Source: Bartonella bacilliformis KC583
GTDB taxonomy: Bacteria; Pseudomonadota; Alphaproteobacteria; Rhizobiales; Rhizobiaceae
Length of the DNA stretch: 64,000 nucleotides
Direction of reading: 5' to 3'
Assembly: GCF_000015445.1 (NCBI RefSeq)
Contig: NC_008783.1
Coordinates: 186,001-250,000 of the forward strand
How positions within the stretch are numbered: the stretch's first letter is position 1; each line of letters starts with the position of its first letter. The notes beneath the pieces were generated by a model. The model worked only from the letters and a program-made list of their open reading frames with translations, made no database searches and was not told the DNA's origin. This document shows positions 1 to 64,000 of this stretch, in pieces. Both the position numbers and the translations under genes were made by a program.

Positions 1-960
1 AGGGACATATTTTCTTAAAGCATTTTCGCGGGTCGTGGTTGTGCATGGGGCGCGTAAATGTTGAGGGAGAAGTTTTCTGGCGTTTTTTCTCAGCATCATC
101 AGCTTTTTGTGCTCTCTTCATATTCTTCTTCACTGTTTTGGCCGGTGTGCTGGATACCCTTCTTTTTTGCACCTTTAGAACAGGAAGTAGAAGTGATTTC
201 GCGAGTTATGGCGGAAGGGTATAGAGAGTGCATGTTATTATTAGGTGCATAGTAGATAATATATGAGGATATATGGGGGCAGGAGCAGGCGTGAATGGAG
301 GTGCCATGTCTCTGGAGTTACATGTCTGGAATTACATGCATGAAGGTGAGGGGGTACCCATGTTCGTGCTGTATGGGGGTATGTGTGCCTAGTCGTTGCG
401 CGCATGGAGCGCGTAAATGTTGAGGGAGCAGTTTTTGGGCGTTTTTTCTCAGTATCATCGGCCTTTTTCACGCTCTTCACATTCTTCTTCACTGTTTTGG
501 CCGGTATGCTGGATGCCCTTCTTTTTTGCACCTTTAGAACAGGAAGTAGAAGTGATTTCGTGAGTTATGGCGGAAGGGTATAGAGAGTGCATGTTATTAT
601 TAGGTGCATAGTAGATAATATATGAGGATATAGTGGGGGCAGGAGCAGGCGTGAATGGAGGTGCCATGTCTCTGGAGTTACATGCATGAAGGTGAGGGTA
701 TCCATGTTCGTGCTGTATGGGGGGAGGTGTGCTTAGTCGTTGCGCGCATGGAGCGCGTGCGTAAATGTAAGTGCATGCGATGGGGGCAGAAGCCGGCGTA
801 TAGAGTTGTGTGAATATAGGTGCCATAGGGTGAGGACGTATAGGCTTGATGCTCAGCTTCTGTCTTTTCATGGAGAGTGTTGGGTCATGGAGAGTGTTGG
901 GCTTTGTAAGGGGATGATCAAGCCTTGCATAGTGATGGGGCTATAGGTGCAAGTGTTTCA
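1..960. repeat. Imperfect ~350-bp tandem repeat, no gene seen
   Basis: About two and a half copies of one unit. The landmark CGCGTAAATG occurs at 51-60 and 410-419, a step of 359 bp. A third, degraded copy starts near 754. Each full copy also contains the same stretch ending in a segment with GGAAGGGTATAGAGAGTGC. Open frames exist on both strands but carry no recognisable domain and follow the repeat rather than a conserved start. I see no gene in 1-1139. Confidence 0.75.
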
Positions 961-1139
961 GCCTTATGCTGGCAGGTATTTAAGAGTGTGTTACAAGGCA
1001 TTTACGCATAAATACGCATAAAGGTGAGCACATAGATGTTTGTGCATGGAGAATCCGATGGGGGAGAGGAATAGATAGCAGAGATGGATGGTGCAAAGCG
1101 CACCATCACTATCATCGTGATTTTTATTATAGATTTATA

Positions 1140-1694
1140 TTATTTCTGCCCTGTTGAACCAAAGCCGCCAGTGCCGCGCCCTGTGTTAGGTTGATTGCTA
1201 AGATCTGTTTGAGAAGAGGTAAGATCTGAATTTGGGTCCAGCAGGCGAACTTCCACCTGAGTCACAGGAGCGATGACCGTTTGGGCAATGCGCATTCCAC
1301 GTTCAATGATAAAGTCTTCTTGGCCTAAATTGATCAGCAACACTTTTACCTCACCACGGTAATCACTATCAATCGTGCCTGGGGTGTTGAGGCAGGTGAT
1401 GCCATTCTTTAAAGCTAAGCCAGAGCGTGGGCGTATTTGTGCTTCAAAACCAGGGGAGAGATGAAAAATAAGACCTGTGGGGATAAGAGCCCGCTGCCCA
1501 GGGGAGAGTGTGATGCTCTCATTTTCAGGAAGCGCGGCCCGTAGATCAAGACCTGCTGAGCCTTCTGTGGCATAATGGGGAAGTCCTAGACCTTGTCCAT
1601 GTTCAAGGCATTGAACCCATAAAGGTAATTTTTGCGATGGAGAGGAAGAATTGTGTGCGTCTTGCAAAGACATGTGGGGATGATGATCAGACAT
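1140..1694 (-). CDS. dut: Deoxyuridine 5'-triphosphate nucleotidohydrolase (dUTPase)
   Basis: Hydrolyses dUTP to dUMP and pyrophosphate, which keeps uracil out of DNA and supplies dUMP for dTMP synthesis; cytosolic homotrimer. The 184-residue product shows all five trimeric dUTPase motifs in order: AGLDLRA (I), RPRSGLA (II), [10 protein letters not shown] with the catalytic Asp and Tyr (III), RGMRIAQ (IV) and the C-terminal glycine-rich [10 protein letters not shown] that closes over the substrate (V). The family usually has about 150-160 residues. The extra length is an N-terminal extension of about 25 residues, so a later Met (residue 8) could be the true start, and there is also a variable linker before motif V. 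It stands alone, with repeat DNA on both sides. Confidence 0.95.
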
Positions 1695-1699
1695 GGCAA

Positions 1700-2770
1700 A
1701 AGATTTCCAAAACAGTAAAAAACAGACGAAATGTTAACACCAGCATGTTTTTAAAAAACAAGCCGATAAAGGGCGCACTCTATGGGATGAGCTGTGCTCC
1801 ACTAAAGGTGCACCCCACGCGATGAGCTATACTTCGCAGTATATACGTTACCAAAAAAATGTCTGTAATAAAAACCAAAATTCCACCAAGAAGATGGTGG
1901 TGTAACACTTGGCCCAAAAGAGGGAAGAGCAAGCAAGTATGGCTTAAGAGGGAGAAAGGCAAGGAGCAGCCTAAATGGCAAGAAGATGTTGGCGTAGAAA
2001 GGGAGGAGAAGATGTTGGGTGTGAGGCCATGAAAGGGTAGGGACGCAGCTGATGTGAGGCACGTCTTACGAGGGGAAAAGGCATGTCCTAAAGGGCGCAA
2101 AGATGGTGGCAGTGAGGGGGCAGGGAAGAGTGAGAGGCAACATTATGTGAGACTTCTTGAGAAAGTGAGAAGACGTTGGTAGGGGCATGCCTAAATGGCA
2201 AGAAGATATTAGAGTGAAGCTTTCTTAAAAGGATGAAGAAGGAACGGTTTAAGAAGGCAGCTGGTGCAGAGCACGGATTAAGAGAGAGGAAGAAGAACAG
2301 GGCTCAGCCTAAGAGAAGAAGAAGACCTTTGCATACGGCATGGCCTATTTGCATGAGTCATGGCCTGAGAGGATGGAGGAAAGATGTGGCTTCAGAAGGT
2401 AAAAAATGTTGGTATGAAGTTTGACTGAAGAAGAGGAAATGTAAGACACGTCTTAAAGAGCAAAAAGATGTTGTGTGTGAGGGGACAGAGAAGAGTGAGA
2501 GGCAATATGAAGTGGGCTATCTTAAGAGGGCGAGAAGACGTTGGTGGGAGCATGCCTAAGGGGAAAAAAATGGTGGCATGAAGCCTGAAAGGGCAGGAAC
2601 ATGGCTGGTATGACGCATAACTTCAGAAGGAGAAAGGTATGTCCTAAAGGACAAAAAGATGGTGGCGGTGAGGTGAGCGGAGAAGAGTGAGAGGTAACAC
2701 CATGTGAGGCACGGCCTCAAGAGGAGAAGAGCAAGGCATGGCTTAAGCGGAGAACCTTGCTTCCTCTTCC
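1700..2770. repeat. Purine-rich imperfect tandem repeats, no gene seen
   Basis: About 1 kb without a convincing gene. Related blocks recur around 2050-2200, 2430-2570 and 2620-2720. They share phrases such as AAAGATGGTGGC, GAAGAGTGAGAGG and GAGAAGACGTTGG. The + strand is strongly enriched in G and A. Confidence 0.65.
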
Positions 2771-2774
2771 AGAT

Positions 2775-3578
2775 TTATGCACTGCCAATCAAAATACCGG
2801 TCGCAAAGACCAAAATACCACCAACAATCACCTGTAGGGAAGCACGCCAAAAAGGTGTTGCCATAAATTTATTTTGAATCCAAACAATGGCCCATAATTC
2901 AAAAAACACAATAATAAGCGCAAGAATTGTTGCCGCGTAAAAAGAGGAAAGCAAATAAGGCAATGTATGGCCCAGCCCACCCAGCGTTGTCATGATGCCG
3001 TTGGCGATGCCTCTTTTCAGTGGTGAGCCGCGCCCGGATAATTTGCCATCATCGTGGGCGGCTTCTGTAAACCCCATGGAAAGACCCGCCCCAATGGAAG
3101 CAGAAAGGCCTATTAAAAAGGTTTTATGAGTGTCACCCGTGGCAAAAGCTGCAGCAAAAATTGGCGCCAGAGTAGAAACAGATCCATCCATTAAACCCGC
3201 AAGGCCAGGTTGGATCCATGTTAACAATCGTTGCCGATATTTGGGTGACGAATGGATAGGGTCTGTTGGCTTTGCTCCTTCTGCATAGGCTGCTTGTATA
3301 GCTGGTACCGATGCAGGAGAGGCTTCAGGAAGCCATGACTCTAAAATTTTTACATAATTTTTACAAGAAAAACACTGACAGCGTTGATGATGCTGCGAGG
3401 AATGATCCTTCGTATTGGCAGGGAAGGTTGCTTTTAAAGGGCAAGACAGCTGCAGTGGTGCTTGGCTATTGCTGTAGCAATAAAGGGTTGCACAAGGTCC
3501 TGTCACTGTTAAAGCATGAGAGTCTGTGTAAGAGGTAGAGAATTTGCGTTTCAACAGTGAAAAAAGGGCTTCAAACAT
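2775..3578 (-). CDS. VIT/CCC1-family membrane transporter, probable iron exporter (MbfA-like)
   Basis: Probable cytoplasmic-membrane Fe2+/Mn2+ transporter. The C-terminal ~160 of 267 residues form a VIT1-type domain: the conserved start LAGLMDGSVSTLAPIFAAA, then GLSASIGAGLSMGFTEA and three further hydrophobic segments. In rhizobial MbfA this domain follows a ferritin-like diiron domain. Here that is replaced by a ~100-residue non-homologous N-terminus with a Cys cluster at residues 67, 69 and 72 (RCQCFSC), so the protein may bind metal differently. The start is supported by an AAAGG ribosome site 7 nt upstream. A perfect Irr (ICE) box lies just upstream, which makes an iron role likely. The exact substrate is inference. 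Confidence 0.8.
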   Translation of the reverse strand: MFEALFSLLKRKFSTSYTDSHALTVTGPCATLYCYSNSQAPLQLSCPLKATFPANTKDHSSQHHQRCQCFSCKNYVKILESWLPEASPASVPAIQAAYAEGAKPTDPIHSSPKYRQRLLTWIQPGLAGLMDGSVSTLAPIFAAAFATGDTHKTFLIGLSASIGAGLSMGFTEAAHDDGKLSGRGSPLKRGIANGIMTTLGGLGHTLPYLLSSFYAATILALIIVFFELWAIVWIQNKFMATPFWRASLQVIVGGILVFATGILIGSA

Positions 3579-3593
3579 AACAGACCTTTGTAA

Positions 3594-3610
3594 TTTAGAA
3601 TTATTCTAAA
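3594..3610 (-). promoter_or_regulatory. Iron control element (ICE box), probable Irr operator
   Basis: TTTAGAATTATTCTAAA is a perfect 17-bp palindrome. It matches every position of the rhizobial ICE consensus TTTRGAAYNRTTCYAAA bound by Irr. It ends 16 bp before the start of the VIT-family transporter, where a bound regulator would block transcription. Irr represses iron-export and storage genes such as mbfA when iron is low, so the same is expected here. Confidence 0.8.
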
Positions 3611-4034
3611 ACATAAAGCATCAAAAATAAAAGTCAATCCGAAATCAGAATTTTCTGTGTGATAAGGTAAGAAACTCTGTGTTTTGTTGCTGTGCAAGAG
3701 AGGGGACAAGAGTTGTGATGGGGGGAGTGTAAGGGAGAAAATGGCCGTAATGAGGGCTATAATATAAGGGAGATAGAGCTGTCATGGAGAGGGATTATGA
3801 GTGAAAGGTGTAAAGTGATGGAAGATATGATGGAGAACTGTGACAGGGGCCATGGAGGGGGCCATGATAAGGGCCATAATGGATGGCTGTAATGGGAGGT
3901 TCTCATGGAGGGTTGTGGGTATGTTGTGCATGGCTTGTGGATGCGATGTGGCATAGTTTGTGGATGTAGCGCGTATATCCTGTGGATTGCAGCACCTTTT
4001 TATGTGTGGGATGTTGCTCTTTAAGCGCAGGATT
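3611..4034. repeat. Intergenic, low-complexity GGCCAT-rich DNA
   Basis: No gene seen. Positions 3720-3960 contain short degenerate repeats built on GGGCCAT/GGGCCATAATG. Confidence 0.5.
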
Positions 4035-4607
4035 TTATGCTATTTTGCGTTTTGATAACATCCCCTTTGAGGCAACAAAAAGGCTAAGCAGCATATAAAA
4101 CAGGCTTGCTACGGCGTTCCATCCTGCAAAGGATAAAAAGAGAAAATGCCCTGGAGCTTGCGAACAAGAAGGTGGTTGGATATTGTTTAAGTGATGCAAT
4201 AAGTGGTTGGCATTTGTGGTGAGCCTTGTTGCCCCTACGCCACAACTGGTTGGCGCAGGCCAAAGTTGATATTCAATCCCCACATGATAGATCGCTAAGC
4301 CAAGGCTACAGGCCATGATCCCCCCAACACATAAAAACAAAAACCTTACCCAGCAAGATGTTTTGACAAACCATGCCCATAGGCTGGCGGTGCCCAAAAA
4401 AACAAGAGCACTGTAATAAGGCAAGCGCTCAATAAGGCATAAAGAACATGGGAGATACCCCCCAATATATTCAAAACCAAGAGCCAGACCCACAGTGACT
4501 AAGAGACTGAGAGTAAGGCATAACGCCCAAAAACATCGTTCTTTATTGCTTTGTGTTTGGTAAAGATGTTTATGCAAAAAAGAGGGCAGGGATAAAAAAG
4601 GAACCAT
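4035..4607 (-). CDS. dsbB: Disulfide bond formation protein B
   Basis: Cytoplasmic-membrane quinone reductase that re-oxidises the periplasmic thiol oxidase DsbA. The 190-residue product has four hydrophobic helices. The first periplasmic redox pair is in CSLC (Cys54 and Cys57) and the second pair is Cys122 and Cys148. The family signature LPCSLCLIERLPYY follows the first helix. The gene begins 12 bp after the stop of the upstream DedA-like gene, so the two are probably co-transcribed. No dsbA lies nearby. Confidence 0.93.
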   Translation of the reverse strand: MVPFLSLPSFLHKHLYQTQSNKERCFWALCLTLSLLVTVGLALGFEYIGGYLPCSLCLIERLPYYSALVFLGTASLWAWFVKTSCWVRFLFLCVGGIMACSLGLAIYHVGIEYQLWPAPTSCGVGATRLTTNANHLLHHLNNIQPPSCSQAPGHFLFLSFAGWNAVASLFYMLLSLFVASKGMLSKRKIA

Positions 4608-4619
4608 GGCTTATTGTCT

Positions 4620-5249
4620 TTAAAAATTGAGATAATATTTCAAAACAGTAGAAAAAAGCCCATAAATCAATCCAAAAGCAATTAAACCAGTGAATAAGAC
4701 CCATTTCCACTGTTTCGATATAAAGGAAAGCACTTGCGAGCCAAAACGTTGAATAAGCCACGCGAAAAAATAAAAACGAGCACCACGGGCGATCAAAGAT
4801 GTGGTGGCAAAGAGCCAAAGAGGAATGTCCATTGCACCTGCAAAAAGTGTGGTCATCTTGATGGGGGGGATGTGAAACAACCCTGAAAGAAAGATGCAAA
4901 CCACAAGCATTTCCTGTGTGATATGGGTTTGTAGAGCTTGAAAATAGTCATATTTGTCATAAAATTCTAAGACGGGTCTGGCGATGCTATCATAGGCATA
5001 GGCGCCAATATACCAGCCCAAAATGCCGCCCAAAATAGAACAAACTGTCGCGATAAATGCGTAATGATAGGCTTTTTTAGGGCGAAGAAGCGACATCGGA
5101 ATGTATAATACATCCCCCGGGACAGGGAAAAAAGAACTTTCAATAAACACAATGAAGCCAAGCCAATAGGAAGCTGTCCGCCGTGTTCCTAAAGAAATTG
5201 TCCAATTTTTTAATCTTTTTATGTTTTGTTTTATGTTCATAAAAGTCAA
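4620..5249 (-). CDS. DedA/YqaA-type (SNARE-associated Golgi family) membrane protein
   Basis: Inner-membrane protein of 209 residues with about five hydrophobic segments. It has the family start SFFPVPGDVLYIPMSL, with the acidic-Pro pattern of the re-entrant loop, followed by GGILGWYIGAYAYDSI and the second half-repeat GLFHIPPIKMTTLFAGAM. DedA-family proteins are linked to membrane homeostasis and undecaprenyl-phosphate or lipid flipping; the YqaA subgroup itself is poorly characterised. It is the first gene of a two-gene operon with dsbB. The substrate cannot be read from sequence. Confidence 0.85.
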   Translation of the reverse strand: MTFMNIKQNIKRLKNWTISLGTRRTASYWLGFIVFIESSFFPVPGDVLYIPMSLLRPKKAYHYAFIATVCSILGGILGWYIGAYAYDSIARPVLEFYDKYDYFQALQTHITQEMLVVCIFLSGLFHIPPIKMTTLFAGAMDIPLWLFATTSLIARGARFYFFAWLIQRFGSQVLSFISKQWKWVLFTGLIAFGLIYGLFSTVLKYYLNF

Positions 5250-5476
5250 ATTCTCTGTTGTAGGTTAAAAATTTTGATCCAACAGATGTTCCCTCCAAAG
5301 AGTGTTTCTATAGAGAGAAACTTGTGAAAATTGAACCCTGGAGAAAACAACAGAGATCAAAACTGTGGCCCATTTTGTAAAAAATAGAATGCACCTGTTG
5401 ACGAATCTACCATTCTTCATATAGTGCAAGGTCAAAGAGTACAAGTCTAACGGTGCTATACTCTTGAGCATTGCAT

Positions 5477-5561
5477 GCGGGTGTGGTGGAACTGGTAGAC
5501 GCGCCAGACTCAAAATCTGGTTCCGAGAGGAGTGTCGGTTCGAGTCCGACCACCCGCACCA
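5477..5561 (+). tRNA. tRNA-Leu (anticodon CAA)
   Basis: An 85-nt class II tRNA with encoded CCA. The acceptor arms GCGGGTG and CACCCGC pair. The anticodon loop CTCAAAA gives CAA, reading UUG. There is a variable arm and the T-arm GGTTCGAGTCC. A phage-derived block follows 150 bp downstream, so this tRNA is a plausible ancient integration site. I did not find a second copy of its 3' end. Confidence 0.95.
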
Positions 5562-5708
5562 GTGCCCGTAAGTGCTATCTTGTAAGCGGTATATGGAGTG
5601 AGTGGTCTGTTGAGTGGGCCTCGTGTATTCCTGTATATTAAAGGGGCTTATGCATTGAATGGCCCTGCATATCAAACAAGACCGTAATTGACGTGAGCTT
5701 ATTTTTTC

Positions 5709-6568
5709 TCAACTTATTCCCCGGTTTAAGCTTTCTAGTTAGTTTTTCTTTGTTAATGCGAGTCTGATGAAATTTTGCTGCGCAGGCTCTTCCTGCTTAT
5801 GCGTTAACTTGCAACGCATAAATCATCTATGGGAGGATTTCATACTTGGAAAATTGGTATGGGGGATTTAATGCCTGTTCTCAACTTATTCCCCGGTTTA
5901 AGCTTTCTAGTTAGTTTTTCTTTGTTAATGCGAGCCTGATGAAACTTTGCTGCGCAGGCTCTTCCTGCTTATGCGTTAACTTGCAACGCATAAATCATCT
6001 ATAGGAGGATTTCATACTTGGAAAATTGATATGGGGGATTTAATGCCTGTTCTCAACTCATTCCCCGGTTTAAGCTTTCTAGTTAGTTTTTCTTTGTTAA
6101 TGCGAGTCTGATGAAATTTTGCTGCGCAGGCTCTTCCTGCTTATGCGTTAACTTGCAACGCATAAATCATCTATGGGAGGATTTCATACTTGGAAAATTG
6201 GTATGGGGGATTTAATGCCTGTTCTCAACTTATTCCCCGGTTTAAGCTTTCTAGTTAGTTTTTCTTTGTTAATGCGAGCCTGATGAAACTTTGCTGCGCA
6301 GGCTCTTCCTGCTTATGCGTTAACTTGCAACGCATAAATCATCTATAGGAGGATTTCATACTTGGAAAATTGATATGGGGGATTTAATGCCTGTTCTCAA
6401 CTCATTCCCCGGTTTAAGCTTTCTAGTTAGTTTTTCTTTGTTAATGCGAGTCTGATGAAACTTTGCTGCGCAGGCTCTTCCTGCTTATGCGTTAACTTGC
6501 AACGCATAAATCATCTATGGGAGGATTTCATACTTGGAAAATTGATATGGGGGATTTAATGCCTGATG
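5709..6568. repeat. Five tandem copies of a 172-bp repeat
   Basis: Copies begin (TCAACTT/TCAACTC) at 5709, 5881, 6053, 6225 and 6397, exactly 172 bp apart. Copies 1 and 3 share one set of variants (GAGTCTGATGAAATTT, CTATGGGAGG) and copies 2 and 4 another (GAGCCTGATGAAACTT, CTATAGGAGG). This implies a 344-bp dimer was duplicated; copy 5 is a hybrid. Each copy carries a small hairpin, ATGCGTT-aacttgc-AACGCAT. No protein is encoded. The array sits between tRNA-Leu and a phage replication module. Confidence 0.95.
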
Positions 6569-6708
6569 ATTTTAGTATGAGGGATTTTTACCGGGGATTA
6601 ATGTGGGGATTTGAATCCTTGAAGATTGGTATGAGGGATTTGAGTCCTTGGAGATTTTGCAATTTTAACATGACGACATTTTTTGTGGATTTTCTGCAGG
6701 AAGTTCAT

Positions 6709-6930
6709 TTAAGAAAAGCCTATGTGCGGTTTTTTTAAAGACTTTGCTTTCACATAGCCCCAATGAAGTGCCATCAAGTCCAAACAGTCGCGCGAATGAT
6801 CCGCTAGGGAGTTTTGCTTGCGTTTGACAGAGTTTAATTCTTTGATCGATAGGCCATAACCGACCACTTGCTCAACCAGGGCATAGCCGAGAATTCCATA
6901 TTTTTTGTGGATTTTCTGCAGGACGTTCAT
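6709..6930 (-). pseudogene. Duplicated 3' end of the DUF6456-like phage gene
   Basis: A tandem duplication with a 222-bp period. The last ~55 codons of the neighbouring gene (6958-7590) are repeated here nearly unchanged (VEQVVGYGLSIKELN, LMALHWGYVKAKS). The original stop codon TAA has become TTA, so the frame runs on for nine more codons (LKKPHIGFS) before stopping. There is no ribosome site or N-terminal part. It is probably not expressed as a useful protein. Confidence 0.8.
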
Positions 6931-6957
6931 TTAAGAAAAGCCTATGTGCAGTTTTTT

Positions 6958-7590
6958 TTAAGACTTTGCTTTCACATAGCCCCAATGAAGTGCCATCAAG
7001 TCCAAACAGTCGCGCAAATGATCCGCTAGGGAGTTTTGTTTGCGTTTGACAGGATTTAATTCTTTGATCGATAGGCCATAACCGACCACTTGCTCAACCA
7101 GGGCATAACCGAGAATTCCAAGTTGAATTTTGATCTCTCGTAGCTGTTTGGCTGCTTCTATCTGGGACTCGATCTTACCTTGATAAGGGGGATTGCCGTC
7201 AACCTTTTGCCGGGTAAAATCAAAGCCCATATGCGCTTGTCCTTGTATTTGGTACCAATATTTATAGAAATGTTCTGCTGCTTTATATTGCGCTCGGCTG
7301 ATATGCCCTTTGGCATATAACAGGGCAATGGGGCGGCTATACGCATCGGCTATGGCTATGATGGTGCGGGGGTTTCTGGAACTCTCTTTATACGCTGGTT
7401 GGAAATATGGGTTGCTCGTTTCAATGGCGATAGCCTGTGTTTTCAAAGACCCGAGATTTTGAGAGGATTTGCCTGGATTTTGAGAGGATTTGCCTGTTTT
7501 TTTCAAAGATTGTGCGACATTTTGCTTTGAATGCGTGACATCTTGCTTTTTTTGTTGCGGTGTTTTTACAGAATGAGCGTGTTTCTTCAT
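6958..7590 (-). CDS. Phage-derived protein with DUF6456-like C-terminus
   Basis: 210 residues from the ATG at 7590, chosen because TCAGGAG lies 6 nt upstream; the frame stays open further but without a ribosome site. The N-terminal ~60 residues are basic and low-complexity (repeats of GKSSQN). The C-terminal ~100 residues (DFTRQKVDGNPPYQGKIESQ, then KIQLGILGYALVEQVVGYG and DCLDLMALHWGYVK) resemble the DUF6456 domain found in phage and rhizobial regulators: a paired helical region ending in LDxxAxHWG. The function of DUF6456 is not established. The gene is next to the primase/helicase and likely shares its transcript. Confidence 0.6.
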   Translation of the reverse strand: MKKHAHSVKTPQQKKQDVTHSKQNVAQSLKKTGKSSQNPGKSSQNLGSLKTQAIAIETSNPYFQPAYKESSRNPRTIIAIADAYSRPIALLYAKGHISRAQYKAAEHFYKYWYQIQGQAHMGFDFTRQKVDGNPPYQGKIESQIEAAKQLREIKIQLGILGYALVEQVVGYGLSIKELNPVKRKQNSLADHLRDCLDLMALHWGYVKAKS

Positions 7591-7654
7591 GGGATTCTCC
7601 TGAAAAAAGATCATTAATTTTTGTGTGTTTGGAAAGCGGGTGTGGCCTGTGCAC

Positions 7655-10021
7655 CTAATGCACAGGGTTAGGGGTGAGGCCGCGAGGAGAGGCATCTGCA
7701 AGATAGCGGCGCAACCATGGCGTTTCTTCTGGTGAACAGCGATAACGGTAGCTTTGTGGATCAAACCACAGGCCGACTTTGCCTTCAAAATCACCGGAGC
7801 GTTGTTTGGCGATATTCATCACCACGCCGGGGCGTTTGGTTAATTCTGCTTTTTCATGTAGCTGTTGTGTGGCAAAAATTTTGTCTTCTAAAGGGCGGTT
7901 GCGCCAAATGGTGATAATGTTAAACGCATTGGCGCCAATTTCTGAAGCGCCTTTGATATCTTCTGTGCCGGGGATATCTTTGTCGACACCGCTTTTGCGC
8001 GCATGGGCAACAAGGTGAACGTGCACAGCGTTTAAAACAGCCCAGTCTACTATTTTATAGACCGCTTGTTCCTGCCCGGTATAGTCATCAGCGGCGATGC
8101 CAAGTCGCATCAAACTGTCGATAATAAATTGGTCGCAGCCATATTTGGCACGGCAATAGTCAAACACATCAAGAAGAGTTTCAACATTTGATTTGCCTAC
8201 ATGTTCGTACAAAATGAGACCGTGATCAAGAAAATGCAAAATCTGTTCAATTTTTTCTTTTGTCGGGTGGCTGGTTCCCCCTGTTTGTTTGATAAGACGA
8301 CGCAAAGATTGCTCTCCTTTCATTTCTAAAGAGGCTAAGCAAAGGCGGCTTTCTTGTGCGATCCAATGGGGGATACAGTCTGACAACAGCTGGCTTTTGC
8401 CGGCCCCACTGGCGCCACTCCACAAGGTTAATTCTGCTGGCCGAAATGATAATTTTCCCTCTAACTTCGGGTAAGGCACGCTATAGCCCACATGCTGTTC
8501 TGGGTTTGGCCAAAAGAGTTCCAGCACTTTTTCCTTATAATCAGAGGCACGGTGCAACCCTTCCGGCGCGAAGCTTTTTGCTTTTGCAAAGGCTTGCGCT
8601 ATGGTGGCGGCATCTAGGCCTGCGGTTAAACAATCATTTGCATCCTTATAGGGCAGACACACTCGGTAACAACGGTGGCGTCCAAGCCGGTTAGCAATGG
8701 CCAGAGCGGCTTCTTCTCCCGGTGGGTCCATATCGGTTGCGAGATAAATTTTTTCAAAAATCTCTAAATGATCAAATTCTTGCTCAATCCAGGCATGTTT
8801 GCCCCCTTTACCTCCTCCAAAGGGAAGAGATAAAGCCGGATATCCATAAGCTGCCAAAGAGAGGGCATCAATTTCCCCTTCAGTGATGACAAGATCACGC
8901 GCCTGCTTTGCATTCTGCGTTGGTGGAAAGGCACGGTCACTCAAAAGGGCCTGCGAGGCTGGTGAGGAGGCCTGCGTTGGTAGGAGTGGTGAGGAGGTTT
9001 GCGTTGCAGGTTTTTTTATGGAGGTCTGCGGGGAGGTTTGCACAGATAAGGAAGAAAGGTCATTCAAAGGAGCCTGCGTTAGTGGAAAGACACGGTCACT
9101 CAAAGGGGCTTGCGAGGCCGGCGAAGAGGTCTGCGAGGCCGGTGAGGATGATGGGGCCTGTGCAGATCGGGAAGAAAGGTTACCCAGGGGGGCTTGCGAG
9201 GCCGGTGAGGAAGTTAAGGCTTGCGAGGAGGTCTGTAACGAAACTTGCGAAGCCGGTGAGGATGATGGGGCCTGTGCAGGTCGGGAAGAAAGGTTACCCA
9301 GGGGGGCTTGCGAGGCCGGTGAGGAAGTTAAGGCTTGCGAGGAGGCCTGTAACGAAACCTGCGAAGCCGGTGAGGATGATAGGGCCTGTGCAGGTCGGGA
9401 AGAGAGATCACCCAAAGGATCCTGCGAAGCAGGTTGTGAAGCAGGGAAGAGGGCTTGCCAGCCAAATAAAATCGGCTCACACTGCGCGGTGGTAGGTTTA
9501 GCTTTGGCTCCTGCTTCGGCGCGCCGGGCTTTCACCATGGCCAGTGTGCCATCGGGCTTATAAAAAGGAAAAAGGATGCTATTGCCCTCTTCCTTAATGC
9601 GGTAACGCGCTAAGATCTCTAGGGGTATACGCCGTTCATGGTGCAAATAGCTCTTCACCACACCGCTAGGGTCGTGACCTTTTGGTGGAGGCGGAAGACA
9701 ATAAGTGCGGCGTGGCGCCATAAAGGGTTTTGGGCGGGAAAGATTAAGATAAGCGCGGGCTTCCTCTAATGCCGCCGAGAGGGGGATGCCTTTTACTGCA
9801 CACCAGAGATCTAACAGATCTCCCCCAATTCCCTCAGCAAAATCATACCACAGGCCTGCTTTGCTACCGCTTAAACAGAGCGATAAACTTTGCCCTGCTT
9901 CCCCGTGGATATTGCCGATGATCCAAGCATTGCCCTTTTTTCGCCCTTGCGGAAGAAGCATTTCAGCAATAGCTTGCACGTAAAGCAAAAGTTTTTGTTT
10001 AACCTCAATAAGTGTGCTCAT
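7655..10021 (-). CDS. Phage-type DNA primase/helicase (Toprim plus DnaB/Twinkle-like ATPase)
   Basis: Replication protein of 788 residues that probably primes and unwinds DNA, like T7 gp4. The N-terminal ~120 residues resemble the region before the primase core (WYDFAEGIGGDLLDLW). A Toprim domain follows near residues 375-470, with VITEGEIDALSLAAYGYPAL and the metal-binding ATDMDPPGEEAA. The helicase domain has Walker A SGASGAGKSQLL, then LASLEMKGEQSLRRLI and the DnaB-like FIIDSLMRLG. Between primase and Toprim lies a ~170-residue insertion of Ser/Ala/Pro/Gln repeats. Its DNA repeats every ~114 bp (9141, 9255, 9370), which preserves the frame. The 5' region is itself repeated upstream. Confidence 0.85.
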   Translation of the reverse strand: MSTLIEVKQKLLLYVQAIAEMLLPQGRKKGNAWIIGNIHGEAGQSLSLCLSGSKAGLWYDFAEGIGGDLLDLWCAVKGIPLSAALEEARAYLNLSRPKPFMAPRRTYCLPPPPKGHDPSGVVKSYLHHERRIPLEILARYRIKEEGNSILFPFYKPDGTLAMVKARRAEAGAKAKPTTAQCEPILFGWQALFPASQPASQDPLGDLSSRPAQALSSSPASQVSLQASSQALTSSPASQAPLGNLSSRPAQAPSSSPASQVSLQTSSQALTSSPASQAPLGNLSSRSAQAPSSSPASQTSSPASQAPLSDRVFPLTQAPLNDLSSLSVQTSPQTSIKKPATQTSSPLLPTQASSPASQALLSDRAFPPTQNAKQARDLVITEGEIDALSLAAYGYPALSLPFGGGKGGKHAWIEQEFDHLEIFEKIYLATDMDPPGEEAALAIANRLGRHRCYRVCLPYKDANDCLTAGLDAATIAQAFAKAKSFAPEGLHRASDYKEKVLELFWPNPEQHVGYSVPYPKLEGKLSFRPAELTLWSGASGAGKSQLLSDCIPHWIAQESRLCLASLEMKGEQSLRRLIKQTGGTSHPTKEKIEQILHFLDHGLILYEHVGKSNVETLLDVFDYCRAKYGCDQFIIDSLMRLGIAADDYTGQEQAVYKIVDWAVLNAVHVHLVAHARKSGVDKDIPGTEDIKGASEIGANAFNIITIWRNRPLEDKIFATQQLHEKAELTKRPGVVMNIAKQRSGDFEGKVGLWFDPQSYRYRCSPEETPWLRRYLADASPRGLTPNPVH

Positions 10022-10790
10022 GGTCTCCCCCTGACGAGAATGTGTTCCTGATGAGAATGTGATTAGATCTGCATCGTTAGTGTGAATGAGTGCGGTGTAA
10101 GTAGGTGGTTATGGTTGCCTAATGAGTGAGATGGGTTGTGGTGTAAGTGGGTGGCTATAGTTGCTGGTGAGTGAATGGGTGCGGGTCGTTGGGCCATGCG
10201 TGTAGTGAATTTTTGTGGTTAGTGTTCTCATGGTCTCCCCCTGATGAGAATGTGTTCCTGATGAGAATGTGATTAGATCTGCATCGTTAGTGTGAATGAG
10301 TGCGGTGTAAGCAGGTGGCTATGGTTGCTGATGAGTGAATAGGTTGTGGTGTAAGTGGGTGGCTGTGGTTTCTGGTGAGTAAATGGGTGTGGTGTCGTTG
10401 GGCCATGCGTGTAGTGGATTTTTGTGGTTAGTGTGCTCATGGTCTCCCCCTGATGAGTGTGTTCCTGATGAGAATGTGATTAGATCTGTATCGTTAGTGT
10501 AAATGGGTTATGGTGTAAGTAGGTTGCTATAGTTTCTGATGAGTGAATGGGTGCGGTGTCGTTGGGCCATGAGTGTAGTGGATTTTTGTGGTTAGTGTGC
10601 TCATGGTCTCCCCCCTGATGAGTGTGTTTCTGATGAGAATGTAATTAGATCTGTATCGTTAGTGTGAATGGGTGTGGTGTAAGTGGGTTGCTATAATTGC
10701 TGATGAGTGAGATGGGTGTGGTGTCGTTGGGCCATGAGTGTAGTGAATTTTTGTGGTTAGTGCGTGAATGGGTTTTCATTGTTGGTGATG
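10014..10790. repeat. Four tandem copies of the primase gene's ribosome site and start
   Basis: The minus-strand phrase GGGGGAGACCATGAG, which holds the primase ribosome site and start codon, recurs with ATGs at 10021 (the real gene), 10231, 10440 and 10604. The steps are 210, 209 and 164 bp. Shared interior phrases include GGATTTTTGTGGTTAGTG, GTCGTTGGGCCATG and ATTAGATCTGCATCGTTAGTG. Upstream copies lead into short frames only. No other gene is seen here. Confidence 0.9.
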
Positions 10791-10796
10791 ATGGGG

Positions 10797-12290
10797 TTAT
10801 GGTTTCTGGTTTGGATAATTGATTAGGCTTTGGTAAAAGCTTTCTTCCCCTGTATGACGATTTGTTTGATGAGAAGGGACACGGGGAAGAGAGGGCGTGG
10901 GATAACGCGTGTCCTGTGTGTCTCTTAACCGCTCAATCTCATAACGGCACCAGTTGCGCCATGTGGCTGACCAATCCACTTTAAGCGCTTCTTTGCCGCT
11001 TTTGGCTTGCCAATAGTCGCGAAATTTCTTCTCTTGCCAACGGGCTTGCTCTTCGCTCAACCCTTCAGTCATGGCCATGCTGATATCAGCTTGCCAATCT
11101 GCGGGAAGACGATGGCCTCTTAAGCATCCTTTACGAGCAGAACGCTTTGGAGGAAGAGCAGAATTTTCAGAAATTATCGGACTTTCCAGACATGTTGGGC
11201 TTATAACAGATGGTGAGCTTGTGACAGGTGTTGGGGTTGTCATAAGTGTTTGGCTTGTGAAAATTTTTGAAGTTGTAGCAAGTGTTGGACCCATAACAGG
11301 TGTTGAGGCTGTTGGTATGGGCTCTTGAGAAGGGGCAGAAGATAAAGAGGGAGAAGAGCATGAGGGAGCACAGTAGAGGGCATAGGAGGAGGAATTGTCT
11401 GCCGAGAGGGAAGCCTTGTCTTGTTGCTTTTGTGAAACACCGTTAGGTGTTTCTTTTTCTTTCTTCTGAGCTTCTGAGTTATAGGGTTCATCTGTTCTGC
11501 ATGTGTTGAGCAGCTGTTGTGGTGTTGCATTGATTTTCTTACGTTTTTGCGCTGAAGAACGGCCAGCCAATGATTTTTGCTCCAGTAATTTTGCGCGCTC
11601 ACGAAAGATACTGTCACAGCGCTTATTCCATAAGCCATTGGCGAGAGGGATGATCTTGCCTTCTGCGATCAGAATATTGAGTGCGCTGAGAAAGGTGCGT
11701 TTGTCACACCCACAAAGCCGTGCTAATCTTTGTGTTGAGAGGTCTAGGGGGTGGCCTCTGGCATACATTTCATTGAGTAAAATGGTATAAATACCAATTT
11801 CATGCGCACGCATACCACGGACACCCCCTAGAAAATCATTTTGATACCAACAGACATAGGGAAGAATGGAGGATTCATAATGCGGTGTTTCTTTTATGGA
11901 GGATGAGGTTGTGGTAACAGGGGAAGCGGCTAGGAGAGGAGCGGATGCAGGTGCTGGGGACGCCGGAGATGAGATCGCAGAGGATGAAGATGGAGCAACT
12001 GGAGGTGTAACAGCAGGAGATAAAGGTGCTGTTTCTAAAGCGGATGGGGCAACAGGGGAAGCGGCTGGGAGAGGAGCGGATGCTGGAGCAGATGAGGCAA
12101 CTGGGGATGCTGTTGCTGGAGCGGATAGAGGTGCTAAAGACACCGCTGCAACTGCTTCCGAAAAAAATAACCCCGAAGAAGGAACGGTTGTTGAGGATAA
12201 GGTTGCAGTGCAAAGGGCTTGTTGATGGGCTGTGTCTCGCGAAGAGGTTTTGTCCATGGTGCAAATCAACTTTCTTATTGTTTCATCCAT
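10797..12290 (-). CDS. Phage replication protein with DUF1376 (YdaU-like) domain
   Basis: 497 residues. The DUF1376 domain spans about residues 138-230 (LPYVCWYQNDFLGGVRGM, then YTILLNEMYARG and a winged-helix-like LARLCGCDKRTFLSALNIL). It is a DNA-binding module of phage replication initiators that recruit DnaB-type helicases. The C-terminal part (LPADWQADISMA, ARWQEKKFRDYWQAKSG, DWSATWRNWCRYEIERL) resembles the DnaT-like end of such proteins. The N-terminal ~130 residues and a stretch near 290-380 are Ala/Ser/Pro/Thr repeats, probably disordered. It is divergent from the HTH repressor gene, with a candidate operator between them, and is encoded upstream of the helicase it could load. Confidence 0.75.
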   Translation of the reverse strand: MDETIRKLICTMDKTSSRDTAHQQALCTATLSSTTVPSSGLFFSEAVAAVSLAPLSAPATASPVASSAPASAPLPAASPVAPSALETAPLSPAVTPPVAPSSSSAISSPASPAPASAPLLAASPVTTTSSSIKETPHYESSILPYVCWYQNDFLGGVRGMRAHEIGIYTILLNEMYARGHPLDLSTQRLARLCGCDKRTFLSALNILIAEGKIIPLANGLWNKRCDSIFRERAKLLEQKSLAGRSSAQKRKKINATPQQLLNTCRTDEPYNSEAQKKEKETPNGVSQKQQDKASLSADNSSSYALYCAPSCSSPSLSSAPSQEPIPTASTPVMGPTLATTSKIFTSQTLMTTPTPVTSSPSVISPTCLESPIISENSALPPKRSARKGCLRGHRLPADWQADISMAMTEGLSEEQARWQEKKFRDYWQAKSGKEALKVDWSATWRNWCRYEIERLRDTQDTRYPTPSLPRVPSHQTNRHTGEESFYQSLINYPNQKP

Positions 12291-12641
12291 TTCTATTCAG
12301 ATAAAAAACCTTAAATGATGTTTTTATGTCTTTTTATGTCTGCGGGAGATGCAGGAAAAGTTTACCATTTCGTAAGATGTTTCTGGTTTGCTTTGCTTTT
12401 GTTGCAATTTGTTCTGTTAAATAATCTTATTTTTCATTAGACCCTGTGAGTGCAATTCTATACGCTTATGAGTATATCGTTGTGCAACTTTAAATTGCAA
12501 AACAGCAAAGGACAAAGAATACAAAGTGAGGACACGCGAGTTTTTGGGAGCGCCTGTCTGCATCCTTTAGGGTGATAAATGGTTGGTTAATCAAATAAAG
12601 TGCAGTTCCCCCCCGAAAATAATAATGTGTCCTATAAATGT

Positions 12642-12661
12642 ATATCCTTTTTAGAGGATAT
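12642..12661. promoter_or_regulatory. Candidate repressor operator (palindrome 1)
   Basis: ATATCCTTTTTAGAGGATAT is a near-perfect 20-bp inverted repeat with arms ATATCCT and AGGATAT. It lies in the divergent region 56 bp before the HTH repressor gene. The same ATCC...GGAT core appears as a perfect palindrome at 13227-13244, before the next operon. Two like sites on either side of a repressor gene are typical of phage immunity regions. The binding protein is inferred. Confidence 0.55.
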
Positions 12662-12716
12662 TGCAAGATAAATTTATAAAACAATATGTATTTTTTTAGA
12701 CAGGCTATAGGATGAA

Positions 12717-13034
12717 ATGATGAATATTGATGGTTGGCGTCAAAGATTGAGTGAAGTGCTCAAAAAAAGTGGACGGTCAAAACGGTCCATTTCTCTCTCA
12801 GCTGGAAAGGGAGCAGGCTACCTTCACTCTATCTTATCTGAAGGAAAAGATCCAACGATTGAATCCCTTTCTGATGTCTGTAAAACAATTGATGTTAGTA
12901 TGGGATACATTCTTTACGGGCAAGCTGCCAGCACAGAAGATCAAGAATTTATCGAGTTGATTTCAAAGATCTCTTCCGAGGAACGACAGGCGATTTTGAC
13001 GCTTTTGCGCAAACCAAATGACGAAGTAAAATAA
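12717..13034 (+). CDS. HTH (Cro/CI-type) phage repressor
   Basis: 105 residues. An N-terminal helix-turn-helix of the Cro/CI (HTH_3) class covers about residues 6-65 (WRQRLSEVLKKSGRSKRSIS, then AGYLHSILSEGKDPTIESL), followed by a short C-terminal segment with YILYG and EERQAILTLL. It is encoded divergently from the DUF1376 replication gene and ahead of the small early genes. It probably switches between the two directions through the palindromes at 12642 and 13227. There is no peptidase domain, so a RecA-triggered self-cleavage mechanism is unlikely. ATGATG at the start leaves a one-codon choice. Confidence 0.8.
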   Translation: MMNIDGWRQRLSEVLKKSGRSKRSISLSAGKGAGYLHSILSEGKDPTIESLSDVCKTIDVSMGYILYGQAASTEDQEFIELISKISSEERQAILTLLRKPNDEVK

Positions 13035-13226
13035 GAAGTGCTCTTTTCTTTGTGGCATCAAGAGTTTTCCAATGGTTAAGTAAATCGGAATCATTCATTT
13101 TAGCTTTCCCCCCCGTTTGGGTTGCTGTGATTAGAAACAATAGGAATTATAACAGCACAGTAGAGAATAAGGTGTAGGATATTTTCATTCTTACAAAGCT
13201 ATTTGGATGTCTGATAAATTGAAAAA

Positions 13227-13244
13227 TATCCTTTTAAAAGGATA
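13227..13244. promoter_or_regulatory. Candidate repressor operator (palindrome 2)
   Basis: TATCCTTTTAAAAGGATA is a perfect 18-bp palindrome. It ends 7 bp before a TTGACA box and ~100 bp before the 137-residue early gene. It shares its outer half-sites with the palindrome at 12642-12661. Confidence 0.6.
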
Positions 13245-13251
13245 AAATTGA

Positions 13252-13280
13252 TTGACATCTCTCCCATAGAGGAGATAAGA
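13252..13280 (+). promoter_or_regulatory. Candidate promoter of the small early genes
   Basis: TTGACA at 13252-13257 is followed after 17 bp by ATAAGA at 13275-13280. The spacer contains an inverted ATCTC...GAGAT. The -35 box is perfect and the -10 box is weak. A bound repressor at 13227-13244 would lie right beside it. Confidence 0.4.
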
Positions 13281-13344
13281 CTAAAGCTATATTTGACCAT
13301 GTCAAGACTAAAGCTGCGTTTTATTACCATCTAAGGGGGAAAAA

Positions 13345-13758
13345 ATGATCAAACATATACCGTTCGTTAAAGAGGATGAAATTCTCATTATTCTCTGTGA
13401 TGATGAAGAGGGCGATCTCTATATTGGGCCCATTGAAAATTCCGAAGAGGTGCTTGATTTGGTCGATAATCGAGAGGCTGTGCAAAGGCTTTTGCGGCTT
13501 GATTTAACAACGCTCCATGCCGATGATGTCAGTGAAAGTGTCGCCGATATCTATGTTGCGCTTTCTGACATGGCTGAAAAGACAGAGTCTCTGCAGCCCT
13601 TCATTGTAAATAGTGAAGCCTATCACGATTATTTAGAGCAACAAAATAAACAAGCTTATCATGATACGCTGTATGGCTCTTATGAACAACAGCATCGTCT
13701 CCGCTTTAGTGATGTTTTGTCGGCCTATGATCATCTTTTTGATGAGCAGGAGGGATAA
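13345..13758 (+). CDS. Hypothetical acidic protein of the phage early operon
   Basis: 137 residues, not recognised. It is acidic (CDDEEGDLYIGPIENSEE) with no membrane segment or signal peptide. The start is supported by TAAGGGGG 6 nt upstream. It is the first gene of a tight three-gene run; the next starts 5 bp after its stop. Its last residues, DEQEG, recur at the end of the 62-residue gene that follows, and the DNA around both stops is the same (GATGAGCAGGAGGGATAAAG). That shared stretch probably mediated the duplication of the next gene. Confidence 0.65.
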   Translation: MIKHIPFVKEDEILIILCDDEEGDLYIGPIENSEEVLDLVDNREAVQRLLRLDLTTLHADDVSESVADIYVALSDMAEKTESLQPFIVNSEAYHDYLEQQNKQAYHDTLYGSYEQQHRLRFSDVLSAYDHLFDEQEG

Positions 13759-13763
13759 AGACT

Positions 13764-13952
13764 ATGCAAAGCTATCTTATGACCCTTGCTTATGGGGTGC
13801 CCCTTTATGACGTGGGCAGACAGCGCGGCACTATCCAGCTTGATCCACAAAAACATCAGGCCTTTCTCTTCCCTTCACAAAAAGAGGCAGAAGGTGCTGT
13901 GCAGGCCTTGGCTTATGATCTCTATGATTTTTTTGATGAGCAGGAGGGATAA
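13764..13952 (+). CDS. Hypothetical small protein, copy 1 of a tandem pair
   Basis: 62 residues, not recognised. It contains LMTLAYGVPLYDVGRQRG and QKHQAFLFPSQKEAEG. AGGAGGG lies 8 nt before the ATG and overlaps the stop of the previous gene. It differs from copy 2 at a few residues (Arg/His, Asp/Tyr, Ala/Thr) and has a different C-terminus, DEQEG. Confidence 0.6.
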   Translation: MQSYLMTLAYGVPLYDVGRQRGTIQLDPQKHQAFLFPSQKEAEGAVQALAYDLYDFFDEQEG

Positions 13953-13957
13953 AGACT

Positions 13958-14158
13958 ATGCAAAGTTATCTTATGACCCTTGCTTATGGGGTGCCCCTTT
14001 ATTACGTAGGCAGACAGCACGGCACTATCCAGCTTGATCCACAAAAACATCAGGCCTTTCTCTTCCCTTCACAAAAAGAGGCAGAAGGTACTGTGCAGGC
14101 CTTGGCTTATGATCTCTATGATTTTTTTGATCTCTTCGAGATAGAAAGTGTTTCTTAA
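13958..14158 (+). CDS. Hypothetical small protein, copy 2 of a tandem pair
   Basis: 66 residues, nearly identical to copy 1 over the first ~57 and displaced by exactly 194 bp. It ends in DLFEIESVS instead of DEQEG, which may be the ancestral end, since copy 1's end matches the upstream gene. It has the same ribosome site as copy 1. Function unknown. Confidence 0.6.
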   Translation: MQSYLMTLAYGVPLYYVGRQHGTIQLDPQKHQAFLFPSQKEAEGTVQALAYDLYDFFDLFEIESVS

Positions 14159-14566
14159 AAAGCATGAGGGCTCTGGGTAAAGGAAGGGAGGCTTGCGAAG
14201 GGAGGGAGCATAAGCTTTGCCAATAAAGAGAGCTAGGTTTGAGATAAGGAGCCGCGGGTAAGTGGCTTGTAATAAGGGAATCTGAGCTTTTTGGTAAGGT
14301 TGGGGCTAGGCTGGTGAGAAGGGAGGGCTGAGCTTTCTGGTAAGGTGGGGCTGAGCTGGTGAGAAGGGAAGGATTGGTGAGAAGAGGGCGTTTGGCTTGC
14401 AAGAAGGGGCTTTGTGAAAAGGGAGATTAAGTGTGCGAGCAAATGGGCCTTGCGATAAAGTTAGGCTTGCAAGAAGGGGGGCTTGAGAATGTTGCAGGTA
14501 ATGGGCCTGCAAGAATGTGGGGCATGGTATGCCCACTGGAGAGGAATTTTATCAGGGAGTAAGACA
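14159..14566. repeat. Purine-rich degenerate repeats before the exonuclease gene
   Basis: About 400 bp with no convincing gene. Short phrases such as GCTTGCAAGAAGGGG, GGTGAGAAGGG and GAGCTTT(C/G)TGGTAAGG recur irregularly. Confidence 0.55.
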
Positions 14567-15226
14567 ATGCCCATACGCGTCGAATGTCAGCAAGGAACAG
14601 AGGAATGGCGCCAAGTCCGCAGGGGGGTGATAACTGCTTCTGTGTTTGAAATGGTTATCGCACGGAAAAAAGATGGGCAACGATCCCAAAAATATCATTC
14701 TGTGATGATGAAGCTTGCTGGGGAAAGAATTACCGGCAAAATTGTTGACGAGGGAACAACTGTGCCAATGCGCCGCGGTACAGAATTAGAACCAACAGCT
14801 CGCCAGCTTTATGCAACGCTCACCAACACAGAGCCTGAATGTGTTGGGTTTCTCTTAGCGGATGACCGTAGAAAAGGATTTTCACCCGATGCGCTTATCG
14901 GGGCAAATGGACTGCTGGAAATTAAAACAAAAAAGCCTGAAATTCTAATCCCGCATTTTTATCAAAATATATTTCCTGTTGAGCATAAAGCCCAGTGTCA
15001 GGGAGGATTATGGATTGCGCAACGCGAATGGGTGGATTTGATGCTTTATTGGCCGGGGATGCCCCCTTTGATCAAACGCGCTTATCGTGATGAAGTCTAT
15101 ATTCGTAAGCTAGACAATGAGATTAATCGTTTTAATGAAGCTCTGGAAAGAATGGTGCAGGCGATCAAGCAGGTTGGCGAAAGGAGCCAGGATATTTTCA
15201 GAAAATATGAAACAATCAGGGGATGA
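14567..15226 (+). CDS. YqaJ-type viral recombinase / lambda-like exonuclease
   Basis: 219 residues from the ATG at 14567, where CAGGGAG precedes the start; an upstream in-frame ATG at 14483 lacks a ribosome site. The fold is a PD-(D/E)xK nuclease: QGTEEWRQVRRGVITAS near the N-terminus, RRGTELEPTAR as the conserved acidic motif, and FSPDALIGANGLLEIKTKK with the catalytic Asp...Glu-x-Lys. It probably makes 3' single-stranded ends for phage recombination. No RecT/Bet annealing partner is recognisable in the window. It belongs to the rightward early genes downstream of the repressor. Confidence 0.88.
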   Translation: MPIRVECQQGTEEWRQVRRGVITASVFEMVIARKKDGQRSQKYHSVMMKLAGERITGKIVDEGTTVPMRRGTELEPTARQLYATLTNTEPECVGFLLADDRRKGFSPDALIGANGLLEIKTKKPEILIPHFYQNIFPVEHKAQCQGGLWIAQREWVDLMLYWPGMPPLIKRAYRDEVYIRKLDNEINRFNEALERMVQAIKQVGERSQDIFRKYETIRG

Positions 15227-15822
15227 GGTCTACTATTTTAGCAGGGTGCTGAGTTTGTGAAGGAGCAGCTCTGTGCGGATTTAAGTGCAGGAAGAGAGTT
15301 GAATGGGGAGAGTTTGCGAGAGCCAGTAAGCCAGACAAGCTTGCAAAGAAGGTTGAAGGCTTGTGAGGAAAGCGGGGATGAAGTTTGGCACGGGGTGTGA
15401 CAGCAAGGTAGGGAAAAAGCGGGGATGAGGTCTACTCTTTAACAGGGTGCTGAGCTAGGGGGAAGCGCGGGGCACGAAATTGGTTGTTGAGCAGAGCCGA
15501 AAAGCTGCAAGGAACTTAAGCTAGCAGGGCATGCAGCTGAGGGCAGCTCACATATAAGATTAAGCTCAGCACAAATGGGAAAAAACAGCAGAACAAAAGG
15601 AAGGTTAGATGCGCTAGAAGGCCTTAAGGAGATGATATCAGGCGCAGGAGCTTAAGGCGATGAATATGGGTGTAAATACAGGCAGAGGCGAAAGCTTAAG
15701 GTTTGATATTTACAAAAGCCAGCAAACCAGAAAGTTTGTGAGAAGGGGAGGAGTTTGCGAAGAAGGTTGAGGCTTGAAAAAAGCAGAGATGAGGCTTGCA
15801 TGCAGGGGGAAGAAAATAGACA
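15227..15822. repeat. Purine-rich degenerate repeats, no gene seen
   Basis: About 600 bp between the exonuclease gene and tRNA-Thr. GAGGTCTACT(A/C)TTTA-GCAGGGTGCTGAG occurs at about 15225 and 15427, and phrases with GCTTGTGAGGAAAGC/GGCTTGAAAAAAGC recur. Confidence 0.55.
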
Positions 15823-15897
15823 TGGTGCTGCGAGAGAGGATTGAACTCTCGACCTCTCCCTTACCAAGGGAGTGCTCTGCCACTGAGCTACCGCAGC
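15823..15897 (-). tRNA. tRNA-Thr (anticodon GGU)
   Basis: 75 nt with encoded CCA. The acceptor GCTGCGG pairs with TCGCAGC through one G-U pair. The anticodon stem-loop CTCCC-TTGGTAA-GGGAG gives GGU, reading ACC/ACU. The D-arm AGCTCAGTGGCAGAGC and T-arm GGTCGAGAGTTCAATCC region are standard. Confidence 0.95.
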
Positions 15898-16404
15898 ATT
15901 TTGTCAATCTTTGCGCTGCCTTGTGCCACATTGGCGCCAAATAGGCAAGAGAGCTCTTGCAAGAAAATCTTCCTTATGTCATGATATAAAGGTTAAAAAA
16001 TATCAGTTATTTCTGTATATTCGTCGTTATAATACCCCCTCATTATTTTCTTAAATTGGGGTTTTAAAATGTGTGACTTCTTGAATATTGACTCATTTAA
16101 AAATAGGGTAAAAATAAGGGATGAAAATGGGGAAGGTGGAAGGATAAGAAATTCACAAATTTTAAGCCTATAGGGGAGAGTTAAGCAAACAGAGGGTTGA
16201 AGTGAACAAAGAAAGTTTGCGCAAAAGGGGGTAAGCGAACAGGAAGGTTAAGCAAATAGAGGCTTAAGCAAGCGGGGTTTAAGCGAAAAAATTTGAGCGA
16301 ACAAAGTTTGCCAGAATTTGTCGAAATGTTTGCCAAAGTGTTTGCTGGAGTTTGCGCCATGAAAGACAAAAAGAACCCATAAAAATATCATGCCATAAAA
16401 TATC
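15898..16404. other. Intergenic, AT-rich then AGCAAAC/AAGCGAAC repeats
   Basis: No gene seen. Positions 16170-16360 contain irregular short repeats of AAGCAAACAG/GCGAACAA on the + strand. Confidence 0.5.
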
Positions 16405-16575
16405 ATGAATAAGAATAAAAATACCGTTACACACAAAGATGATCAAAGAAAAAATGAAAAAGCAAAACAGCGAGAACAAAGACTTGCTAAGCAATTGCGC
16501 GATAATTTAAAACGGCGCAAAGAGCAAAGTCGACAGCGCTCTCCAGAAGGGTTTAGAAAAACTCTTTCTGTTTGA
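16405..16575 (+). CDS. Small basic coiled-coil protein upstream of murA
   Basis: 56 residues, very rich in Lys, Arg and Gln, with one long predicted helix (KAKQREQRLAKQLRDNLKRR). It ends in RSPEGFRKTLSV. It is too regular in amino-acid use to be chance in this AT-rich spacer and it starts ~150 bp before murA. No clear ribosome site is seen. Function unknown; a nucleic-acid or ribosome-associated role is only a guess from the charge. Confidence 0.5.
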   Translation: MNKNKNTVTHKDDQRKNEKAKQREQRLAKQLRDNLKRRKEQSRQRSPEGFRKTLSV

Positions 16576-16725
16576 TACATTTTACGGCATCTTGCGCCAC
16601 ATATTTTAGTGATTCGTTTTCAATTTTTATGAAAAAATACTCTCAAGAATCCAAATTTTCAGAAAATTAAAGAGAAGCTGTAAAAGAAAGATTCCAAAGG
16701 GAAATAGAGGGATAAAATTAAATCT

Positions 16726-18021
16726 ATGGATTCAATTAAAATTACAGGGGGTAATATCCTTAATGGGGTTATTCCAATTTCTGGAGCTAAAAATGCTGCG
16801 TTGCCGCTTATGATTGCTGCGTTGCTTACCGATGAAACACTCATTGTTGACAATGTCCCTCATCTTGCAGATGTTGAATGTCTTATCCGGATTTTAAACA
16901 ATCATGGCATCGGTTATGCTGTTGAAGGACGGCAATGCCACACTGTGTGTAGCGATGCACGAACCATCTATTTTACCGCAAAAAACATCACCACAATACG
17001 CGCGCCTTATGAACTTGTCAGAAAAATGCGGGCCAGCTTCTGGGTGATTGGGCCGCTTCTTGCCCGCTGTCAGGAGGCTTGTGTTTCCCTACCAGGGGGG
17101 TGTGCTATTGGAACACGCCCTGTTGATTTCATCCTTGAAGGGCTAAAAGCTTTAGGTGCCGATATTGCTATCGAAAATGGCTATGTGCATGCAAAAGCGC
17201 TAAAAGGTTTAAAAGGGGCTTCTTACCATTTTCCCAAAGTGACCGTTGGGGGAACGCATGTTTTGCTGATGGCTGCTGTGTTGGCAGAAGGAAAAACTGT
17301 TCTTCACAATGCTGCGTGTGAACCGGAAGTGACCAACCTTGTGCAAGCGCTGAAAGCTATGGGAGCTGATATCTCTGGCGAAGGCACGGATGTTTTAACC
17401 ATTCATGGTGTCAAAAAGCTTCATGGTGCGCGGGTTTGTGTTATCCCTGATCGTATTGAAGCGGGAACTTATGCAATGGCTGTCGCTATGACTGGAGGAG
17501 ATGTCTTATTGCAAGACGCTGTTCCGGAACATCTGACAGAAGTTCTCACCGTGCTTGAAAAAGCAGGGCTCTCCATTGAAATCAAAGCGGAAGGCATTCG
17601 CGTTTTCCGCGATCCACACAAAAAAATGAAGTCTGTTGATATCACGACAGCGCCTTTCCCAGCTTTCCCAACTGATCTGCAAGCGCAATTTATGGCTTTG
17701 ATGACCCTTGCTGAAGGAAATACGCATATCACAGAAACGATTTTTGAAAATCGCTTTATGCATGTGCAGGAATTGGTGCGTTTGGGTGCGCGTATCACGT
17801 TGCAGGGCAAAACCGCAACAGTGCACGGAACCGATAAATTGCAAGGTGCGCAAGTGATGGCAACAGATTTGCGGGCTTCTGTCTCGCTCGTTATTGCAGC
17901 GCTCGCTGCTGAAGGGGAAACCACGGTTAATCGCGTTTATCATCTGGATCGCGGCTTTGAACGGTTGGAAGAAAAGTTAGCTCAGTGTGGGGCGTGTATT
18001 CAACGCGTCACGACTTCTTAA
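16726..18021 (+). CDS. murA: UDP-N-acetylglucosamine 1-carboxyvinyltransferase
   Basis: Transfers enolpyruvate from PEP to UDP-GlcNAc, the first committed step of peptidoglycan synthesis, in the cytosol. It has 431 residues, the normal family length. The N-terminal substrate loop is [14 protein letters not shown]. The catalytic loop is [13 protein letters not shown], with the PEP-binding Cys at residue 126, so the enzyme should be fosfomycin-sensitive in principle. The C-terminal half carries the second EPSP-synthase-like repeat ([34 protein letters not shown]). It reads as intact. Confidence 0.97.
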
Positions 18022-18063
18022 ATAAGAAAAATAGCCTTTACATCAGAAAGAATTAGTCTTTGC

Positions 18064-18130
18064 AGCGGTTTGTGCCGCTTGCTGAAGGGCCCCTTCGCAT
18101 CTCGAAAAATGGCTAATTTAAAGGGGCCCT
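18064..18130. other. Hairpin and long inverted repeat after murA
   Basis: A short hairpin AGCGG-tttgtg-CCGCT is followed by a 10-bp perfect inverted repeat, AGGGCCCCTT at 18086-18095 and AAGGGGCCCT at 18121-18130. There is no T-run, so it is not a standard intrinsic terminator, but it may end or stabilise the murA transcript. Confidence 0.5.
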
Positions 18131-18598
18131 GAATGGTATGATGAAGGGTGGTCTGAAGTAGTCCTGGTAGGGTGGGTCCTGATGGTGAGATGAAGGACAG
18201 GTTAGAGAGGTGGTTTTGAAGGAGAGAGTATGAGGTATCAGGTCAGGATGCAGGGGTGGCTTGAATGGCAGAGTACAGAGGTAGAGACCAGCTTGAAGGG
18301 TGGCCTGAAGTGGCTCTAATGGGGTGGGTCCTGGTGGTGAGATGAAGGACAGGTTAGAGAGGTGGTTTTGAAGGGAAGAGGGCTGTCAGGTCAGGATGCC
18401 GGGGTATTTTGAGTGGCAGGGTGCAGAGGTAGAGGCAGTAAAGGGTGGCCTGAAGTGGCTCTAATGGGGGGGCCCTGGTGGTGAGATGAAGGACAGGTTA
18501 GAGGGGTGGTTTTGAAGGGAAGAGGGGTGTCAGGTCAGGATATGCAGGGGTGGCTTAAAGGGGTGAGCTTTGAGCTAAAGCGTTAGGGGGCTACAGCG
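18131..18598. repeat. Three ~145-150-bp tandem repeats
   Basis: GATGAAGGACAGGTTAGAG recurs at about 18189, 18341 and 18485, flanked by GGTGGTTTTGAAGG and GTCAGGTCAGGAT. No gene seen. Confidence 0.75.
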
Positions 18599-19447
18599 TT
18601 AAAGCATAAAATTTTCAGGCAGAGGTTCCCAAAAATCAGGAGCTTCAGTCTTTAATCTTGGGCCAAGACGAAGAGGAGAAATCTTCTCCGCCAGGCCTGT
18701 GCGGTCTGACACTTCAACCGCTAAGCCACAAAGCGTTGCAGGGCCCTGAGCAGGGCGATACGAGCCACAGGATTCTTGATAGACAAACCGATGCAATGGT
18801 TCTTTTTTATCCATCCCAAGAGAAGAGTCATAATCACCACACATGCCGGCATCCGATAAATAGGCACTGCCCCCTGCTAAAATTTGCGCATCCGCTGTTG
18901 GAATATGCGTATGGGTGCCCACAATAACGCTAACACGGCCATCAAGAAAATGACCAAAACATTGCTTTTCACTTGTTGCTTCCGCATGAAAATCAACAAT
19001 AATTGCGTCTGTCTCTTCTTTTAAAGGAAATTTAGAGACAATTTTGTCTGCTGTTGTAAAAGGATTCTCCACAGTGCAGGGCATAAAAACAGACCCCAAA
19101 ATATTGGTCACCAAAATACGCGCGCCATTTTTAGCCGTAAAAATACCAGAACCCTTGCCCGGTGTCCCCGCGATAAAATTAGCAGGGCGTAAAAAACGGT
19201 CACTATAATTGGCGTATTTTAGGGCTTCCTTGCAATGAAAGGCATGGTTTCCTGTGGTGATGACATTTGCGCCTGCTGTTAAAAGAGAATGATAGGTCTC
19301 TTGGCTAAGACCAAAACCATGCGATGCGTTTTCACCGTTCACCACAACAAAATCAAGCTGCCATTGCTGAATAAGGCGAGGAAGTGCATAAAATACAGCA
19401 GCACAGCCTGTTGCACCTACAATGTCGCCCAAAAATAAAAACCGCAT
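18599..19447 (-). CDS. TIGR00282/YmdB-family metallophosphoesterase
   Basis: 282 residues, calcineurin-like fold. Metal-ligand motifs are visible: FLGDIVGATG (Asp), VVNGENASHGFGL (Glu-Asn), ITTGNHAFHCKE (Asn-His), IVDFHAE and GTHTHIPTAD (His-x-His). Family members such as Bacillus YmdB are 2',3'-cyclic-nucleotide or cAMP phosphodiesterases; the substrate in alphaproteobacteria is not established. It starts 2 bp after the stop of the cyclo-ligase gene, so the two form an operon. Confidence 0.9.
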   Translation of the reverse strand: MRFLFLGDIVGATGCAAVFYALPRLIQQWQLDFVVVNGENASHGFGLSQETYHSLLTAGANVITTGNHAFHCKEALKYANYSDRFLRPANFIAGTPGKGSGIFTAKNGARILVTNILGSVFMPCTVENPFTTADKIVSKFPLKEETDAIIVDFHAEATSEKQCFGHFLDGRVSVIVGTHTHIPTADAQILAGGSAYLSDAGMCGDYDSSLGMDKKEPLHRFVYQESCGSYRPAQGPATLCGLAVEVSDRTGLAEKISPLRLGPRLKTEAPDFWEPLPENFML

Positions 19448-19449
19448 AT

Positions 19450-20088
19450 TTACCGCTCTAAAAAACCTTTTTCTGTAAAAATGCCTTGTAAAACCAAATC
19501 ATGCTCTGTGCTAGGAATAGACTCAACTTCCTGACACGAAAATCCTAAACCAAATAAATCTATGCAGTGCCCTTCTGCCTTTAATGCTGCAATGGCACGA
19601 TCATAATAGCCTTTACCATAGCCAAGGCGGTTATACTGACGATCAAACGCTAAAAGAGGCACAAGTATAAATGTAGGGGTGACAACCGCACTGCTTGCCC
19701 CTGGGCTCATGGTGTGAAACCGCGCGCGCTCTAAGGGTGTGTGCGGTGAATAAGCACGGAAAACCATTGTCTCATCATCAATGACAGCAGGCAAAGCTAG
19801 ACGACCACCACGCGACACAACATATTCTAAAAAGGGACCAGGGTCGAGCTCTGATCGTATTGGCCAATAGCCCGCAACAATCATTTGAGAAATATCTCCC
19901 ATTTTTTGTTCAAGCGTATGGGCGATATGCCAACAGGCACGATATGAAAAAATACGATGAGTATCCTTAGACAGCTTCTCACGCTCTGAAAAGCCCAGAT
20001 GCCGTAAGTGTGACCGAACGGATTGAATAGAAAGCGAGTCTTTAGACATTCTCGGTATTGCTAATCCATCATCCATAAAAATGTTCAT
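19450..20088 (-). CDS. 5-formyltetrahydrofolate cyclo-ligase
   Basis: ATP-dependent conversion of 5-formyl-THF to 5,10-methenyl-THF, returning stored folate to one-carbon metabolism. 212 residues. The conserved end LGYGKGYYDRAIAAL carries the Gly-rich/Tyr substrate loop, and GYWPIRSELDPGPFL is the ATP-side motif. The first ~13 residues are poorly supported; Met14 is another possible start. It lies downstream of 6S RNA on the same strand, the arrangement known from many proteobacteria. Confidence 0.92.
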   Translation of the reverse strand: MNIFMDDGLAIPRMSKDSLSIQSVRSHLRHLGFSEREKLSKDTHRIFSYRACWHIAHTLEQKMGDISQMIVAGYWPIRSELDPGPFLEYVVSRGGRLALPAVIDDETMVFRAYSPHTPLERARFHTMSPGASSAVVTPTFILVPLLAFDRQYNRLGYGKGYYDRAIAALKAEGHCIDLFGLGFSCQEVESIPSTEHDLVLQGIFTEKGFLER

Positions 20089-20159
20089 ACCATTCTGTTT
20101 TCACATCGCCAAGGCATGAAGAACATGTTCCCCAAAAAACACCCCAAAAAACAAGAGCG

Positions 20160-20700
20160 AGCTTCAGGAAAGCAGGGGTTGGTCCCAGAAAAAGGGAATA
20201 GGGCCCATAAACAGAGGTAAAATTATGTAAGGCGCATAAGAGTGCAGGATTGTGACGTTGTCAGGCTGGTAAAGGGAGTTTCCGAGCAAAGCAGGAGCGA
20301 ACTACGGAAAATAAGAGTACAGAAAATAAGAGTGGAGGCCAGAAGATTAGAGGTAGGGTTATGTAAGGCGTATAAGAGTGCAGGATTGTGACGTTGTCGG
20401 GCTGGTAAGAGGAGTTTTTCAAGCAAAGCAGGGGCTGGAGCTGCTTGATGAGAGCTTATGGCCTTTATAAGGGCTTACGGCCTTTTGCTATGGGAGAGAG
20501 ATAATATAGTGAAGCTGGCAAGGAGGTGAGGCAGCGAGGCAATGTGGTAAGAGGCCCAGAGGCGGTCATGAGGCGGGGAGGTAAGAGGGTAAGGAAATGG
20601 GAAGGTAGAGAAGTGAAGTTGTAAGGTAAAAAAGAGGCAGAAAGCCAAGAGGTCATGAGGCAGGGAGCCAAAGCTTCTCTTCCCAATAAACTCCTCCTTC
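20160..20700. repeat. Intergenic repeats between cyclo-ligase and 6S RNA
   Basis: TTATGTAAGGCG(C/T)ATAAGAGTGCAGG with flanks occurs at 20223 and 20359, a 136-bp step. Positions 20500-20690 are simple purine-rich DNA (GGCAAGGAGGTGAGGCAGCG). No gene seen. Confidence 0.6.
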
Positions 20701-20703
20701 CAA

Positions 20704-20873
20704 TAAAAATGGTGAACCGCAGCGACCGATGGAAAAGTCTGATTCCGGGAACCTACACAAGTAGGTGGGCGCCATATGAAAAAGCCCACGGGCTTTCTCA
20801 GGGACAGCTCCCTTAGGAATCAATAAGGCCCCGGGAATGTCTGTATTTCCTGTCGAGAAGAGCAGAACACCGC
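20704..20873 (-). ncRNA. ssrS: 6S RNA
   Basis: Regulatory RNA that mimics an open promoter and sequesters sigma70 RNA polymerase. About 170 nt on the minus strand. Near the centre lies the conserved GGGGCCTTATTGATTCC and GGGAGCTGTCCCTG region, then a hairpin AAAGCCCGTGGGCTTT. The return strand has GGCGCCCACCTAC...GTAGG. The ends pair through GGTG and CACC and finish at a T-rich run. It has a promoter at the right distance and precedes the 5-formyl-THF cyclo-ligase gene, as in many alpha- and gammaproteobacteria. End positions are estimates. Confidence 0.75.
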
Positions 20874-20878
20874 TCATG

Positions 20879-20907
20879 ATTATAGGAGAATTTATACGTT
20901 CTGACTA
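20879..20907 (-). promoter_or_regulatory. Promoter of 6S RNA
   Basis: A perfect -10 TATAAT at 20884-20879 and a -35-like TAGTCA at 20907-20902, 17 bp apart. Transcription would begin about 6-7 nt downstream, at the first bases of the 6S RNA. Confidence 0.6.
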
Positions 20908-21001
20908 GAGAAAATAATGACACGGACGCAACAATAAAGATTTTTAAATCTCCTCCATGCTAAATTCCTTACTCAAATACCCCCTATGTTAAATTTTTCA
21001 C

Positions 21002-21952
21002 TTAAGTACCTTGTGGGGATTTTTCATCAAGCAATAGGCCAATACGCTTTTGGAGTTTTCGCATTTGCGGATAATAATGCAATGCCATTTCATAGGCCTT
21101 AATGGCAAGCTCTATGCGGTCTGTTGCTTCCATCGTTAGCCCAAGTTCAAAATAGGCGAGATAATTGCGCGGTTCAAGCTTAAGCGCGTGGCTTAAGTCA
21201 AACATGGCAAGTTTAAAATCACTCATTTGAATGTGAACCCAAGCGCGTCTGACCCAAGCTTCCGCATAAGTTGGGTTGAGTGCAATGATGGTGTCAAGAT
21301 AATCAAGAGCAAGGCCATAATTATCACTACTAATGCCATTTTCAGCCCATTGCATCAAAAGATCAATCGTTTCACTGCCCGATTGCAACCATAAACGTTG
21401 CACTTGTTTGCTAAGCTTCTGCGCCTCATTCGCATTGGCACAATATTTTAATTCTCTCAACAAACGGGCAATCTCTGCTTCTTTACGCTGTTCCATCGTT
21501 TGCGTTTGAGAGAGGTCTGCTGGGGTTCGATCATCAAAAAGCGTAGCCGCTGAAGGGGGAGAAGATGTTGAAGGACGTGGATCGGGGATGAGGTCATCCA
21601 ACGATAAAAAAGATTGTGGAGGAGGTAGTTCAGATGGCAAAGAAGGCGGCTCTTTTCCATAGCAAGGAGACAGCAAAACCAGACCGCTGAAACAAAGGGA
21701 AAAATATCGCCATCTTTTAAAAGGGGTGCTCTTGTTCACACGATATTTGGATGGGTTGTTGACACTTTTTGCCACACAATATTTTACCACGTGATCTTTT
21801 GCGAAAGACACCTGTCTTGAAAAATATCCTCTTAAAAAAAAGGAGGCCCACATATAGGGGCCCCACAATAAACAGGACAGCACATTAAATGCTCTATGAG
21901 AAATGTGTGAAAACCTTATATGAGAAATGTGTAAAAAATATGAAGCCTGCAC
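21002..21952 (-). CDS. Exported tetratricopeptide-repeat protein
   Basis: The frame gives 316 residues, but the first ~75 look non-coding. A GTG around 21740 places a signal-peptide-like stretch at the N-terminus (RWRYFSLCFSGLVLLSPCYG), followed by a Pro/Ser-rich linker (PPSLPSELPPPQSFLSL). The last ~120 residues hold TPR units (YGLALDYLDTIIALNPTYAE, FKLAMFDLSHALKLEPRNYL, IELAIKAYEMALHYYPQ). TPR proteins scaffold complexes, and an envelope role is likely from the signal. The start is uncertain. The rhizobial relatives I know are uncharacterised TPR proteins. Confidence 0.75.
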   Translation of the reverse strand: MQASYFLHISHIRFSHISHRAFNVLSCLLWGPYMWASFFLRGYFSRQVSFAKDHVVKYCVAKSVNNPSKYRVNKSTPFKRWRYFSLCFSGLVLLSPCYGKEPPSLPSELPPPQSFLSLDDLIPDPRPSTSSPPSAATLFDDRTPADLSQTQTMEQRKEAEIARLLRELKYCANANEAQKLSKQVQRLWLQSGSETIDLLMQWAENGISSDNYGLALDYLDTIIALNPTYAEAWVRRAWVHIQMSDFKLAMFDLSHALKLEPRNYLAYFELGLTMEATDRIELAIKAYEMALHYYPQMRKLQKRIGLLLDEKSPQGT

Positions 21953-22026
21953 AGCATATAAAACCTAATATAACCCTGCTATTTTGGCGCAGGCTTTATC
22001 AACCGCAGCGGCAGGCATTTGTACCC

Positions 22027-22152
22027 TTAACCTTGGCGCGCCCTAAAACGCGGGTTGGTTTTATTCAAGATATAAATACGACCTTTTCGACGAACCACCC
22101 GGTTGTCGCGGTGACGTCCCTTAAGTGCCTTGAGCGAATTTTTAATTTTCAT
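22027..22152 (-). CDS. rpmJ: 50S ribosomal protein L36
   Basis: 41 residues. It begins [17 protein letters not shown] and ends in [11 protein letters not shown]. This is the alternative, Cys-free L36 type (YkgO-like), without the zinc-binding Cys/His set, which is usual in Rhizobiales. Zinc independence is expected from the missing ligands. Confidence 0.93.
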
Positions 22153-23515
22153 GATCACCACCGTTTATAACGAAAGACCTAAATTCTTAAAAAATACGAA
22201 AGATAGGAAGAGAAAGTCCTGACCCTCATCGTACTTGCTTTTTTCTTACGCATTCTTGTTCAAGACTTAAGACTATTGTCATTGTACATTGTCAGATCAC
22301 AGTTACTGTCAGACCACAGTTACTTTACTCTGTCGATTCGTGTACTTTGCCATCTTACCCTGTCAATCAGGGTATTTTGTCATCGTACTCTGTTCATCAG
22401 CGTACTTTAGTCATTGCGTTCTGTCGATCATTCCCCTTTGTCCCTTGAGTCCTCTTCCTTAAAATCAATACAAAGAAAAACTCTGCCTTCTCTTAAAAAA
22501 CAAAAGCTTGCCTAAGGACAATGAAACCCAACAAGAGAACAATGAAATCGAACAAGATAATGAGTAAGCGAAAATCGCAAAAAATCTGCAGCTCTTCTAA
22601 CAAGAAGTCTTTACCTTGTCAACTCAACAGTTTTCACAAAATCAAGAATAAAGGGAGAAGAAGAGGGAGACAAAAATAGAGGGGAGAGCAAGAGAGAGGA
22701 GCAAGAAAGGAGATGGAGATAAAGAGGGGGCGAGTGGAAGAGAGAGAAAGAGGGAGCTGACAAGGAGCCGGGAATGAAAGGGGCTTAAGAAGGAGAGCAG
22801 AAGGAGAGTCAAAAAGAGGAAGAAAGAGGAGGGCTAAAAATGGAGGAATGAGCAAAAGTGAGCTAAGGATGGCGGAGAAGCCAAGGGAGAAGCAAAAAGT
22901 AAGCTAAGGATGGCGGAGAAGCCAAGGGAGAAGAAGAGGCCGAGAAGGAGTGAGAAGCAAGAAAGGAGATAAAGAGGGGGCGAGTGGGAGAGAAAGAAAG
23001 AGGGAGCTGACAAGGAGCCGGGAATGAAAGGGGCTTAAGAAGGAGAGCAGAAGGAGAGTCAAAAAGAGGAAGAAAAAGGAACGCTAAGAATGGAGGAATG
23101 AGCAAAAAGTGAGCCAAGAATGACGGGAGGAGCCAAGGGAGAAGAAGTGAGAAGGAATAAGAAGGAGTGAGAAGAAGAAAGGAGATAAAGAGGGGGCGAG
23201 TAGGGGAGAGAGAAAGAGGGAGCTGACAAGGAAGGGAGGAGAGCTAAGAATGACATGAGGAGCCAGGAAGGAAGGAGTAAGAAGCAAGGGGAGAGCCAAG
23301 GGGGAAAGAAGGAGGGAGGAGCAAAAAGTGGGAGTAAGCTAAAATGACAGGGGCTAAAAATGGAGAGGGCTTAAGAAAGGGAAATCAAGAAGAAGGGGTT
23401 GATAGGGGCCAAAAATGAAGAGGCATTAAGGAAGTCTTGAGTCGGGTCATTGGGGAGACAGTGTTGAAGAATGTCTGGACTTCAAAGGGGTGAGGGATGA
23501 GAATTTATCTCTTCT
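22153..23515. repeat. 1.4-kb intergenic: GTAC/TGTCA-rich stretch, then purine-rich tandem repeats
   Basis: No gene seen. Positions 22250-22440 contain loose repeats of TGTCATCGTACTCTGT/TGTCGATC. Positions 22640-23340 hold about three copies of a 217-250-bp unit marked by AAAGAGGGGGCGAG at 22721, 22971 and 23188. All have CTGACAAGGA and GAGCTAAGAATG-like phrases and are almost entirely A and G on the + strand. Confidence 0.7.
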
Positions 23516-24679
23516 CTAAACAGAGTGTGTCGCTGGCCCGGTTAAGCGGATGATATGCCCCATTTTCCGTTCTGGCTGTACTGACTTTTTGCCATATAAA
23601 TGCACGGATGTATTCTCTTGCATCAGAGCAGAGACATAATCATCCAAATTATTGCCAAGAAGATTGATCATTTCGCAATTGCTATGGCGCTCTGTATTGC
23701 CCAGAGGAAGGCCACAAATGGCTCGGATATGTTGCTCAAACTGCGAGATCACACAGGCTTTTTGCGTCCAATGACCAGAATTGTGAACACGAGGCGCCAA
23801 TTCATTGACCAATAATTGCCCGTCAGACAAAACAAAAAATTCAATACACAGCACACCAACATACTCAAGCGCCTGCAACACACGCGTGCTGACCTCATAC
23901 GCGGCTTTCTGCACTGATTGTGGAACAGCTGAGGGAACACACGCTTTATGCAAAATACCATTCTTGTGTTGATTTTCTGAGCAATCATAAAACACAAGAG
24001 CCCCGTGCGGATCACGGGCGGCGATGACAGAAATTTCTGCTACAAAAGGCACAATCTCTTCTAAAATAGAAGGCGTCTTTTCAAGTTCTGTTGAGAGTGC
24101 AGCAATCACTTGTGGACTTGGATTGTGAAGGGATTGCTGCATTTTGCCATCATAGCCAAAGCGGCGTGCTTTCAAAAGGCCATGGCCTCTAAATCCATCG
24201 TTATTGAGTCCGTTGTTGTTGAGTTCATGGCTATTGAGTGCAGAAAGACCTGCCAGCAAAGAAGCTTGATCTTGCACTGCATGCCAAGATGCTGTCGCAA
24301 TACCATGCTCATTGAGAAAATTTTTCTCTAAAACCCGATCTTGCGAAATTTCCAACGCTTTTGATGATGGATAAAGACGGCATGCCTTTTCTATCCATTG
24401 AATCGTTGTTACAGGAAGATTTTCAAATTCATACGTCACAACATCGCATAGGTCTATCAAGCGCTGCAAAGCGGCCTGATCATCATAGTCTGCAACAATA
24501 TGGTTATTTGCAGTTTGTGCTGCTGGACATTGCACTTCAGGGCATAAAATAATCGTTTGAAAGCCAAGTTCAGCGGCGGCTATGGCCAACATGCGTGCAA
24601 GTTGCCCCCCTCCGATCAAACCAATTGTGCTTCCTGGTTTTAAAGGATCAGAGATATTCATCACCATGGTCACGCTCAA
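23516..24679 (-). CDS. purK: N5-carboxyaminoimidazole ribonucleotide synthase
   Basis: Makes N5-CAIR from AIR, bicarbonate and ATP in de novo purine synthesis. It has 387 residues, normal for the family. An N-terminal Rossmann-like motif [16 protein letters not shown] is followed by an ATP-grasp domain ([50 protein letters not shown]). A ~10-residue run [20 protein letters not shown] inside the domain is an unusual Asn-rich insert. The start overlaps the purE stop by 4 bp, so translation is coupled. Confidence 0.96.
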
Positions 24680-25173
24680 AGTCCATCATTGGGGTATTCA
24701 GCAACATGAGTGGTTTGCTGATGGCGCCATGCTTCTAAACGCTTGGCAAGTGCATCATCAGAAAGTGCCAAAACTGCTGCCGATAAAAGAGCTGCATTGA
24801 CAGCGCCTGCTTTGCCTATGGCTAAGGTTCCAACCGGGATTCCGGCAGGCATTTGCACAATGGAAAGCAGAGAATCTTGCCCTGATAAAGTGTGTGATTC
24901 CATTGGAACGCCAAAAACAGGAAGAGGCGTTAAAGCAGCCACCATGCCTGGAAGATGTGCAGCACCACCAGCGCCGGCAATCAAAACTTTAAACCCTGCG
25001 GCTTTTGCTCCTTTGGCAAAGCTGTAGAGCCGATCTGGGGTGCGATGTGCGGAAACAATATGCGCACTATAGGAAATGCCAAGTTCTGTTAACATAGCTG
25101 CGCTATGGCACATGGTTTGCCAATCTGATTGGCTGCCCATTAAAAGCGCTACATCATAGGATTGTTGAGCCAT
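24676..25173 (-). CDS. purE: N5-carboxyaminoimidazole ribonucleotide mutase
   Basis: Converts N5-CAIR to CAIR, the step after PurK; cytosolic octamer. 165 residues. Class I PurE motifs are present: [12 protein letters not shown] at the N-terminus, the catalytic [10 protein letters not shown] and [11 protein letters not shown]. It is upstream of and overlaps purK, the standard purEK order. Confidence 0.97.
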
Positions 25174-26181
25174 TTCACATCCTTTTCCTATTCTGCATTT
25201 TTGATTGTTTTAAAAATTCCATCCCCCTTATATCCTTTTTATGTCACCAATGCACCATTTTTTGACATGTCATCAGGAAGAGACAGTAATTTTTGCGGTC
25301 ATAAAGTACCAAGAAGGGCCAGGAGATATGGGCCAGGGGAGCATGAGTGAGGAGAGTATTGGTGTGGGTGTATGAGAGAGAACGGTGAAATGGAGAAGGA
25401 AGCTTAAAGATGAGCAGTGCGGGGAGAGATGTGCTGAGTGGGATGCAAGCGAAGGGGGAATATTTGTCAAGGGAGCAAGAGCCAAGGGAAAATGTTCATG
25501 GGGGAACATGAGTGAGGTGTCGGAGAGTTGCCGGGGCCGAGGGGTATCAGGGGAATATTGGCCAGAGGGGGCATAAGTAAGAAGACCATTGGTGTGGGGA
25601 TATGAGAGGTGAACGGTGAAATGGAGAAGGAGGCTTTAAGGGATGAGCGATGCAGCGATGGATGGCTGAGTGGGATGCAAGCGAAGGGGGAATATTTGTC
25701 AAGGGAGCAAGAGTCAGGGGAAAATGTTCATGGGGGAACATGAGTGAGGTGTCAGAGAGTTGCCGGGGCCAAGGGAGGATTAGAGGAATATTGGCCAGGG
25801 AGCAGAGTGTAGAGGGGAGCAGAGCGCATTGATGGGGAGGATATGAGAGATAAACGGTGAAATGGAAAAGGAAGCTTAAAGATGAGCGATGCAGCGATGG
25901 ATGTGCTGAGTGAGATGTAAGCGAAAGGGGAATTTAAGAGAGAGTGAGGAAGAGATTAAGAGATAGAGTATAAATTTTGATTGTGTCATTTCGGGATTAA
26001 TGGGAAATTTATAGGGAAAATCTCTGTTTCTACGTAAAATGCATGTTCACAAAAGGATGAAAATAAGATATGGGTGGCTTAAGTTGTATCCTTTAGGGCT
26101 CAGCAACTAACACGTTCATTATTAACTAAAACGTTAACCATTAAATAAAAAATACGTTAATCATAAAGGAAGTTCTCATTT
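25174..26181. repeat. 1-kb intergenic with three ~235-bp tandem repeats
   Basis: AACGGTGAAATGGA marks units at about 25381, 25612 and 25853, steps of 231 and 241 bp. They share GCAAGCGAAGGGGGAATATTTGTCAAGG split across units and GGGGGAACATGAGTGAGG. Positions 26100-26180 before infA are AT-rich with direct ACGTTAA repeats and may hold its promoter. No gene seen. Confidence 0.7.
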
Positions 26182-26400
26182 ATGTCCAAAGAAGAAGTTT
26201 TGGAATTTTCCGGTGTCGTTATCGAACTCTTACCAAATGCGATGTTTCGCGTGAAACTGGAAAATGATCATGAAATTATTGCTCATACGGCAGGAAGAAT
26301 GCGCAAAAACCGTATTCGTGTGTTGGCAGGCGATAAAATTATGGTTGAAATGACTCCGTATGATCTTACAAAAGGGCGTATTACGTACCGTTATAAATAA
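26182..26400 (+). CDS. infA: Translation initiation factor IF-1
   Basis: 72-residue OB-fold protein that occupies the ribosomal A site during initiation. It reads [20 protein letters not shown] and ends in [10 protein letters not shown], as across bacteria. AAGGAAG lies 8 nt before the ATG. Confidence 0.98.
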
Positions 26401-26876
26401 AAAATTAGCGTTTTTAGCGCGCAAAATTTTAGCTTACAGCTTAAAACTTTCAGCTTAAATGTGGTTTGATTTCTCTTTTCATCATTCGTGGTGTCTGTAA
26501 GAATCGTAGATTGGGGGTGTGCATGGGGGAGTGCAAAGCAAAAAAATAAGGCGGACCGAATAAGGCCGATTGCCGGGGGGGCAGGGAGCCAAAGAGCCAA
26601 AGGGCAAGGTATCTCCGCAATTGGCGAGCTGTTTCAAAAGCTGTAGAGAGAAATATATAAAATTATAGCCAGGGATATGATAAAATGCAGCCTGATTAGG
26701 GCTCTCATGAGAATTTCATGGGGCTTAGCATGAGGGTGCAGAGCTTTGTGCATGGGGGGTGCAGAAAAATTGACAGACCCTTTCTATGCCGATATCCTTA
26801 AGGCCAATAGGTCAAAAAACCCCCTGTAAAAAAAGATTAATGGAATCATTCAATAGAATGGATAAGGGGTAAAATA
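26401..26876. other. Intergenic, nothing recognised
   Basis: 476 bp with no gene, tRNA or clear repeat. A C-run and G-run near 26570-26580 and the phrase AGCCAAAGAGCCAAAGGGC are the only low-complexity elements. Confidence 0.5.
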
Positions 26877-27539
26877 ATGGAAATCGAATTGGTTCTTGCT
26901 TCTGCTTCACCGCGGCGTTTAGAGCTTTTGGCACAAATTGGTCTAAAGCCTGATCATGTATGTGCTACTGATATTGATGAAACACCACATGCACGAGAAA
27001 ATCCAGCAGATCTGGCTAAGCGCTTGGCACAGGAAAAAGCGCTGAAAGCTTATGACATTTTATTCAGCACTGAGCAAATTTGTGAACAAGATCTGACCCG
27101 TGAACAAGATCTGGATTCAAAAAAATGTCTGATCTTAGCGGCGGATACAGTGGTTGCTGTGGGTGGTTCTATTTTGCCTAAACCTAACGGAGAAGAGGAC
27201 GCTTACACCTGTTTACGCGCTCTTTCTAGACAAGCGCATAAGGTTTATGGTGCTGTTTGTTTTCTTAATGAACACAGGGAGAAAACTGTCACTTTGGTTG
27301 AAACGTGTGTGCGTTTTAAACACTTGACCCCCCCTATGATCGAGGCTTATATTGCTTCTGGAGAATGGCAAGGAAAAGCAGGTGGCTACGCTATTCAGGG
27401 AAAAGCCGCTGCTTTTGTTATTGATGTTGCAGGTTCTTATACCAATGTTGTTGGGTTGCCTTTGGCGGAAACAACAGATCTTTTGATTGCTTATGGATAT
27501 CCTGTTTTTCCTCAATGGACTAAAATTTTTGAAGGATAA
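26877..27539 (+). CDS. maf: Maf-family nucleotide pyrophosphatase
   Basis: House-cleaning hydrolase of non-canonical or dTTP/UTP nucleotides, also linked to septum inhibition. 220 residues. The N-terminal signature LASASPRRLELLAQIGL, LILAADTVVAVGG with the catalytic Asp, and GKAGGYAIQGKAAAFV are all present. A ~20-residue insert with EQICEQDLTREQDLDSKK precedes the AADTVV motif and repeats EQDL. It follows infA and precedes yacG, a conserved rhizobial order. Confidence 0.94.
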   Translation: MEIELVLASASPRRLELLAQIGLKPDHVCATDIDETPHARENPADLAKRLAQEKALKAYDILFSTEQICEQDLTREQDLDSKKCLILAADTVVAVGGSILPKPNGEEDAYTCLRALSRQAHKVYGAVCFLNEHREKTVTLVETCVRFKHLTPPMIEAYIASGEWQGKAGGYAIQGKAAAFVIDVAGSYTNVVGLPLAETTDLLIAYGYPVFPQWTKIFEG

Positions 27540-27697
27540 GAATAGCTCACCTCTTCTCTTGAAAATATGATGAGGGCTATAGGAAATATGAGGGCTATGG
27601 GGACGATGGGGGATAAGAAAAGCGCATGATAAAAGCTCAAACATGATGAGACAAAAGCTTAAACACTATGAAAAGAGGAGAAGGAGTCGAAACTTTC

Positions 27698-27880
27698 ATG
27701 CAAAATCAGCCGATACATCCGCTCCGTCCACCACGGCCTTGCCCAGAATGTGGTCAAAAATCACAGTATAATACCTATCCTTTTTGTTCATCACGGTGTC
27801 GTGCAATTGATCTGAATCGTTGGCTTTCTGGCTCTTATATTTTGCCACCACCTTCTCAAGAAAGTGACGAAGAGGAATAA
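27698..27880 (+). CDS. yacG: DNA gyrase inhibitor YacG-type zinc protein
   Basis: 60 residues from the ATG at 27698, with GGAG 11 nt upstream. The upstream in-frame ATG at 27668 lacks a site. Two zinc-ligand pairs are present, CPEC and CSSRC, in the family context [10 protein letters not shown] and [18 protein letters not shown]. The tail is acidic (ESDEEE). E. coli YacG binds GyrB and blocks DNA binding; that function is assumed here by homology. Confidence 0.9.
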
Positions 27881-27899
27881 AGAAAAACACTGCCCTTGA

Positions 27900-28480
27900 G
27901 TTTGTAGGGGGGGGTTATGAGTGTTTGCGCTGGGGGCATTTGCGCCCAGGGAGTGGTGGTGAGATGTAGCGTTTTGCACGAGAGGTGTGGAAGAAGAAAA
28001 ATGCCGCCCCTTGGAGCCTGAGGTGTTGAAGAGATGTGTTGCATTTTGGGTCGGTGACATTTACCCCAAGGAGTGGTTGAGAGATGCAGTGCTTTAAGCA
28101 AGAGGTGTGGAAGAGGAAAAGTGCCGCCCCTTGGAGTTTGAGGTGTTGAAGAGACGTGTCTCATTTTGGACCAGGGGCATTTGCGCCAAGGAGTGGTGGT
28201 GAAATGCAGTGCTTTGAGCGAGAGGTGTGGAAGAGGAAAAGTGCCACCCCTTGGAGCTTGAGGTGTTGAAGAGATGTGTCTCATTTTGGATCAGGGGCAT
28301 TTGCGCCCAGGGAGTGGTGGTGAGACGCTGCGCTTTGGGCGAGAAGTGTGGAAGAGGGAAAGTGCCGCCCCTTGGAGCTTGAGGTGTTGAAGAGACGTGT
28401 CTCATTTTGGGTCGGTGACATTTACCCCAAGGAGTGGTTGAGAGATGCTTGTGTTTTGCACGAGAGGTAAGTCTACGGTG
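27900..28480. repeat. Four and a half copies of a ~121-bp tandem repeat
   Basis: CCCCTTGGAG(C/T)(C/T)TGAGGTGTTGAAGAG recurs at about 28008, 28128, 28251 and 28370. Units also share GGCATTTGCGCC(C)AGGGAGTGGTGG and GAGAGGTGTGGAAGAGG. The minus strand stays open across it in two frames because the unit is not a multiple of three. I regard those frames as repeat artefacts. Confidence 0.85.
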
Positions 28481-28505
28481 GGTGCATTGCGTTTTTCCAT
28501 ACCCT

Positions 28506-28536
28506 CTTGCACTCATTTGTTTTAGCTCCCATATTT
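28506..28536 (+). promoter_or_regulatory. Candidate heat-shock (RpoH) promoter for clpB
   Basis: CTTG at 28506-28509 and CCCATATTT at 28528-28536 are 18 bp apart. This matches the sigma32 pattern CTTGaaa-N13-15-CCCATnT in key bases and spacing, with CAC in place of AAA. It lies ~320 bp upstream of clpB, just after the tandem repeats. Confidence 0.5.
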
Positions 28537-28857
28537 CATTCATAACTATAGGTGTAGCGTCTTCTCCTACACTGGGAGAGCGTTTGCGGGTGTAAAGAGG
28601 TCCACTTTATGTGATTGCAGGATGTGATTGCAGGATATGTGGTTTGGAGACAAGGATTAGACAAGAGATTTCAATAAAAAGGTAAAAAGGGGAGCACAAA
28701 AAGGGGCTTCCTAAAAAAGCGGATTAACAAAAAAGGCCCTTGGGAAAATGGCTAAAAGGAGGCTTGGCAAAGAGTTTGGCAAAAAGAGATAAAAAGGGGA
28801 AAAGGAGTTTTATAAAAGGATCTTTAAAAGGGTCTGATGGCGGCAAAGGATAGAAAA

Positions 28858-31458
28858 ATGAATCTAGAAAAATATAGCGAACAGCTAAAAATCTTTCTAC
28901 AAACAGCGCAAAGCAACGCTCTTTCTTCTGATAACCAGCAATTAATGCCTGAGCATCTCTTGCAAGTGTTCTTAGAAGATCGCCAGGGATTGACTGTCTC
29001 GCTGATCCAAAAAGCAAGTGGCGATATGCCGACTTTACGTAAAATGCTGCAAGAGGCTCTCGATGCTTTGCCTAAGGTCCAAGGGGGCAATGCTCAGCTC
29101 TATATGTCTCAGCCGTTAGCAAAAGTCTTCACAATGGCAGAAGAGCTCGCACAAAAAGCAGGGGACCAGTTTGTGACAGTAGAGCGCGTATTACAAGCGC
29201 TCAGCATAGAAAAAACAGCCAAAACAGCAGACATCCTAACACGCGCAGGCGTAACACCGCAGGCGCTTAATCAGGCGATTAACACAATGCGAAAGGGAAG
29301 AACCACATCCAGCCCGCATGCTGAAAGCCACTATGAAGCTCTGCAAAAATATGCCCGCAATTTAACACAAGATGCTCGCGAAGGAAAACTTGACCCTGTG
29401 ATTGGCCGTGAAGAGGAAATTCGGCGCGCTATCCAGGTTTTATCAAGGCGGACAAAAAATAATCCTGTTCTCATTGGCGAACCAGGTGTTGGAAAAACCG
29501 CTATTGTTGAAGGATTGGCTTTGCGCATTATTAATGGCGATGTACCAGAATCTTTGCGTGACAAACAGCTTTATGCTCTTGATATGGGGGCTTTGATTGC
29601 AGGGGCTAAATATCGCGGTGAATTTGAAGAACGCTTAAAAGCTGTTTTGGCAGAAGTGCAAAATGAAAATGGGCAAATTATTCTCTTTATCGATGAATTG
29701 CACAATTTGGTCGGAGCAGGAAAAACTGATGGACCGATGGATGCTTCTAATCTTCTCAAGCCTGCTCTTGCCCGTGGCGAATTGCATTGTGTTGGGGCCA
29801 CTACCTTGGAAGAATATCGAAAATATGTTGAAAAAGATCCAGCGCTTGCGCGCCGTTTCCAACCTGTCTTTGTGCCAGAGCCAACGCTTGAAGATACGAT
29901 CTCTATTTTGCGTGGGATCAAAGAAAAATACGAACAACATCACAAAGTGCGCTTAGCGGATAATGCGTTAATTGCGGCGGCGCGTTTGTCGGATCGTTAT
30001 ATTTCTAACCGTTTCTTACCTGATAAAGCGATTGACCTTATCGATGAAGCGGCAGCACGGGTTCGTATGCAGATTGATTCTAAACCAGAAGAACTGGATG
30101 TGATTGATCGGCGTATCGTTCAACTAAAAATCGAGCGTGAAGCTTTAAAAACAGAAATTGACCCCACTGCAAAAGAACGGTTGGAAATTTTGCAAACTGA
30201 ACTCAACATCTTGGAAATGCAGTCTGCAAGGATGACGATGGCTTGGCAGGGAGAAAAACAAAAGCTTGGCCATGCTGCTGATTTGAAAAAACGGCTCGAA
30301 GAAGCCCGCAATGCTCTTGCTATTGCGCAGCGCAATGGACAATTTCAACGCGCTGGAGAGTTGGCCTATAGTGTGATCCCCGAATTGGAAAGGCAGCTGA
30401 GTGTTGCTGAAAATGATGATCAGGCCAACACTTTAGTGGAAGAAACGGTTTCTGCTGAACATATTGCTCAGATTGTTTCGCGATGGACAGGCATTCCTGT
30501 TGATCGGATGCTTGTTGCCGAGCGTGATAGGCTGTTGCAGATGGAAGAGGATATTGGCAAACGTGTTATTGGACAAAGCGAGGCTGTGCGCGCTATCGCT
30601 CGGGCTGTGCGCCGTGCCCGTGCTGGCTTGCAAGACCCCAACCGCCCCATTGGTTCCTTCATGTTCTTAGGGCCAACGGGTGTGGGAAAAACCGAATTAA
30701 CTAAAGCGCTTGCGACTTTTCTTTTCCAAGATCATAAAGCGATGTTACGCATTGATATGTCGGAATATATGGAAAAACATGCTGGAGCACGCTTAATTGG
30801 CGCCCCTCCTGGCTATGTTGGTTATGAAGAAGGCGGTGTTTTGACTGAGGCCGTGCGGCGGCGACCTTACCAGGTTATTCTTTTTGATGAAATTGAAAAA
30901 GCCCATCCTGATATTTTTAATCTCTTACTGCAAGTTTTAGATGAAGGACGCTTGACTGATAGTCAGGGCAATACTGTTGATTTTCGCAATACGCTGCTAA
31001 TTATGACCTCTAATTTGGGAGCTGAGTTTTTAACCAATCTGGATGAGGGAGAAAGTGTTGACCAGGCCAGAGAGGATGTGATGAAGGTTGTGAAAAGTGC
31101 CTTTAGACCAGAATTTCTGAACCGTGTTGATGAGATTATTCTGTTTCAGCGTTTACAACGCAAAGATATGGAAGCGATTGTTGATATTCAAATAGAACAG
31201 CTGCAAAATTTGCTTAATGAACGCAAAATTACCGTGCAGATGGATGGCGAAGCCAAGCAATTCCTCGCCCATAAAGGCTATGATCCGCTTTATGGAGCGC
31301 GGCCTTTAAAACGAATTTTGCAAAGGGAAATTCAAGACCCACTGGCTGAAAAGATTTTGTTAGGACAAATTCCAGAAGGCGCAAGTGTGCATATTACAAA
31401 AGAGGGCAATGAATTGCAGTTTTCTGCTTTTCAGAAACCTCAGAAAAAAGCTCAATAA
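28858..31458 (+). CDS. clpB: Chaperone ClpB (Hsp100 disaggregase)
   Basis: Hexameric AAA+ ATPase that, with DnaK, pulls polypeptides out of aggregates. 866 residues from the ATG at 28858, which is preceded by AAAGGA and starts [11 protein letters not shown] like other alphaproteobacterial ClpBs; the in-frame ATG at 28837 adds 7 residues. N-domain, then AAA1 with Walker A GEPGVGKT, a full coiled-coil middle domain (about residues 400-530), and AAA2 with Walker [16 protein letters not shown]. No ClpP-binding IGF/L loop is apparent. Its 3' end has been copied three times downstream. Confidence 0.97.
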
Positions 31459-31704
31459 AAAAATTGAAAAGATAAGGGACATAACAAGCATCAAGAAAAG
31501 ATACGAAATATTGACGAATTTAACAAAAATTTGTAGTAAAGCGTCGCCTCTGAAATCATCATTATGTGTTTCTTGCAAAGGATGAGAAGAAAGTGAGGAT
31601 TTTTAGGGAGTTTAGTTTATAAGCTCTCCCTCGCCGTAAAAATGGTCATTCATGATCATTGAGGTCTACGGATTTAGAGTTCTTTTAAAAGAAAGGTTTA
31701 TCTT

Positions 31705-31902
31705 ATGGGTGGTTTTTGGACTTTGATGTTCTTGTTGTCGATTTTTGGTGGAGCAGGATTGTTGTCTAAGAAAAGTGACAATGCTGGTACAAGTGGAGGT
31801 AGTTCTCAAGTAGCTTCTCTTCAGGCTTCGTCTACTGTTGAGGCTGTGTCTACTGCTGATGCTGTGTCTACTACTGTTGAAGTTTTCTCCACTTTTGTAT
31901 GA
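31705..31902 (+). CDS. Small membrane-anchored Ser/Ala/Thr-rich peptide, copy 1
   Basis: 65 residues, not recognised. It begins with one membrane helix (MGGFWTLMFLLSIFGGAGLL) and a Lys-Lys boundary. The tail is of low complexity, rich in Ser, Thr, Ala and Val, with a hexapeptide VSTADA, and ends EVFSTFV. AAAGG lies 8 nt before the ATG and a strong terminator follows. It is repeated at 32734 and, diverged, at 33783. Conservation of the start, ribosome site and C-terminal EVFS(T/A)FV while the tail varies argues for a translated gene. Possible roles (toxin, membrane or lysis peptide) are speculation. Confidence 0.6.
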   Translation: MGGFWTLMFLLSIFGGAGLLSKKSDNAGTSGGSSQVASLQASSTVEAVSTADAVSTTVEVFSTFV

Positions 31903-31980
31903 AGACTGTCCTTAAATTATAATAAATAGTCTAAGCATTTTTCCCGCATTCTCTGGGAAGTATGCAGAAAATAACAAAGG

Positions 31981-32035
31981 GCTCTTACTCTTAGGCAGTT
32001 CAAATTTAGGAGAGTGAGAGCTCTTTAATTTATTT
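31981..32035 (+). terminator. Intrinsic terminator of small-peptide gene copy 1
   Basis: An 11-bp stem, GCTCTTACTCT and AGAGTGAGAGC (one G-U pair), with a 19-nt loop, followed by TCTTTAATTTATTTTATT. Confidence 0.75.
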
Positions 32036-32113
32036 TATTTTCCTTATTTAGAATTATAATGGCAATGGCTGCGGACATTGACATGTCCAGAACATAGAAA
32101 CAACAAACATTCT

Positions 32114-32487
32114 GAGCATGTTTAATTGGCGCCCCTCTCAGTCTGTGTGGGGCTATGAAGAGGGAAGCGTGCTGACATAAGTGGTACGGTGGCGGCTTTA
32201 CGGGGTGATTCTTTTTGACAAAAATGAAAAAGCCCATCTCGATATTTTTAATCTCTTAACGTGCAAGTGCTGGATGAGGAAGCCGAAAATTTCTCTTCCA
32301 TAAAGGCTATGATTCGCTTTGTGGGGCGCGGCCTTTAAAACGAATTTTGCAAAGGGAAATTCAAGACCCACTGGCCGAAAAGATTTTGTTAGGACAAATT
32401 CCAGAAGGCGCAAGTGTGCATATTACAAAAGAGGGCAATGAATTGCAGTTTTCTGCTTTTCAGAAACCTCAGAAAAAAGCTCAATAA
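32114..32487 (+). pseudogene. clpB 3'-end fragment, copy 1
   Basis: The first part matches clpB from about 30784 (GGCGCCCCTC region of AAA2) through the Walker B segment with many changes. It then jumps by an internal deletion to the last ~75 codons, which are almost identical to clpB down to the stop and 3' flank. It is not a functional chaperone. Confidence 0.85.
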
Positions 32488-32733
32488 AAAAATTGAAAAG
32501 ATAAGGGACATAACAAGCATCAAGAAAAGATACGAAATATTGACGAATTTAACAAAAATTTGTAATAAGGCACCGCCTCTGAAATCATCATTATGTGTTT
32601 CTTGCAAAGGATGAGAAGAAAGTGAGGACTTTTGGGGAGTTTAGTTTATAAGCTCTCCCTCGCCTTGAAAAGGGTCATGAATGATCATTGAGGTCTATGG
32701 ATTTAGAGTTCTTTTAAAAGAAAGGTTTATCTT

Positions 32734-32949
32734 ATGGGTGGTTTTTGGACTTTGATGTTCTTGTTGTCGATTTTTGGTGGAGCAGGATTGTTGTCTAAGA
32801 AAAGTGACAATGCTGGTACAAGTGGAGGTAGTTCTCAAGTAGCTTCTCTTCAGGCTTCGTCTACTGTTGAGGCTGTGTCTACTGCTGATGCTGTGTCTAC
32901 TGCTGATGCTGTGTCTACTACTGTTGAAGTTTTCTCCACTTTTGTATGA
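32734..32949 (+). CDS. Small membrane-anchored Ser/Ala/Thr-rich peptide, copy 2
   Basis: 71 residues. Identical to copy 1 (31705) except for one extra hexapeptide AVSTAD in the tail, an 18-bp in-frame expansion. It has the same ribosome site, the same upstream clpB-derived sequence and the same terminator. The whole unit is displaced by 1029 bp. Confidence 0.6.
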   Translation: MGGFWTLMFLLSIFGGAGLLSKKSDNAGTSGGSSQVASLQASSTVEAVSTADAVSTADAVSTTVEVFSTFV

Positions 32950-33027
32950 AGACTGTCCTTAAATTATAATAAATAGTCTAAGCATTTTTCCCGCATTCTC
33001 TGGGAAGTATGCAGAAAATAACAAAGG

Positions 33028-33082
33028 GCTCTTACTCTTAGGCAGTTCAAATTTAGGAGAGTGAGAGCTCTTTAATTTATTT
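33028..33082 (+). terminator. Intrinsic terminator of small-peptide gene copy 2
   Basis: The same 11-bp stem as at 31981, with the right arm ending at 33068 and a T-rich run after it. Confidence 0.75.
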
Positions 33083-33160
33083 TATTTTCCTTATTTAGAA
33101 TTATAATGGCAATGGCTGCGGACATTGACATGTCCAGAACATAGAAACAACAAACATTCT

Positions 33161-33532
33161 GAGCATGTTTAATTGGCGCCCCTCTCAGTCTGTGTGGGGC
33201 TATGAAGAGGGAAGCGTGCTGACCTAAGTCGTGCGGCGGCGACCTTACCAGGTTATTCTTTTTGACAAAAATGAAAAAGTACATCTCAATATTTTTAATC
33301 TCTTAACGTGCAAGTGCTGGATGAAGAAGCTAAGCGATTCCTCGCCCATAAAGGCTATAATCCGCTTTATGGGGCGCGGCCTTTAAAACGAATTTTGCAA
33401 AGGGAAATTCAAGACCCACTGGCTGAAAAGATTTTGTTAGGACAAATTCCAGAAGGCGCAAGTGTGCATATTACAAAAGAGGGTAACGAATTGCAGTTTT
33501 CTGCTTTTCAGAAACCTCAGAAAAAAGCTTAA
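33161..33532 (+). pseudogene. clpB 3'-end fragment, copy 2
   Basis: Same structure as copy 1: a decayed AAA2 Walker B part joined to an almost intact C-terminus. A 74-residue frame (33308-33532) still reads EEAKRFLAHKGYNPLYGARP to the clpB stop, but no ribosome site precedes it. Confidence 0.85.
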
Positions 33533-33782
33533 TAAAAAAATTGAAAAGATAAGGGACATAACAAGCATCAGAAAAAAGATACGAAATATTGACGAATTTA
33601 ACAAAAATTTGTACTAAAGCGTCGCCTCTAAAATCATCATTATGTGTTTCTTGCAAAGGATGAGAAGAAGGTGAGGATTTTTGGGGAGTTTAGGTTATAA
33701 GCTCTCCCTCGCCTTGAAAATGATCATAAATGATCATCGAGGTATATAGATTTAGAGTTATTTTAAAAGAGAGGTTTATCTT

Positions 33783-34043
33783 ATGGTAGGTGAGTTGTTT
33801 GCGTCCGCGGTGTTATTGCTTGCGAGTGTGGGTGCATTCGTAGTGAAATTGTCTAAGGAAAGTGAAGCTGTTCAGGCATCGGGAGATAGTTCTGAAGGAG
33901 TTCCTTCTGGGGTTTCGCATACTGCTGATACTGTGACTGCTGCTGATACTTCGTCTATTGCTGATGCTTTGACGACTCCTGAGGTTGTGTCTGTTGCTGA
34001 TGCTTTGTCTACTGCTGCTGAAGTTTTCTCTGCTTTTGTATAA
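33783..34043 (+). CDS. Small membrane-anchored Ser/Ala/Thr-rich peptide, copy 3 (diverged)
   Basis: 86 residues. The membrane helix is different in sequence (LFASAVLLLASVGAFVVKLS) but the design is the same: short N-terminus, one helix, Lys, then repeats of (T/S)xADA(L/V) and the ending EVFSAFV. Upstream (AGAGGTTTATCTT) and downstream flanks match copies 1 and 2. Divergence of the helix with conservation of layout suggests selection for the type of peptide rather than recent accidental copying. Confidence 0.6.
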   Translation: MVGELFASAVLLLASVGAFVVKLSKESEAVQASGDSSEGVPSGVSHTADTVTAADTSSIADALTTPEVVSVADALSTAAEVFSAFV

Positions 34044-34118
34044 AGACAGTCCTTAAATTATAATAAATAGTCTAAGCATTTTTTCCGCATTCTCTGGGAA
34101 GTATGCAGAAAATGACAG

Positions 34119-34175
34119 AGGGCTCTTACTCTTAGGCAGTTCAAATTTAGGAGAGTGAGAGCCCTTTAATTTATT
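34119..34175 (+). terminator. Intrinsic terminator of small-peptide gene copy 3
   Basis: GGGCTCTTACTCT pairs with AGAGTGAGAGCCC over 13 bp, then TTTAATTTATTTTG. The extra pairs are formed by a change in the right arm (GCTC to GCCC). Confidence 0.75.
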
Positions 34176-34250
34176 TTGTTTTCCTTATTTAGGTTTATAA
34201 GGGCAATGGCTGCGACATTGACATGTCCGGAACATAGAAAAACATTCTGT

Positions 34251-34678
34251 GCATGTTTAATTGGCACTCCTCTCAGTCTGTGTGGGGCTATGAAGAGGGA
34301 AGAGTGCTGACCTAAGTTGTGCGGTGGCGGCTTTACTAGGTTATTCCTTTTGACAAAAATGAAAAAGCCCATCTCGATATTTTTAATCTCTTAACATGCA
34401 AGTGCTGGGTGAGGAAGCCAAGCGATTCCTTGCCCATAAAGGCTATAATCCGCTTTATGGGGCGTGGCCTTTAAAACGAATTTTGCAAAGGGAAATTCAA
34501 GACCCACTGGCCGACATGAATGACCCTTTTAAAGGGAGGGAGAGCTTATAACCTAAACTCCCTAAACATCCTCACTTTCTTCTCATCTTTTGCAAAGATT
34601 TTGTTAGGACAAATTCCAGAAGGCGCAAGTGTGCATATTACAAAAGAGGGTAATGAATTGCAGCTTTCTGCTTTTTAG
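34251..34678 (+). pseudogene. clpB 3'-end fragment, copy 3, with inverted insert
   Basis: Third copy of the clpB-derived segment. It is split at about 34514-34596 by an ~83-bp insert that is the reverse complement of the unit's own 3' flank (CTCACTTTCTTCTCATC...). An early TAG replaces the Gln codon near the end. Clearly non-functional. Confidence 0.85.
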
Positions 34679-34930
34679 AAAAACACAGAAAAAAGCTCAG
34701 TAAAAAAGCTATGAAAAAATAACATACATAATATGAATACAAAAAAAGATATTAGAGATTGACAATTATGGCAAAAATGTGCAAACATGTATCGTTATTA
34801 GAATTCTCGGATATTGGTTTATCGAAGATACGAGGGAGGGGGAAAGCTAAATATGTTTTGGCTGTCTTCGTATCAAAGATAATGATTTATGGGGGGATTC
34901 TGAAATTATTATCTTTAGGAGGATTTTGTA

Positions 34931-35089
34931 ATGGATTTAAATATGAATATGTCGGCTGTGCTGAATGTTATGGAACCTTTGGTTCAAGAGTTTGTTGGGG
35001 TTGGACCAAAACAGGTTGCTTCTGCAGTTATTGAACATCTCCCTAATTTATTATCATGGGGTATGGACGCTGTATTGACCATTCTGTAA
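34931..35089 (+). CDS. Hypothetical 52-residue peptide
   Basis: TAGGAGG lies 9 nt before the ATG and a strong intrinsic terminator follows at 35191. The sequence has a Met-rich start (MDLNMNMSAVLN) and amphipathic helices (QVASAVIEHLPNLL, WGMDAVLTIL), with no clear transmembrane segment. Not recognised. An overlapping frame from 34759 is longer but has poor composition and no ribosome site. It is positioned where the next small-peptide unit would be expected. Confidence 0.5.
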   Translation: MDLNMNMSAVLNVMEPLVQEFVGVGPKQVASAVIEHLPNLLSWGMDAVLTIL

Positions 35090-35190
35090 AAATGCATCTT
35101 CCCTTTAGGTGCATTCTGGTTCTCGTCTTTTATGTTTTTAAAAAAATGTGAAAGATTTAAAGCTTTACACTTCTTAAGTGATCCTATGTT

Positions 35191-35237
35191 TGGGAAGATT
35201 GGAGAAAAGTTTGTTTCTTCAATTTTCCCATTTTTTT
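35191..35237 (+). terminator. Intrinsic terminator after the 52-residue peptide gene
   Basis: TGGGAAGATTG and CAATTTTCCCA form an 11-bp stem (one G-U) with an 18-nt loop, followed by seven T. Outer bases CCTATG/CATAGG extend the structure. Confidence 0.75.
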
Positions 35238-35456
35238 AAAAGATCATAGGGTTATTGTTGCACCATCATGGTTGCCCATCATGGTTGCATTGTATAGAGA
35301 TAATCTATCCTATCAAAATTTATGAAAAATATGCTAAAATACAATATGGGTTAATAGGAGCTTTTCTTAAAAGAAGATTGTTAAACAATCAGTTGTGGTA
35401 AAAGTAGTATTTTTATCCGAAATGGTTGGAAAGGTGGCCGCTATATTCTTTAATTT

Positions 35457-35490
35457 TTGAAAAATCCTAATCAGTAAAAAACAACTGATT
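35457..35490 (-). terminator. Terminator of the first MDP-peptide operon
   Basis: Reading the minus strand: AATCAGT, an 8-nt T-rich loop, ACTGATT, then AGGATTTTT. The same element with ~100 bp of flank follows the second peptide operon at 37925. Confidence 0.65.
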
Positions 35491-35589
35491 GCAAGGCAAA
35501 AATACTTAAGCTCTATGACATATTTGAATTGCATACTTTTCCATAAATCCCCTCCCCTTATATTTTTTAATCCTGTGAAAAAAATAAAA

Positions 35590-35694
35590 TCAAATAGTAT
35601 TAGTATGCTTTAGTAAAAACGTCATCGTTTGTGCGAAATTAAGAATTAAGGAAATGCCAAATACAACTGCCAAAGATATAGTTACGGGATCCAT
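35590..35694 (-). CDS. MDP-type single-helix peptide (operon 1, second gene)
   Basis: 34 residues: MDPVTISLAVVFG, a continuous hydrophobic helix, then QTMTFLLKHTNTI. AAGAGG lies 6 nt before the ATG. Its C-terminus matches that of the peptide at 38059 (ETMTFLLKPTTAAN). Likely a small inner-membrane peptide. Comparable peptides include type I toxins and small holin-like proteins; none is recognised by sequence. Confidence 0.6.
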   Translation of the reverse strand: MDPVTISLAVVFGISLILNFAQTMTFLLKHTNTI

Positions 35695-35711
35695 GTTAAA
35701 CCTCTTATTTT

Positions 35712-35801
35712 TTATTTATTAATAAACCGTAATCGTTTGTACGAAACTAAAACTACGGAACCTCCAAATACAACCAATAAAGATAAAGTTAGCGGGTCCA
35801 T
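35712..35801 (-). CDS. MDP-type single-helix peptide (operon 1, first gene, altered C-terminus)
   Basis: 29 residues beginning MDPLTLSLLVVFGGSVVL. The DNA after that still resembles the FxQTxT end of its paralogues, but a 1-nt indel shifts it, giving the basic tail SYKRLRFINK. A ribosome site TAGGAAA precedes the ATG. Possibly a damaged copy. Confidence 0.5.
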   Translation of the reverse strand: MDPLTLSLLVVFGGSVVLVSYKRLRFINK

Positions 35802-35814
35802 ATTAAATTTCCTA

Positions 35815-35935
35815 TTTCTCTATATCATTTCCAAAAAATAATTACAAATCTTAATGTACGTCACTAAGTTTGTATATATATATCAATATATTGCATTATA
35901 GCTATGTGTTTTTGCATGCATTATTTTGGTGCATT
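35815..35935 (-). promoter_or_regulatory. Shared leader/promoter region of MDP-peptide operon 1
   Basis: About 110 bp upstream of the first peptide gene are conserved with 38530-38640. Both have CACATAGC(T/C)ATAATGCAA followed by an A/T-rich TATATA/TATAAT segment and then GGAAATGATATAGAGAAATAG before the ribosome site. The shared position relative to both operons marks it as their promoter and untranslated leader. Exact boxes are uncertain. Confidence 0.5.
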
Positions 35936-36103
35936 TTTAATAAATTTTTTTTAAAAAGGGGACAGTTAAGAAATAGGAATTTGCGTTCAGAAAGTTGGAA
36001 CCTTGTCTATGACAAAAGAAGATTCTGATGGGCTTTTTCTTGTTTAAGAAAACTTAGGTTTAATAAAAAGGTTAGATTCGTAATATCAATGAGGAGATTT
36101 ATC

Positions 36104-36208
36104 ATGTTATTTGAAACAATAGCATTTACAGTATTGTGGATTATTGGTGGGATGGCTTTTGCCGTCAAGATGGCTGAATGGGTAAATGGCACACCAGCAT
36201 CAAGCTAA
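36104..36208 (+). CDS. Single-helix membrane peptide (34 residues)
   Basis: Starts MLFETIAFTVLWIIGGMAFA, one membrane helix, then KMAEWVNGTPASS. GAGGAG lies 7 nt before the ATG, the same arrangement as in the MDP peptides, but it is on the opposite strand and not clearly related in sequence. Too short for family assignment. Confidence 0.5.
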   Translation: MLFETIAFTVLWIIGGMAFAVKMAEWVNGTPASS

Positions 36209-36837
36209 TTAATAATAAAATTTTTTCTTTAATGTTACCCCATCATTAGTGCTTGCCACGTCGTGATTTCAATATTGGTCGGTGTAGCGCTATGATAAGA
36301 GGATTGACAAGAGGGTTGACAATGTTAGGTTTTGAGCAATGCAAATATTGCGTTCGGTATAGTTCAGAGCTTTCGGTGGTAACTTATCACCTCAGGGGGG
36401 CGTTGCCCTGTTAATAAAAAATGATCACCTTATTTGAGCGTATTTTAAATAGAATTGTTGCAAAAAGACAGTGAAAATTGGTCAGCAAAAAACTTTTATT
36501 TAGGTGATTTTTGAAAGATTGCACCGTGCTGTAACATAAGCAGAATTTGTGCTGTCATAACGAAAAAAAACAACAGATTTCTGCTCTGATGAAGAATGTA
36601 AAGAAACAGGTTCGATAAAAAGCTGTCAGAAGATAACGAACGGTTATAAGAAAACACAAGGAAGTTGACAGGCTATCCTACTTATATAAAAAAAATGGCA
36701 TCATCATTCTATCTTGTTCGTTGAAAATGTAAAACGAGAGATGAGAGGACTCAGTATATAAAGATGTTTCAGCTATTTTCTGAGATACAAAGACGGCTTC
36801 TGATAGAGGGAGTCTAATTTTTTAAAGGGGGTGTTTC
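36209..36837. other. Intergenic, nothing firm
   Basis: AT-rich. It has two TTGACA boxes near 36303 and 36315, small hairpins GGTG-gtaacttat-CACC and CAGGG-gggcgttg-CCCTG near 36380-36412, and no supported gene. Confidence 0.4.
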
Positions 36838-37025
36838 ATGGGCGTGTTATCTATATTTTATTGGTTTGGATTTCTATTTCAGCAATGGTTCGGTGCCTAA
36901 AGGCTGTTGTTACTAAAGTTACTTCTGGGGCTATGTTTTCCAGCAGTTTTTTCTACGAGGAATTGTTAAAGCTGCATAAACCGTCACGTAGACTTTTGTA
37001 TATAAAGTATAGCAATTTTGTGTGA
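36838..37025 (+). pseudogene. Remnant of a fourth small membrane-peptide gene
   Basis: It begins like the 31705 family (AAAGGGGGTGTTTC then ATGGGCGTG) with a hydrophobic start, but stops after 20 codons. The end matches the family in another frame: (S)NFV then TGTGAAGTAAGCTGTCCTT against FSTFV then TATGAAGACTGTCCTT. I read it as a frameshifted copy of that family. Confidence 0.45.
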
Positions 37026-37195
37026 AGTAAGCTGTCCTTTTTTAGGAACTGTAAAGAACATTTTTCTGATTTCATTGTACAAGAATTACTATAGATTTTA
37101 AGAATTTTTTATTATTTGTTTATTCTCACAGTAAGTTTTATTATAAAAAACAAGCAAAGAATATTTGTCTTATTTTTTTACCTATGCAAAAAACA

Positions 37196-37224
37196 TTGAC
37201 AAGGTTAATCCAGACACATATAAT
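37196..37224 (+). promoter_or_regulatory. Perfect sigma70 promoter ahead of the packaging cluster
   Basis: TTGACA at 37196-37201 and TATAAT at 37219-37224 with a 17-bp spacer: both boxes and the spacing are ideal. The next gene is the small terminase at 37488, giving an untranslated leader of about 255 nt. Confidence 0.75.
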
Positions 37225-37487
37225 AAACGCATAATTAGAACTCTGACTGTACTTATAGAGTTGCGAGCAGCTGAGTTATTTCAGCGTTATATTTAGGTAT
37301 TAGATTTTCAGAGGCATGGCTGCTCTGTTTTAGGCGTTTCTTCGTTGTTAGAAGAGGGTGTTTTGGAGCGGTTATAGTGGAGAAAGCTCTATTCTTTGCT
37401 GTCAGAACCTTTGATTTGATTTTTAGATTGCTCTTGTGGGTTAGTCCTTTTAGCGATTTTCTATTCTTGAAAGAAGGAGGTCTTATT

Positions 37488-37844
37488 GTGACTCATGAAA
37501 AGTTTTTTCCCCCTTGGAACAAAGATGATAATTCTTTGCGGATACCAGGAAGAGGGCAGCCAAAAGATGCATGCAATCAAACAACAAAATTGCTCAAAGA
37601 TGCTATTCTTATTGCTGCTGAACAAGCAGGATACCATCATGGCCAAGAGGGGCTGGTGTCTTATCTGCAATATCATGCGTTGAATAACCCTGTGCCGTTC
37701 TTTTCACTTTTAGCGAAGGTTTTGCCTCTGCAAATAACTGAAGAAGAGGAAAGCGATGTCAAAACGATTTCGCGTATCGAGATTGTGCCTGTGGTTTCAA
37801 AAAAGAGTGCGCAGGATACAAAAACTTTCACGGAAATATCATGA
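37488..37844 (+). CDS. Phage terminase small-subunit-like protein
   Basis: 118 residues from a GTG at 37488 with a perfect AAGGAGG 7 nt upstream; the frame is open further upstream without a site. The core (PGRGQPKDACNQTT, LLKDAILIAAEQAG, HHGQEGLVSYLQYHALNNP, FFSLLAKVLPLQI) matches a group of phage proteins encoded just before the large terminase and taken as the DNA-recognition subunit. It is the first gene of the cluster, behind the perfect promoter. If the cluster is the Bartonella gene transfer agent, this would be bgtA. About 1 kb with an opposing peptide operon now separates it from the large subunit. Confidence 0.7.
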   Translation: MTHEKFFPPWNKDDNSLRIPGRGQPKDACNQTTKLLKDAILIAAEQAGYHHGQEGLVSYLQYHALNNPVPFFSLLAKVLPLQITEEEESDVKTISRIEIVPVVSKKSAQDTKTFTEIS

Positions 37845-37924
37845 TTATGAGATATCAGTTGGCGAAGTACACTATTATGAACACGGGCTATTGTAAAAAT
37901 AACCGCCCTGTCTATACCAAAATT

Positions 37925-37960
37925 TTTGAAAAATCCTAATCAGTAAAAAACAACTGATTG
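37925..37960 (-). terminator. Terminator of the second MDP-peptide operon
   Basis: Identical stem (AATCAGT/ACTGATT) and flank to the one at 35457-35490. Confidence 0.65.
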
Positions 37961-38058
37961 CAAGGCAAAAATACTTAAGCTCTATGACATATTTGAATTG
38001 CATACTTTTCCATAAATCCCCCCCCCTTATATTTTTTAATCCTGTGAAAAAAATAAAA

Positions 38059-38166
38059 TCAATTAGCAGCAGTAGTAGGCTTTAGTAAAAACGTCATCGT
38101 TTCTATGAAATTGAAAAATACGTAACCGCCAAATATAGCAAATAAAGCTATAGTTACAGGATCCAT
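38059..38166 (-). CDS. MDP-type single-helix peptide (operon 2, fourth gene)
   Basis: 35 residues: MDPVTIALFAIFGGYVFFNF, then IETMTFLLKPTTAAN. AGGAGA lies 6 nt before the ATG. It is closest to the peptide at 35590 in its C-terminus and to 38203 in its N-terminus. Confidence 0.6.
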   Translation of the reverse strand: MDPVTIALFAIFGGYVFFNFIETMTFLLKPTTAAN

Positions 38167-38202
38167 ATCAAATCTCCTATTTTTTTGTTATTAAAACCAT
38201 CA

Positions 38203-38313
38203 TCATTTATTTTTTAGTATTACTGTCATCGTTGTTATGAAATCGAAAAATACGTAGCTGCCAAATATAGCAAATAAGGCTATCGTTATGGGATCTACGT
38301 TAAATCTCCTCAT
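38203..38313 (-). CDS. MDP-type peptide with shifted start (operon 2, third gene)
   Basis: The usual ATG-GAT-CC start has become GTA-GAT-CC. An in-frame ATG five codons upstream (38313) overlaps the stop of the preceding peptide as TAATG, so the product would be MRRFN followed by VDPITIALFAIFG and TTMTVILKNK, 36 residues by translational coupling. Alternatively the copy is silent. Confidence 0.45.
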   Translation of the reverse strand: MRRFNVDPITIALFAIFGSYVFFDFITTMTVILKNK

Positions 38314-38405
38314 TATTTATGCAATAAAACTGCCACCATTCCTATGAAATTAGAAAGTGTAGTAAATCCAAATATAGCAAGTAAAGTTATCGTTATGGGA
38401 TCCAT
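38313..38405 (-). CDS. MDP-type single-helix peptide (operon 2, second gene)
   Basis: 30 residues: MDPITITLLAIFGFTTLSNF, then IGMVAVLLHK. AAGAGA precedes the ATG by 6 nt. Its stop overlaps a possible start of the next copy. Confidence 0.6.
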   Translation of the reverse strand: MDPITITLLAIFGFTTLSNFIGMVAVLLHK

Positions 38406-38415
38406 GTTAAATCTC

Positions 38416-38514
38416 TTATTTTTTCCCTACTACTGCAGCCGTTATTATTTCTATAAGACCAAAAAGCGAAGCAGATCCGCCTACAATCAATAAAGCCAAA
38501 GTAAATGGGTCCAT
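38416..38514 (-). CDS. MDP-type single-helix peptide (operon 2, first gene)
   Basis: 32 residues: MDPFTLALLIVGGSASLFGL, then IEIITAAVVGKK. AGGAGA lies 6 nt before the ATG. The most diverged member; it sits first after the shared leader. Confidence 0.6.
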   Translation of the reverse strand: MDPFTLALLIVGGSASLFGLIEIITAAVVGKK

Positions 38515-38529
38515 ATAATATCTCCTATT

Positions 38530-38640
38530 TCTCTATATCATTTCCAAAAGATGATTATGCCTTTTAATAGATGTCTCTCAGTTTGTAAATATTATATTAT
38601 ATCAATATCTTGCATTATGGCTATGTGTTTTTGCATGGGT
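38530..38640 (-). promoter_or_regulatory. Shared leader/promoter region of MDP-peptide operon 2
   Basis: Homologous to 35815-35935. It contains TATAATATAAT on the minus strand, downstream of CACATAGCCATAATGCAA, and the conserved GGAAATGATATAGAGAAATAG leading into the first ribosome site. Confidence 0.5.
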
Positions 38641-38890
38641 TTTTCTTATAGGAGAAGAAGAGGTGATCTTTCAGGAAGACTCTCTTGATTTGTGCATTTC
38701 TGAAGCAAAGCTTCTTTCAACTTTTTACTCTGAATCATGTCACATACCATTTGGTCTTTATGTGTAGAGGTGATGTCATTTCTGAACATTGTTTCACCTT
38801 TGGAGTGCTCATACGAAGACTTTTAAACCCTGCGGCTTTTAATCCTGCAGTTTTTCAATTCTGATGCTTTTCAAGCCTGATCGCACATGG

Positions 38891-40216
38891 ATGACCACGA
38901 TGCAAATTTCTCTTATTCCAAAACTCATTCCTGTTTTTGCTGGAGAGGCGGATATTCGCGCCGCTTGGGGAGGGCGGGGATCTGGAAAAACACGCTCCTT
39001 TGCTTTGATGTCTGCTGTGATTGGCTATCGTTATGGCAAAGCAGGAGAGCGAGGGGTGATCTTATGTGCACGACAATTTCAAAATTCGCTCAATGAGAGC
39101 TCTCTAGAAGAAATTAAACGCGCCATTGAAGCCTATCCATTCTTGCGTGACTATTATGATGTTGGCGATAAATATGTGAAGTCAAAAGATGGTCGCATTC
39201 TTTATACTTTTGCCGGCCTTGATCGCAATATCTCTAGCATTAAATCAATGGGGCGTATTCTCCTGTGCTGGGTTGATGAGGCCGAACCTGTGACTGAAAC
39301 TGCTTGGCAAACTTTGATCCCTACACTGCGTGAAGAAGGGCAGGATTGGCATTCTGAATTATGGGTGACGTGGAATCCTTTGCGTGAAAATGCTCCCGTT
39401 GAAAAACGCTTTCGCTTGACAAAAGATCCCAATATCAAAGGCGTTGAAATTAATTGGCGGGATAATCCGCAATTTCCTGATAAACTAAACCGAGATCGGC
39501 TGGCAGATTTGCATCAAAGACCGGAACAATATGGCCATATTTGGGAGGGCGATTATCTGCAGGCTGTCCAGGGAGCATATTACCAAAAATTATTGCTGGA
39601 CGCTGAACAAGAGGGACGCATTGCCCATGTATCCCGTGACCCGCTTATTCAGATCAAAATCTTTTGGGATATTGGGGGAACAGGTGCTAAAGCAGATGCA
39701 ACGGCTTTGTGGGTGGCGCAATTTATCGGCCGGGAAATCCGCATTCTTGATTATTATGAAGCACAGGGACAACCCCTGTCTGAGCATATTGGCTGGATAT
39801 GTCATCGCGGCTATGACAAAGCGCTTATGGTGTTGCCGCATGATGGGGCGACGAAAGATCGTGTTTATAATGTGAGTTTTGAAAGTGCTTTGCAACAGGC
39901 TGGGTTTCAAACCAAAATTATTCCCAACCAGGGGCTGGGTGCTGTCAAAATGCGTATTGAAGCTGTTCGGCGTTTATTTCCTGCTATGTGGTTTAACCGT
40001 GAGACAACAAAAGCTGGGCGAAAAGCGCTGGCATGGTATCATGAAAAACGTGATGAACAACGCAATATTGGCTTGGGTGCTGAACATGATTGGGCTAGCC
40101 ATGGTGCAGATAGTTTTGGGCTTTTATGTGTTGCTTATGAACAACCAACCTTGCAGCCGCGAAAGAATGTTTATCATCGTCGTCCTCCTTCACAAACTTC
40201 ATGGATGGCTTTTTAA
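38891..40216 (+). CDS. Phage terminase large subunit
   Basis: ATPase-nuclease that drives DNA into capsids. 441 residues from the ATG at 38891 (earlier ATG at 38864 and later ATG at 38900 are possible; none has a clear ribosome site). ATPase: Walker A-like WGGRGSGKTRSFA and Walker B region ILLCWVDEAEPV (PBSX/P22-type family). The C-terminal nuclease shows FWDIGGTGAKADATALWVAQ, MVLPHDGATKD and the late acidic HDWASHGADSFG. It is intact. The last bases (CATGGATGGCTTTTT) are repeated just before the portal gene. Confidence 0.92.
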   Translation: MTTMQISLIPKLIPVFAGEADIRAAWGGRGSGKTRSFALMSAVIGYRYGKAGERGVILCARQFQNSLNESSLEEIKRAIEAYPFLRDYYDVGDKYVKSKDGRILYTFAGLDRNISSIKSMGRILLCWVDEAEPVTETAWQTLIPTLREEGQDWHSELWVTWNPLRENAPVEKRFRLTKDPNIKGVEINWRDNPQFPDKLNRDRLADLHQRPEQYGHIWEGDYLQAVQGAYYQKLLLDAEQEGRIAHVSRDPLIQIKIFWDIGGTGAKADATALWVAQFIGREIRILDYYEAQGQPLSEHIGWICHRGYDKALMVLPHDGATKDRVYNVSFESALQQAGFQTKIIPNQGLGAVKMRIEAVRRLFPAMWFNRETTKAGRKALAWYHEKRDEQRNIGLGAEHDWASHGADSFGLLCVAYEQPTLQPRKNVYHRRPPSQTSWMAF

Positions 40217-40966
40217 GAGAGAAAATCTCTTAAATGGGGGGCAATCGTAGCATGGTTAAACTAGTTACTGGTATCAGAATAGAATGCTCTTGTTTGGGCT
40301 ATCAGAATAGTGCGGCTTGTATATTGGGTTTTCGGATTAGGGAGTGGGTTGTCGGATAGAGAGGTACTAGACTGTTAGAATTGGGCGAATGGGAGTCAGG
40401 ACAGGGGTCTTGTGTTGAGTTACCGGGTAGGGGTTCTATTGGGTTTATTTGAGATTGTTAGAATTGGGCGAGTGAGCGGTCAAGATAAGGGTCTTGTGTT
40501 GATTTATCAGGTAGGGGCCTGTTGGGTTACCAGGTAGGGGTCTATTGGAACTTTAGGATTGGGCAAGTCAGTGATCAGGATAGGAGCCTATGTTTGGCGT
40601 ATCAGACCGAAAGAATATTAGGCTGTTAGGATGGCGAGGCCTGTACGGGATCCTAGGTGTATAGGATGCTATGTGTATGGGATATCAAGACAGAAGGATC
40701 TGAGACTCTCGGATGGTGGGGCATAAGACAAAAAGTGTATTGGATTATTCGGGCAGAGGTTTCCGTGTTGGGAGCTGTTTAGGGGTAGCAAGATTTAGCG
40801 ATTAAAATAGGGGCTTTTGTGGAGCAGGGCTCTGGTTAGGGATGAGCACACGCAGTTTTATGTATCAGGATACGCTTTTTTAAATAATTTGCCCACGAAT
40901 ATCAGGACGGTATGGCCCTTGTATGGGGCCATTTTTCTTTTCTCAAACATCATGGATGGCTTTTTG
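40217..40966. repeat. 750-bp repeat-filled insertion between terminase and portal
   Basis: Degenerate repeats of TTAGAATTGGGCGA(A/G)TG, CAGGATAGGGGTCTTG and ATCAGGTAGGGG fill the region. The terminase tail CATCATGGATGGCTTTTT reappears at 40949-40965, immediately before the portal ATG. This shows that the two genes were once adjacent and that the insertion was made by duplication around that junction. No gene seen. Confidence 0.75.
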
Positions 40967-42838
40967 ATGAACCAACAAATCTCCTCTTTCGAGCTGATTG
41001 AACCAATTGCACATCAGGCTCTGTTTAAAAAACTTGTTCGCTGGTATCAGGACGATATTGCCCATGTTGAGCAATGGCGCAAAAATGCCCAAGAAGATTA
41101 TAATTTTTACAATGGGCGGCAATGGAATGAGCAAGACCTAGCCGTATTACGCGAACAAAATAGACCCGTTATGACCTTTAATCGTATTGCTCCTCTGGTC
41201 AATGCTGTAATTGGGGCAGAGCGCAACAATAAACGTCATGTTCAATTTATCCCACGGCAAGAAGGAACAGCCCTTGCCAACCAGATCTTAACGGGTGCTG
41301 CAGAATGGTTTCGTGATGAAGCTGATGGCGAATATGAAGATTCCGACGCGTTTCAAGATGCCATTATTTGCGGTATGGGCTGGACAGACACCCGCTTAGA
41401 TTATGATGAAGACCCGCAAGGAAAACCCATTATTGCTAGGCTGGACCCTATGAAAATGGTGTGGGATACGAGTGCTGTAAAGCCTAATCTCATCGATGCG
41501 CAGCGTGTTTGGTATATTGATGAAAAACCTCTTAGTGTTGCGCAAGCTATGTTCCCCCATATCGATTGGCGCGATCTGGATGCGGATTGGGTGAAACATC
41601 CAACACAGGCTTATAACGAAGATGATGCTCTGCAGCTTCAAGACAATGCAGAAGATGACCTATGCCAGGAGGATGTTAAAATGGTCACACTGGCGGAGTG
41701 CCGCTGGTTTGAACGCGAAGTTATCTATAAAGTGTTGCATCCGCAAACAGGGCAATTTGTTGATTATAGTGAGCAGGATTTTCAACGCCTTAAACAAGAA
41801 AGCCCCCATCTCCAAGCAACACGCTTAACCAGAAAAATTGTCAAACGTGCTTTCTTAGGCAAAAAATTGTTAGAGGAGCCGGATCAGCCTTTGGTGCCTC
41901 CTAGCCAATTAGGGTGGGAGTGCATCACTGGTTATTTTGATAAACTCAGTCGGCAATTTTATGGCGTTGTGCGCCCGACAAAAGATCCACAACGATGGGC
42001 CAATAAATATTTTAGCCAAGTTATGCATTTGCTCAATAGCCAGTCTAAAGGCGGAGTGATGGCAGAACGCGACGCTTTCGACGATGACCGCCAGGCAATG
42101 GAAAGTTGGGCACGGGCAGAGAGTATTACTTGGCTCAAAAGTGGTTCGCTTGCTGCGGGGCGCATACAACCAAAACCTGTGGCACAATTTCCGGCTGGCT
42201 TTTTCCAGCTATTTAACGAGGCAAAGGGCGCTATTTCTCAAGTAACTGGATTGTCCCCCGAATTTGTTGGAACACGCTCTGTTAACCAACCGGGGGTGCT
42301 GGAAGAACAACGCCGTCAATCATCGCTCAATTTATTGGCCTCCTTTTTTGATGCATTACGACGCTACCGGCAACGACAGGGAAAAATCATTCTCTATCTG
42401 ATTCAAAATTACCTCTCTGATGGGCGGTTGGTGCGGATTGCAGGTGAAGACAATGCGCAATATGTGCCGCTGACCCGCGAAATGTTCACTAGTTTGGAGT
42501 ATGATATTATTGTTGATGATGCGCCTACAAGTCCGAATGAAAAAGAGCGCACATTTGCTATGATTATGCAGATTTTGCCGCTGATGCAGAATTTCACCAC
42601 CCCTGATATGATGCTTGATCTTTTGCGCTATTCGCCTTTGCCGGCATCGCTCATTCAAAAAATTGCGCTGAGAGTGCAAAAGCAGCAACAAGCCAGTGAT
42701 GGGCACCCTGATGACTCGCACAATAATCATAATGTTCAACAGCATAATATTCAACAAGGGAGTGAAACCGAGCAGATTTTGCAGGCTGTGATGCAAGGGA
42801 TGATGACATCGGGGAGCAATGGTACCAGGAGGCTGTGA
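40967..42838 (+). CDS. P22-type portal protein
   Basis: Dodecameric channel at one capsid vertex through which DNA enters. 623 residues from the ATG at 40967; the 50 codons before it are repeat-derived. The start overlaps a TGA (TTGATGA), a relic of coupling to the terminase gene. Visible family features are DYNFYNGRQWNEQDL, PVMTFNRIAPLVNAVIGAE, the large acidic clip/wing region, and the long helix LEEQRRQSSLNLLASFFDAL. The C-terminus is rich in Gln, Asn and His (DDSHNNHNVQQHNIQQG), probably the barrel or a flexible end. Confidence 0.88.
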   Translation: MNQQISSFELIEPIAHQALFKKLVRWYQDDIAHVEQWRKNAQEDYNFYNGRQWNEQDLAVLREQNRPVMTFNRIAPLVNAVIGAERNNKRHVQFIPRQEGTALANQILTGAAEWFRDEADGEYEDSDAFQDAIICGMGWTDTRLDYDEDPQGKPIIARLDPMKMVWDTSAVKPNLIDAQRVWYIDEKPLSVAQAMFPHIDWRDLDADWVKHPTQAYNEDDALQLQDNAEDDLCQEDVKMVTLAECRWFEREVIYKVLHPQTGQFVDYSEQDFQRLKQESPHLQATRLTRKIVKRAFLGKKLLEEPDQPLVPPSQLGWECITGYFDKLSRQFYGVVRPTKDPQRWANKYFSQVMHLLNSQSKGGVMAERDAFDDDRQAMESWARAESITWLKSGSLAAGRIQPKPVAQFPAGFFQLFNEAKGAISQVTGLSPEFVGTRSVNQPGVLEEQRRQSSLNLLASFFDALRRYRQRQGKIILYLIQNYLSDGRLVRIAGEDNAQYVPLTREMFTSLEYDIIVDDAPTSPNEKERTFAMIMQILPLMQNFTTPDMMLDLLRYSPLPASLIQKIALRVQKQQQASDGHPDDSHNNHNVQQHNIQQGSETEQILQAVMQGMMTSGSNGTRRL

Positions 42839-43423
42839 ATAGTGGCCGTGATGCAGAAGGCTGTGATGCTGGGGAAATGGTGCTGGGTGCTATGCAAGTC
42901 CATATAAGTACGGGCCAAGAGAGGGGCAGTAGGAGGTATGGGTTAAGAGCCGTGACGCCAGAGACTAAGAGTGGGGGTCATAAGTAGGGGGCCCATGCAG
43001 AGGCTTTGAATGGGGCCGTGATGCTGGGGAAATGGTGCTGGGTGCTATGCAAATGCCATATGAGTACGGGCCAAGAGAGAGGCGGTAGGAGTAAGAGGTA
43101 TGGGTTAAGAGCCATGATGCCAGAGACTAAGAGTGGGGTTCATAAGTAGGGGGCCATGTAGAAGCCGTGAATGGGGCCGTGATGCTGGGGAGATGATTCC
43201 GGGTGCTATGCAAGTGCCATAGTGAGTACAAGCCAAGAGTGGGGCGGTGAGTAGGAGGAGGTATGGGTCAAGAGCCATGATGCCCTGAGGGGTTATGGGG
43301 CAAGGGAGAAGCCTGCTCCTTAAGCTTTTAGGCAGCGAGGATGAGGGGATAAGGATCCTCTCCATAAAGAAAAGAAAATTCTTAACCACGAGATTATTGT
43401 CCAAGAAAGAGAAGGTGAAAACA
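42839..43423. repeat. Three ~158-bp tandem repeats between portal and scaffold genes
   Basis: GTGATGCTGGGGA(A/G)ATG begins units at about 42863, 43018 and 43179. They share GGTGCTATGCAA, GGGCCAAGAGAG and CCAGAGACTAAGAGTGGG. No gene seen. The open frame entering the scaffold gene from 43295 lacks a ribosome site. Confidence 0.8.
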
Positions 43424-44368
43424 ATGGATGAAGAAGCGTTAACAGCGATGGATGAAGAAACATTCACATTGGAAGAACAAAGCCAATTCTTGCAAGATTC
43501 CTTACATGCAGGTGTAGAGGATGAAGAAGAAAGCACCTTTTGGGCAGAAGACCGCGAAGACAATGAAGGAGTGCAGGGAGGAGAAGTGCCACCAGATCCA
43601 CAAAAAGACTTTATCGGTTATATCCAGTGGTTGGGAAAGGAATTGCAAGCTAAGCGGGATAGCCAGACCCATGGTGAAGGGAAAAGAAAAGCCGGAGGAT
43701 TCGAGGTTGGGAGAGGAGAAGTTGGTGGGAAAGGGATTGGTAAGAGAGAGGTCAAGGAGTTAGAAGCTGGCGGGAAAGAGGCTGGGGAAGTCACGGCTGA
43801 AGAAGTAGAGGTTAGCAAAAAAGAGATTAGGGAGATTATCGTTGGCGGTAAAGAGGTTGGAGCGAAAGACGTTGGAGCCAATGCTTCCCTCCAAGAAGCA
43901 GAGCAGCTGCGTTCATTTTTTCATCAATCTTCTGCGGCTATAAAACAAAAGCATCATGATTTTGATCAAGCGGCTAATTTTGTCTACGATATGCGCGCAA
44001 CACAGCTGGCGGCTTGTGCTGCGCTCTATCCTGAAATGGCAGACCCTAAAGTTGTCGAGGCTATTATCGGTGATGAATTAAAAACAATCCTCCGCGATTG
44101 TGCCCACAAAAATCAAAACCCTGCTGAAGTGATCTACACGATAGCACAAAAAATTGGCTATACTGCTCCACAAACTGAGACGATCGACACTTTACAAGCA
44201 AAACACAATTCTGCCCGCACACTCGCTGCTTATAACGGGCTTAGCCCAAGTGGGCCCATTTCTTTGGAAATGCTCGACAAAATGTCTGAAGCAGAATTTA
44301 GCGTTTGGATCGATGATCCCAAAAATAAAACCACGTTTAATCGCTTAATGGGAGGCGTCGATATCTAA
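43424..44368 (+). CDS. Probable phage scaffold-like protein with repeat insertion
   Basis: 314 residues from the ATG at 43424, with AGAGAAGG 8 nt upstream. The N-terminus is acidic (MDEEALTAMDEETFTLEE, VEDEEESTFWAED), and the C-terminal half is helical (FFHQSSAAIKQKHHDFDQAA, VVEAIIGDELKTILRDCAHK). Position between portal and capsid, acidity and helicity fit a scaffolding protein; this is inference. In the middle (about residues 85-160) is a Gly/Glu/Val/Lys run of GGKEVG/KEVG-like repeats that looks like expanded repeat DNA in frame. Confidence 0.65.
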   Translation: MDEEALTAMDEETFTLEEQSQFLQDSLHAGVEDEEESTFWAEDREDNEGVQGGEVPPDPQKDFIGYIQWLGKELQAKRDSQTHGEGKRKAGGFEVGRGEVGGKGIGKREVKELEAGGKEAGEVTAEEVEVSKKEIREIIVGGKEVGAKDVGANASLQEAEQLRSFFHQSSAAIKQKHHDFDQAANFVYDMRATQLAACAALYPEMADPKVVEAIIGDELKTILRDCAHKNQNPAEVIYTIAQKIGYTAPQTETIDTLQAKHNSARTLAAYNGLSPSGPISLEMLDKMSEAEFSVWIDDPKNKTTFNRLMGGVDI

Positions 44369-44594
44369 TGATCTAATGAACGCCGATATCTAATCAGGGG
44401 GGGAGGAAACAAGCTGTAAATTATAAAAATATTCAATCAAGGATCTACACTCTTCAACCATAAGATCCACTGTCTTGCTCTCTTAAACATAAGACGCAAA
44501 TCGCATTCTATCCCTCGCATGAACATGGCTGATCAGGCATGACAGGATGACAAGATAGGCTTATTTCGCGAGGAAAGCCAAAGAACACTTAGCA

Positions 44595-44618
44595 ACCGGC
44601 ATGATGGCCGGATTTTTT
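44595..44618 (+). terminator. Weak terminator or attenuator before the capsid gene
   Basis: CCGGC-atgatg-GCCGG followed by ATTTTTTAT. It lies 30 bp before the capsid start, so it may tune rather than end transcription. Confidence 0.55.
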
Positions 44619-44649
44619 ATTTCAATTGACATCATGAAAAGAGGACCAA

Positions 44650-45825
44650 ATGACCGTAACTCATATCGGATTAAATGACCCATTGGCTGTACGCACATGG
44701 TCAAAATTACTCAATCGGGAAGTATCAAAAGCTATTCCTATTGCCCCATTAATTGGAAAAGATTCCAACAGCATTGTGCAATTAAAAGACGAAACCAACA
44801 AGGCCAGTGGTGACGCTATTAGCTTTGGTTTGCGTGTGCAATTGCTTGGCGATGGGGTAAGTGAAGGGCAGGCGCTAGAGGGCAATGAAGAAGCTTTGCA
44901 ATTTCTCAATGATCGTTTGGCGATTAATGAACTTGTTCATGCTGTCCGTGTGAAAAGTGAAGGCACTATCGACCAGCAACGTGTTTTACATAATTTACGC
45001 ACAGAAGCCAAAAATGGCTTAGTCGACTGGTATGCGGATCGTCTAAGTATGATGTTCTTTATTCAAGTGTGTGGTTATACCGCCAAAATAATCAATTTTG
45101 AAGGACGTACACTAACACTTAAACCTGTTCATTATGGTTTTAACACACCAACGGCCCCAACCGATAAGCGCATTGTGCGCCCCAATGGCAAAACAAAAGA
45201 TGAAGATTTGAAAGAAAATGATGTTTTTGATCTCAAATTGATTGATAAAGCTGTTGAGCGCGCAAAGCTGGCTAACCCTAAAATTAGACCTGTACGCATT
45301 GATGGGGAAAATGTTTATGTGCTGTATTTGCATCCAACACAAGTGACACAATTGCGCACCAATACAGATATTGGGCAGTGGCTTGATATTACCAAAGCGG
45401 TTTATAGTGGAACTCGCGCGAAAAACCCTCTCTATAGCGGATCTCTTGGGATGTATAATGGGGTTATCCTGCGTGAGGCAGAACATGTGACGGAAGGTGT
45501 GGCAACGGGATCTGCTGGGAAAACATCAGATTCTAGCAAGAATGCAAGTGGGAATGCTGCTCAGGATGCAGGGGGAGCCCCTGTAGCCAGTGTGCGCCGT
45601 GCGGTTTTGTTGGGTGCACAAAGTGCGGTTATTGCTTTTGGGAAAGACCGTGGGGCAACACGCTATAAATTGGTGGAAGAGCTTTTTGATTATGAGCGTG
45701 AGTTTGGTGTGGCTGCCAAAACCATTATCGGGATGAAAAAAACCTGCTACCACTTACCAAATAGTGAGCAAGGGGAACAGGATTTCGGTACAATCGTTAT
45801 TCCAACCTATGCGGTTCCTGCTTAA
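44650..45825 (+). CDS. Major capsid protein, N4-gp56 family
   Basis: 391 residues. It matches the N4-gp56 (DUF4043) capsid family: TWSKLLNREVSKAIPIAPLI near the N-terminus, GLRVQLLGDGVSEGQALEGN, LVDWYADRLSMMFF, and VYVLYLHPTQVTQLRT, then LGMYNGVILREAEHV and AVIAFGKDRGATRYKLVEE. It would form the HK97-like shell. AAGAGGACC precedes the ATG. A Ser/Gly/Ala-rich segment (about residues 282-310) is a likely surface loop. The gene is unbroken and lacks large repeat insertions, unlike its neighbours. Confidence 0.9.
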   Translation: MTVTHIGLNDPLAVRTWSKLLNREVSKAIPIAPLIGKDSNSIVQLKDETNKASGDAISFGLRVQLLGDGVSEGQALEGNEEALQFLNDRLAINELVHAVRVKSEGTIDQQRVLHNLRTEAKNGLVDWYADRLSMMFFIQVCGYTAKIINFEGRTLTLKPVHYGFNTPTAPTDKRIVRPNGKTKDEDLKENDVFDLKLIDKAVERAKLANPKIRPVRIDGENVYVLYLHPTQVTQLRTNTDIGQWLDITKAVYSGTRAKNPLYSGSLGMYNGVILREAEHVTEGVATGSAGKTSDSSKNASGNAAQDAGGAPVASVRRAVLLGAQSAVIAFGKDRGATRYKLVEELFDYEREFGVAAKTIIGMKKTCYHLPNSEQGEQDFGTIVIPTYAVPA

Positions 45826-46243
45826 GGAGCTTATCCATATTTGGGAGAGAATTTTTCTACTGTTTTTGTGGTGGGAAGGTTACTCAAGATCAGGGGGGTG
45901 TGGATGGCCCCCTTGATGCTGTTTGATTTCATAAATCTTATTAGTGCTTTGGAGACATTCCCCCCTGCTTTTGTGGTGGGAAGGTTATTCAAGCAGGGGG
46001 GCGTAGATGGCCCCTTTGATGCTGTTTGATCTCAGAAATCTTATGGGTGCTTTGGAGACATTCCCCCCTGTTTTTGTGGTGGGAAGATTACCCAAATCAT
46101 GGGGCATGGAGATAGCCCCTTGCAGCCCCCATGGAGAGCCCCTTGAAGCCCCGTTTATCAAGCAGATTTTAGCATTTGGAAAGAGTTTCCCTACCGCTTG
46201 TTCGGTGGGGAAAGCCAATAGACACAAAGGATGATTTACCTTC
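45826..46243. repeat. Three ~106-bp tandem repeats after the capsid gene
   Basis: TTTTGTGGTGGGAAG(G/A)TTA occurs at about 45864, 45970 and 46075 with CTTTGGAGACATTCCCCCC and GATGCTGTTTGAT. A fourth, partial CGGTGGGGAAAGCC lies at 46204. No gene seen. Confidence 0.8.
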
Positions 46244-47227
46244 ATGACTGTGACTCCTGTTGATCCCTATCAGACTATGACAAATTTTCAATCCAGCCCT
46301 TTTGATGTGACAAAAGCAGACTGTGCCAAAACATTGGCACGTATGGTTATGCTGATTCAAGATGAGATTGATGACCCGATGGCGGAATATGCCGTGCAAA
46401 TTCAAGACTCTATTATGGCAGCTTTACGCTTGTGTGAACGGGAACCCTTTTTCTTCAATGAAAAAAAGGAGATCACTTTAAAAATACAAGTTGGAAAGAC
46501 ATGGTATGGGGCTGAGGATCATCCTTTTATCGGGGCGATGATGGCACTTGAGAGTGTGTTTTTAGAAAATCCTGCGGCAGGACAAACGCAACTTCTTTAT
46601 AAAAATGCCGAGAGCTTGTACAAAAGCTACGGGGATGATGGGTATTTCAGCAGGGGAGAGGGGTCTGGTATAGGATCCGGAGATGGTGAGGATAAAGGGT
46701 CCGAAGGACCTGAAGGATCGATGGATAACGGGCATTCCAGTGAGGATGGTAGGGGTGAAGGATCCGGAGATGGAGAGGATAAAGGGTCCAAAGGACCTGA
46801 AGGATCCATGGATGACAGGCATTCCAGTGAGGATGTCAGGGATGAAGGATCTGGAGATGGTGAGGATAAAGGGTCCAAAGGATCTGGTGCCTTTTCCAAT
46901 CTCCTTCAGGGAACCCCTATTTTTTATACCTTTTGGCAGCATAAATTAGGGCTCTTCCCAACACCAAACAAGGTTGAGACTGTTCGTCTTTGTTATGTGC
47001 CTTTTCGTTTTGATGAGGGGGCTTGCATACAAGAAGATAATCCTTGGTTGATTTATGCCTTTGATCTCATTAAGGCACGAGCAAAATACGAACTCTACAA
47101 AAATATCCTCAAAGATCCTGAATATGCTGCTGTTTCTTTTAATGATTTTCAAGAACAGCTGCAAATTTTGCGTTCTCAAACCTCACGCAGTAAAGGACAT
47201 ACAACCATTCTTGCAACGGGGTTTTAA
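46244..47227 (+). CDS. Head-tail connector-like protein with tandem-repeat insertion
   Basis: 327 residues. Conserved-looking ends (TKADCAKTLARMVMLIQDEI, EYAVQIQDSIMAALRLCERE and, C-terminal, NPWLIYAFDLIKARAKYELY) resemble the adaptor (gp4-like) proteins that follow the capsid gene in short-tailed phages. Between about residues 138 and 215 is an insertion of a 29-residue repeat rich in Gly, Ser, Glu and Asp (GSGDGEDKGS). Its DNA period is 87 bp (46681, 46768, 46855). Without the insertion the length fits the family. Function by position and composition only. Confidence 0.6.
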   Translation: MTVTPVDPYQTMTNFQSSPFDVTKADCAKTLARMVMLIQDEIDDPMAEYAVQIQDSIMAALRLCEREPFFFNEKKEITLKIQVGKTWYGAEDHPFIGAMMALESVFLENPAAGQTQLLYKNAESLYKSYGDDGYFSRGEGSGIGSGDGEDKGSEGPEGSMDNGHSSEDGRGEGSGDGEDKGSKGPEGSMDDRHSSEDVRDEGSGDGEDKGSKGSGAFSNLLQGTPIFYTFWQHKLGLFPTPNKVETVRLCYVPFRFDEGACIQEDNPWLIYAFDLIKARAKYELYKNILKDPEYAAVSFNDFQEQLQILRSQTSRSKGHTTILATGF

Positions 47228-47395
47228 ACGGGAGATTCGATAGGGATTTTGACGGGGGATAGGGTTTCAAATGCGAACTGCAATGGGGAGGTCAATGGTA
47301 GAAAAACAGGATTTTTTAAGGAGGACAATAGGGGTTTTGATGGGAGTTGCAATAATTTAACAGGGGATTCAATAGGGTTTTAAACGGGGTTTTTT
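47228..47395. repeat. Short degenerate repeats
   Basis: Phrases GGGATTTTGACGGGG, CAATAGGGTTTTAAACGGGG and GATTCAATAGGG recur. No gene seen. Confidence 0.5.
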
Positions 47396-48859
47396 ATGGC
47401 TTTTTTCTCTATCGCAGAATATCGGCCCGATGTGGCTGATATCAATGGTTTATTTACTGACAAACTCATCAATGTGTTGCCTGCAGACGGATCTTATATT
47501 CCTATGCCCAATTTTAGTCCCCTCTCAGAGCCCTTTCCCGGTTCTATCTTAGGGGCCATTGCTGTTCGAACCAAAAATGGTGTTTCAGTTATCGTTGGAT
47601 CAGAAAATAAACTCTACCTACTCGATAATACCACTTTCCAATGGAAAGATATCAGCCAGAAAGGAAAAGCCTATCTCGCCAACGTTGATGCGCCATGGTC
47701 CTTCGCTTTGTTTGGTGATTATGTCATTGCTGTTAATGCCAATGATAAGCCACAAGTGATTGATATCCGTTATGATTACACATTTCGCAATTTAGGCGGC
47801 AATCCGCCGCAGGCCGGGATTGTTCGGGTGTGGGGGGATTTCGTATGTTTAATGAAATTGTCTGATCATCCACGACGGGTGCATTGGTCTGGCTTGAATG
47901 ATGCAGAATTTTGGACAGTGGGTAAAAAAAGCTGCGATTATCAGGACTTTCCCGATGGCGGCTATGTTCAAGGAGCAACAGAAACTACCAACCCTATTAT
48001 CTTTATGCGTTCGGCTATTTACGCTGGGTCCTTCATCCCTGGATCAAAAATTATCTTCAGTTTCCAAAAAATACACGATAAACGAGGTGCCAAAAATTCT
48101 GAATCGATCGTGTGTCGAGGGGATACGGCCTTCTTTGTTGATGAAGGCGGGTTTTTTCAAATTGCCAATGATGGCCACATTACATCCATCGGCTTCGAAA
48201 AAATCGACCGGACAATGACGAAAAAGATTAATAAAAGCTATTTGCCCATGATGTGGGCGGCGATCGACGGGGTTTATAATCGTGTCTATTGGATGATTGA
48301 TAATGACGATCACAAAAAAGAACACACACTGCTTATCTATGATTGGGGTCTGCAAAAATGGACCATTGCCAATGTCAATGTCAGTATAATTTTGCCGATT
48401 TTCTTTTCTGGCTACACCTTAGAGGGGCTCGATAAGATTTCTTGTAGCCTTGATGATTTGCCTTTTTCTCTCGACAGTAAAGCGTGGAAGAATGAAATCC
48501 CCGTTTTGGGAGCCTTTAACTATGAAGGAAGGCTTGGCTCATTTTCTGGTGAGCCAATGGCGTGTGTTGTGACTTCGCAAGAAATGGGACAGACAAATGG
48601 CAGTATGACACGTGTGAATAGCATTATGCCTCAGGTTAATAGTGCACAATGTTATGTGACTGTGGGGGTGCGTTTGCACCAAGCACTGGAGGAAGATGTT
48701 GTATGGCTGCCAGAACGACAACCTTCCCGCAATACGGGGCAAATTCATTGTCGGGCACGCGGGCGGTTTTATCGTTTTCAGTTGCGTATTCCTGCTGGGG
48801 CTCAGTGGTCCCATGTGACAGGATTTGATGTGACCTCAAAGCCTGCTGGTCGGCGATGA
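47396..48859 (+). CDS. P22 gp10-like DNA stabilization / tail hub protein
   Basis: 487 residues rich in beta strands. It begins AFFSIAEYRPDVADINGLFT and contains WSFALFGDYVIAVNANDKPQ, VCLMKLSDHPRRVHWSGLND, FFVDEGGFFQIANDGHITSIG and the end IPAGAQWSHVTGFDVTSKPA. This pattern is that of the packaged-DNA stabilization protein family that plugs the portal and joins the tail. It overlaps the next gene by 4 bp. It is intact. Confidence 0.82.
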   Translation: MAFFSIAEYRPDVADINGLFTDKLINVLPADGSYIPMPNFSPLSEPFPGSILGAIAVRTKNGVSVIVGSENKLYLLDNTTFQWKDISQKGKAYLANVDAPWSFALFGDYVIAVNANDKPQVIDIRYDYTFRNLGGNPPQAGIVRVWGDFVCLMKLSDHPRRVHWSGLNDAEFWTVGKKSCDYQDFPDGGYVQGATETTNPIIFMRSAIYAGSFIPGSKIIFSFQKIHDKRGAKNSESIVCRGDTAFFVDEGGFFQIANDGHITSIGFEKIDRTMTKKINKSYLPMMWAAIDGVYNRVYWMIDNDDHKKEHTLLIYDWGLQKWTIANVNVSIILPIFFSGYTLEGLDKISCSLDDLPFSLDSKAWKNEIPVLGAFNYEGRLGSFSGEPMACVVTSQEMGQTNGSMTRVNSIMPQVNSAQCYVTVGVRLHQALEEDVVWLPERQPSRNTGQIHCRARGRFYRFQLRIPAGAQWSHVTGFDVTSKPAGRR

Positions 48860-49890
48860 TGATATTTTTAAGAAGAAGATTTAGGACGAGATGCGGTGGC
48901 AGATCTGCCTGCAGAGGGAACTGTGGTGGTAAAGCTGTAGGGGAGAAGTATGGTGGTGAAGCTGTTTACGGTAAGAACTGTCGGGGCAAGAAGCCTGTAG
49001 CGGGGGGATTGGGTGGTGAGGCTATAGGGATAGTCTCACCCCTGAAAGGGGCTCTTGAAGAGGGCGAAGGGGGCTTAAAGGGCGCTCAAAAGGGGAGAGA
49101 TGGGAGTGAGGCTGTAGAGAAGAAGTATGGTGGTGAAGCGATTTGCGGTAAGAACTGTCGGGGTGAGGAGCCTGTAGCGGGGGGATTCGGTGGTGAGGCT
49201 ATAGGGATAGTCTCACCCCTGAAAGGGGCTCTTGAAGAGGGCGAAGGGGGTTTAAAGGGCGCTCAAAAGAGGAGATATGGGAGTGAAGTTGTAGGGAAGA
49301 AGTATGGTGGTGAAGCGATTTGCGGTAAGAATTGTCGGGATGAGAAGCCTGGAGCGGGGGGATTCGGTGGTGAGGCTATAGGGATAGTCTCACCCCTGAA
49401 AGGGGCTCCTGAAAAGAGCGAAGGCGGCCTGAAGGGGCCAAAAGGGGCTTCTGATGGGGGATATTCCCTCCACCTAACCCATGAATGGCCGTGGGAAAAA
49501 ATAGAGCCCTATCAAGGTTCGATCAATGCCGCTATGAACAAATATGCCAAGCGCTTTCCCGATGATGTGTGCTTGCAAAGTGTCGCTCAGGAAATTGCCA
49601 ATGGGCAAACCCAATTATGGCTCATTTTAAAAAATGAAACTGATTTTAGTGCTGTGAGCATTACAAAAATTGAAACAACACACACAGGAAAAAAACGCGT
49701 TGTCCTTTTAGACCTTGCCGGAGAAGGCGGGCTCGATTTGGTTCCACTTATTCAGCATCTTGAAGATTGGGCGCGAACACTCAAAGCTGATGAAATGCTA
49801 ACAATGGGAAGGATCGGCTGGGCTAAAAGGCTGCGCCGTCATGGACACACTTTCAATCTTATTCATTATAGAAAGGTTTTCAACCGATGA
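48856..49890 (+). CDS. Tail-region protein with triplicated 59-residue N-terminal repeat
   Basis: 344 residues. About residues 30-205 are three copies of a 59-residue Gly/Lys/Cys-rich unit (KYGGEAICGKNCR, GGEAIGIVSPLKGA). The DNA repeats every 177 bp (48944, 49121, 49298). The C-terminal ~135 residues are a normal globular domain (LTHEWPWEKIEPYQGSINA, VAQEIANGQTQLWLILKNE, RRHGHTFNLIHYRKVF), also encoded at this position in related clusters as far as I recall. The start overlaps the previous stop and the end overlaps the next start. The function of the C-terminal domain is unknown. Confidence 0.6.
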   Translation: MMIFLRRRFRTRCGGRSACRGNCGGKAVGEKYGGEAVYGKNCRGKKPVAGGLGGEAIGIVSPLKGALEEGEGGLKGAQKGRDGSEAVEKKYGGEAICGKNCRGEEPVAGGFGGEAIGIVSPLKGALEEGEGGLKGAQKRRYGSEVVGKKYGGEAICGKNCRDEKPGAGGFGGEAIGIVSPLKGAPEKSEGGLKGPKGASDGGYSLHLTHEWPWEKIEPYQGSINAAMNKYAKRFPDDVCLQSVAQEIANGQTQLWLILKNETDFSAVSITKIETTHTGKKRVVLLDLAGEGGLDLVPLIQHLEDWARTLKADEMLTMGRIGWAKRLRRHGHTFNLIHYRKVFNR

Positions 49891-51065
49891 GTAGACGCAC
49901 AACAACACCGCAAGCGCAAACAACAACGCAGACCAATGCACCGCCTGCTTGGGCAACAGATATTTTTAAAAAAGCTGCTGCTGATGCCCTTAATCTTTAC
50001 AATAAAGGCATTGGTGAGCATGCTTATCAAGGAGAGCGCTATGCTGGTTTAAGTGAAACAACACAAAATGCTATCAAAGGTTTGAGTGAGGCTGCTCAGA
50101 AATATAGCGCATCTCCTCTGAATGATTGGCTTAAAGGGCCAACAAACAGTGTGACCAACCTTTCTGACATGGCAGCAGGAAATTTGATCGGCAATAATAA
50201 CAAATTTCAAGAAGCCCTTAACAATGCACTGAGTAAAACTTCTGATTCAATCAATCAGTCTATGGCGGGCGCTGGTCGTTATGGCTCTGGCGCGCATACC
50301 GGTGTTTTAACTGATGAATTGGGCGCTTTAGCGACAAAAGCAAATGCACAGCAATATAACCAAGATGTGCAAAATATGATCAATGCCAATAAGCTGATTG
50401 ATGGGTCTATGAATGACCAAATAAATGCAGCCAACAATTTTTATCAAGGGCAAAGCCATGCACAAAGCAGTGCTTTAAAAGGCGGGGCCTTGCAAGATGC
50501 CGATCGTCAGAGTGCTTTAGATGCTGAACGTGAAAAATGGACAGAGCAAGAAAATCAAGCCTGGAATCGGCTGGAAAAATTGCTCCAGGCTGGAGTTGCC
50601 TCTGCGGGCAATTATGGCACTAAAACAGGGCAGTCAACAACTATGCCCTCAGTTACAAAAGATCCCCTTAGTGATGCAATGCGGTGGCTTGGATTAATCA
50701 AGGGGGTTGCTGGCCTTTCTGATGTCAGAATGAAAGACAATATTGTGCCTATTGGGCAGAAAAACGGTTATCCGCTTTATGAATTTAATTATAAAGGAGG
50801 TGCGCAACGCTATCGCGGCGTGATAGCACAAGATGTGTTGCGCTTGAATCCTGATGCTGTGCATTGCGATGAAAAAACACGTCTGCTCTATGTTTATTAC
50901 AACAAGCTTGGTTTCAACATGGAAACTGTTGATGCGAAAGTAAGTGTTGATGCACCCAAAGAAAGACAGATGACCCACCCACGAAAGGGAACATTTTTGT
51001 CTCTTCTCTTGGCTCTACTGGCTTGTTTGCCGGGCTTTAGCTTTTGGAAAAAAGGAGATGTTTGA
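49887..51065 (+). CDS. Tail protein with C-terminal S74-type chaperone domain
   Basis: 392 residues. The N-terminal ~250 residues are helical and rich in Ala, Asn and Gln (repeats such as QTTTQTNAPPAWATDIFKKA, QYNQDVQNMINANKLID). Then comes a Peptidase_S74-like intramolecular chaperone: SDVRMKDNIVPIG, YPLYEFNYKG and YRGVIAQDVL. S74 domains trim themselves from tail fibres after folding. The last ~30 residues add a hydrophobic segment (FLSLLLALLACLPGFSFW) and KKGDV, whose coding DNA also forms the ends of the next two short genes. The stop overlaps the next ATG by 1 nt. Confidence 0.75.
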   Translation: MSRRTTTPQAQTTTQTNAPPAWATDIFKKAAADALNLYNKGIGEHAYQGERYAGLSETTQNAIKGLSEAAQKYSASPLNDWLKGPTNSVTNLSDMAAGNLIGNNNKFQEALNNALSKTSDSINQSMAGAGRYGSGAHTGVLTDELGALATKANAQQYNQDVQNMINANKLIDGSMNDQINAANNFYQGQSHAQSSALKGGALQDADRQSALDAEREKWTEQENQAWNRLEKLLQAGVASAGNYGTKTGQSTTMPSVTKDPLSDAMRWLGLIKGVAGLSDVRMKDNIVPIGQKNGYPLYEFNYKGGAQRYRGVIAQDVLRLNPDAVHCDEKTRLLYVYYNKLGFNMETVDAKVSVDAPKERQMTHPRKGTFLSLLLALLACLPGFSFWKKGDV

Positions 51066-51259
51066 TGAGTTCAATTTACGACTGGTCGCTTCAGGCTCCT
51101 AAAAATGCAAATGCGGATGAGATTATTAACTGGGCAGAAGGCCAACCACCAAGTTCAGTCAATGACAGTGCCTGCGCAGTGATGCAACGAATCAGGGAAT
51201 ATCTACCTGATCATGGGGGATCGATAGAATTTGGCTTTTGGAAAAAAGGAGACGTTTGA
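51065..51259 (+). CDS. Truncated N-terminal copy 1 of the tail-collar protein
   Basis: 64 residues. It has the same N-terminal ~55 residues as the full protein at 51453 (MSSIYDWSLQAPKNANADE, EGQPPSSVND), then FGFWKKGDV, which is the end of the upstream gene. AAAAGGAGA lies 6 nt before the ATG, and the stop and next start overlap (TTTGATGAG). Expressed or not, it could only supply the anchoring end of the fibre. Confidence 0.6.
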   Translation: MSSIYDWSLQAPKNANADEIINWAEGQPPSSVNDSACAVMQRIREYLPDHGGSIEFGFWKKGDV

Positions 51260-51453
51260 TGAGTTCAATTTACGACTGGTCGCTTCAGGCTCCTAAAAAT
51301 GCAAATGCGGATGAGATTATTAACTGGGCAGAAGGCCAACCACCAAGTTCAGTCAATAACAGTGCCTGCGCAGTGATGCAACGAATCAGGGAATATCTAC
51401 CTGATCATGGGGGATCGATAGAATTTGGCTTTTGGAAAAAAGGAGACGTTTGA
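51259..51453 (+). CDS. Truncated N-terminal copy 2 of the tail-collar protein
   Basis: 64 residues, one difference (Asn for Asp in SVND) from copy 1, displaced by exactly 194 bp. It has the same ribosome site and 1-nt overlaps on both sides. Confidence 0.6.
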   Translation: MSSIYDWSLQAPKNANADEIINWAEGQPPSSVNNSACAVMQRIREYLPDHGGSIEFGFWKKGDV

Positions 51454-52424
51454 TGAGTTCAATTTACGATTGGTCGCTTCAGGCTCCTGAAAATGCAAAT
51501 GCGGATGAGATTATTAACTGGGCAGAAGGCCAACCACCAAGTTCAGTCAATGACAGTGCCCGCGCAATGATGCAACGAATCAGGGAATATCTATCTGATC
51601 ATGGGGGATCGATAGAAACAGATTTTACTGTCAATGAGACAGACAATCACACATCCATTAAATTGGTGACGAAATCTTCTTTGACGGTCTATCATGATGA
51701 AATTGTTGTTCGCTTTAAAGCACAAGAAAACAACATTGGGACAACGAGCGTTATTTTAAATCAACTCTCAGCACAGCCCGTTTATAAAACTACAGGAAAT
51801 GGCGTAGAACCTCTCAGTGGAGGAGAAATTCAAAAAGGTGGGCTTTATGAGCTTGTTTATCATTGTGGCCTTGCTGGCAAGGATTGCGATGGTTGGTATT
51901 TAACCAATCCAACAATTATCTTTCCTGAGCTTTTTCCATCAGGCTTTATTGCCACTTTTGCTATGAAAACCTTGCCTGCAGGGTGGCTGGTTTGTGATGG
52001 AAAAGAATATCAACGAGATGCCTATCCTGCTCTTTTTACAGCGATTGGTGAAGTTTGGGGCAAAGGAGATGGAAAAACAACATTCAATGTCCCTGATTTT
52101 AGAGGCATGTTTTTGCGGGGTTTAGATAGTGGAAGAGAGATCGATAAGGATCGCCTTTTTGCTAGCCAGCAAGACGAGTCTTTTAAAGCCCATACTCATG
52201 AGGGGACAGCAAATGCAGCTGGTGAGCATCAGCACATCTATCAACAGCTCATGCGGACGACGTCTGGATCAACGACTTCTATGCATCTTAGATATTTTGC
52301 ACCGTTCAAAGATGTTTGGACAAGTTCTGCAGGCATACACACACACACGCTGACATTAAAAGAAACAGGGGGTGAGGAAACGCGCCCGGTTAATGTCGCT
52401 GTTGTCTATGCGATTAAAACGTGA
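51453..52424 (+). CDS. Tail-collar / tail-fibre protein
   Basis: 323 residues. The N-terminal ~60 residues recur in the two truncated copies upstream. A phage tail-collar domain covers about residues 175-250 (PAGWLVCDGKEYQRDAYPAL, FNVPDFRGMFLRGLDSGREI), with a His-rich stretch AHTHEGTANAAGEHQHIYQQ and the end TRPVNVAVVYAIKT. It probably forms the host-recognition tip of the tail. The stop of copy 2 overlaps its start. Confidence 0.85.
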   Translation: MSSIYDWSLQAPENANADEIINWAEGQPPSSVNDSARAMMQRIREYLSDHGGSIETDFTVNETDNHTSIKLVTKSSLTVYHDEIVVRFKAQENNIGTTSVILNQLSAQPVYKTTGNGVEPLSGGEIQKGGLYELVYHCGLAGKDCDGWYLTNPTIIFPELFPSGFIATFAMKTLPAGWLVCDGKEYQRDAYPALFTAIGEVWGKGDGKTTFNVPDFRGMFLRGLDSGREIDKDRLFASQQDESFKAHTHEGTANAAGEHQHIYQQLMRTTSGSTTSMHLRYFAPFKDVWTSSAGIHTHTLTLKETGGEETRPVNVAVVYAIKT

Positions 52425-52813
52425 GTGTTGAGTCTGTTGCTTATTGGGAGAATCAGTGTGCAACACAAAGTAGGAGGCCTCTGCAATGTCATACCCTATC
52501 ATAAACTATTTTCGCAGCCTTTGCGTTTTATGAAGGAAGATCGTGCTAAAGTCAGGGCCAAAGGTCTAAGGTAGGGCTAAGGCGGGGTTAAGGTTAGACC
52601 AAGAGGAAGAGTTTAGGGCTAAGAAGATCTAAGGTCAATAAGGTTAGGGTTCCGAGGTTAGAGCTCAAATTTAGAGCTTAAGGTTAAGCACTGTTTCCAT
52701 TAAGGAAGGGGATTTGCTGTCACTGATAGTGCGGATCTTAACCATGATGAAACTGGTGACAAACTTTCCTTTTAAGCACTGAACATAAATGACACAACAT
52801 ATGAGAGAATATC
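52425..52813. other. Intergenic with TTAAGG/TCTAAGG microrepeats
   Basis: Irregular GGTTAGGGCTAAGG-type repeats fill 52555-52690. A 15-codon frame at 52487 has TAGGAGG 7 nt upstream but is too short to judge. No gene is claimed. Confidence 0.45.
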
Positions 52814-53101
52814 ATGGCATTTTTTCCATTTTCTATCGCTGATATTAATGATCCTGAACAGATTCGGGTGGTTTTTTATGCCAATGGGCGAATGGGACAT
52901 GCCCCTTTGAATGCTCTGTTAAACCAAATGCACAAAAGGGTGGAACGTACTGATAAAAAAACAAACAAAAATTACGTCAAAATGGAGCAGCGTATTTCTG
53001 CTTTAGAAGACTGTGTCACAACGATTATGGAAAGTAAGAAGTATGATGATGAGAAAGCGAAAGGTGATGGGAAAAGTGATGATCCCTCACCAACACTATA
53101 A
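52814..53101 (+). CDS. Hypothetical protein with coiled-coil segment, next to lysis genes
   Basis: 95 residues. The N-terminus (FFPFSIADINDPEQIRVVFY, ANGRMGHAPLNALLNQMHKR) is followed by a coiled coil (NYVKMEQRISALEDCVTTIM) and a charged tail. Not recognised. The position between tail fibre and endolysin is typical of holin or small tail genes, but it lacks a membrane helix, so it is not an obvious holin. Confidence 0.6.
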   Translation: MAFFPFSIADINDPEQIRVVFYANGRMGHAPLNALLNQMHKRVERTDKKTNKNYVKMEQRISALEDCVTTIMESKKYDDEKAKGDGKSDDPSPTL

Positions 53102-53157
53102 GCATTACACTCATCATTATGAGCTTCAGAGAAGCTTTTTGTGGGGGATTAAGAATT

Positions 53158-53820
53158 ATGCGAAAAATATCAAAGGAAGGCTTTGCCTTACTCCAACAAT
53201 GGGAAGGCTTACGTTTAGAAGCCTATCAAGATGCTGTGGGGATCTGGACGATTGGTCATGGCCATACAACAGGAGCAGGGGCGCCCTTTGTGCGCAAGGG
53301 GATGAAGATTACCAAGGCCCAAGCAGAGGCCATTTTGCGACGCGATTTGGTGCAATTTGAAAAGGCTGTTGAACAGGGGGTGTTTCAGCCTTTAACGGAT
53401 GAGCAATTTGCTGCTCTTGTCTCTTTTTGCTATAATGTTGGGGTGGAAGCTTTTTGCCAATCTACCTTGTTAAAAAAGCTCAATAAAGGGGATTATGAAG
53501 CTGTCCCCGCTGAGTTGCAAAAATGGACAAGAGCAGGAGGAAAACGCTTAAAAGGGCTTGTGCACCGGCGCGCTGCTGAAGCAGGTTTGTGGGCTAAGGG
53601 GGCTTATGTTTCTTCCAATTACCAAAAGGTAGAAACAGTAGAGAAATTGTCTCTGTTGAATGTGGAAATTTTAGCGCCAATTATTGGGTCTTTTTCTGGA
53701 TTAACGGGTTTTTTCACTGGATATGGTCCTGTGCAATGGGCTTTGGCTGTTGTGATGGTGACAGCCGGGATTGTTGGTGTTTTTGTCTATATTGCTCGGA
53801 TGAGAGAGGAAAAGAGATGA
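53158..53820 (+). CDS. Endolysin, GH24 (T4-type) lysozyme with C-terminal membrane anchor
   Basis: Cuts the glycan strands of peptidoglycan for particle release. 220 residues from the ATG at 53158, with GGGGGA 9 nt upstream. The catalytic triad E16-D25-T31 lies in LLQQWEGLRL, AYQDAVGIWTIGHGHT. The rest of the lysozyme fold follows (LTDEQFAALVSFCYNVG). Unlike secreted endolysins it has no N-terminal signal; instead one hydrophobic segment near the C-terminus (WALAVVMVTAGIVGVFVYIA) would tether it. It overlaps the spanin gene by 4 bp. Confidence 0.9.
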   Translation: MRKISKEGFALLQQWEGLRLEAYQDAVGIWTIGHGHTTGAGAPFVRKGMKITKAQAEAILRRDLVQFEKAVEQGVFQPLTDEQFAALVSFCYNVGVEAFCQSTLLKKLNKGDYEAVPAELQKWTRAGGKRLKGLVHRRAAEAGLWAKGAYVSSNYQKVETVEKLSLLNVEILAPIIGSFSGLTGFFTGYGPVQWALAVVMVTAGIVGVFVYIARMREEKR

Positions 53821-54068
53821 CTCTGCTGTCTCGTTGGGGAGTGATGATGACGGCTCTTTTTTTTGTCGCTTTTACAAGTTTTTTCTATGGGCGTTCTTTT
53901 GAGCGCGGCAAAAGCTTAATCAACGCGATTTCATCTTTTCAAAATCGTGAGAAAATCAATGATGAAATTTTTGCACTATCCCCTTTTCACCTGTGTCTTG
54001 CTCTTGGTGGCATGCCAGAAGAATGTGCCGACATCTTGCGCCGGGTGGAGCAGGCCACCCTTGATTAA
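53817..54068 (+). CDS. Inner-membrane spanin (Rz-like)
   Basis: 83 residues from the ATG at 53817, which overlaps the endolysin stop (ATGA). One N-terminal membrane helix (GVMMTALFFVAFTSFFYG) is followed by a periplasmic helical part (RSFERGKSLINAISSFQN, ILRRVEQATLD), as in Rz-type spanins. An out-of-frame lipoprotein gene begins inside it, the classical Rz/Rz1 layout. Shorter than lambda Rz (153 residues). Confidence 0.7.
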   Translation: MTLLSRWGVMMTALFFVAFTSFFYGRSFERGKSLINAISSFQNREKINDEIFALSPFHLCLALGGMPEECADILRRVEQATLD

Positions 54069-54201
54069 TAAACCTGCTGATTTAGTTAAAACAGAACCCT
54101 TATTATCACGCTGGATTGTTGCGACGGATCGCTTTGGTCAGCAGCAAAAATGTTGGGGAATTTTATTAAAACCCCATTATTCTTTAACAGAACGCTTTTG
54201 A
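53959..54201 (+). CDS. Outer-membrane lipoprotein spanin (Rz1-like), embedded
   Basis: 80 residues. A signal peptide with lipobox LVAC (Cys19 after MMKFLHYPLFTCVLLLVAC) is followed by a Pro-containing tail. It starts inside the inner-membrane spanin gene in another frame and runs past its end. The two together would fuse inner and outer membranes in the last step of lysis. Two or three adjacent ATGs (53947, 53959, 53962) are possible starts. Confidence 0.7.
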   Translation: MMKFLHYPLFTCVLLLVACQKNVPTSCAGWSRPPLINKPADLVKTEPLLSRWIVATDRFGQQQKCWGILLKPHYSLTERF

Positions 54202-54597
54202 TTCGGTTTATTCTCTTCCTTTGCGGTATTGCAAGCTTTGCCCTTCTTAATCTTATGAGATAGGTAGGCGGTTTATTGACCAATGTCGGTTATCTGCCAG
54301 TGCCAGATCTGCTAAGGTTGGTGTCTCTCCAGTATCTGTGGTTGATTTGTTGTCGGTGTTTAACTTTTATCTGGGATAACTTTGTTGTCTCGAGTTGATC
54401 TGTGGAGGGCTTATGCGGCCTTCTGTAAGTAAATCAGATGAGATCGATGAGAATAAGGGGGTGGGAGAATTTCTTTTCCCAGGATGCATGATTGCTTTTT
54501 GAAATAAGACAATTCATAATATTGTCTATTTGTTACATCTTTAATGATAGAGAGTCATGCTCATATCAGTATTTGCTATCAAGAATTTTCATGATCA
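54202..54597. other. Intergenic, nothing recognised
   Basis: 396 bp, AT-rich, no supported gene, repeat or RNA. Confidence 0.5.
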
Positions 54598-55098
54598 ATG
54601 AAGGGATATGAGGTGAATGGAATAAAGAAGCCACACGGTACGAAAAAAAGTCTATTGCCGACCTTTTTATCTCAAAAGATTACGTGTTTCTTGCAAAGAA
54701 TCACGAAAAAGATGATTGTCAGCGTAACTCTTTTTGTGAGCGTGCTGCTTTTATGTTTTGTCATTATAAAAAATGTCATTCCCTCTTTTTCTACTCAAGA
54801 AGTAAAACAACAAAGCTTTGTTCCACTCGCAATACCAACATTTGATTTGTTCGTTTATTGTAAAGAAATTTCCGCGTCGGTAATGCCTAGTATGCGAAGT
54901 GAGGTTTATCAACGCTGTTTGCAATTAGAAAGCGAAACCTATTTGTCAATTCGTGCACTATGGAATCAAATTGCTAACACAGCAAAGAAAAAGTGTATAA
55001 AAATGATACGACCAGGAGATGGTAATTATTTTCTTCTTTATGATTGTTTGATCAATGAAAAAGATGGAGAAAACAATAAAATCCGTAATTATTTTTAG
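54598..55098 (+). CDS. Hypothetical single-pass membrane protein
   Basis: 166 residues, not recognised. A basic N-terminus (~38 residues) precedes a strong membrane helix (MIVSVTLFVSVLLLCFVIIK). A ~100-residue exported part with several Cys follows (FDLFVYCKEISASVMPSMRS, VYQRCLQLESETYLSIRALW). GAAGGG precedes the ATG closely, so a later start is possible. It lies just beyond the lysis genes on the same strand, but its composition is host-like. Confidence 0.55.
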   Translation: MKGYEVNGIKKPHGTKKSLLPTFLSQKITCFLQRITKKMIVSVTLFVSVLLLCFVIIKNVIPSFSTQEVKQQSFVPLAIPTFDLFVYCKEISASVMPSMRSEVYQRCLQLESETYLSIRALWNQIANTAKKKCIKMIRPGDGNYFLLYDCLINEKDGENNKIRNYF

Positions 55099-56344
55099 GA
55101 TTTTCTAAGCGTGTATGGAAATTTTCTTTTTTTGAAAAATGACATAAAAAGCGAAAAAAACCGCACAGAAAAATTAATTTAACTCTTTTCATTTTGGTCC
55201 ATTTTTTACCATAAAGTTACGCTATTCTTACAAGCATATGTTGCGTTTTTTGTACCTCGTGAAGGTGTAGATGAGGCGATTTATCGCTGAAGCTGCATAT
55301 GTCAAAATTGGATGGGGTTATTCGCTACATACTCTGTAAGTAAGCTCACCCATGGTAATGACAGTTACTGTGGGTGATGGGGCCAGAGGGGTGTGGTTTT
55401 TCAGGTGCTTTTCCTATAATCGAGAAATGCAAGTGTATCGCGTGGGGCTATGGTGGTGGGTGTGCACTGATGGGGGGAAGGTGAAATTTTTTCGTGCATC
55501 TTTAAATTTAAGCAAATTTTGCAAGGTGGGTGAAGCCGCTGATTATTTAAGACGATAGGGGTGATGTCTTGTGTGTTTCAGTGTGCACTTTCTTTGAAAG
55601 ACAAAAATTGTTATGGGGGTGAGTGCAACGGATATGCGTAATTTTGCTTTAAAGAATGTAATTTTCAGGTGGCAAAGAGAAGGAAAATTTCTCAAAGGAA
55701 GCAAAGCTTCTTTTAAGATCTTAATAATATGGAGACTATTGGGGTTTTTAAGCCTGAAAGTTATGTGGGGTTTGCGGTGTGGTCGTGATACATTCAAAAA
55801 AGAAAGCTATTTTTTATCTAAAATAAGGAGGGGGTAAGCTTTGTAGATTCATTATATTTAAGAGATACACAGTATATTTAAGAGATACACAGTTCTTGTA
55901 AGTTAAAAAACAGAAAAATAGAGAGACTATAAATCCCGTATAAAAGATGATGATTCTCTCTTATAAAGCTTTTTTTACGTAAGAGTTTTGTATTTTTCAC
56001 ACGAAAATAGATTTTTTTGTTATTTTTGCTATCAGACTGTTGTTATTTTCCTACACCCATGGTTGTTTTTTTTAATAAATATGGATTATTTGAAAAAACA
56101 CTTGGCATTTTATGTGAATATCGCTACGATTCCACTAATTATTAGGGATATTAGGGGGTCGTGCTCAAGGATCTCCCACTATTTTGGTAGTTTTCAGGAA
56201 AAATGTGCCTTTAATTAAGATATCACTAAGTGTCATGTAAATGAATAAAACGGGGATAGTTCAATATTTTTTGAACATGATGAGTATTATCTAAAGAGAT
56301 AATCCAATTATAGAGTAAATAAAGATAATCCAAAAGGGATGAAT
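55099..56344. other. 1.2-kb AT-rich intergenic, no supported gene
   Basis: Open frames of 68-76 codons occur at 55352, 55613 and 55988 but lack convincing ribosome sites and have odd composition. AGAGATACACAGT occurs twice near 55860 and 55880. Confidence 0.5.
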
Positions 56345-56995
56345 ATGAGGCCACAGCAAAATAGACGGGTACGCGGTCACAACAATAATAATAACAATCA
56401 TCGTCGCAATCCTAATCCGTTATCTCGAAATTATGAAAGTAATGGTCCAGATATTAAAGTGCGCGGAAATGCTCAGCAAATTGCGGATAAATACATAAGC
56501 CTTTCTTATGATGCACAAGGTGCCGGCGATCGTGTGATGTCTGAAAATTATTTACAACATGCTGAACATTATTTGCGTATTATCTTGGCTGCTGCTGGAC
56601 AAATGCCGCCGCAAAATCAGCGTGACGAAAATCTTGAGCAAGAATGCGAAGATGGCAAAACAGACGGTACAAAAAAAGAAGAGCTCAATGGTGAAAAGCC
56701 TGTGTCTTATGCCCAGGTACCAAGAAAAAATGATCGCAGAAAAGGCAGAGAAAAACCTCAGCAAAATGGTGATGCATCAGAAATTCATACTGTTGCTGAT
56801 GCAAATGGTAGCCTAGAACAACCGCCTGTTGCAAAAAAGCCTCCTGCCGTTAAAAAAGCCCATCTTGCAGAATTTTCTGAATCAGAAGATGAAGAAATAG
56901 ACACTGTTGTCTCTTTGCCTTCAATCAAAGAAGAGGTAAGAAAAAAACCGCGTCGGCGTCCCTCTCCTCCTTCTTATGTAGAAGAAAAACTTTAA
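56345..56995 (+). CDS. DUF4167 domain protein
   Basis: 216 residues from the second ATG (56345), which has AAAGGG at a better distance than the ATG at 56339. The N-terminal ~85 residues are the rhizobial DUF4167 module: RRVRGHNNNNNNHRRNP, then GPDIKVRGNAQQIADKYISL, GDRVMSENYLQHAEHYLRII. The rest is charged and low-complexity (EESEDEE-like runs, KKPRRRPSPPSYVEEKL). The family is widespread in alphaproteobacteria. RNA binding has been suggested from the Asn/Arg-rich start, but the function is not established. Confidence 0.88.
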   Translation: MRPQQNRRVRGHNNNNNNHRRNPNPLSRNYESNGPDIKVRGNAQQIADKYISLSYDAQGAGDRVMSENYLQHAEHYLRIILAAAGQMPPQNQRDENLEQECEDGKTDGTKKEELNGEKPVSYAQVPRKNDRRKGREKPQQNGDASEIHTVADANGSLEQPPVAKKPPAVKKAHLAEFSESEDEEIDTVVSLPSIKEEVRKKPRRRPSPPSYVEEKL

Positions 56996-57151
56996 ACATT
57001 TACCCCTTAACGGCTCCTTTAATCGATATAGAAAAAGAGAAAGCAATTGCCGAATCAGCAAGGACATCAGCACTGATGCTTTTCTCTTATCTCTAAGACA
57101 AAATATAGCTTTAAAAGCAGGTTAAGTTTTAAGATCTAAGTCGGGATGATG

Positions 57152-57667
57152 TTAGTCGTCTTGCGGTGGTGATAATCTTAATTCTTCTTGTGGTAGAGTT
57201 GTGAGAGTTGTTTTTTCTGATACAACAGAAAAAACTGCAAGGAGCACGCCGGTATAATAATCATAAATCATCAATTTTATTTTGCCATCAGGCATTAAAA
57301 TTTGCAAAGAAAGCATTCGCCCTGCAAGGCTTTGCGATACAATTTTTGCGCCTTGCGGCAAAGATAATGTGTGGTGAGCCGTGTGGGGATGATCCTTATA
57401 AAGAGCAGACAGTCTTTCTTGTGTGGGGGCTGATATCTTGTGTGAACGGGGTTCTGGGGTCATAATTTTATACACAACCCCAGCAAATACAGCAAGAATG
57501 AGAATGATTGTGATGGCAATAGAGACAATCATTAAACGCATGAGCTTTTTTCTTACTTCCTCTACAGCAGGATCTAGAGGAGGCTCTTGGTGTAAAGGAT
57601 GTTCAAGTGTCTTGAGGCGTGAATCATAAGAATCTTGTTGAGTCTGCATTTGCTTGTCCTTGGCCAT
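57152..57667 (-). CDS. Single-pass membrane protein of unknown function
   Basis: 171 residues from the ATG at 57667 (GGAAGAG 7 nt upstream; an ATG at 57682 is also possible). A cytoplasmic N-terminus with DSRLKTLEHPLHQEPPLDPA is followed by a membrane helix (LMIVSIAITIILILAVFAGV). The periplasmic domain contains LPQGAKIVSQSLAGRMLSLQ and DGKIKLMIYDYYTGVLLA. It resembles a small family of rhizobial membrane proteins (possibly DUF6476), a recollection I cannot verify here. Confidence 0.65.
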   Translation of the reverse strand: MAKDKQMQTQQDSYDSRLKTLEHPLHQEPPLDPAVEEVRKKLMRLMIVSIAITIILILAVFAGVVYKIMTPEPRSHKISAPTQERLSALYKDHPHTAHHTLSLPQGAKIVSQSLAGRMLSLQILMPDGKIKLMIYDYYTGVLLAVFSVVSEKTTLTTLPQEELRLSPPQDD

Positions 57668-57883
57668 GGTGCACTCTTCCATTTTCCATTATTTCAGAAT
57701 GGATAGGATGTAAGACGTAAATGTTTTTTTTGCAATGCAGGAATTGTTGTTAAAGGGAAAATCAAGAAGAAATCACTGTGAAGAGATCTTCTTTATTGAG
57801 TGATGAAGCAAGAGAATTTTAACGGTATCGCAAGACAGTTTGCAAGAGTGAGATCGGGCAGTTTGCAAGATTTTTTACATTGA

Positions 57884-58912
57884 CTAGATATCAAAATAAT
57901 TATCAGGAACGCATAGGCAGTAAAAAACACCTTCTTGTGTTAATTGTAAAGAGGCTGAGCCATTAACGGCAGTGGGAACGATTTTTTCTAAAATGGTACT
58001 GCCAAAACAAGCATTTTGGTAAGAAGGTACAAGCGTTTTAGTGGTAATATTTTCGCTCCATGTAATGAGAAGTTGTGTCTGACCACAAATTTGCGTTTGG
58101 ATATCACAACGGATACAGATATGTCCACCGTTTTGTGATAAGGCACCAAAAGAGTATGAATTGACAATGAGTTCATGAAACGCCAACCCAATATGCAGCG
58201 CTGCATTAGGGAAAAGGTAAGGATTGCTTCCTTCGATGGAAAGCTGTTCTACTTCTTTCGTAGAATAGTCCAAGGTTTGCGAACGGACTAATTCACGAAA
58301 TTTAGCCCCACGCCAGTCGGAAGCGGTGATAAGGTCTTGAGAATGAGAAATAGAATGGAGACGCCCTTGAAATTTACGTAGGAAAGTCTGCAAAGATTCA
58401 GTATAGCGCGCGGTTTGGCTAGCAATACTTTGGATGATCGCTAAAAGATTTTTAGAGCGGTGGCTAACTTCTTTAAGCAAGATTTTCAAAACTTGTTCGC
58501 ATCGACATAAACTTGAAATTTCGATTCCTGTCGTGATGACACCAATGATTTCTCCGCTATCATTGCGGTGGCAGTCAATTGAAAATTGGTACCAAGTCGC
58601 TTGTTTGGTTTTATTTTCAAACTGTACTTCGATGGTCTGCATTTTGCCCGTTGCTAAAAGCTGTAATTTGATCGTTTCCATTTGATTAGCAAGGTCGATC
58701 GAAAGAAAATCACGGTCACGACACCCTACATACCATTGATTGTACAAATGTTTAGGTAGGTTTTCAGCCCATAAATAAGTGAGATTTGTTGTTTGGTATA
58801 AAACACACATATCTGCGTTGCGGATAGCTTGCATGAGAGCACTGAGATGTGATTTCTCTACGGGAAAAGTGGAAACAGGGGTGATGCTCATCATGAAAAT
58901 TATTCTTTCCAT
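57884..58912 (-). CDS. HWE-family sensor histidine kinase paired with PhyR
   Basis: 342 residues, no membrane helix, so cytosolic. A PAS-like domain covers about residues 20-135 (ADMCVLYQTTNLTYLWAEN, RNDSGEIIGVITTGIEI). Then follows the HWE dimerisation/phospho-acceptor region with His151 in LKEVSHRSKNLLAIIQSIA, the N box with Asn251 (FHELIVNSYSFGALS), and the Trp-x-Glu signature (Trp285, Glu287) in LLITWSENIT. The G box is reduced to CFGSTIL. Its ATG shares a base with the phyR stop (TGATG), so it is co-translated with its likely partner PhyR. Confidence 0.88.
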   Translation of the reverse strand: MERIIFMMSITPVSTFPVEKSHLSALMQAIRNADMCVLYQTTNLTYLWAENLPKHLYNQWYVGCRDRDFLSIDLANQMETIKLQLLATGKMQTIEVQFENKTKQATWYQFSIDCHRNDSGEIIGVITTGIEISSLCRCEQVLKILLKEVSHRSKNLLAIIQSIASQTARYTESLQTFLRKFQGRLHSISHSQDLITASDWRGAKFRELVRSQTLDYSTKEVEQLSIEGSNPYLFPNAALHIGLAFHELIVNSYSFGALSQNGGHICIRCDIQTQICGQTQLLITWSENITTKTLVPSYQNACFGSTILEKIVPTAVNGSASLQLTQEGVFYCLCVPDNYFDI

Positions 58913-59706
58913 CAGGCAGCTTTAGAAGCATTTTCTTGAAAAAATAAAGCTTGTGAAATGAGCGCTTTAACCATATCAGGATTAAAAGGTTTGCTGACCA
59001 AAAAAGTTGGCTCAGGACGCTCCCCGGTTAACAATCGCTCAGGGAAAGCTGTGATAAAAATTACGGGAATACACTCATTTTTCAAAATATCATTAACAGT
59101 GTCAATGCCAGAACTGCTATCTGCTAATTGAATATCAGCCAAAATCATCCGTGGCCTTTTTTGTTGAAACATAGCCATCGCTTCTTCGCTGGTGCGCGCA
59201 ACACCAACGACTTTATGACCAAGGCTTTCCACCATTTGCTCAATGTCCATTGCGATCAGCGGTTCATCTTCGATAATCAGAATTTGTGTGGTCATCTGCT
59301 CTGAAATATCAAGAGAGGCTTGGTTCAAAAAATGATGAAATGTTTGCGTATCAATATTCATGATTTCGCTAGCTTCACGCTCGTTAAATCCTTCCACAGC
59401 AATTAGTAAAAACGCTTGGCGTGCGCGTGGGGTGAGATAAGATAATTGGATATTCGCTTGTTGCTCAAAACCAAATTGCGGCAAAGGTTCTGCGATATTG
59501 GGTGTTGTTTGGTCAAAAAGATGACAAAAAAGCCAATAGGTTCCAATACGATCACTCGATACTTGAGGGAAAATAGAGATATCTGTAATGAGCGCTTCTA
59601 GCATGGCTGCAACATAAGCATCGCCCGATGATTGGCTGCCTGTTACAGATCGGGCAAAACGCCGAAGATAGGGAAGATGAGGTGCGATGCGTGTTGATAA
59701 TGGCAT
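58912..59706 (-). CDS. phyR: General stress response anti-anti-sigma regulator PhyR
   Basis: On phosphorylation, the N-terminal sigma-like domain binds NepR and frees the sigma factor EcfG. 264 residues. Sigma2/sigma4-like parts span residues 1-133 (LPYLRRFARSVTG, LTPRARQAFLLIAVEGFNER). The receiver domain spans about 140-260 with the acidic pocket IIEDEP, phospho-acceptor Asp191 (ILADIQLADSSSG) and conserved Lys239 (LVSKPFNP). All switch residues are present. It is divergent from nepR and first in an operon with the HWE kinase. Confidence 0.95.
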   Translation of the reverse strand: MPLSTRIAPHLPYLRRFARSVTGSQSSGDAYVAAMLEALITDISIFPQVSSDRIGTYWLFCHLFDQTTPNIAEPLPQFGFEQQANIQLSYLTPRARQAFLLIAVEGFNEREASEIMNIDTQTFHHFLNQASLDISEQMTTQILIIEDEPLIAMDIEQMVESLGHKVVGVARTSEEAMAMFQQKRPRMILADIQLADSSSGIDTVNDILKNECIPVIFITAFPERLLTGERPEPTFLVSKPFNPDMVKALISQALFFQENASKAA

Positions 59707-59911
59707 TATCCGTATTCCTTTTGCTTCTTTGTGTGTTTGCAGGGAGATTTATTGGTGTGTGTAAGGAAATTTATAAGCACGTGTGTGCATCAAATTTTCA
59801 ACATGTGAAAAATTACTCCTCCATCATATGGATCTTTTAAAGCTGCACTATATTTACAATTCGAGAGGGAAAAACTTACTTGGGCAAGTATATAGGTTAA
59901 GGGGATAAGAA
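59707..59911. other. phyR-nepR divergent region
   Basis: 205 bp. No match to the usual EcfG promoter (GGAAC-N16/17-CGTT) is visible on either strand, although this region normally carries one in related bacteria. Confidence 0.4.
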
Positions 59912-60151
59912 ATGAACAACTGTGGTGAAAAAAATCTTACAGATCGCTGTGCGTTCAGAGATAATCTTTTTGGAGTCAATAGAGAGATAGCACTCAAGTT
60001 GCGTCAATTTTATATGAGCATTCAAGAAGAGGCTATCCCTGCTCATTTTCTGGATCTTCTAGAGAAATTGGACCAAGCAGAACAAGCCAACGACCTACGT
60101 AATACAAAAAAAGGCTTAATCCTTTATGACAACCGGTGCGAAAAATTTTAA
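59912..60151 (+). CDS. nepR: Anti-sigma factor NepR
   Basis: 79 residues. It has the NepR core: EIALKLRQFYMSIQEEAIPA, then HFLDLLEKLDQAE, which forms the two helices that grip EcfG or PhyR. AAGGGGA precedes the ATG. The gene is full length. It would normally sequester EcfG, whose gene should follow directly; here that gene is broken. Confidence 0.88.
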   Translation: MNNCGEKNLTDRCAFRDNLFGVNREIALKLRQFYMSIQEEAIPAHFLDLLEKLDQAEQANDLRNTKKGLILYDNRCEKF

Positions 60152-60804
60152 GAAAAAATTGATTTTGGTTTTCTTAACTCTGTGTGCTTTTGCTGTTTCT
60201 TTAAGGAGCAAGCGTAATGGAAGCGAGAGATTTCATGCAAGAGCTATTCGTAAAGAAGAGGGTATAGGGCATAAAAAGGCATGAGGCAGGCGAAACAATT
60301 TTGCCAGGAATACGAATATTAAATTTGCAAGGAGCACGAATATCAAAGTTCGGCTTTTTACCATCATACGGAGTGAGTTTTACAATCACATGCGTCAACG
60401 AAGAAAAAAGGTTCAAGACAGTGCCAGCATTTGGGTTCAAAATTTTGTCATTCGTCTCAAGCAATATAGGAAGTTCATTTCACAAGAGTTTAAAAAATCC
60501 TTAAGTAGGTTATTGGCCAATCAAAAAGGAGCTGTATTCTCATGAGTCCGTCTGGTCTTTTTTATGAAAATTCAGCAGCTCGATGTCACTTGGTTGTTGG
60601 AGTGATAAAGGTTGTGTTTGTAGAGCGTATGGTTTTTTACGGAAATTTTTTGCGATCAAATGTCAATATGAGGATTGAATCAACGTGATGGGAGAAAAAT
60701 TTTGCTGGTTAGAAAATCGCGTTAAACCTCATAATCATGATGTTATGCTTGATGAAGCGCCACAAGTTAATGGAAGCGCTATAGGGATGCCTGAAAAAAC
60801 ATAA
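60126..60804 (+). pseudogene. ecfG: Frameshifted ECF sigma factor gene (ecfG)
   Basis: Pieces of EcfG are readable in order but in different frames. From the ATG at 60126, overlapping nepR, comes LVFLTLCAFAVSL (normal: L..LRAFARSL). At 60217 comes ARDFMQELFVK (DDLVQETLLK), then a stop. At 60336 comes TNIKVRLFTIIRSEFYNHMR and QRRKKVQDSAS (TNLKAWLFTILRNEFYSxMRKRGREVQDS). At 60551 comes SGLFYENSAARCHLVVGVIK (SGFSYEEAAEICGCAVGTIK). Further decayed codons may run to 60804. At least three frameshifts and one internal stop are needed, so the sigma factor cannot be made from this locus. Confidence 0.85.
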
Positions 60805-61060
60805 AAATGAGGGTCAATAATTTTGTATTTTTTCAATCTTTTATCATTTTCAAAGATGACGAGAATTTTTGGAGTGCGTCAGAGTGTTTGGCATGCAGTA
60901 TTGGGAAAGAGAAGAAAATCTTATAGGTGAATGCACGTAAGGCAGTACGCGTAGAGGGCCTTTATTTACGTTATGAGTAATCAACCCCATTCTCTTTTTA
61001 TACTTTTTAAGAAAGTGAACGGGTATCAGGTTTGCCGATAGAAATGGATAATAACAAAAA

Positions 61061-62503
61061 ATGACTGCGTTTTCGAAACGATCTTCTCTGAGTTCAACAA
61101 CACCGCGTTGGCGTTGGGGATGTGTTATTATTTCTCTTTTGATGGCTATTTTAGCTTCATTTTTGATTGCTCTTTTGTCTAATACTGTTGATCAAGAATT
61201 GGAACAGTTAAATATAAGCTCAGAACTTCGCGAACAAGCTGATTTAATGCTGATTAGTTTGGTCGATATGGCGACCGCAAATCGTCGTTATGAAGATACC
61301 CGTCTCGTTGAAGATAAAACCTTCTTTGCCAAAGCCGTTCGGGATCTTGAGGATCTTCTTAAATATACAAGTTTGATTGTTTATTCTCATCCGGAATGGT
61401 ATGATTGGTTTACCTCCTTTAAAAAAGAAATCGAAGTGCGCAAACACAGTATGATAACCCATATGGCTGCCTTAGATGCTTTTCATGGTCCTTCTGCTGA
61501 ATCTCCCTCATTTCCTGAAATAACAAAATTGCAAATGGCGCGTTTGCCGCAGTTAATGACACGTTTTATCAATGGAGACGGTCTTTCTCGGCAAAAGCAA
61601 CGCGAAGGCATTACGATAATGCGCACGACTTTAACATTGGCAGCTATTGTCTCTGTCGTAAGCAGTTTTCTGTTAGCCTATATTGTCATTAACCGTTTTT
61701 ATCGTGATGTGTATTCTTTAAAAACCTATCAATTGTTGCTTCATACTGAAAATTCAGCTCTTGAAGCCCGTGTGAAAGAGCGAACAGAAAAATTAGAAAA
61801 GGCGCGCAATCATGCCGAAAAGGAACGACAGCGTGTTGAAATGCTGTTGCAAGATGCCAGCCATCGCATTGGTAATTCTTTAAGTATCGTGTCTTCTTTG
61901 TTGGCATTGCAAATGAATCGTAGCCAAAATGAAGAGGTGCGTTCCATTCTAGGAGCTGCACGTGATCGTGTCCAGACAATTTCTACAGCCTATCGTCGCT
62001 TGCGGTTAAATGATGATATGGAAACAACTTTATTGGCGGATTTTCTAAATTCCGTTGTTCATGATGTTGAATTGGCGGTGCCGTTTGAATTGCGTGAAAA
62101 TATCACCATTCATACAGATTTTAAAGATTGTCGATTATCTGCAAGGGATGCGACAACGCTTGGGATTATTCTTGGGGAATTGCTGACGAATGCTTTAAAA
62201 TATGCTTTTCCTGATCAGCGCCCTGGAAATCTTTATATTTCTTTTGGCTCACAAGATGATGGCCGGATGGTTCTGACTGTTGTTGATGATGGTGTGGGGA
62301 TGAGTAGCCAAAATGTAGAGGGAAAAACAGGCTTTGGGGAAAAAACAGGCCTTGGCCATTTGGTGATCGAACAGCTTTGTATGCAATTTGGTGCAAAACC
62401 TCTTTTTGAAACCTCTGAATTAGGGGGAACAAAGGTTACTATCCCTTTGCCAAAACTGACAACGCATGATGATACAAAAAAGGATGATGAGTCTGTTTCT
62501 TAA
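61061..62503 (+). CDS. Membrane sensor histidine kinase, HisKA_2 type
   Basis: 480 residues. Two membrane helices (about 19-41 and 190-211) enclose a ~150-residue helical periplasmic sensor (CHASE3-like: LISLVDMATANRRYEDTR, HPEWYDWFTSFKKE). A coiled coil (ALEARVKERTEKLEKARNHA) leads to the HisKA_2 domain with His268 in LQDASHRIGNSLSIVSSLLA. The ATPase domain has the N box ILGELLTNALKYAFPD, G1 VVDDGVGM and G2 GLGHLVIEQL. This architecture is that of the kinases encoded beside phyR that feed phosphate to PhyR. It is probably the membrane-bound input of the system. Confidence 0.85.
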   Translation: MTAFSKRSSLSSTTPRWRWGCVIISLLMAILASFLIALLSNTVDQELEQLNISSELREQADLMLISLVDMATANRRYEDTRLVEDKTFFAKAVRDLEDLLKYTSLIVYSHPEWYDWFTSFKKEIEVRKHSMITHMAALDAFHGPSAESPSFPEITKLQMARLPQLMTRFINGDGLSRQKQREGITIMRTTLTLAAIVSVVSSFLLAYIVINRFYRDVYSLKTYQLLLHTENSALEARVKERTEKLEKARNHAEKERQRVEMLLQDASHRIGNSLSIVSSLLALQMNRSQNEEVRSILGAARDRVQTISTAYRRLRLNDDMETTLLADFLNSVVHDVELAVPFELRENITIHTDFKDCRLSARDATTLGIILGELLTNALKYAFPDQRPGNLYISFGSQDDGRMVLTVVDDGVGMSSQNVEGKTGFGEKTGLGHLVIEQLCMQFGAKPLFETSELGGTKVTIPLPKLTTHDDTKKDDESVS

Positions 62504-62643
62504 AGGGAGAGCTTGCCTCAACAACTCACTTATCCTTTTTAAGATTTACCTTTTTCAAAGAATACAGCGTAATTATTTTTTCGTGAAGATTTTTCAAGTA
62601 ACAGCTTTGTTAAGTAACAATTTTATTTAAGTCGCATTTTTAT

Positions 62644-63999
62644 TTAAGTGACGGGGCTGGCCACGAGAGAATCAATATTCTGTTTTTCACGTAGAAACGC
62701 CTGTAGGTCTTGGTTGGTTAAGATTCGACTATCGGGCAAACGGATCCGCATAGGGTCAACTTGCGTACCGTTAACGATAATTTCAAAATGGCAATGGGGT
62801 CCTGTTGCAAGCCCTGTTGATCCAACATAGCCAATAATTTGCCCTTGTCGCACTTTTACACCTGGTTTAATGCCTGGTGCATAAGCCTGTTGGTGCGCAT
62901 AGCTGCTGACATAGCCATTGGCATGTTGAATGACGGTTTGATTTCCATAACCGCGGGTTCCTTTCATTTGTTTTACAACGCCATCACCAACAGCAATAAT
63001 GGGCGACCCTTTAGGCGCAGACCAATCAACCCCAGTATGCATGCGCACATAACCTAAAATAGGGTGTTTTCGTGGTCCAAAAGGAGAAACAAAAGCGCCA
63101 TTAGGAACGGGCTTACGGAGAAGAAAAGGTTTTGAACTTTTGCCTTCAAAATTATAATAATCAATAGTGCCGTCTTCTGCTTGGTAACGGTAATATTTGT
63201 ATGTTACATTGCCAAAGGTAGCGCTTACATAACGGATTTCAGGATCTGGATTCATAGGAGCGTCAGCATTTTGGCCATCTGTATCATTTTGTTCTGGGAC
63301 AGCATAAAATATTTCAAGCTGATCCGTGGGTGTGATGCGACTTTTCATATCAATATCAGTTGCAAGCAAACGAACAAGATGCTGAGAAAGTGTATTCGAC
63401 AGATTGTGGCTAAGAATCGCATGATAAATAGCATCATAAACTGTTGGTAGCTTTGCTGTACTCACATAAGGATGAGGAATACCCTTTTGAAATGCTGTTT
63501 TAAGAGCATGCGACATTTCTGGTTCTGTGCTTTCAACAAACTGGTTATAATCATCCAAAGCGATAGTGATTTTATGAGACATTCCTTTGTAAATGCTGAC
63601 ACGGACAATAGTATCCTCTTCTCCTAAATGTGTAACGACCCCGATGCGGAGCAGATTTCCCTCATTAAGCCAGTTTGAATTATGGAATGTGGCTAAAGTT
63701 TCTGCAACCAGTTGAATTTGTTCTTCTGTATACTTTAAATCTTTAAGCGCTTCTAAGATGGTTTGTTTTTTATGAATAGGAATAATATCTTCAGCGTAAT
63801 TGTGAGCGACTTCGATTCGATGATTTTGCGGCGAAATGGTTACATTTTCTTGAAAAACACGCACTTCAGGGAGCTCAGAAAATTCAAGAGAAGAGAATAA
63901 ATCGTCCAATTGTAAAGGATCAATAAAGGGGAGTATAGGAAAATACTCATTGTTGTATTCTAAGTCGAAACCTGCTTTCCGTATTTCTTGTTGCACTTC
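62644..63999 (-). CDS. M23 (LytM) metallopeptidase, N-terminus outside the window
   Basis: About 450 residues are visible and the frame stays open to the window edge; the GTG at 63996 is not a supported start. The N-terminal part has a helical periplasmic region (LEALKDLKYTEEQIQLVAET, KITIALDDYNQFVESTEPEM). The C-terminal M23 domain has the zinc site HPILGYVRMHTGVDWSA (His, Asp) and GPHCHFEI (His-x-His) in full. Such enzymes cleave peptidoglycan cross-links or activate amidases in the periplasm. The catalytic residues suggest an active enzyme. Confidence 0.9.
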   Translation of the reverse strand, partial: EVQQEIRKAGFDLEYNNEYFPILPFIDPLQLDDLFSSLEFSELPEVRVFQENVTISPQNHRIEVAHNYAEDIIPIHKKQTILEALKDLKYTEEQIQLVAETLATFHNSNWLNEGNLLRIGVVTHLGEEDTIVRVSIYKGMSHKITIALDDYNQFVESTEPEMSHALKTAFQKGIPHPYVSTAKLPTVYDAIYHAILSHNLSNTLSQHLVRLLATDIDMKSRITPTDQLEIFYAVPEQNDTDGQNADAPMNPDPEIRYVSATFGNVTYKYYRYQAEDGTIDYYNFEGKSSKPFLLRKPVPNGAFVSPFGPRKHPILGYVRMHTGVDWSAPKGSPIIAVGDGVVKQMKGTRGYGNQTVIQHANGYVSSYAHQQAYAPGIKPGVKVRQGQIIGYVGSTGLATGPHCHFEIIVNGTQVDPMRIRLPDSRILTNQDLQAFLREKQNIDSLVASPVT

Positions 64000-64000
64000 G

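Follow-up and report, generated by a model that had tools for sequence, protein, structure and literature searches.

The window, the 64,000-nucleotide stretch of Bartonella bacilliformis DNA analysed here, carries on its minus strand six related short frames of 29–35 codons, arranged in two groups, which the reading-frame listing places at the positions predicted in the initial annotation. We tentatively read them, with a probability of about 0.4, as an array of membrane peptides, each forming a single helix, that is specific to one lineage, partly decaying and may act like type I toxins. The array looks recent and changeable. It is more likely that the array encodes membrane-active peptides than that it forms part of the gene-transfer machinery. 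If the peptides are translated, strains of one species can be compared to follow how a tiny membrane-protein family arises, multiplies and is lost, and some copies have apparently been switched off via their start codons. The antisense position of one group between two packaging genes would then offer a testable link between the peptides and the cell's choice to make particles. Such an array may escape routine annotation, given that the family models used here give no match; the frames are also at or near the usual gene-length limits of annotation.

Organization of the peptide genes

Group A consists of A1 (35712–35801, 29 amino acids) and A2 (35590–35694, 34 amino acids), and group B of B1 (38416–38514, 32 amino acids), B2 (38313–38405, 30 amino acids), B3 (38203–38298, 31 codons) and B4 (38059–38166, 35 amino acids), all on the minus strand. 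A profile made from the six recovers every one of them in their own genome, with E values from 2.0e-19 to 1.1e-14, and finds no seventh copy there at E up to 0.5; a DNA query of the same genome matches groups A and B only. The six are therefore paralogues in a single duplicated family, as had been proposed. Their coding parts differ at 17–52% of sites (mean 39%), and five positions are invariant: D2, P3, T5, L8 and G13. The Met-Asp-Pro start reported earlier, with one changed start codon, is thus borne out, in that D2 and P3 are constant and five of the six frames begin with ATG, the exception being B3, which has GTA in both strains studied. B3 also has an in-frame ATG at 38313, five codons upstream of the GTA, which overlaps the stop codon of B2. 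Ribosome-site cores precede B1, B4 and A2; A1 is preceded by TAGGA, the GTA of B3 by GAGGAG, and B2 by a weaker AGAG.

The upstream regions and leaders lie at 35802–35925 (group A, minus strand), with an extended −10-like TGATATA beginning at 35885, and at 38515–38644 (group B, minus strand), where a −10 TATAAT follows TG and the −35 is poor. The downstream flanks, also on the minus strand, occupy 35452–35605 and 37921–38074; the former has a 7-bp hairpin (35469–35490) followed by a T-run, and the latter a hairpin at 37938–37959. The two groups had been described as having the same leader and terminator flank. Both elements are indeed shared, the flanks at 97% identity over 154 nucleotides and the leaders at a looser 82% over about 125 nucleotides. 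A block of 22 nucleotides before the start is exactly common to both groups (2 matches vs. 0.01 expected). The flanks are 97% identical while the genes differ by 17–52%, so flank and genes are of different age, and the flank looks to have been homogenized after the genes diverged. Within each strain A2 and B4 share flank and gene ends, and from these sequence patterns gene conversion of the flank and gene ends looks likely.

A promoter-like sequence with an extended −10 is common to group A, group B and the remnant in Ver097 described below. Promoter-like matches in the region as a whole number 13, fewer than the 18.5 found in shuffles; around group A the sole plus-strand match is weak (35654–35682, 9/12). 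The downstream hairpin is also weak (z −1.4, with 18 of 200 shuffles folding equally well); the possible terminator in the group A flank was missed by the terminator scan, and a minus-strand terminator-like site lies within B1 (38482–38464). Compared with shuffles, the leaders show no extra folding (z 0.53 and 1.80), and they do not hide the ribosome site. Rfam gave no match in the peptide region, and elsewhere three weak matches, the best with E 0.12. Each of the downstream flanks contains a frame of 12 codons that has a strong ribosome site (38013 and 35544).

Comparison with known small membrane peptides

The peptides are hydrophobic, with a maximum 19-residue hydropathy of 1.86–2.17. As the initial annotation had supposed, a helix is predicted: the model of B4 is a single helix over residues 3–28 with a mean pLDDT of 86. 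At least one lysine occurs in the last third of every peptide, and the net charge is +3 for A1 and −1 to 0 for the others. Membrane type I toxins are described in PMC8309996 as hydrophobic helical proteins of less than 60 amino acids, usually with a cationic C-terminus. The six peptides resemble them in size (29–35 amino acids), hydrophobicity, the single helix predicted for B4 and positive residues towards the C-terminus (K in the last third of 6/6). They thus resemble Ibs, Ldr, Fst, TisB and DinQ, which are likewise under 60 amino acids, with one hydrophobic helix and a positive residue near the C-terminus. Ldr and Ibs moreover occur as several related copies side by side, as in the array found here. 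Unlike these toxins, the peptides match no described family in Pfam, NCBIfam or PADLOC, group A lacks a good opposing promoter nearby, and their mRNA does not hide the ribosome site by structure. In type I systems an antisense RNA blocks translation of the toxin; group B could be crossed by a transcript starting at the motif upstream of TerS (37196).

An unlikely alternative is that they are non-toxic accessory membrane proteins, tuning a membrane complex and multiplied for dosage. KdpF and CydX are small accessory membrane subunits of this kind, about 30 amino acids long with one helix. The single predicted helix, short polar ends and net charge of −1 to +3 fit such subunits, and low toxicity would account for several copies without a visible antitoxin. 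However, only five positions are invariant, when a partner-binding helix should keep a face, and the peptides are multiplied, restricted to one lineage and, unlike KdpF and CydX, not encoded next to membrane-complex genes.

Variation between strains and selection

A second strain, represented by an IMG/VR contig, keeps all six genes. The B1 protein is identical in the two strains; A1 and B4, which start with ATG in our sequence, have ACG and GTG respectively in the second strain, where the 3′ end of A2 is cut by the end of the contig. The peptide genes differ between strains at 23 of 588 sites, and the sequence between the groups at 0 of 1,913. Nearby tandem-repeat stretches vary more (40217–40816, 46/597; 42839–43294, 52/450), and a nearby scaffold gene about as much (36/1068). 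Conversion from copy to copy was tested as a source of the strain differences in the helix and found no support: of 13 new bases, 7 are also present in another copy, where 51% is expected. Positive selection between strains was not detected in codons 2–29 (9 of 11 changes are non-synonymous, against an expected 66%; p 0.23).

The pooled pN/pS is 0.81, against a neutral mean of 0.85, and 444 of 1000 neutral sets are as low; the predicted excess of synonymous change is therefore absent. By contrast, codon position 2 accounts for as low a share of the changes in only 4 of 1000 neutral sets, and the hydropathy is as high in 111 of 5000. The idea that the peptides are under selection thus gains some support from their hydrophobic character; it is weakened by the pN/pS, by the failure to find an intact homologue in 70 other Bartonella genomes and by the changed start codons of the second strain and of Ver097. 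Since pN/pS is neutral-like while position 2 and hydrophobicity are kept, the helix seems more important than the particular residues that form it.

These data also bear on a quite possible alternative, namely that an old peptide gene was multiplied by slippage and recombination in a repeat-rich stretch and is now a functionless, near-neutral repeat in decay, its frames still open because the copies are young. The neutral-like pN/pS fits this, as do the changed start codons of the second strain, the greater variation of the nearby tandem repeats and the similar variation of the scaffold gene. In 473 of 5000 neutral sets no frame of the six is closed either, so that open frames are only mildly unusual. 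The truncation of the Ver097 remnant and the failure to find a relative in any of the remaining 69 Bartonella genomes point the same way. Against such decay stand the constraint on position 2 and hydropathy, the B1 protein kept in both strains, and the exact conservation of the 22-nucleotide ribosome-site block in both groups.

Distribution

A small-protein search across Bartonella had been proposed as a check. In 70 other genomes of the genus, neither the single-peptide nor the profile searches turned up an intact relative; there is one truncated remnant, in Ver097, which lies in the gap between the small and large terminase genes and has ACG at the start position, a further case of an altered start codon. 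We examined 39 Bartonella loci, in six of which the sequence upstream of terL is too short to reveal the gap. The array is absent from all 33 in which TerS and TerL could both be placed, Ver097 with its remnant being among them. As far as these sequence searches extend, the family is private to the B. bacilliformis lineage.

Several weaker candidates were rejected. In the 71 Bartonella genomes, single-peptide searches gave 12 matches to B4 and 3 to A1 outside the peptides' own genome (E 0.09–0.62); no similar short frame was present at the 11 B4 and one A1 places inspected, L010, L019 and L020 having been excluded from inspection because they lie inside frames of 267–974 amino acids. Profile matches outside the own genome were judged from the match table: those in the genus (27 of 71 members, E 0.001–0.5) are in long frames, partial or interrupted by stops, and those in the family (10 of 297 members, E 0.003–0.05) are all inside frames of at least 172 amino acids. 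The 39 loci contain 62 frames of 22–50 amino acids starting with M[DEN]P. One hydrophobic MDP frame, at L046, was dropped because it is out of frame within a 271-amino acid frame and has no ribosome site; its counterparts in L051 and L073 are likewise out of frame. A phage collection gave four records with E 0.2–9, the best being 20 residues of a microvirus pilot protein, which we take as chance. The PDB sequence search gave only two chains (E 3.3 and 6.4), the six peptides had no matches to Pfam, NCBIfam or PADLOC families, and PHROGs gave no match for the five peptides submitted (best E 0.063).

No printed account of these peptides was found in the open-licence literature, and they do not appear in the accessible portions of PMC2697382 and PMC5382735. 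A study of B. bacilliformis sRNAs, as far as its text is available, gives 160 RNAs in a supplementary table (PMC7717549).

Relation to the gene transfer agent

The neighbours of the array belong to the cluster of the gene transfer agent BaGTA: a TerS-like gene, terL, portal, capsid and the endolysin BgtA. Group B had been placed between the small and large terminase genes, and this position is correct: it is flanked by the TerS-like gene (37488–37844, plus strand; named by position only, and matching PHROG 11043, of unknown function) and by the large terminase gene of BaGTA, terL (38864–40216, plus strand; Terminase_3). A promoter-like motif upstream of TerS (37196–37235, plus strand) is kept in 33/33 Bartonella loci.

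The earlier suggestion of pinholin-like release peptides, which here would serve BaGTA particles, is extremely improbable. Like pinholins and small holins, the peptides are short hydrophobic helices encoded near phage-type genes, and no separate holin came up in the general searches. Pinholins carry two membrane segments, of which the first is a SAR segment that can be released, whereas here only one helix is predicted. The peptide genes lie on the opposite strand, about 15 kb from the endolysin (53119–53820); the endolysin itself fits the BgtA equivalog model across residues 14–232, including the C-terminal hydrophobic segment. A release role is unlikely because the array is missing from 33/33 Bartonella loci with a readable gap while BaGTA genes are kept throughout Bartonella (PMC3610622). 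That paper lists nine BaGTA genes kept in all genomes, and the peptide genes are not among them; the lack of any intact relative in 70 genomes likewise sets the peptides apart from the BaGTA core.

The array might instead act as a regulatory RNA or transcription-collision element in which the small frames are incidental. A location antisense to and between two BaGTA genes would suit this, and so would the fact that the 154-nucleotide flanks of the two groups are more alike than the coding parts. We consider it highly unlikely in view of the constraint on codon position 2, the starts shared among the copies, the unstructured leaders and the absence of Rfam matches in the peptide region.

Proposed origin and action

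For the type I toxin-like array that we favour, the older site is probably the TerS–TerL gap, where Ver097 retains its remnant. A copy of the unit would then have arisen at 35.5 kb, while the number of copies in the gap has reached four. A separate promoter on the minus strand would drive transcription of each group, and each intact copy is predicted to give one short membrane-spanning helix. This helix would enter the inner membrane, and an excess of it may slow growth or lower the membrane potential, as type I toxins do. BaGTA transcription from the opposite strand may turn group B down by antisense control. Changed start codons would remove some copies while others persist, and such loss and persistence are what a dispensable device under weak selection should show. 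We count for this explanation the retention of the six-copy set in the second strain, and against it the pN/pS not below neutral, the scarcity of promoter-like matches relative to shuffles and the weakness of the hairpin.

A more elaborate version, which we regard as quite unlikely, makes the array a lineage-specific switch in the gene-transfer cycle, with particle-making and peptide-making cells mutually exclusive. The minus-strand peptides would restrain growth or membrane potential in cells not making particles, BaGTA transcription from the conserved promoter-like motif would silence group B in antisense, and strains might tune the switch through start codons and copies. A transcript reading through from the TerS motif could run antisense to group B; against such read-through speak two weak plus-strand terminator-like sites between the motif and the group, at 37270–37285 and 37640–37655.

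The peptide genes and their predicted structure

All six minus-strand frames proposed by the initial annotation were confirmed, in two places: A1 (35712–35801) and A2 (35590–35694) form group A, and B1 (38416–38514), B2 (38313–38405), B3 (38203–38298) and B4 (38059–38166) form group B, which lies between a TerS-like gene (37488–37844, plus strand) and the large terminase gene terL (38864–40216, plus strand) of the Bartonella gene transfer agent, BaGTA. An alignment of the peptides spans 29 positions, needs no gaps and has five invariant residues, D2, P3, T5, L8 and G13. The start position is ATG in five genes and GTA in B3; an in-frame ATG for B3 overlaps the B2 stop, and B3 could start there by coupled translation. 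B4, modelled with the other peptides as alignment, is predicted to be one helix covering residues 3–28 (mean pLDDT 86). Searches of the host genome (a single contig of 1,445,021 bp) with one peptide, with a profile built from all six and with a DNA query gave no third place.

Distribution in Bartonella and history of the array

In 71 Bartonella genomes, B4 (E up to 1) had matches in 12, comprising its own genome and 11 others at E 0.09 or worse; 11 of the 12 places in these other genomes were inspected, and none is similar. A1 had matches in 4 of the 71. The profile (E up to 0.5) matched 28 of 71, the 27 besides its own genome (best E 0.001) being assessed from the match table only. At family level (E up to 0.05), it matched 11 of 297 genomes; the ten matches besides its own genome were rejected, all being inside frames of at least 172 aa. 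Across the 39 Bartonella loci retrieved that share this terminase, 62 frames of 22–50 aa begin M[DEN]P, none a likely relative; the sole hydrophobic MDP frame lies out of frame inside a longer one. In 33 of the loci TerS could be located, and there the TerS–TerL gap measures 80–1543 bp. Eight of these 33 carry 11 further small hydrophobic frames with a sequence resembling a ribosome site; every one is on the plus strand, and none begins MDP.

One of the 33 gaps holds a relative that was spotted by eye, having been missed by the small-frame filters. It belongs to strain Ver097 (locus L025), of the same named species and the closest of the 62 fetched terminase loci (96%). In this relative the start position reads ACG and a stop codon ends the frame after 18 codons; the relative sits under the same extended −10-like sequence, TGATATA, as groups A and B. 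Group A does not show in Ver097, whose locus includes two stretches read as N: its match to the window stops at 35451, and the copied downstream flank of group A starts at 35452. Because Ver097 has the gap relative but shows no group A, the family probably occupied the gap first, and group A would be a copy. The flanks of the two groups (35452–35605 and 37921–38074) are 97% identical over 154 nt, whereas identity falls to about 79% between the adjoining A2 and B4 and to 82% between the leaders upstream of A1 and B1, so homogenisation of the flank probably came later. Both flanks carry a 12-codon minus-strand frame, MEKYAIQICHRA, at 38013 and 35544, with a very strong ribosome site upstream; it was not seen in Ver097.

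Variation between strains and selection

A 22-nt leader block matched exactly at two places of IMGVR_UViG_2639762865_000001 (18,090 bp), a second strain with the same layout; exact searches with two further patterns turned up no third strain in the IMG/VR collection. Its B1 protein is identical to that of the window, B2 differs by one silent substitution and one replacement, and B3 retains GTA with one change. A1 has an ACG start and one residue changed, and B4 a GTG start and eight further codons changed; A2, whose end is truncated by the edge of the contig, has three helix changes and a tail unlike that in the window. The contig starts within A2 and probably comes from short reads, so the A2 and B4 ends, which are shared within this strain, could have been affected by assembly.

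The peptide genes differ between the strains at 23 of 588 aligned sites, as against none (and one gap column) in the 1,913-nt stretch that separates the groups and includes TerS, and 69 of 5617 in four BaGTA coding sequences (Fisher p 2.5e-15 and 1e-5). Tandem-repeat stretches are more variable still (46/597 at 40217–40816; 52/450 in 42839–43294, where the repeats span 42859–43284), and the scaffold gene, alone of the four coding sequences, is near the peptide-gene rate (36/1068); these speak against a special cause. Expressed as percentages, substitutions between the strains amount to 8–12% in the BaGTA-cluster repeat stretches (40217–40816 and 42839–43294), to 3.4% in the scaffold gene and to no more than about 1% in terL and the portal and capsid genes.

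The main rival reading is that the array is a decaying repeat. Pooled pN/pS of the six genes is 0.81, compared with a mean of 0.85 in neutral sets with frames kept open (444 of 1000 as low), and single pairs range in dN/dS from 0.37 to 1.81. Of 5000 neutral sets, 473 retain all six as open frames. Codon position 2 takes 23.9% of the differences versus 32.9% in neutral sets (4/1000 as low), and mean hydropathy is 1.67 versus 1.20 (111/5000 as high). All of these simulations are rough, as they start from a present copy and a star tree. The pattern that the initial annotation named as refuting, with no synonymous excess and no homologue outside the strain, thus comes close to what was observed, the exceptions being the Ver097 remnant and the second strain; the hydrophobic constraint speaks against pure drift.

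Possible function

The likeliest function is that of membrane-active peptides working like type I toxins, which the size, predicted helix and hydrophobic constraint with free sequence fit, on comparison with the features given in PMC8309996. Neither a ribosome site hidden by structure nor a match to a described family was found, and the leaders were not structured in a folding test; the peptides are candidate type I members only. The suggested role as release peptides for BaGTA is unlikely, because the array is missing from the 33 other Bartonella loci in which TerS and terL were both placed. The endolysin in the window matches the BgtA equivalog model; lysis is described as possibly due to lysozyme-related proteins in PMC6899734, and PMC3610622 names nine BaGTA genes that every genome it covers retains, of which the smallest measures 330 bp.

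Candidate promoters and terminators, and a conserved promoter-like motif

In a promoter scan, group B has a −10 TATAAT preceded by TG and a poor −35. The downstream flank contains a 7-bp hairpin followed by a T-run, which may be a terminator; the terminator scan does not list it, and lists one inside B1. On the plus strand, a perfect TTGACA-17-TATAAT (37196–37224) is part of a 40-nt motif (37196–37235), TTGACAAGGT.AATC..A......TAT.ATAA, derived from the window together with loci L025 and L042. It occurs on the same strand, 0.4–4.6 kb before TerS, in 33/33 Bartonella loci holding TerS (among L025–L061, L073 and L086), with at most 7/32 mismatches; three shuffled controls gave 9–11 at best, with medians of 12–13. 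The six terminase loci without it have no TerS on the contig. Its 20-nt core occurs exactly once in its own genome, and with up to 3 mismatches in 7 places in total, versus 6 for the reversed control. We infer that the motif is most likely a BaGTA promoter, probably with an operator; in one literature search no title or abstract described it. By eye, a palindrome, GTATCAT-N-ATGATAC, lies over the −10 in several loci. If a transcript starting at the motif continued as far as terL, it would run antisense across group B, after passing two weak plus-strand terminator-like sites that lie between the motif and group B.

Other small frames nearby

A 52-aa plus-strand frame with a strong ribosome site lies at 34931–35089. 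It is probably a genuine small gene, since Ver097 retains it (86%) with a 3-nt deletion that preserves the frame; searching the other 69 Bartonella genomes at E up to 0.1 gave nothing. A 34-aa hydrophobic frame at 36104–36208 (plus strand), with a good ribosome site, is identical in the second strain, and a search of 70 other Bartonella genomes (E up to 0.1) yielded no match to it. The 3′ end of clpB is present in three partial tandem copies (31535–34700, plus strand) with small frames between them, including one at 33783 of 86 aa with one hydrophobic segment and a Ser/Ala-rich tail.
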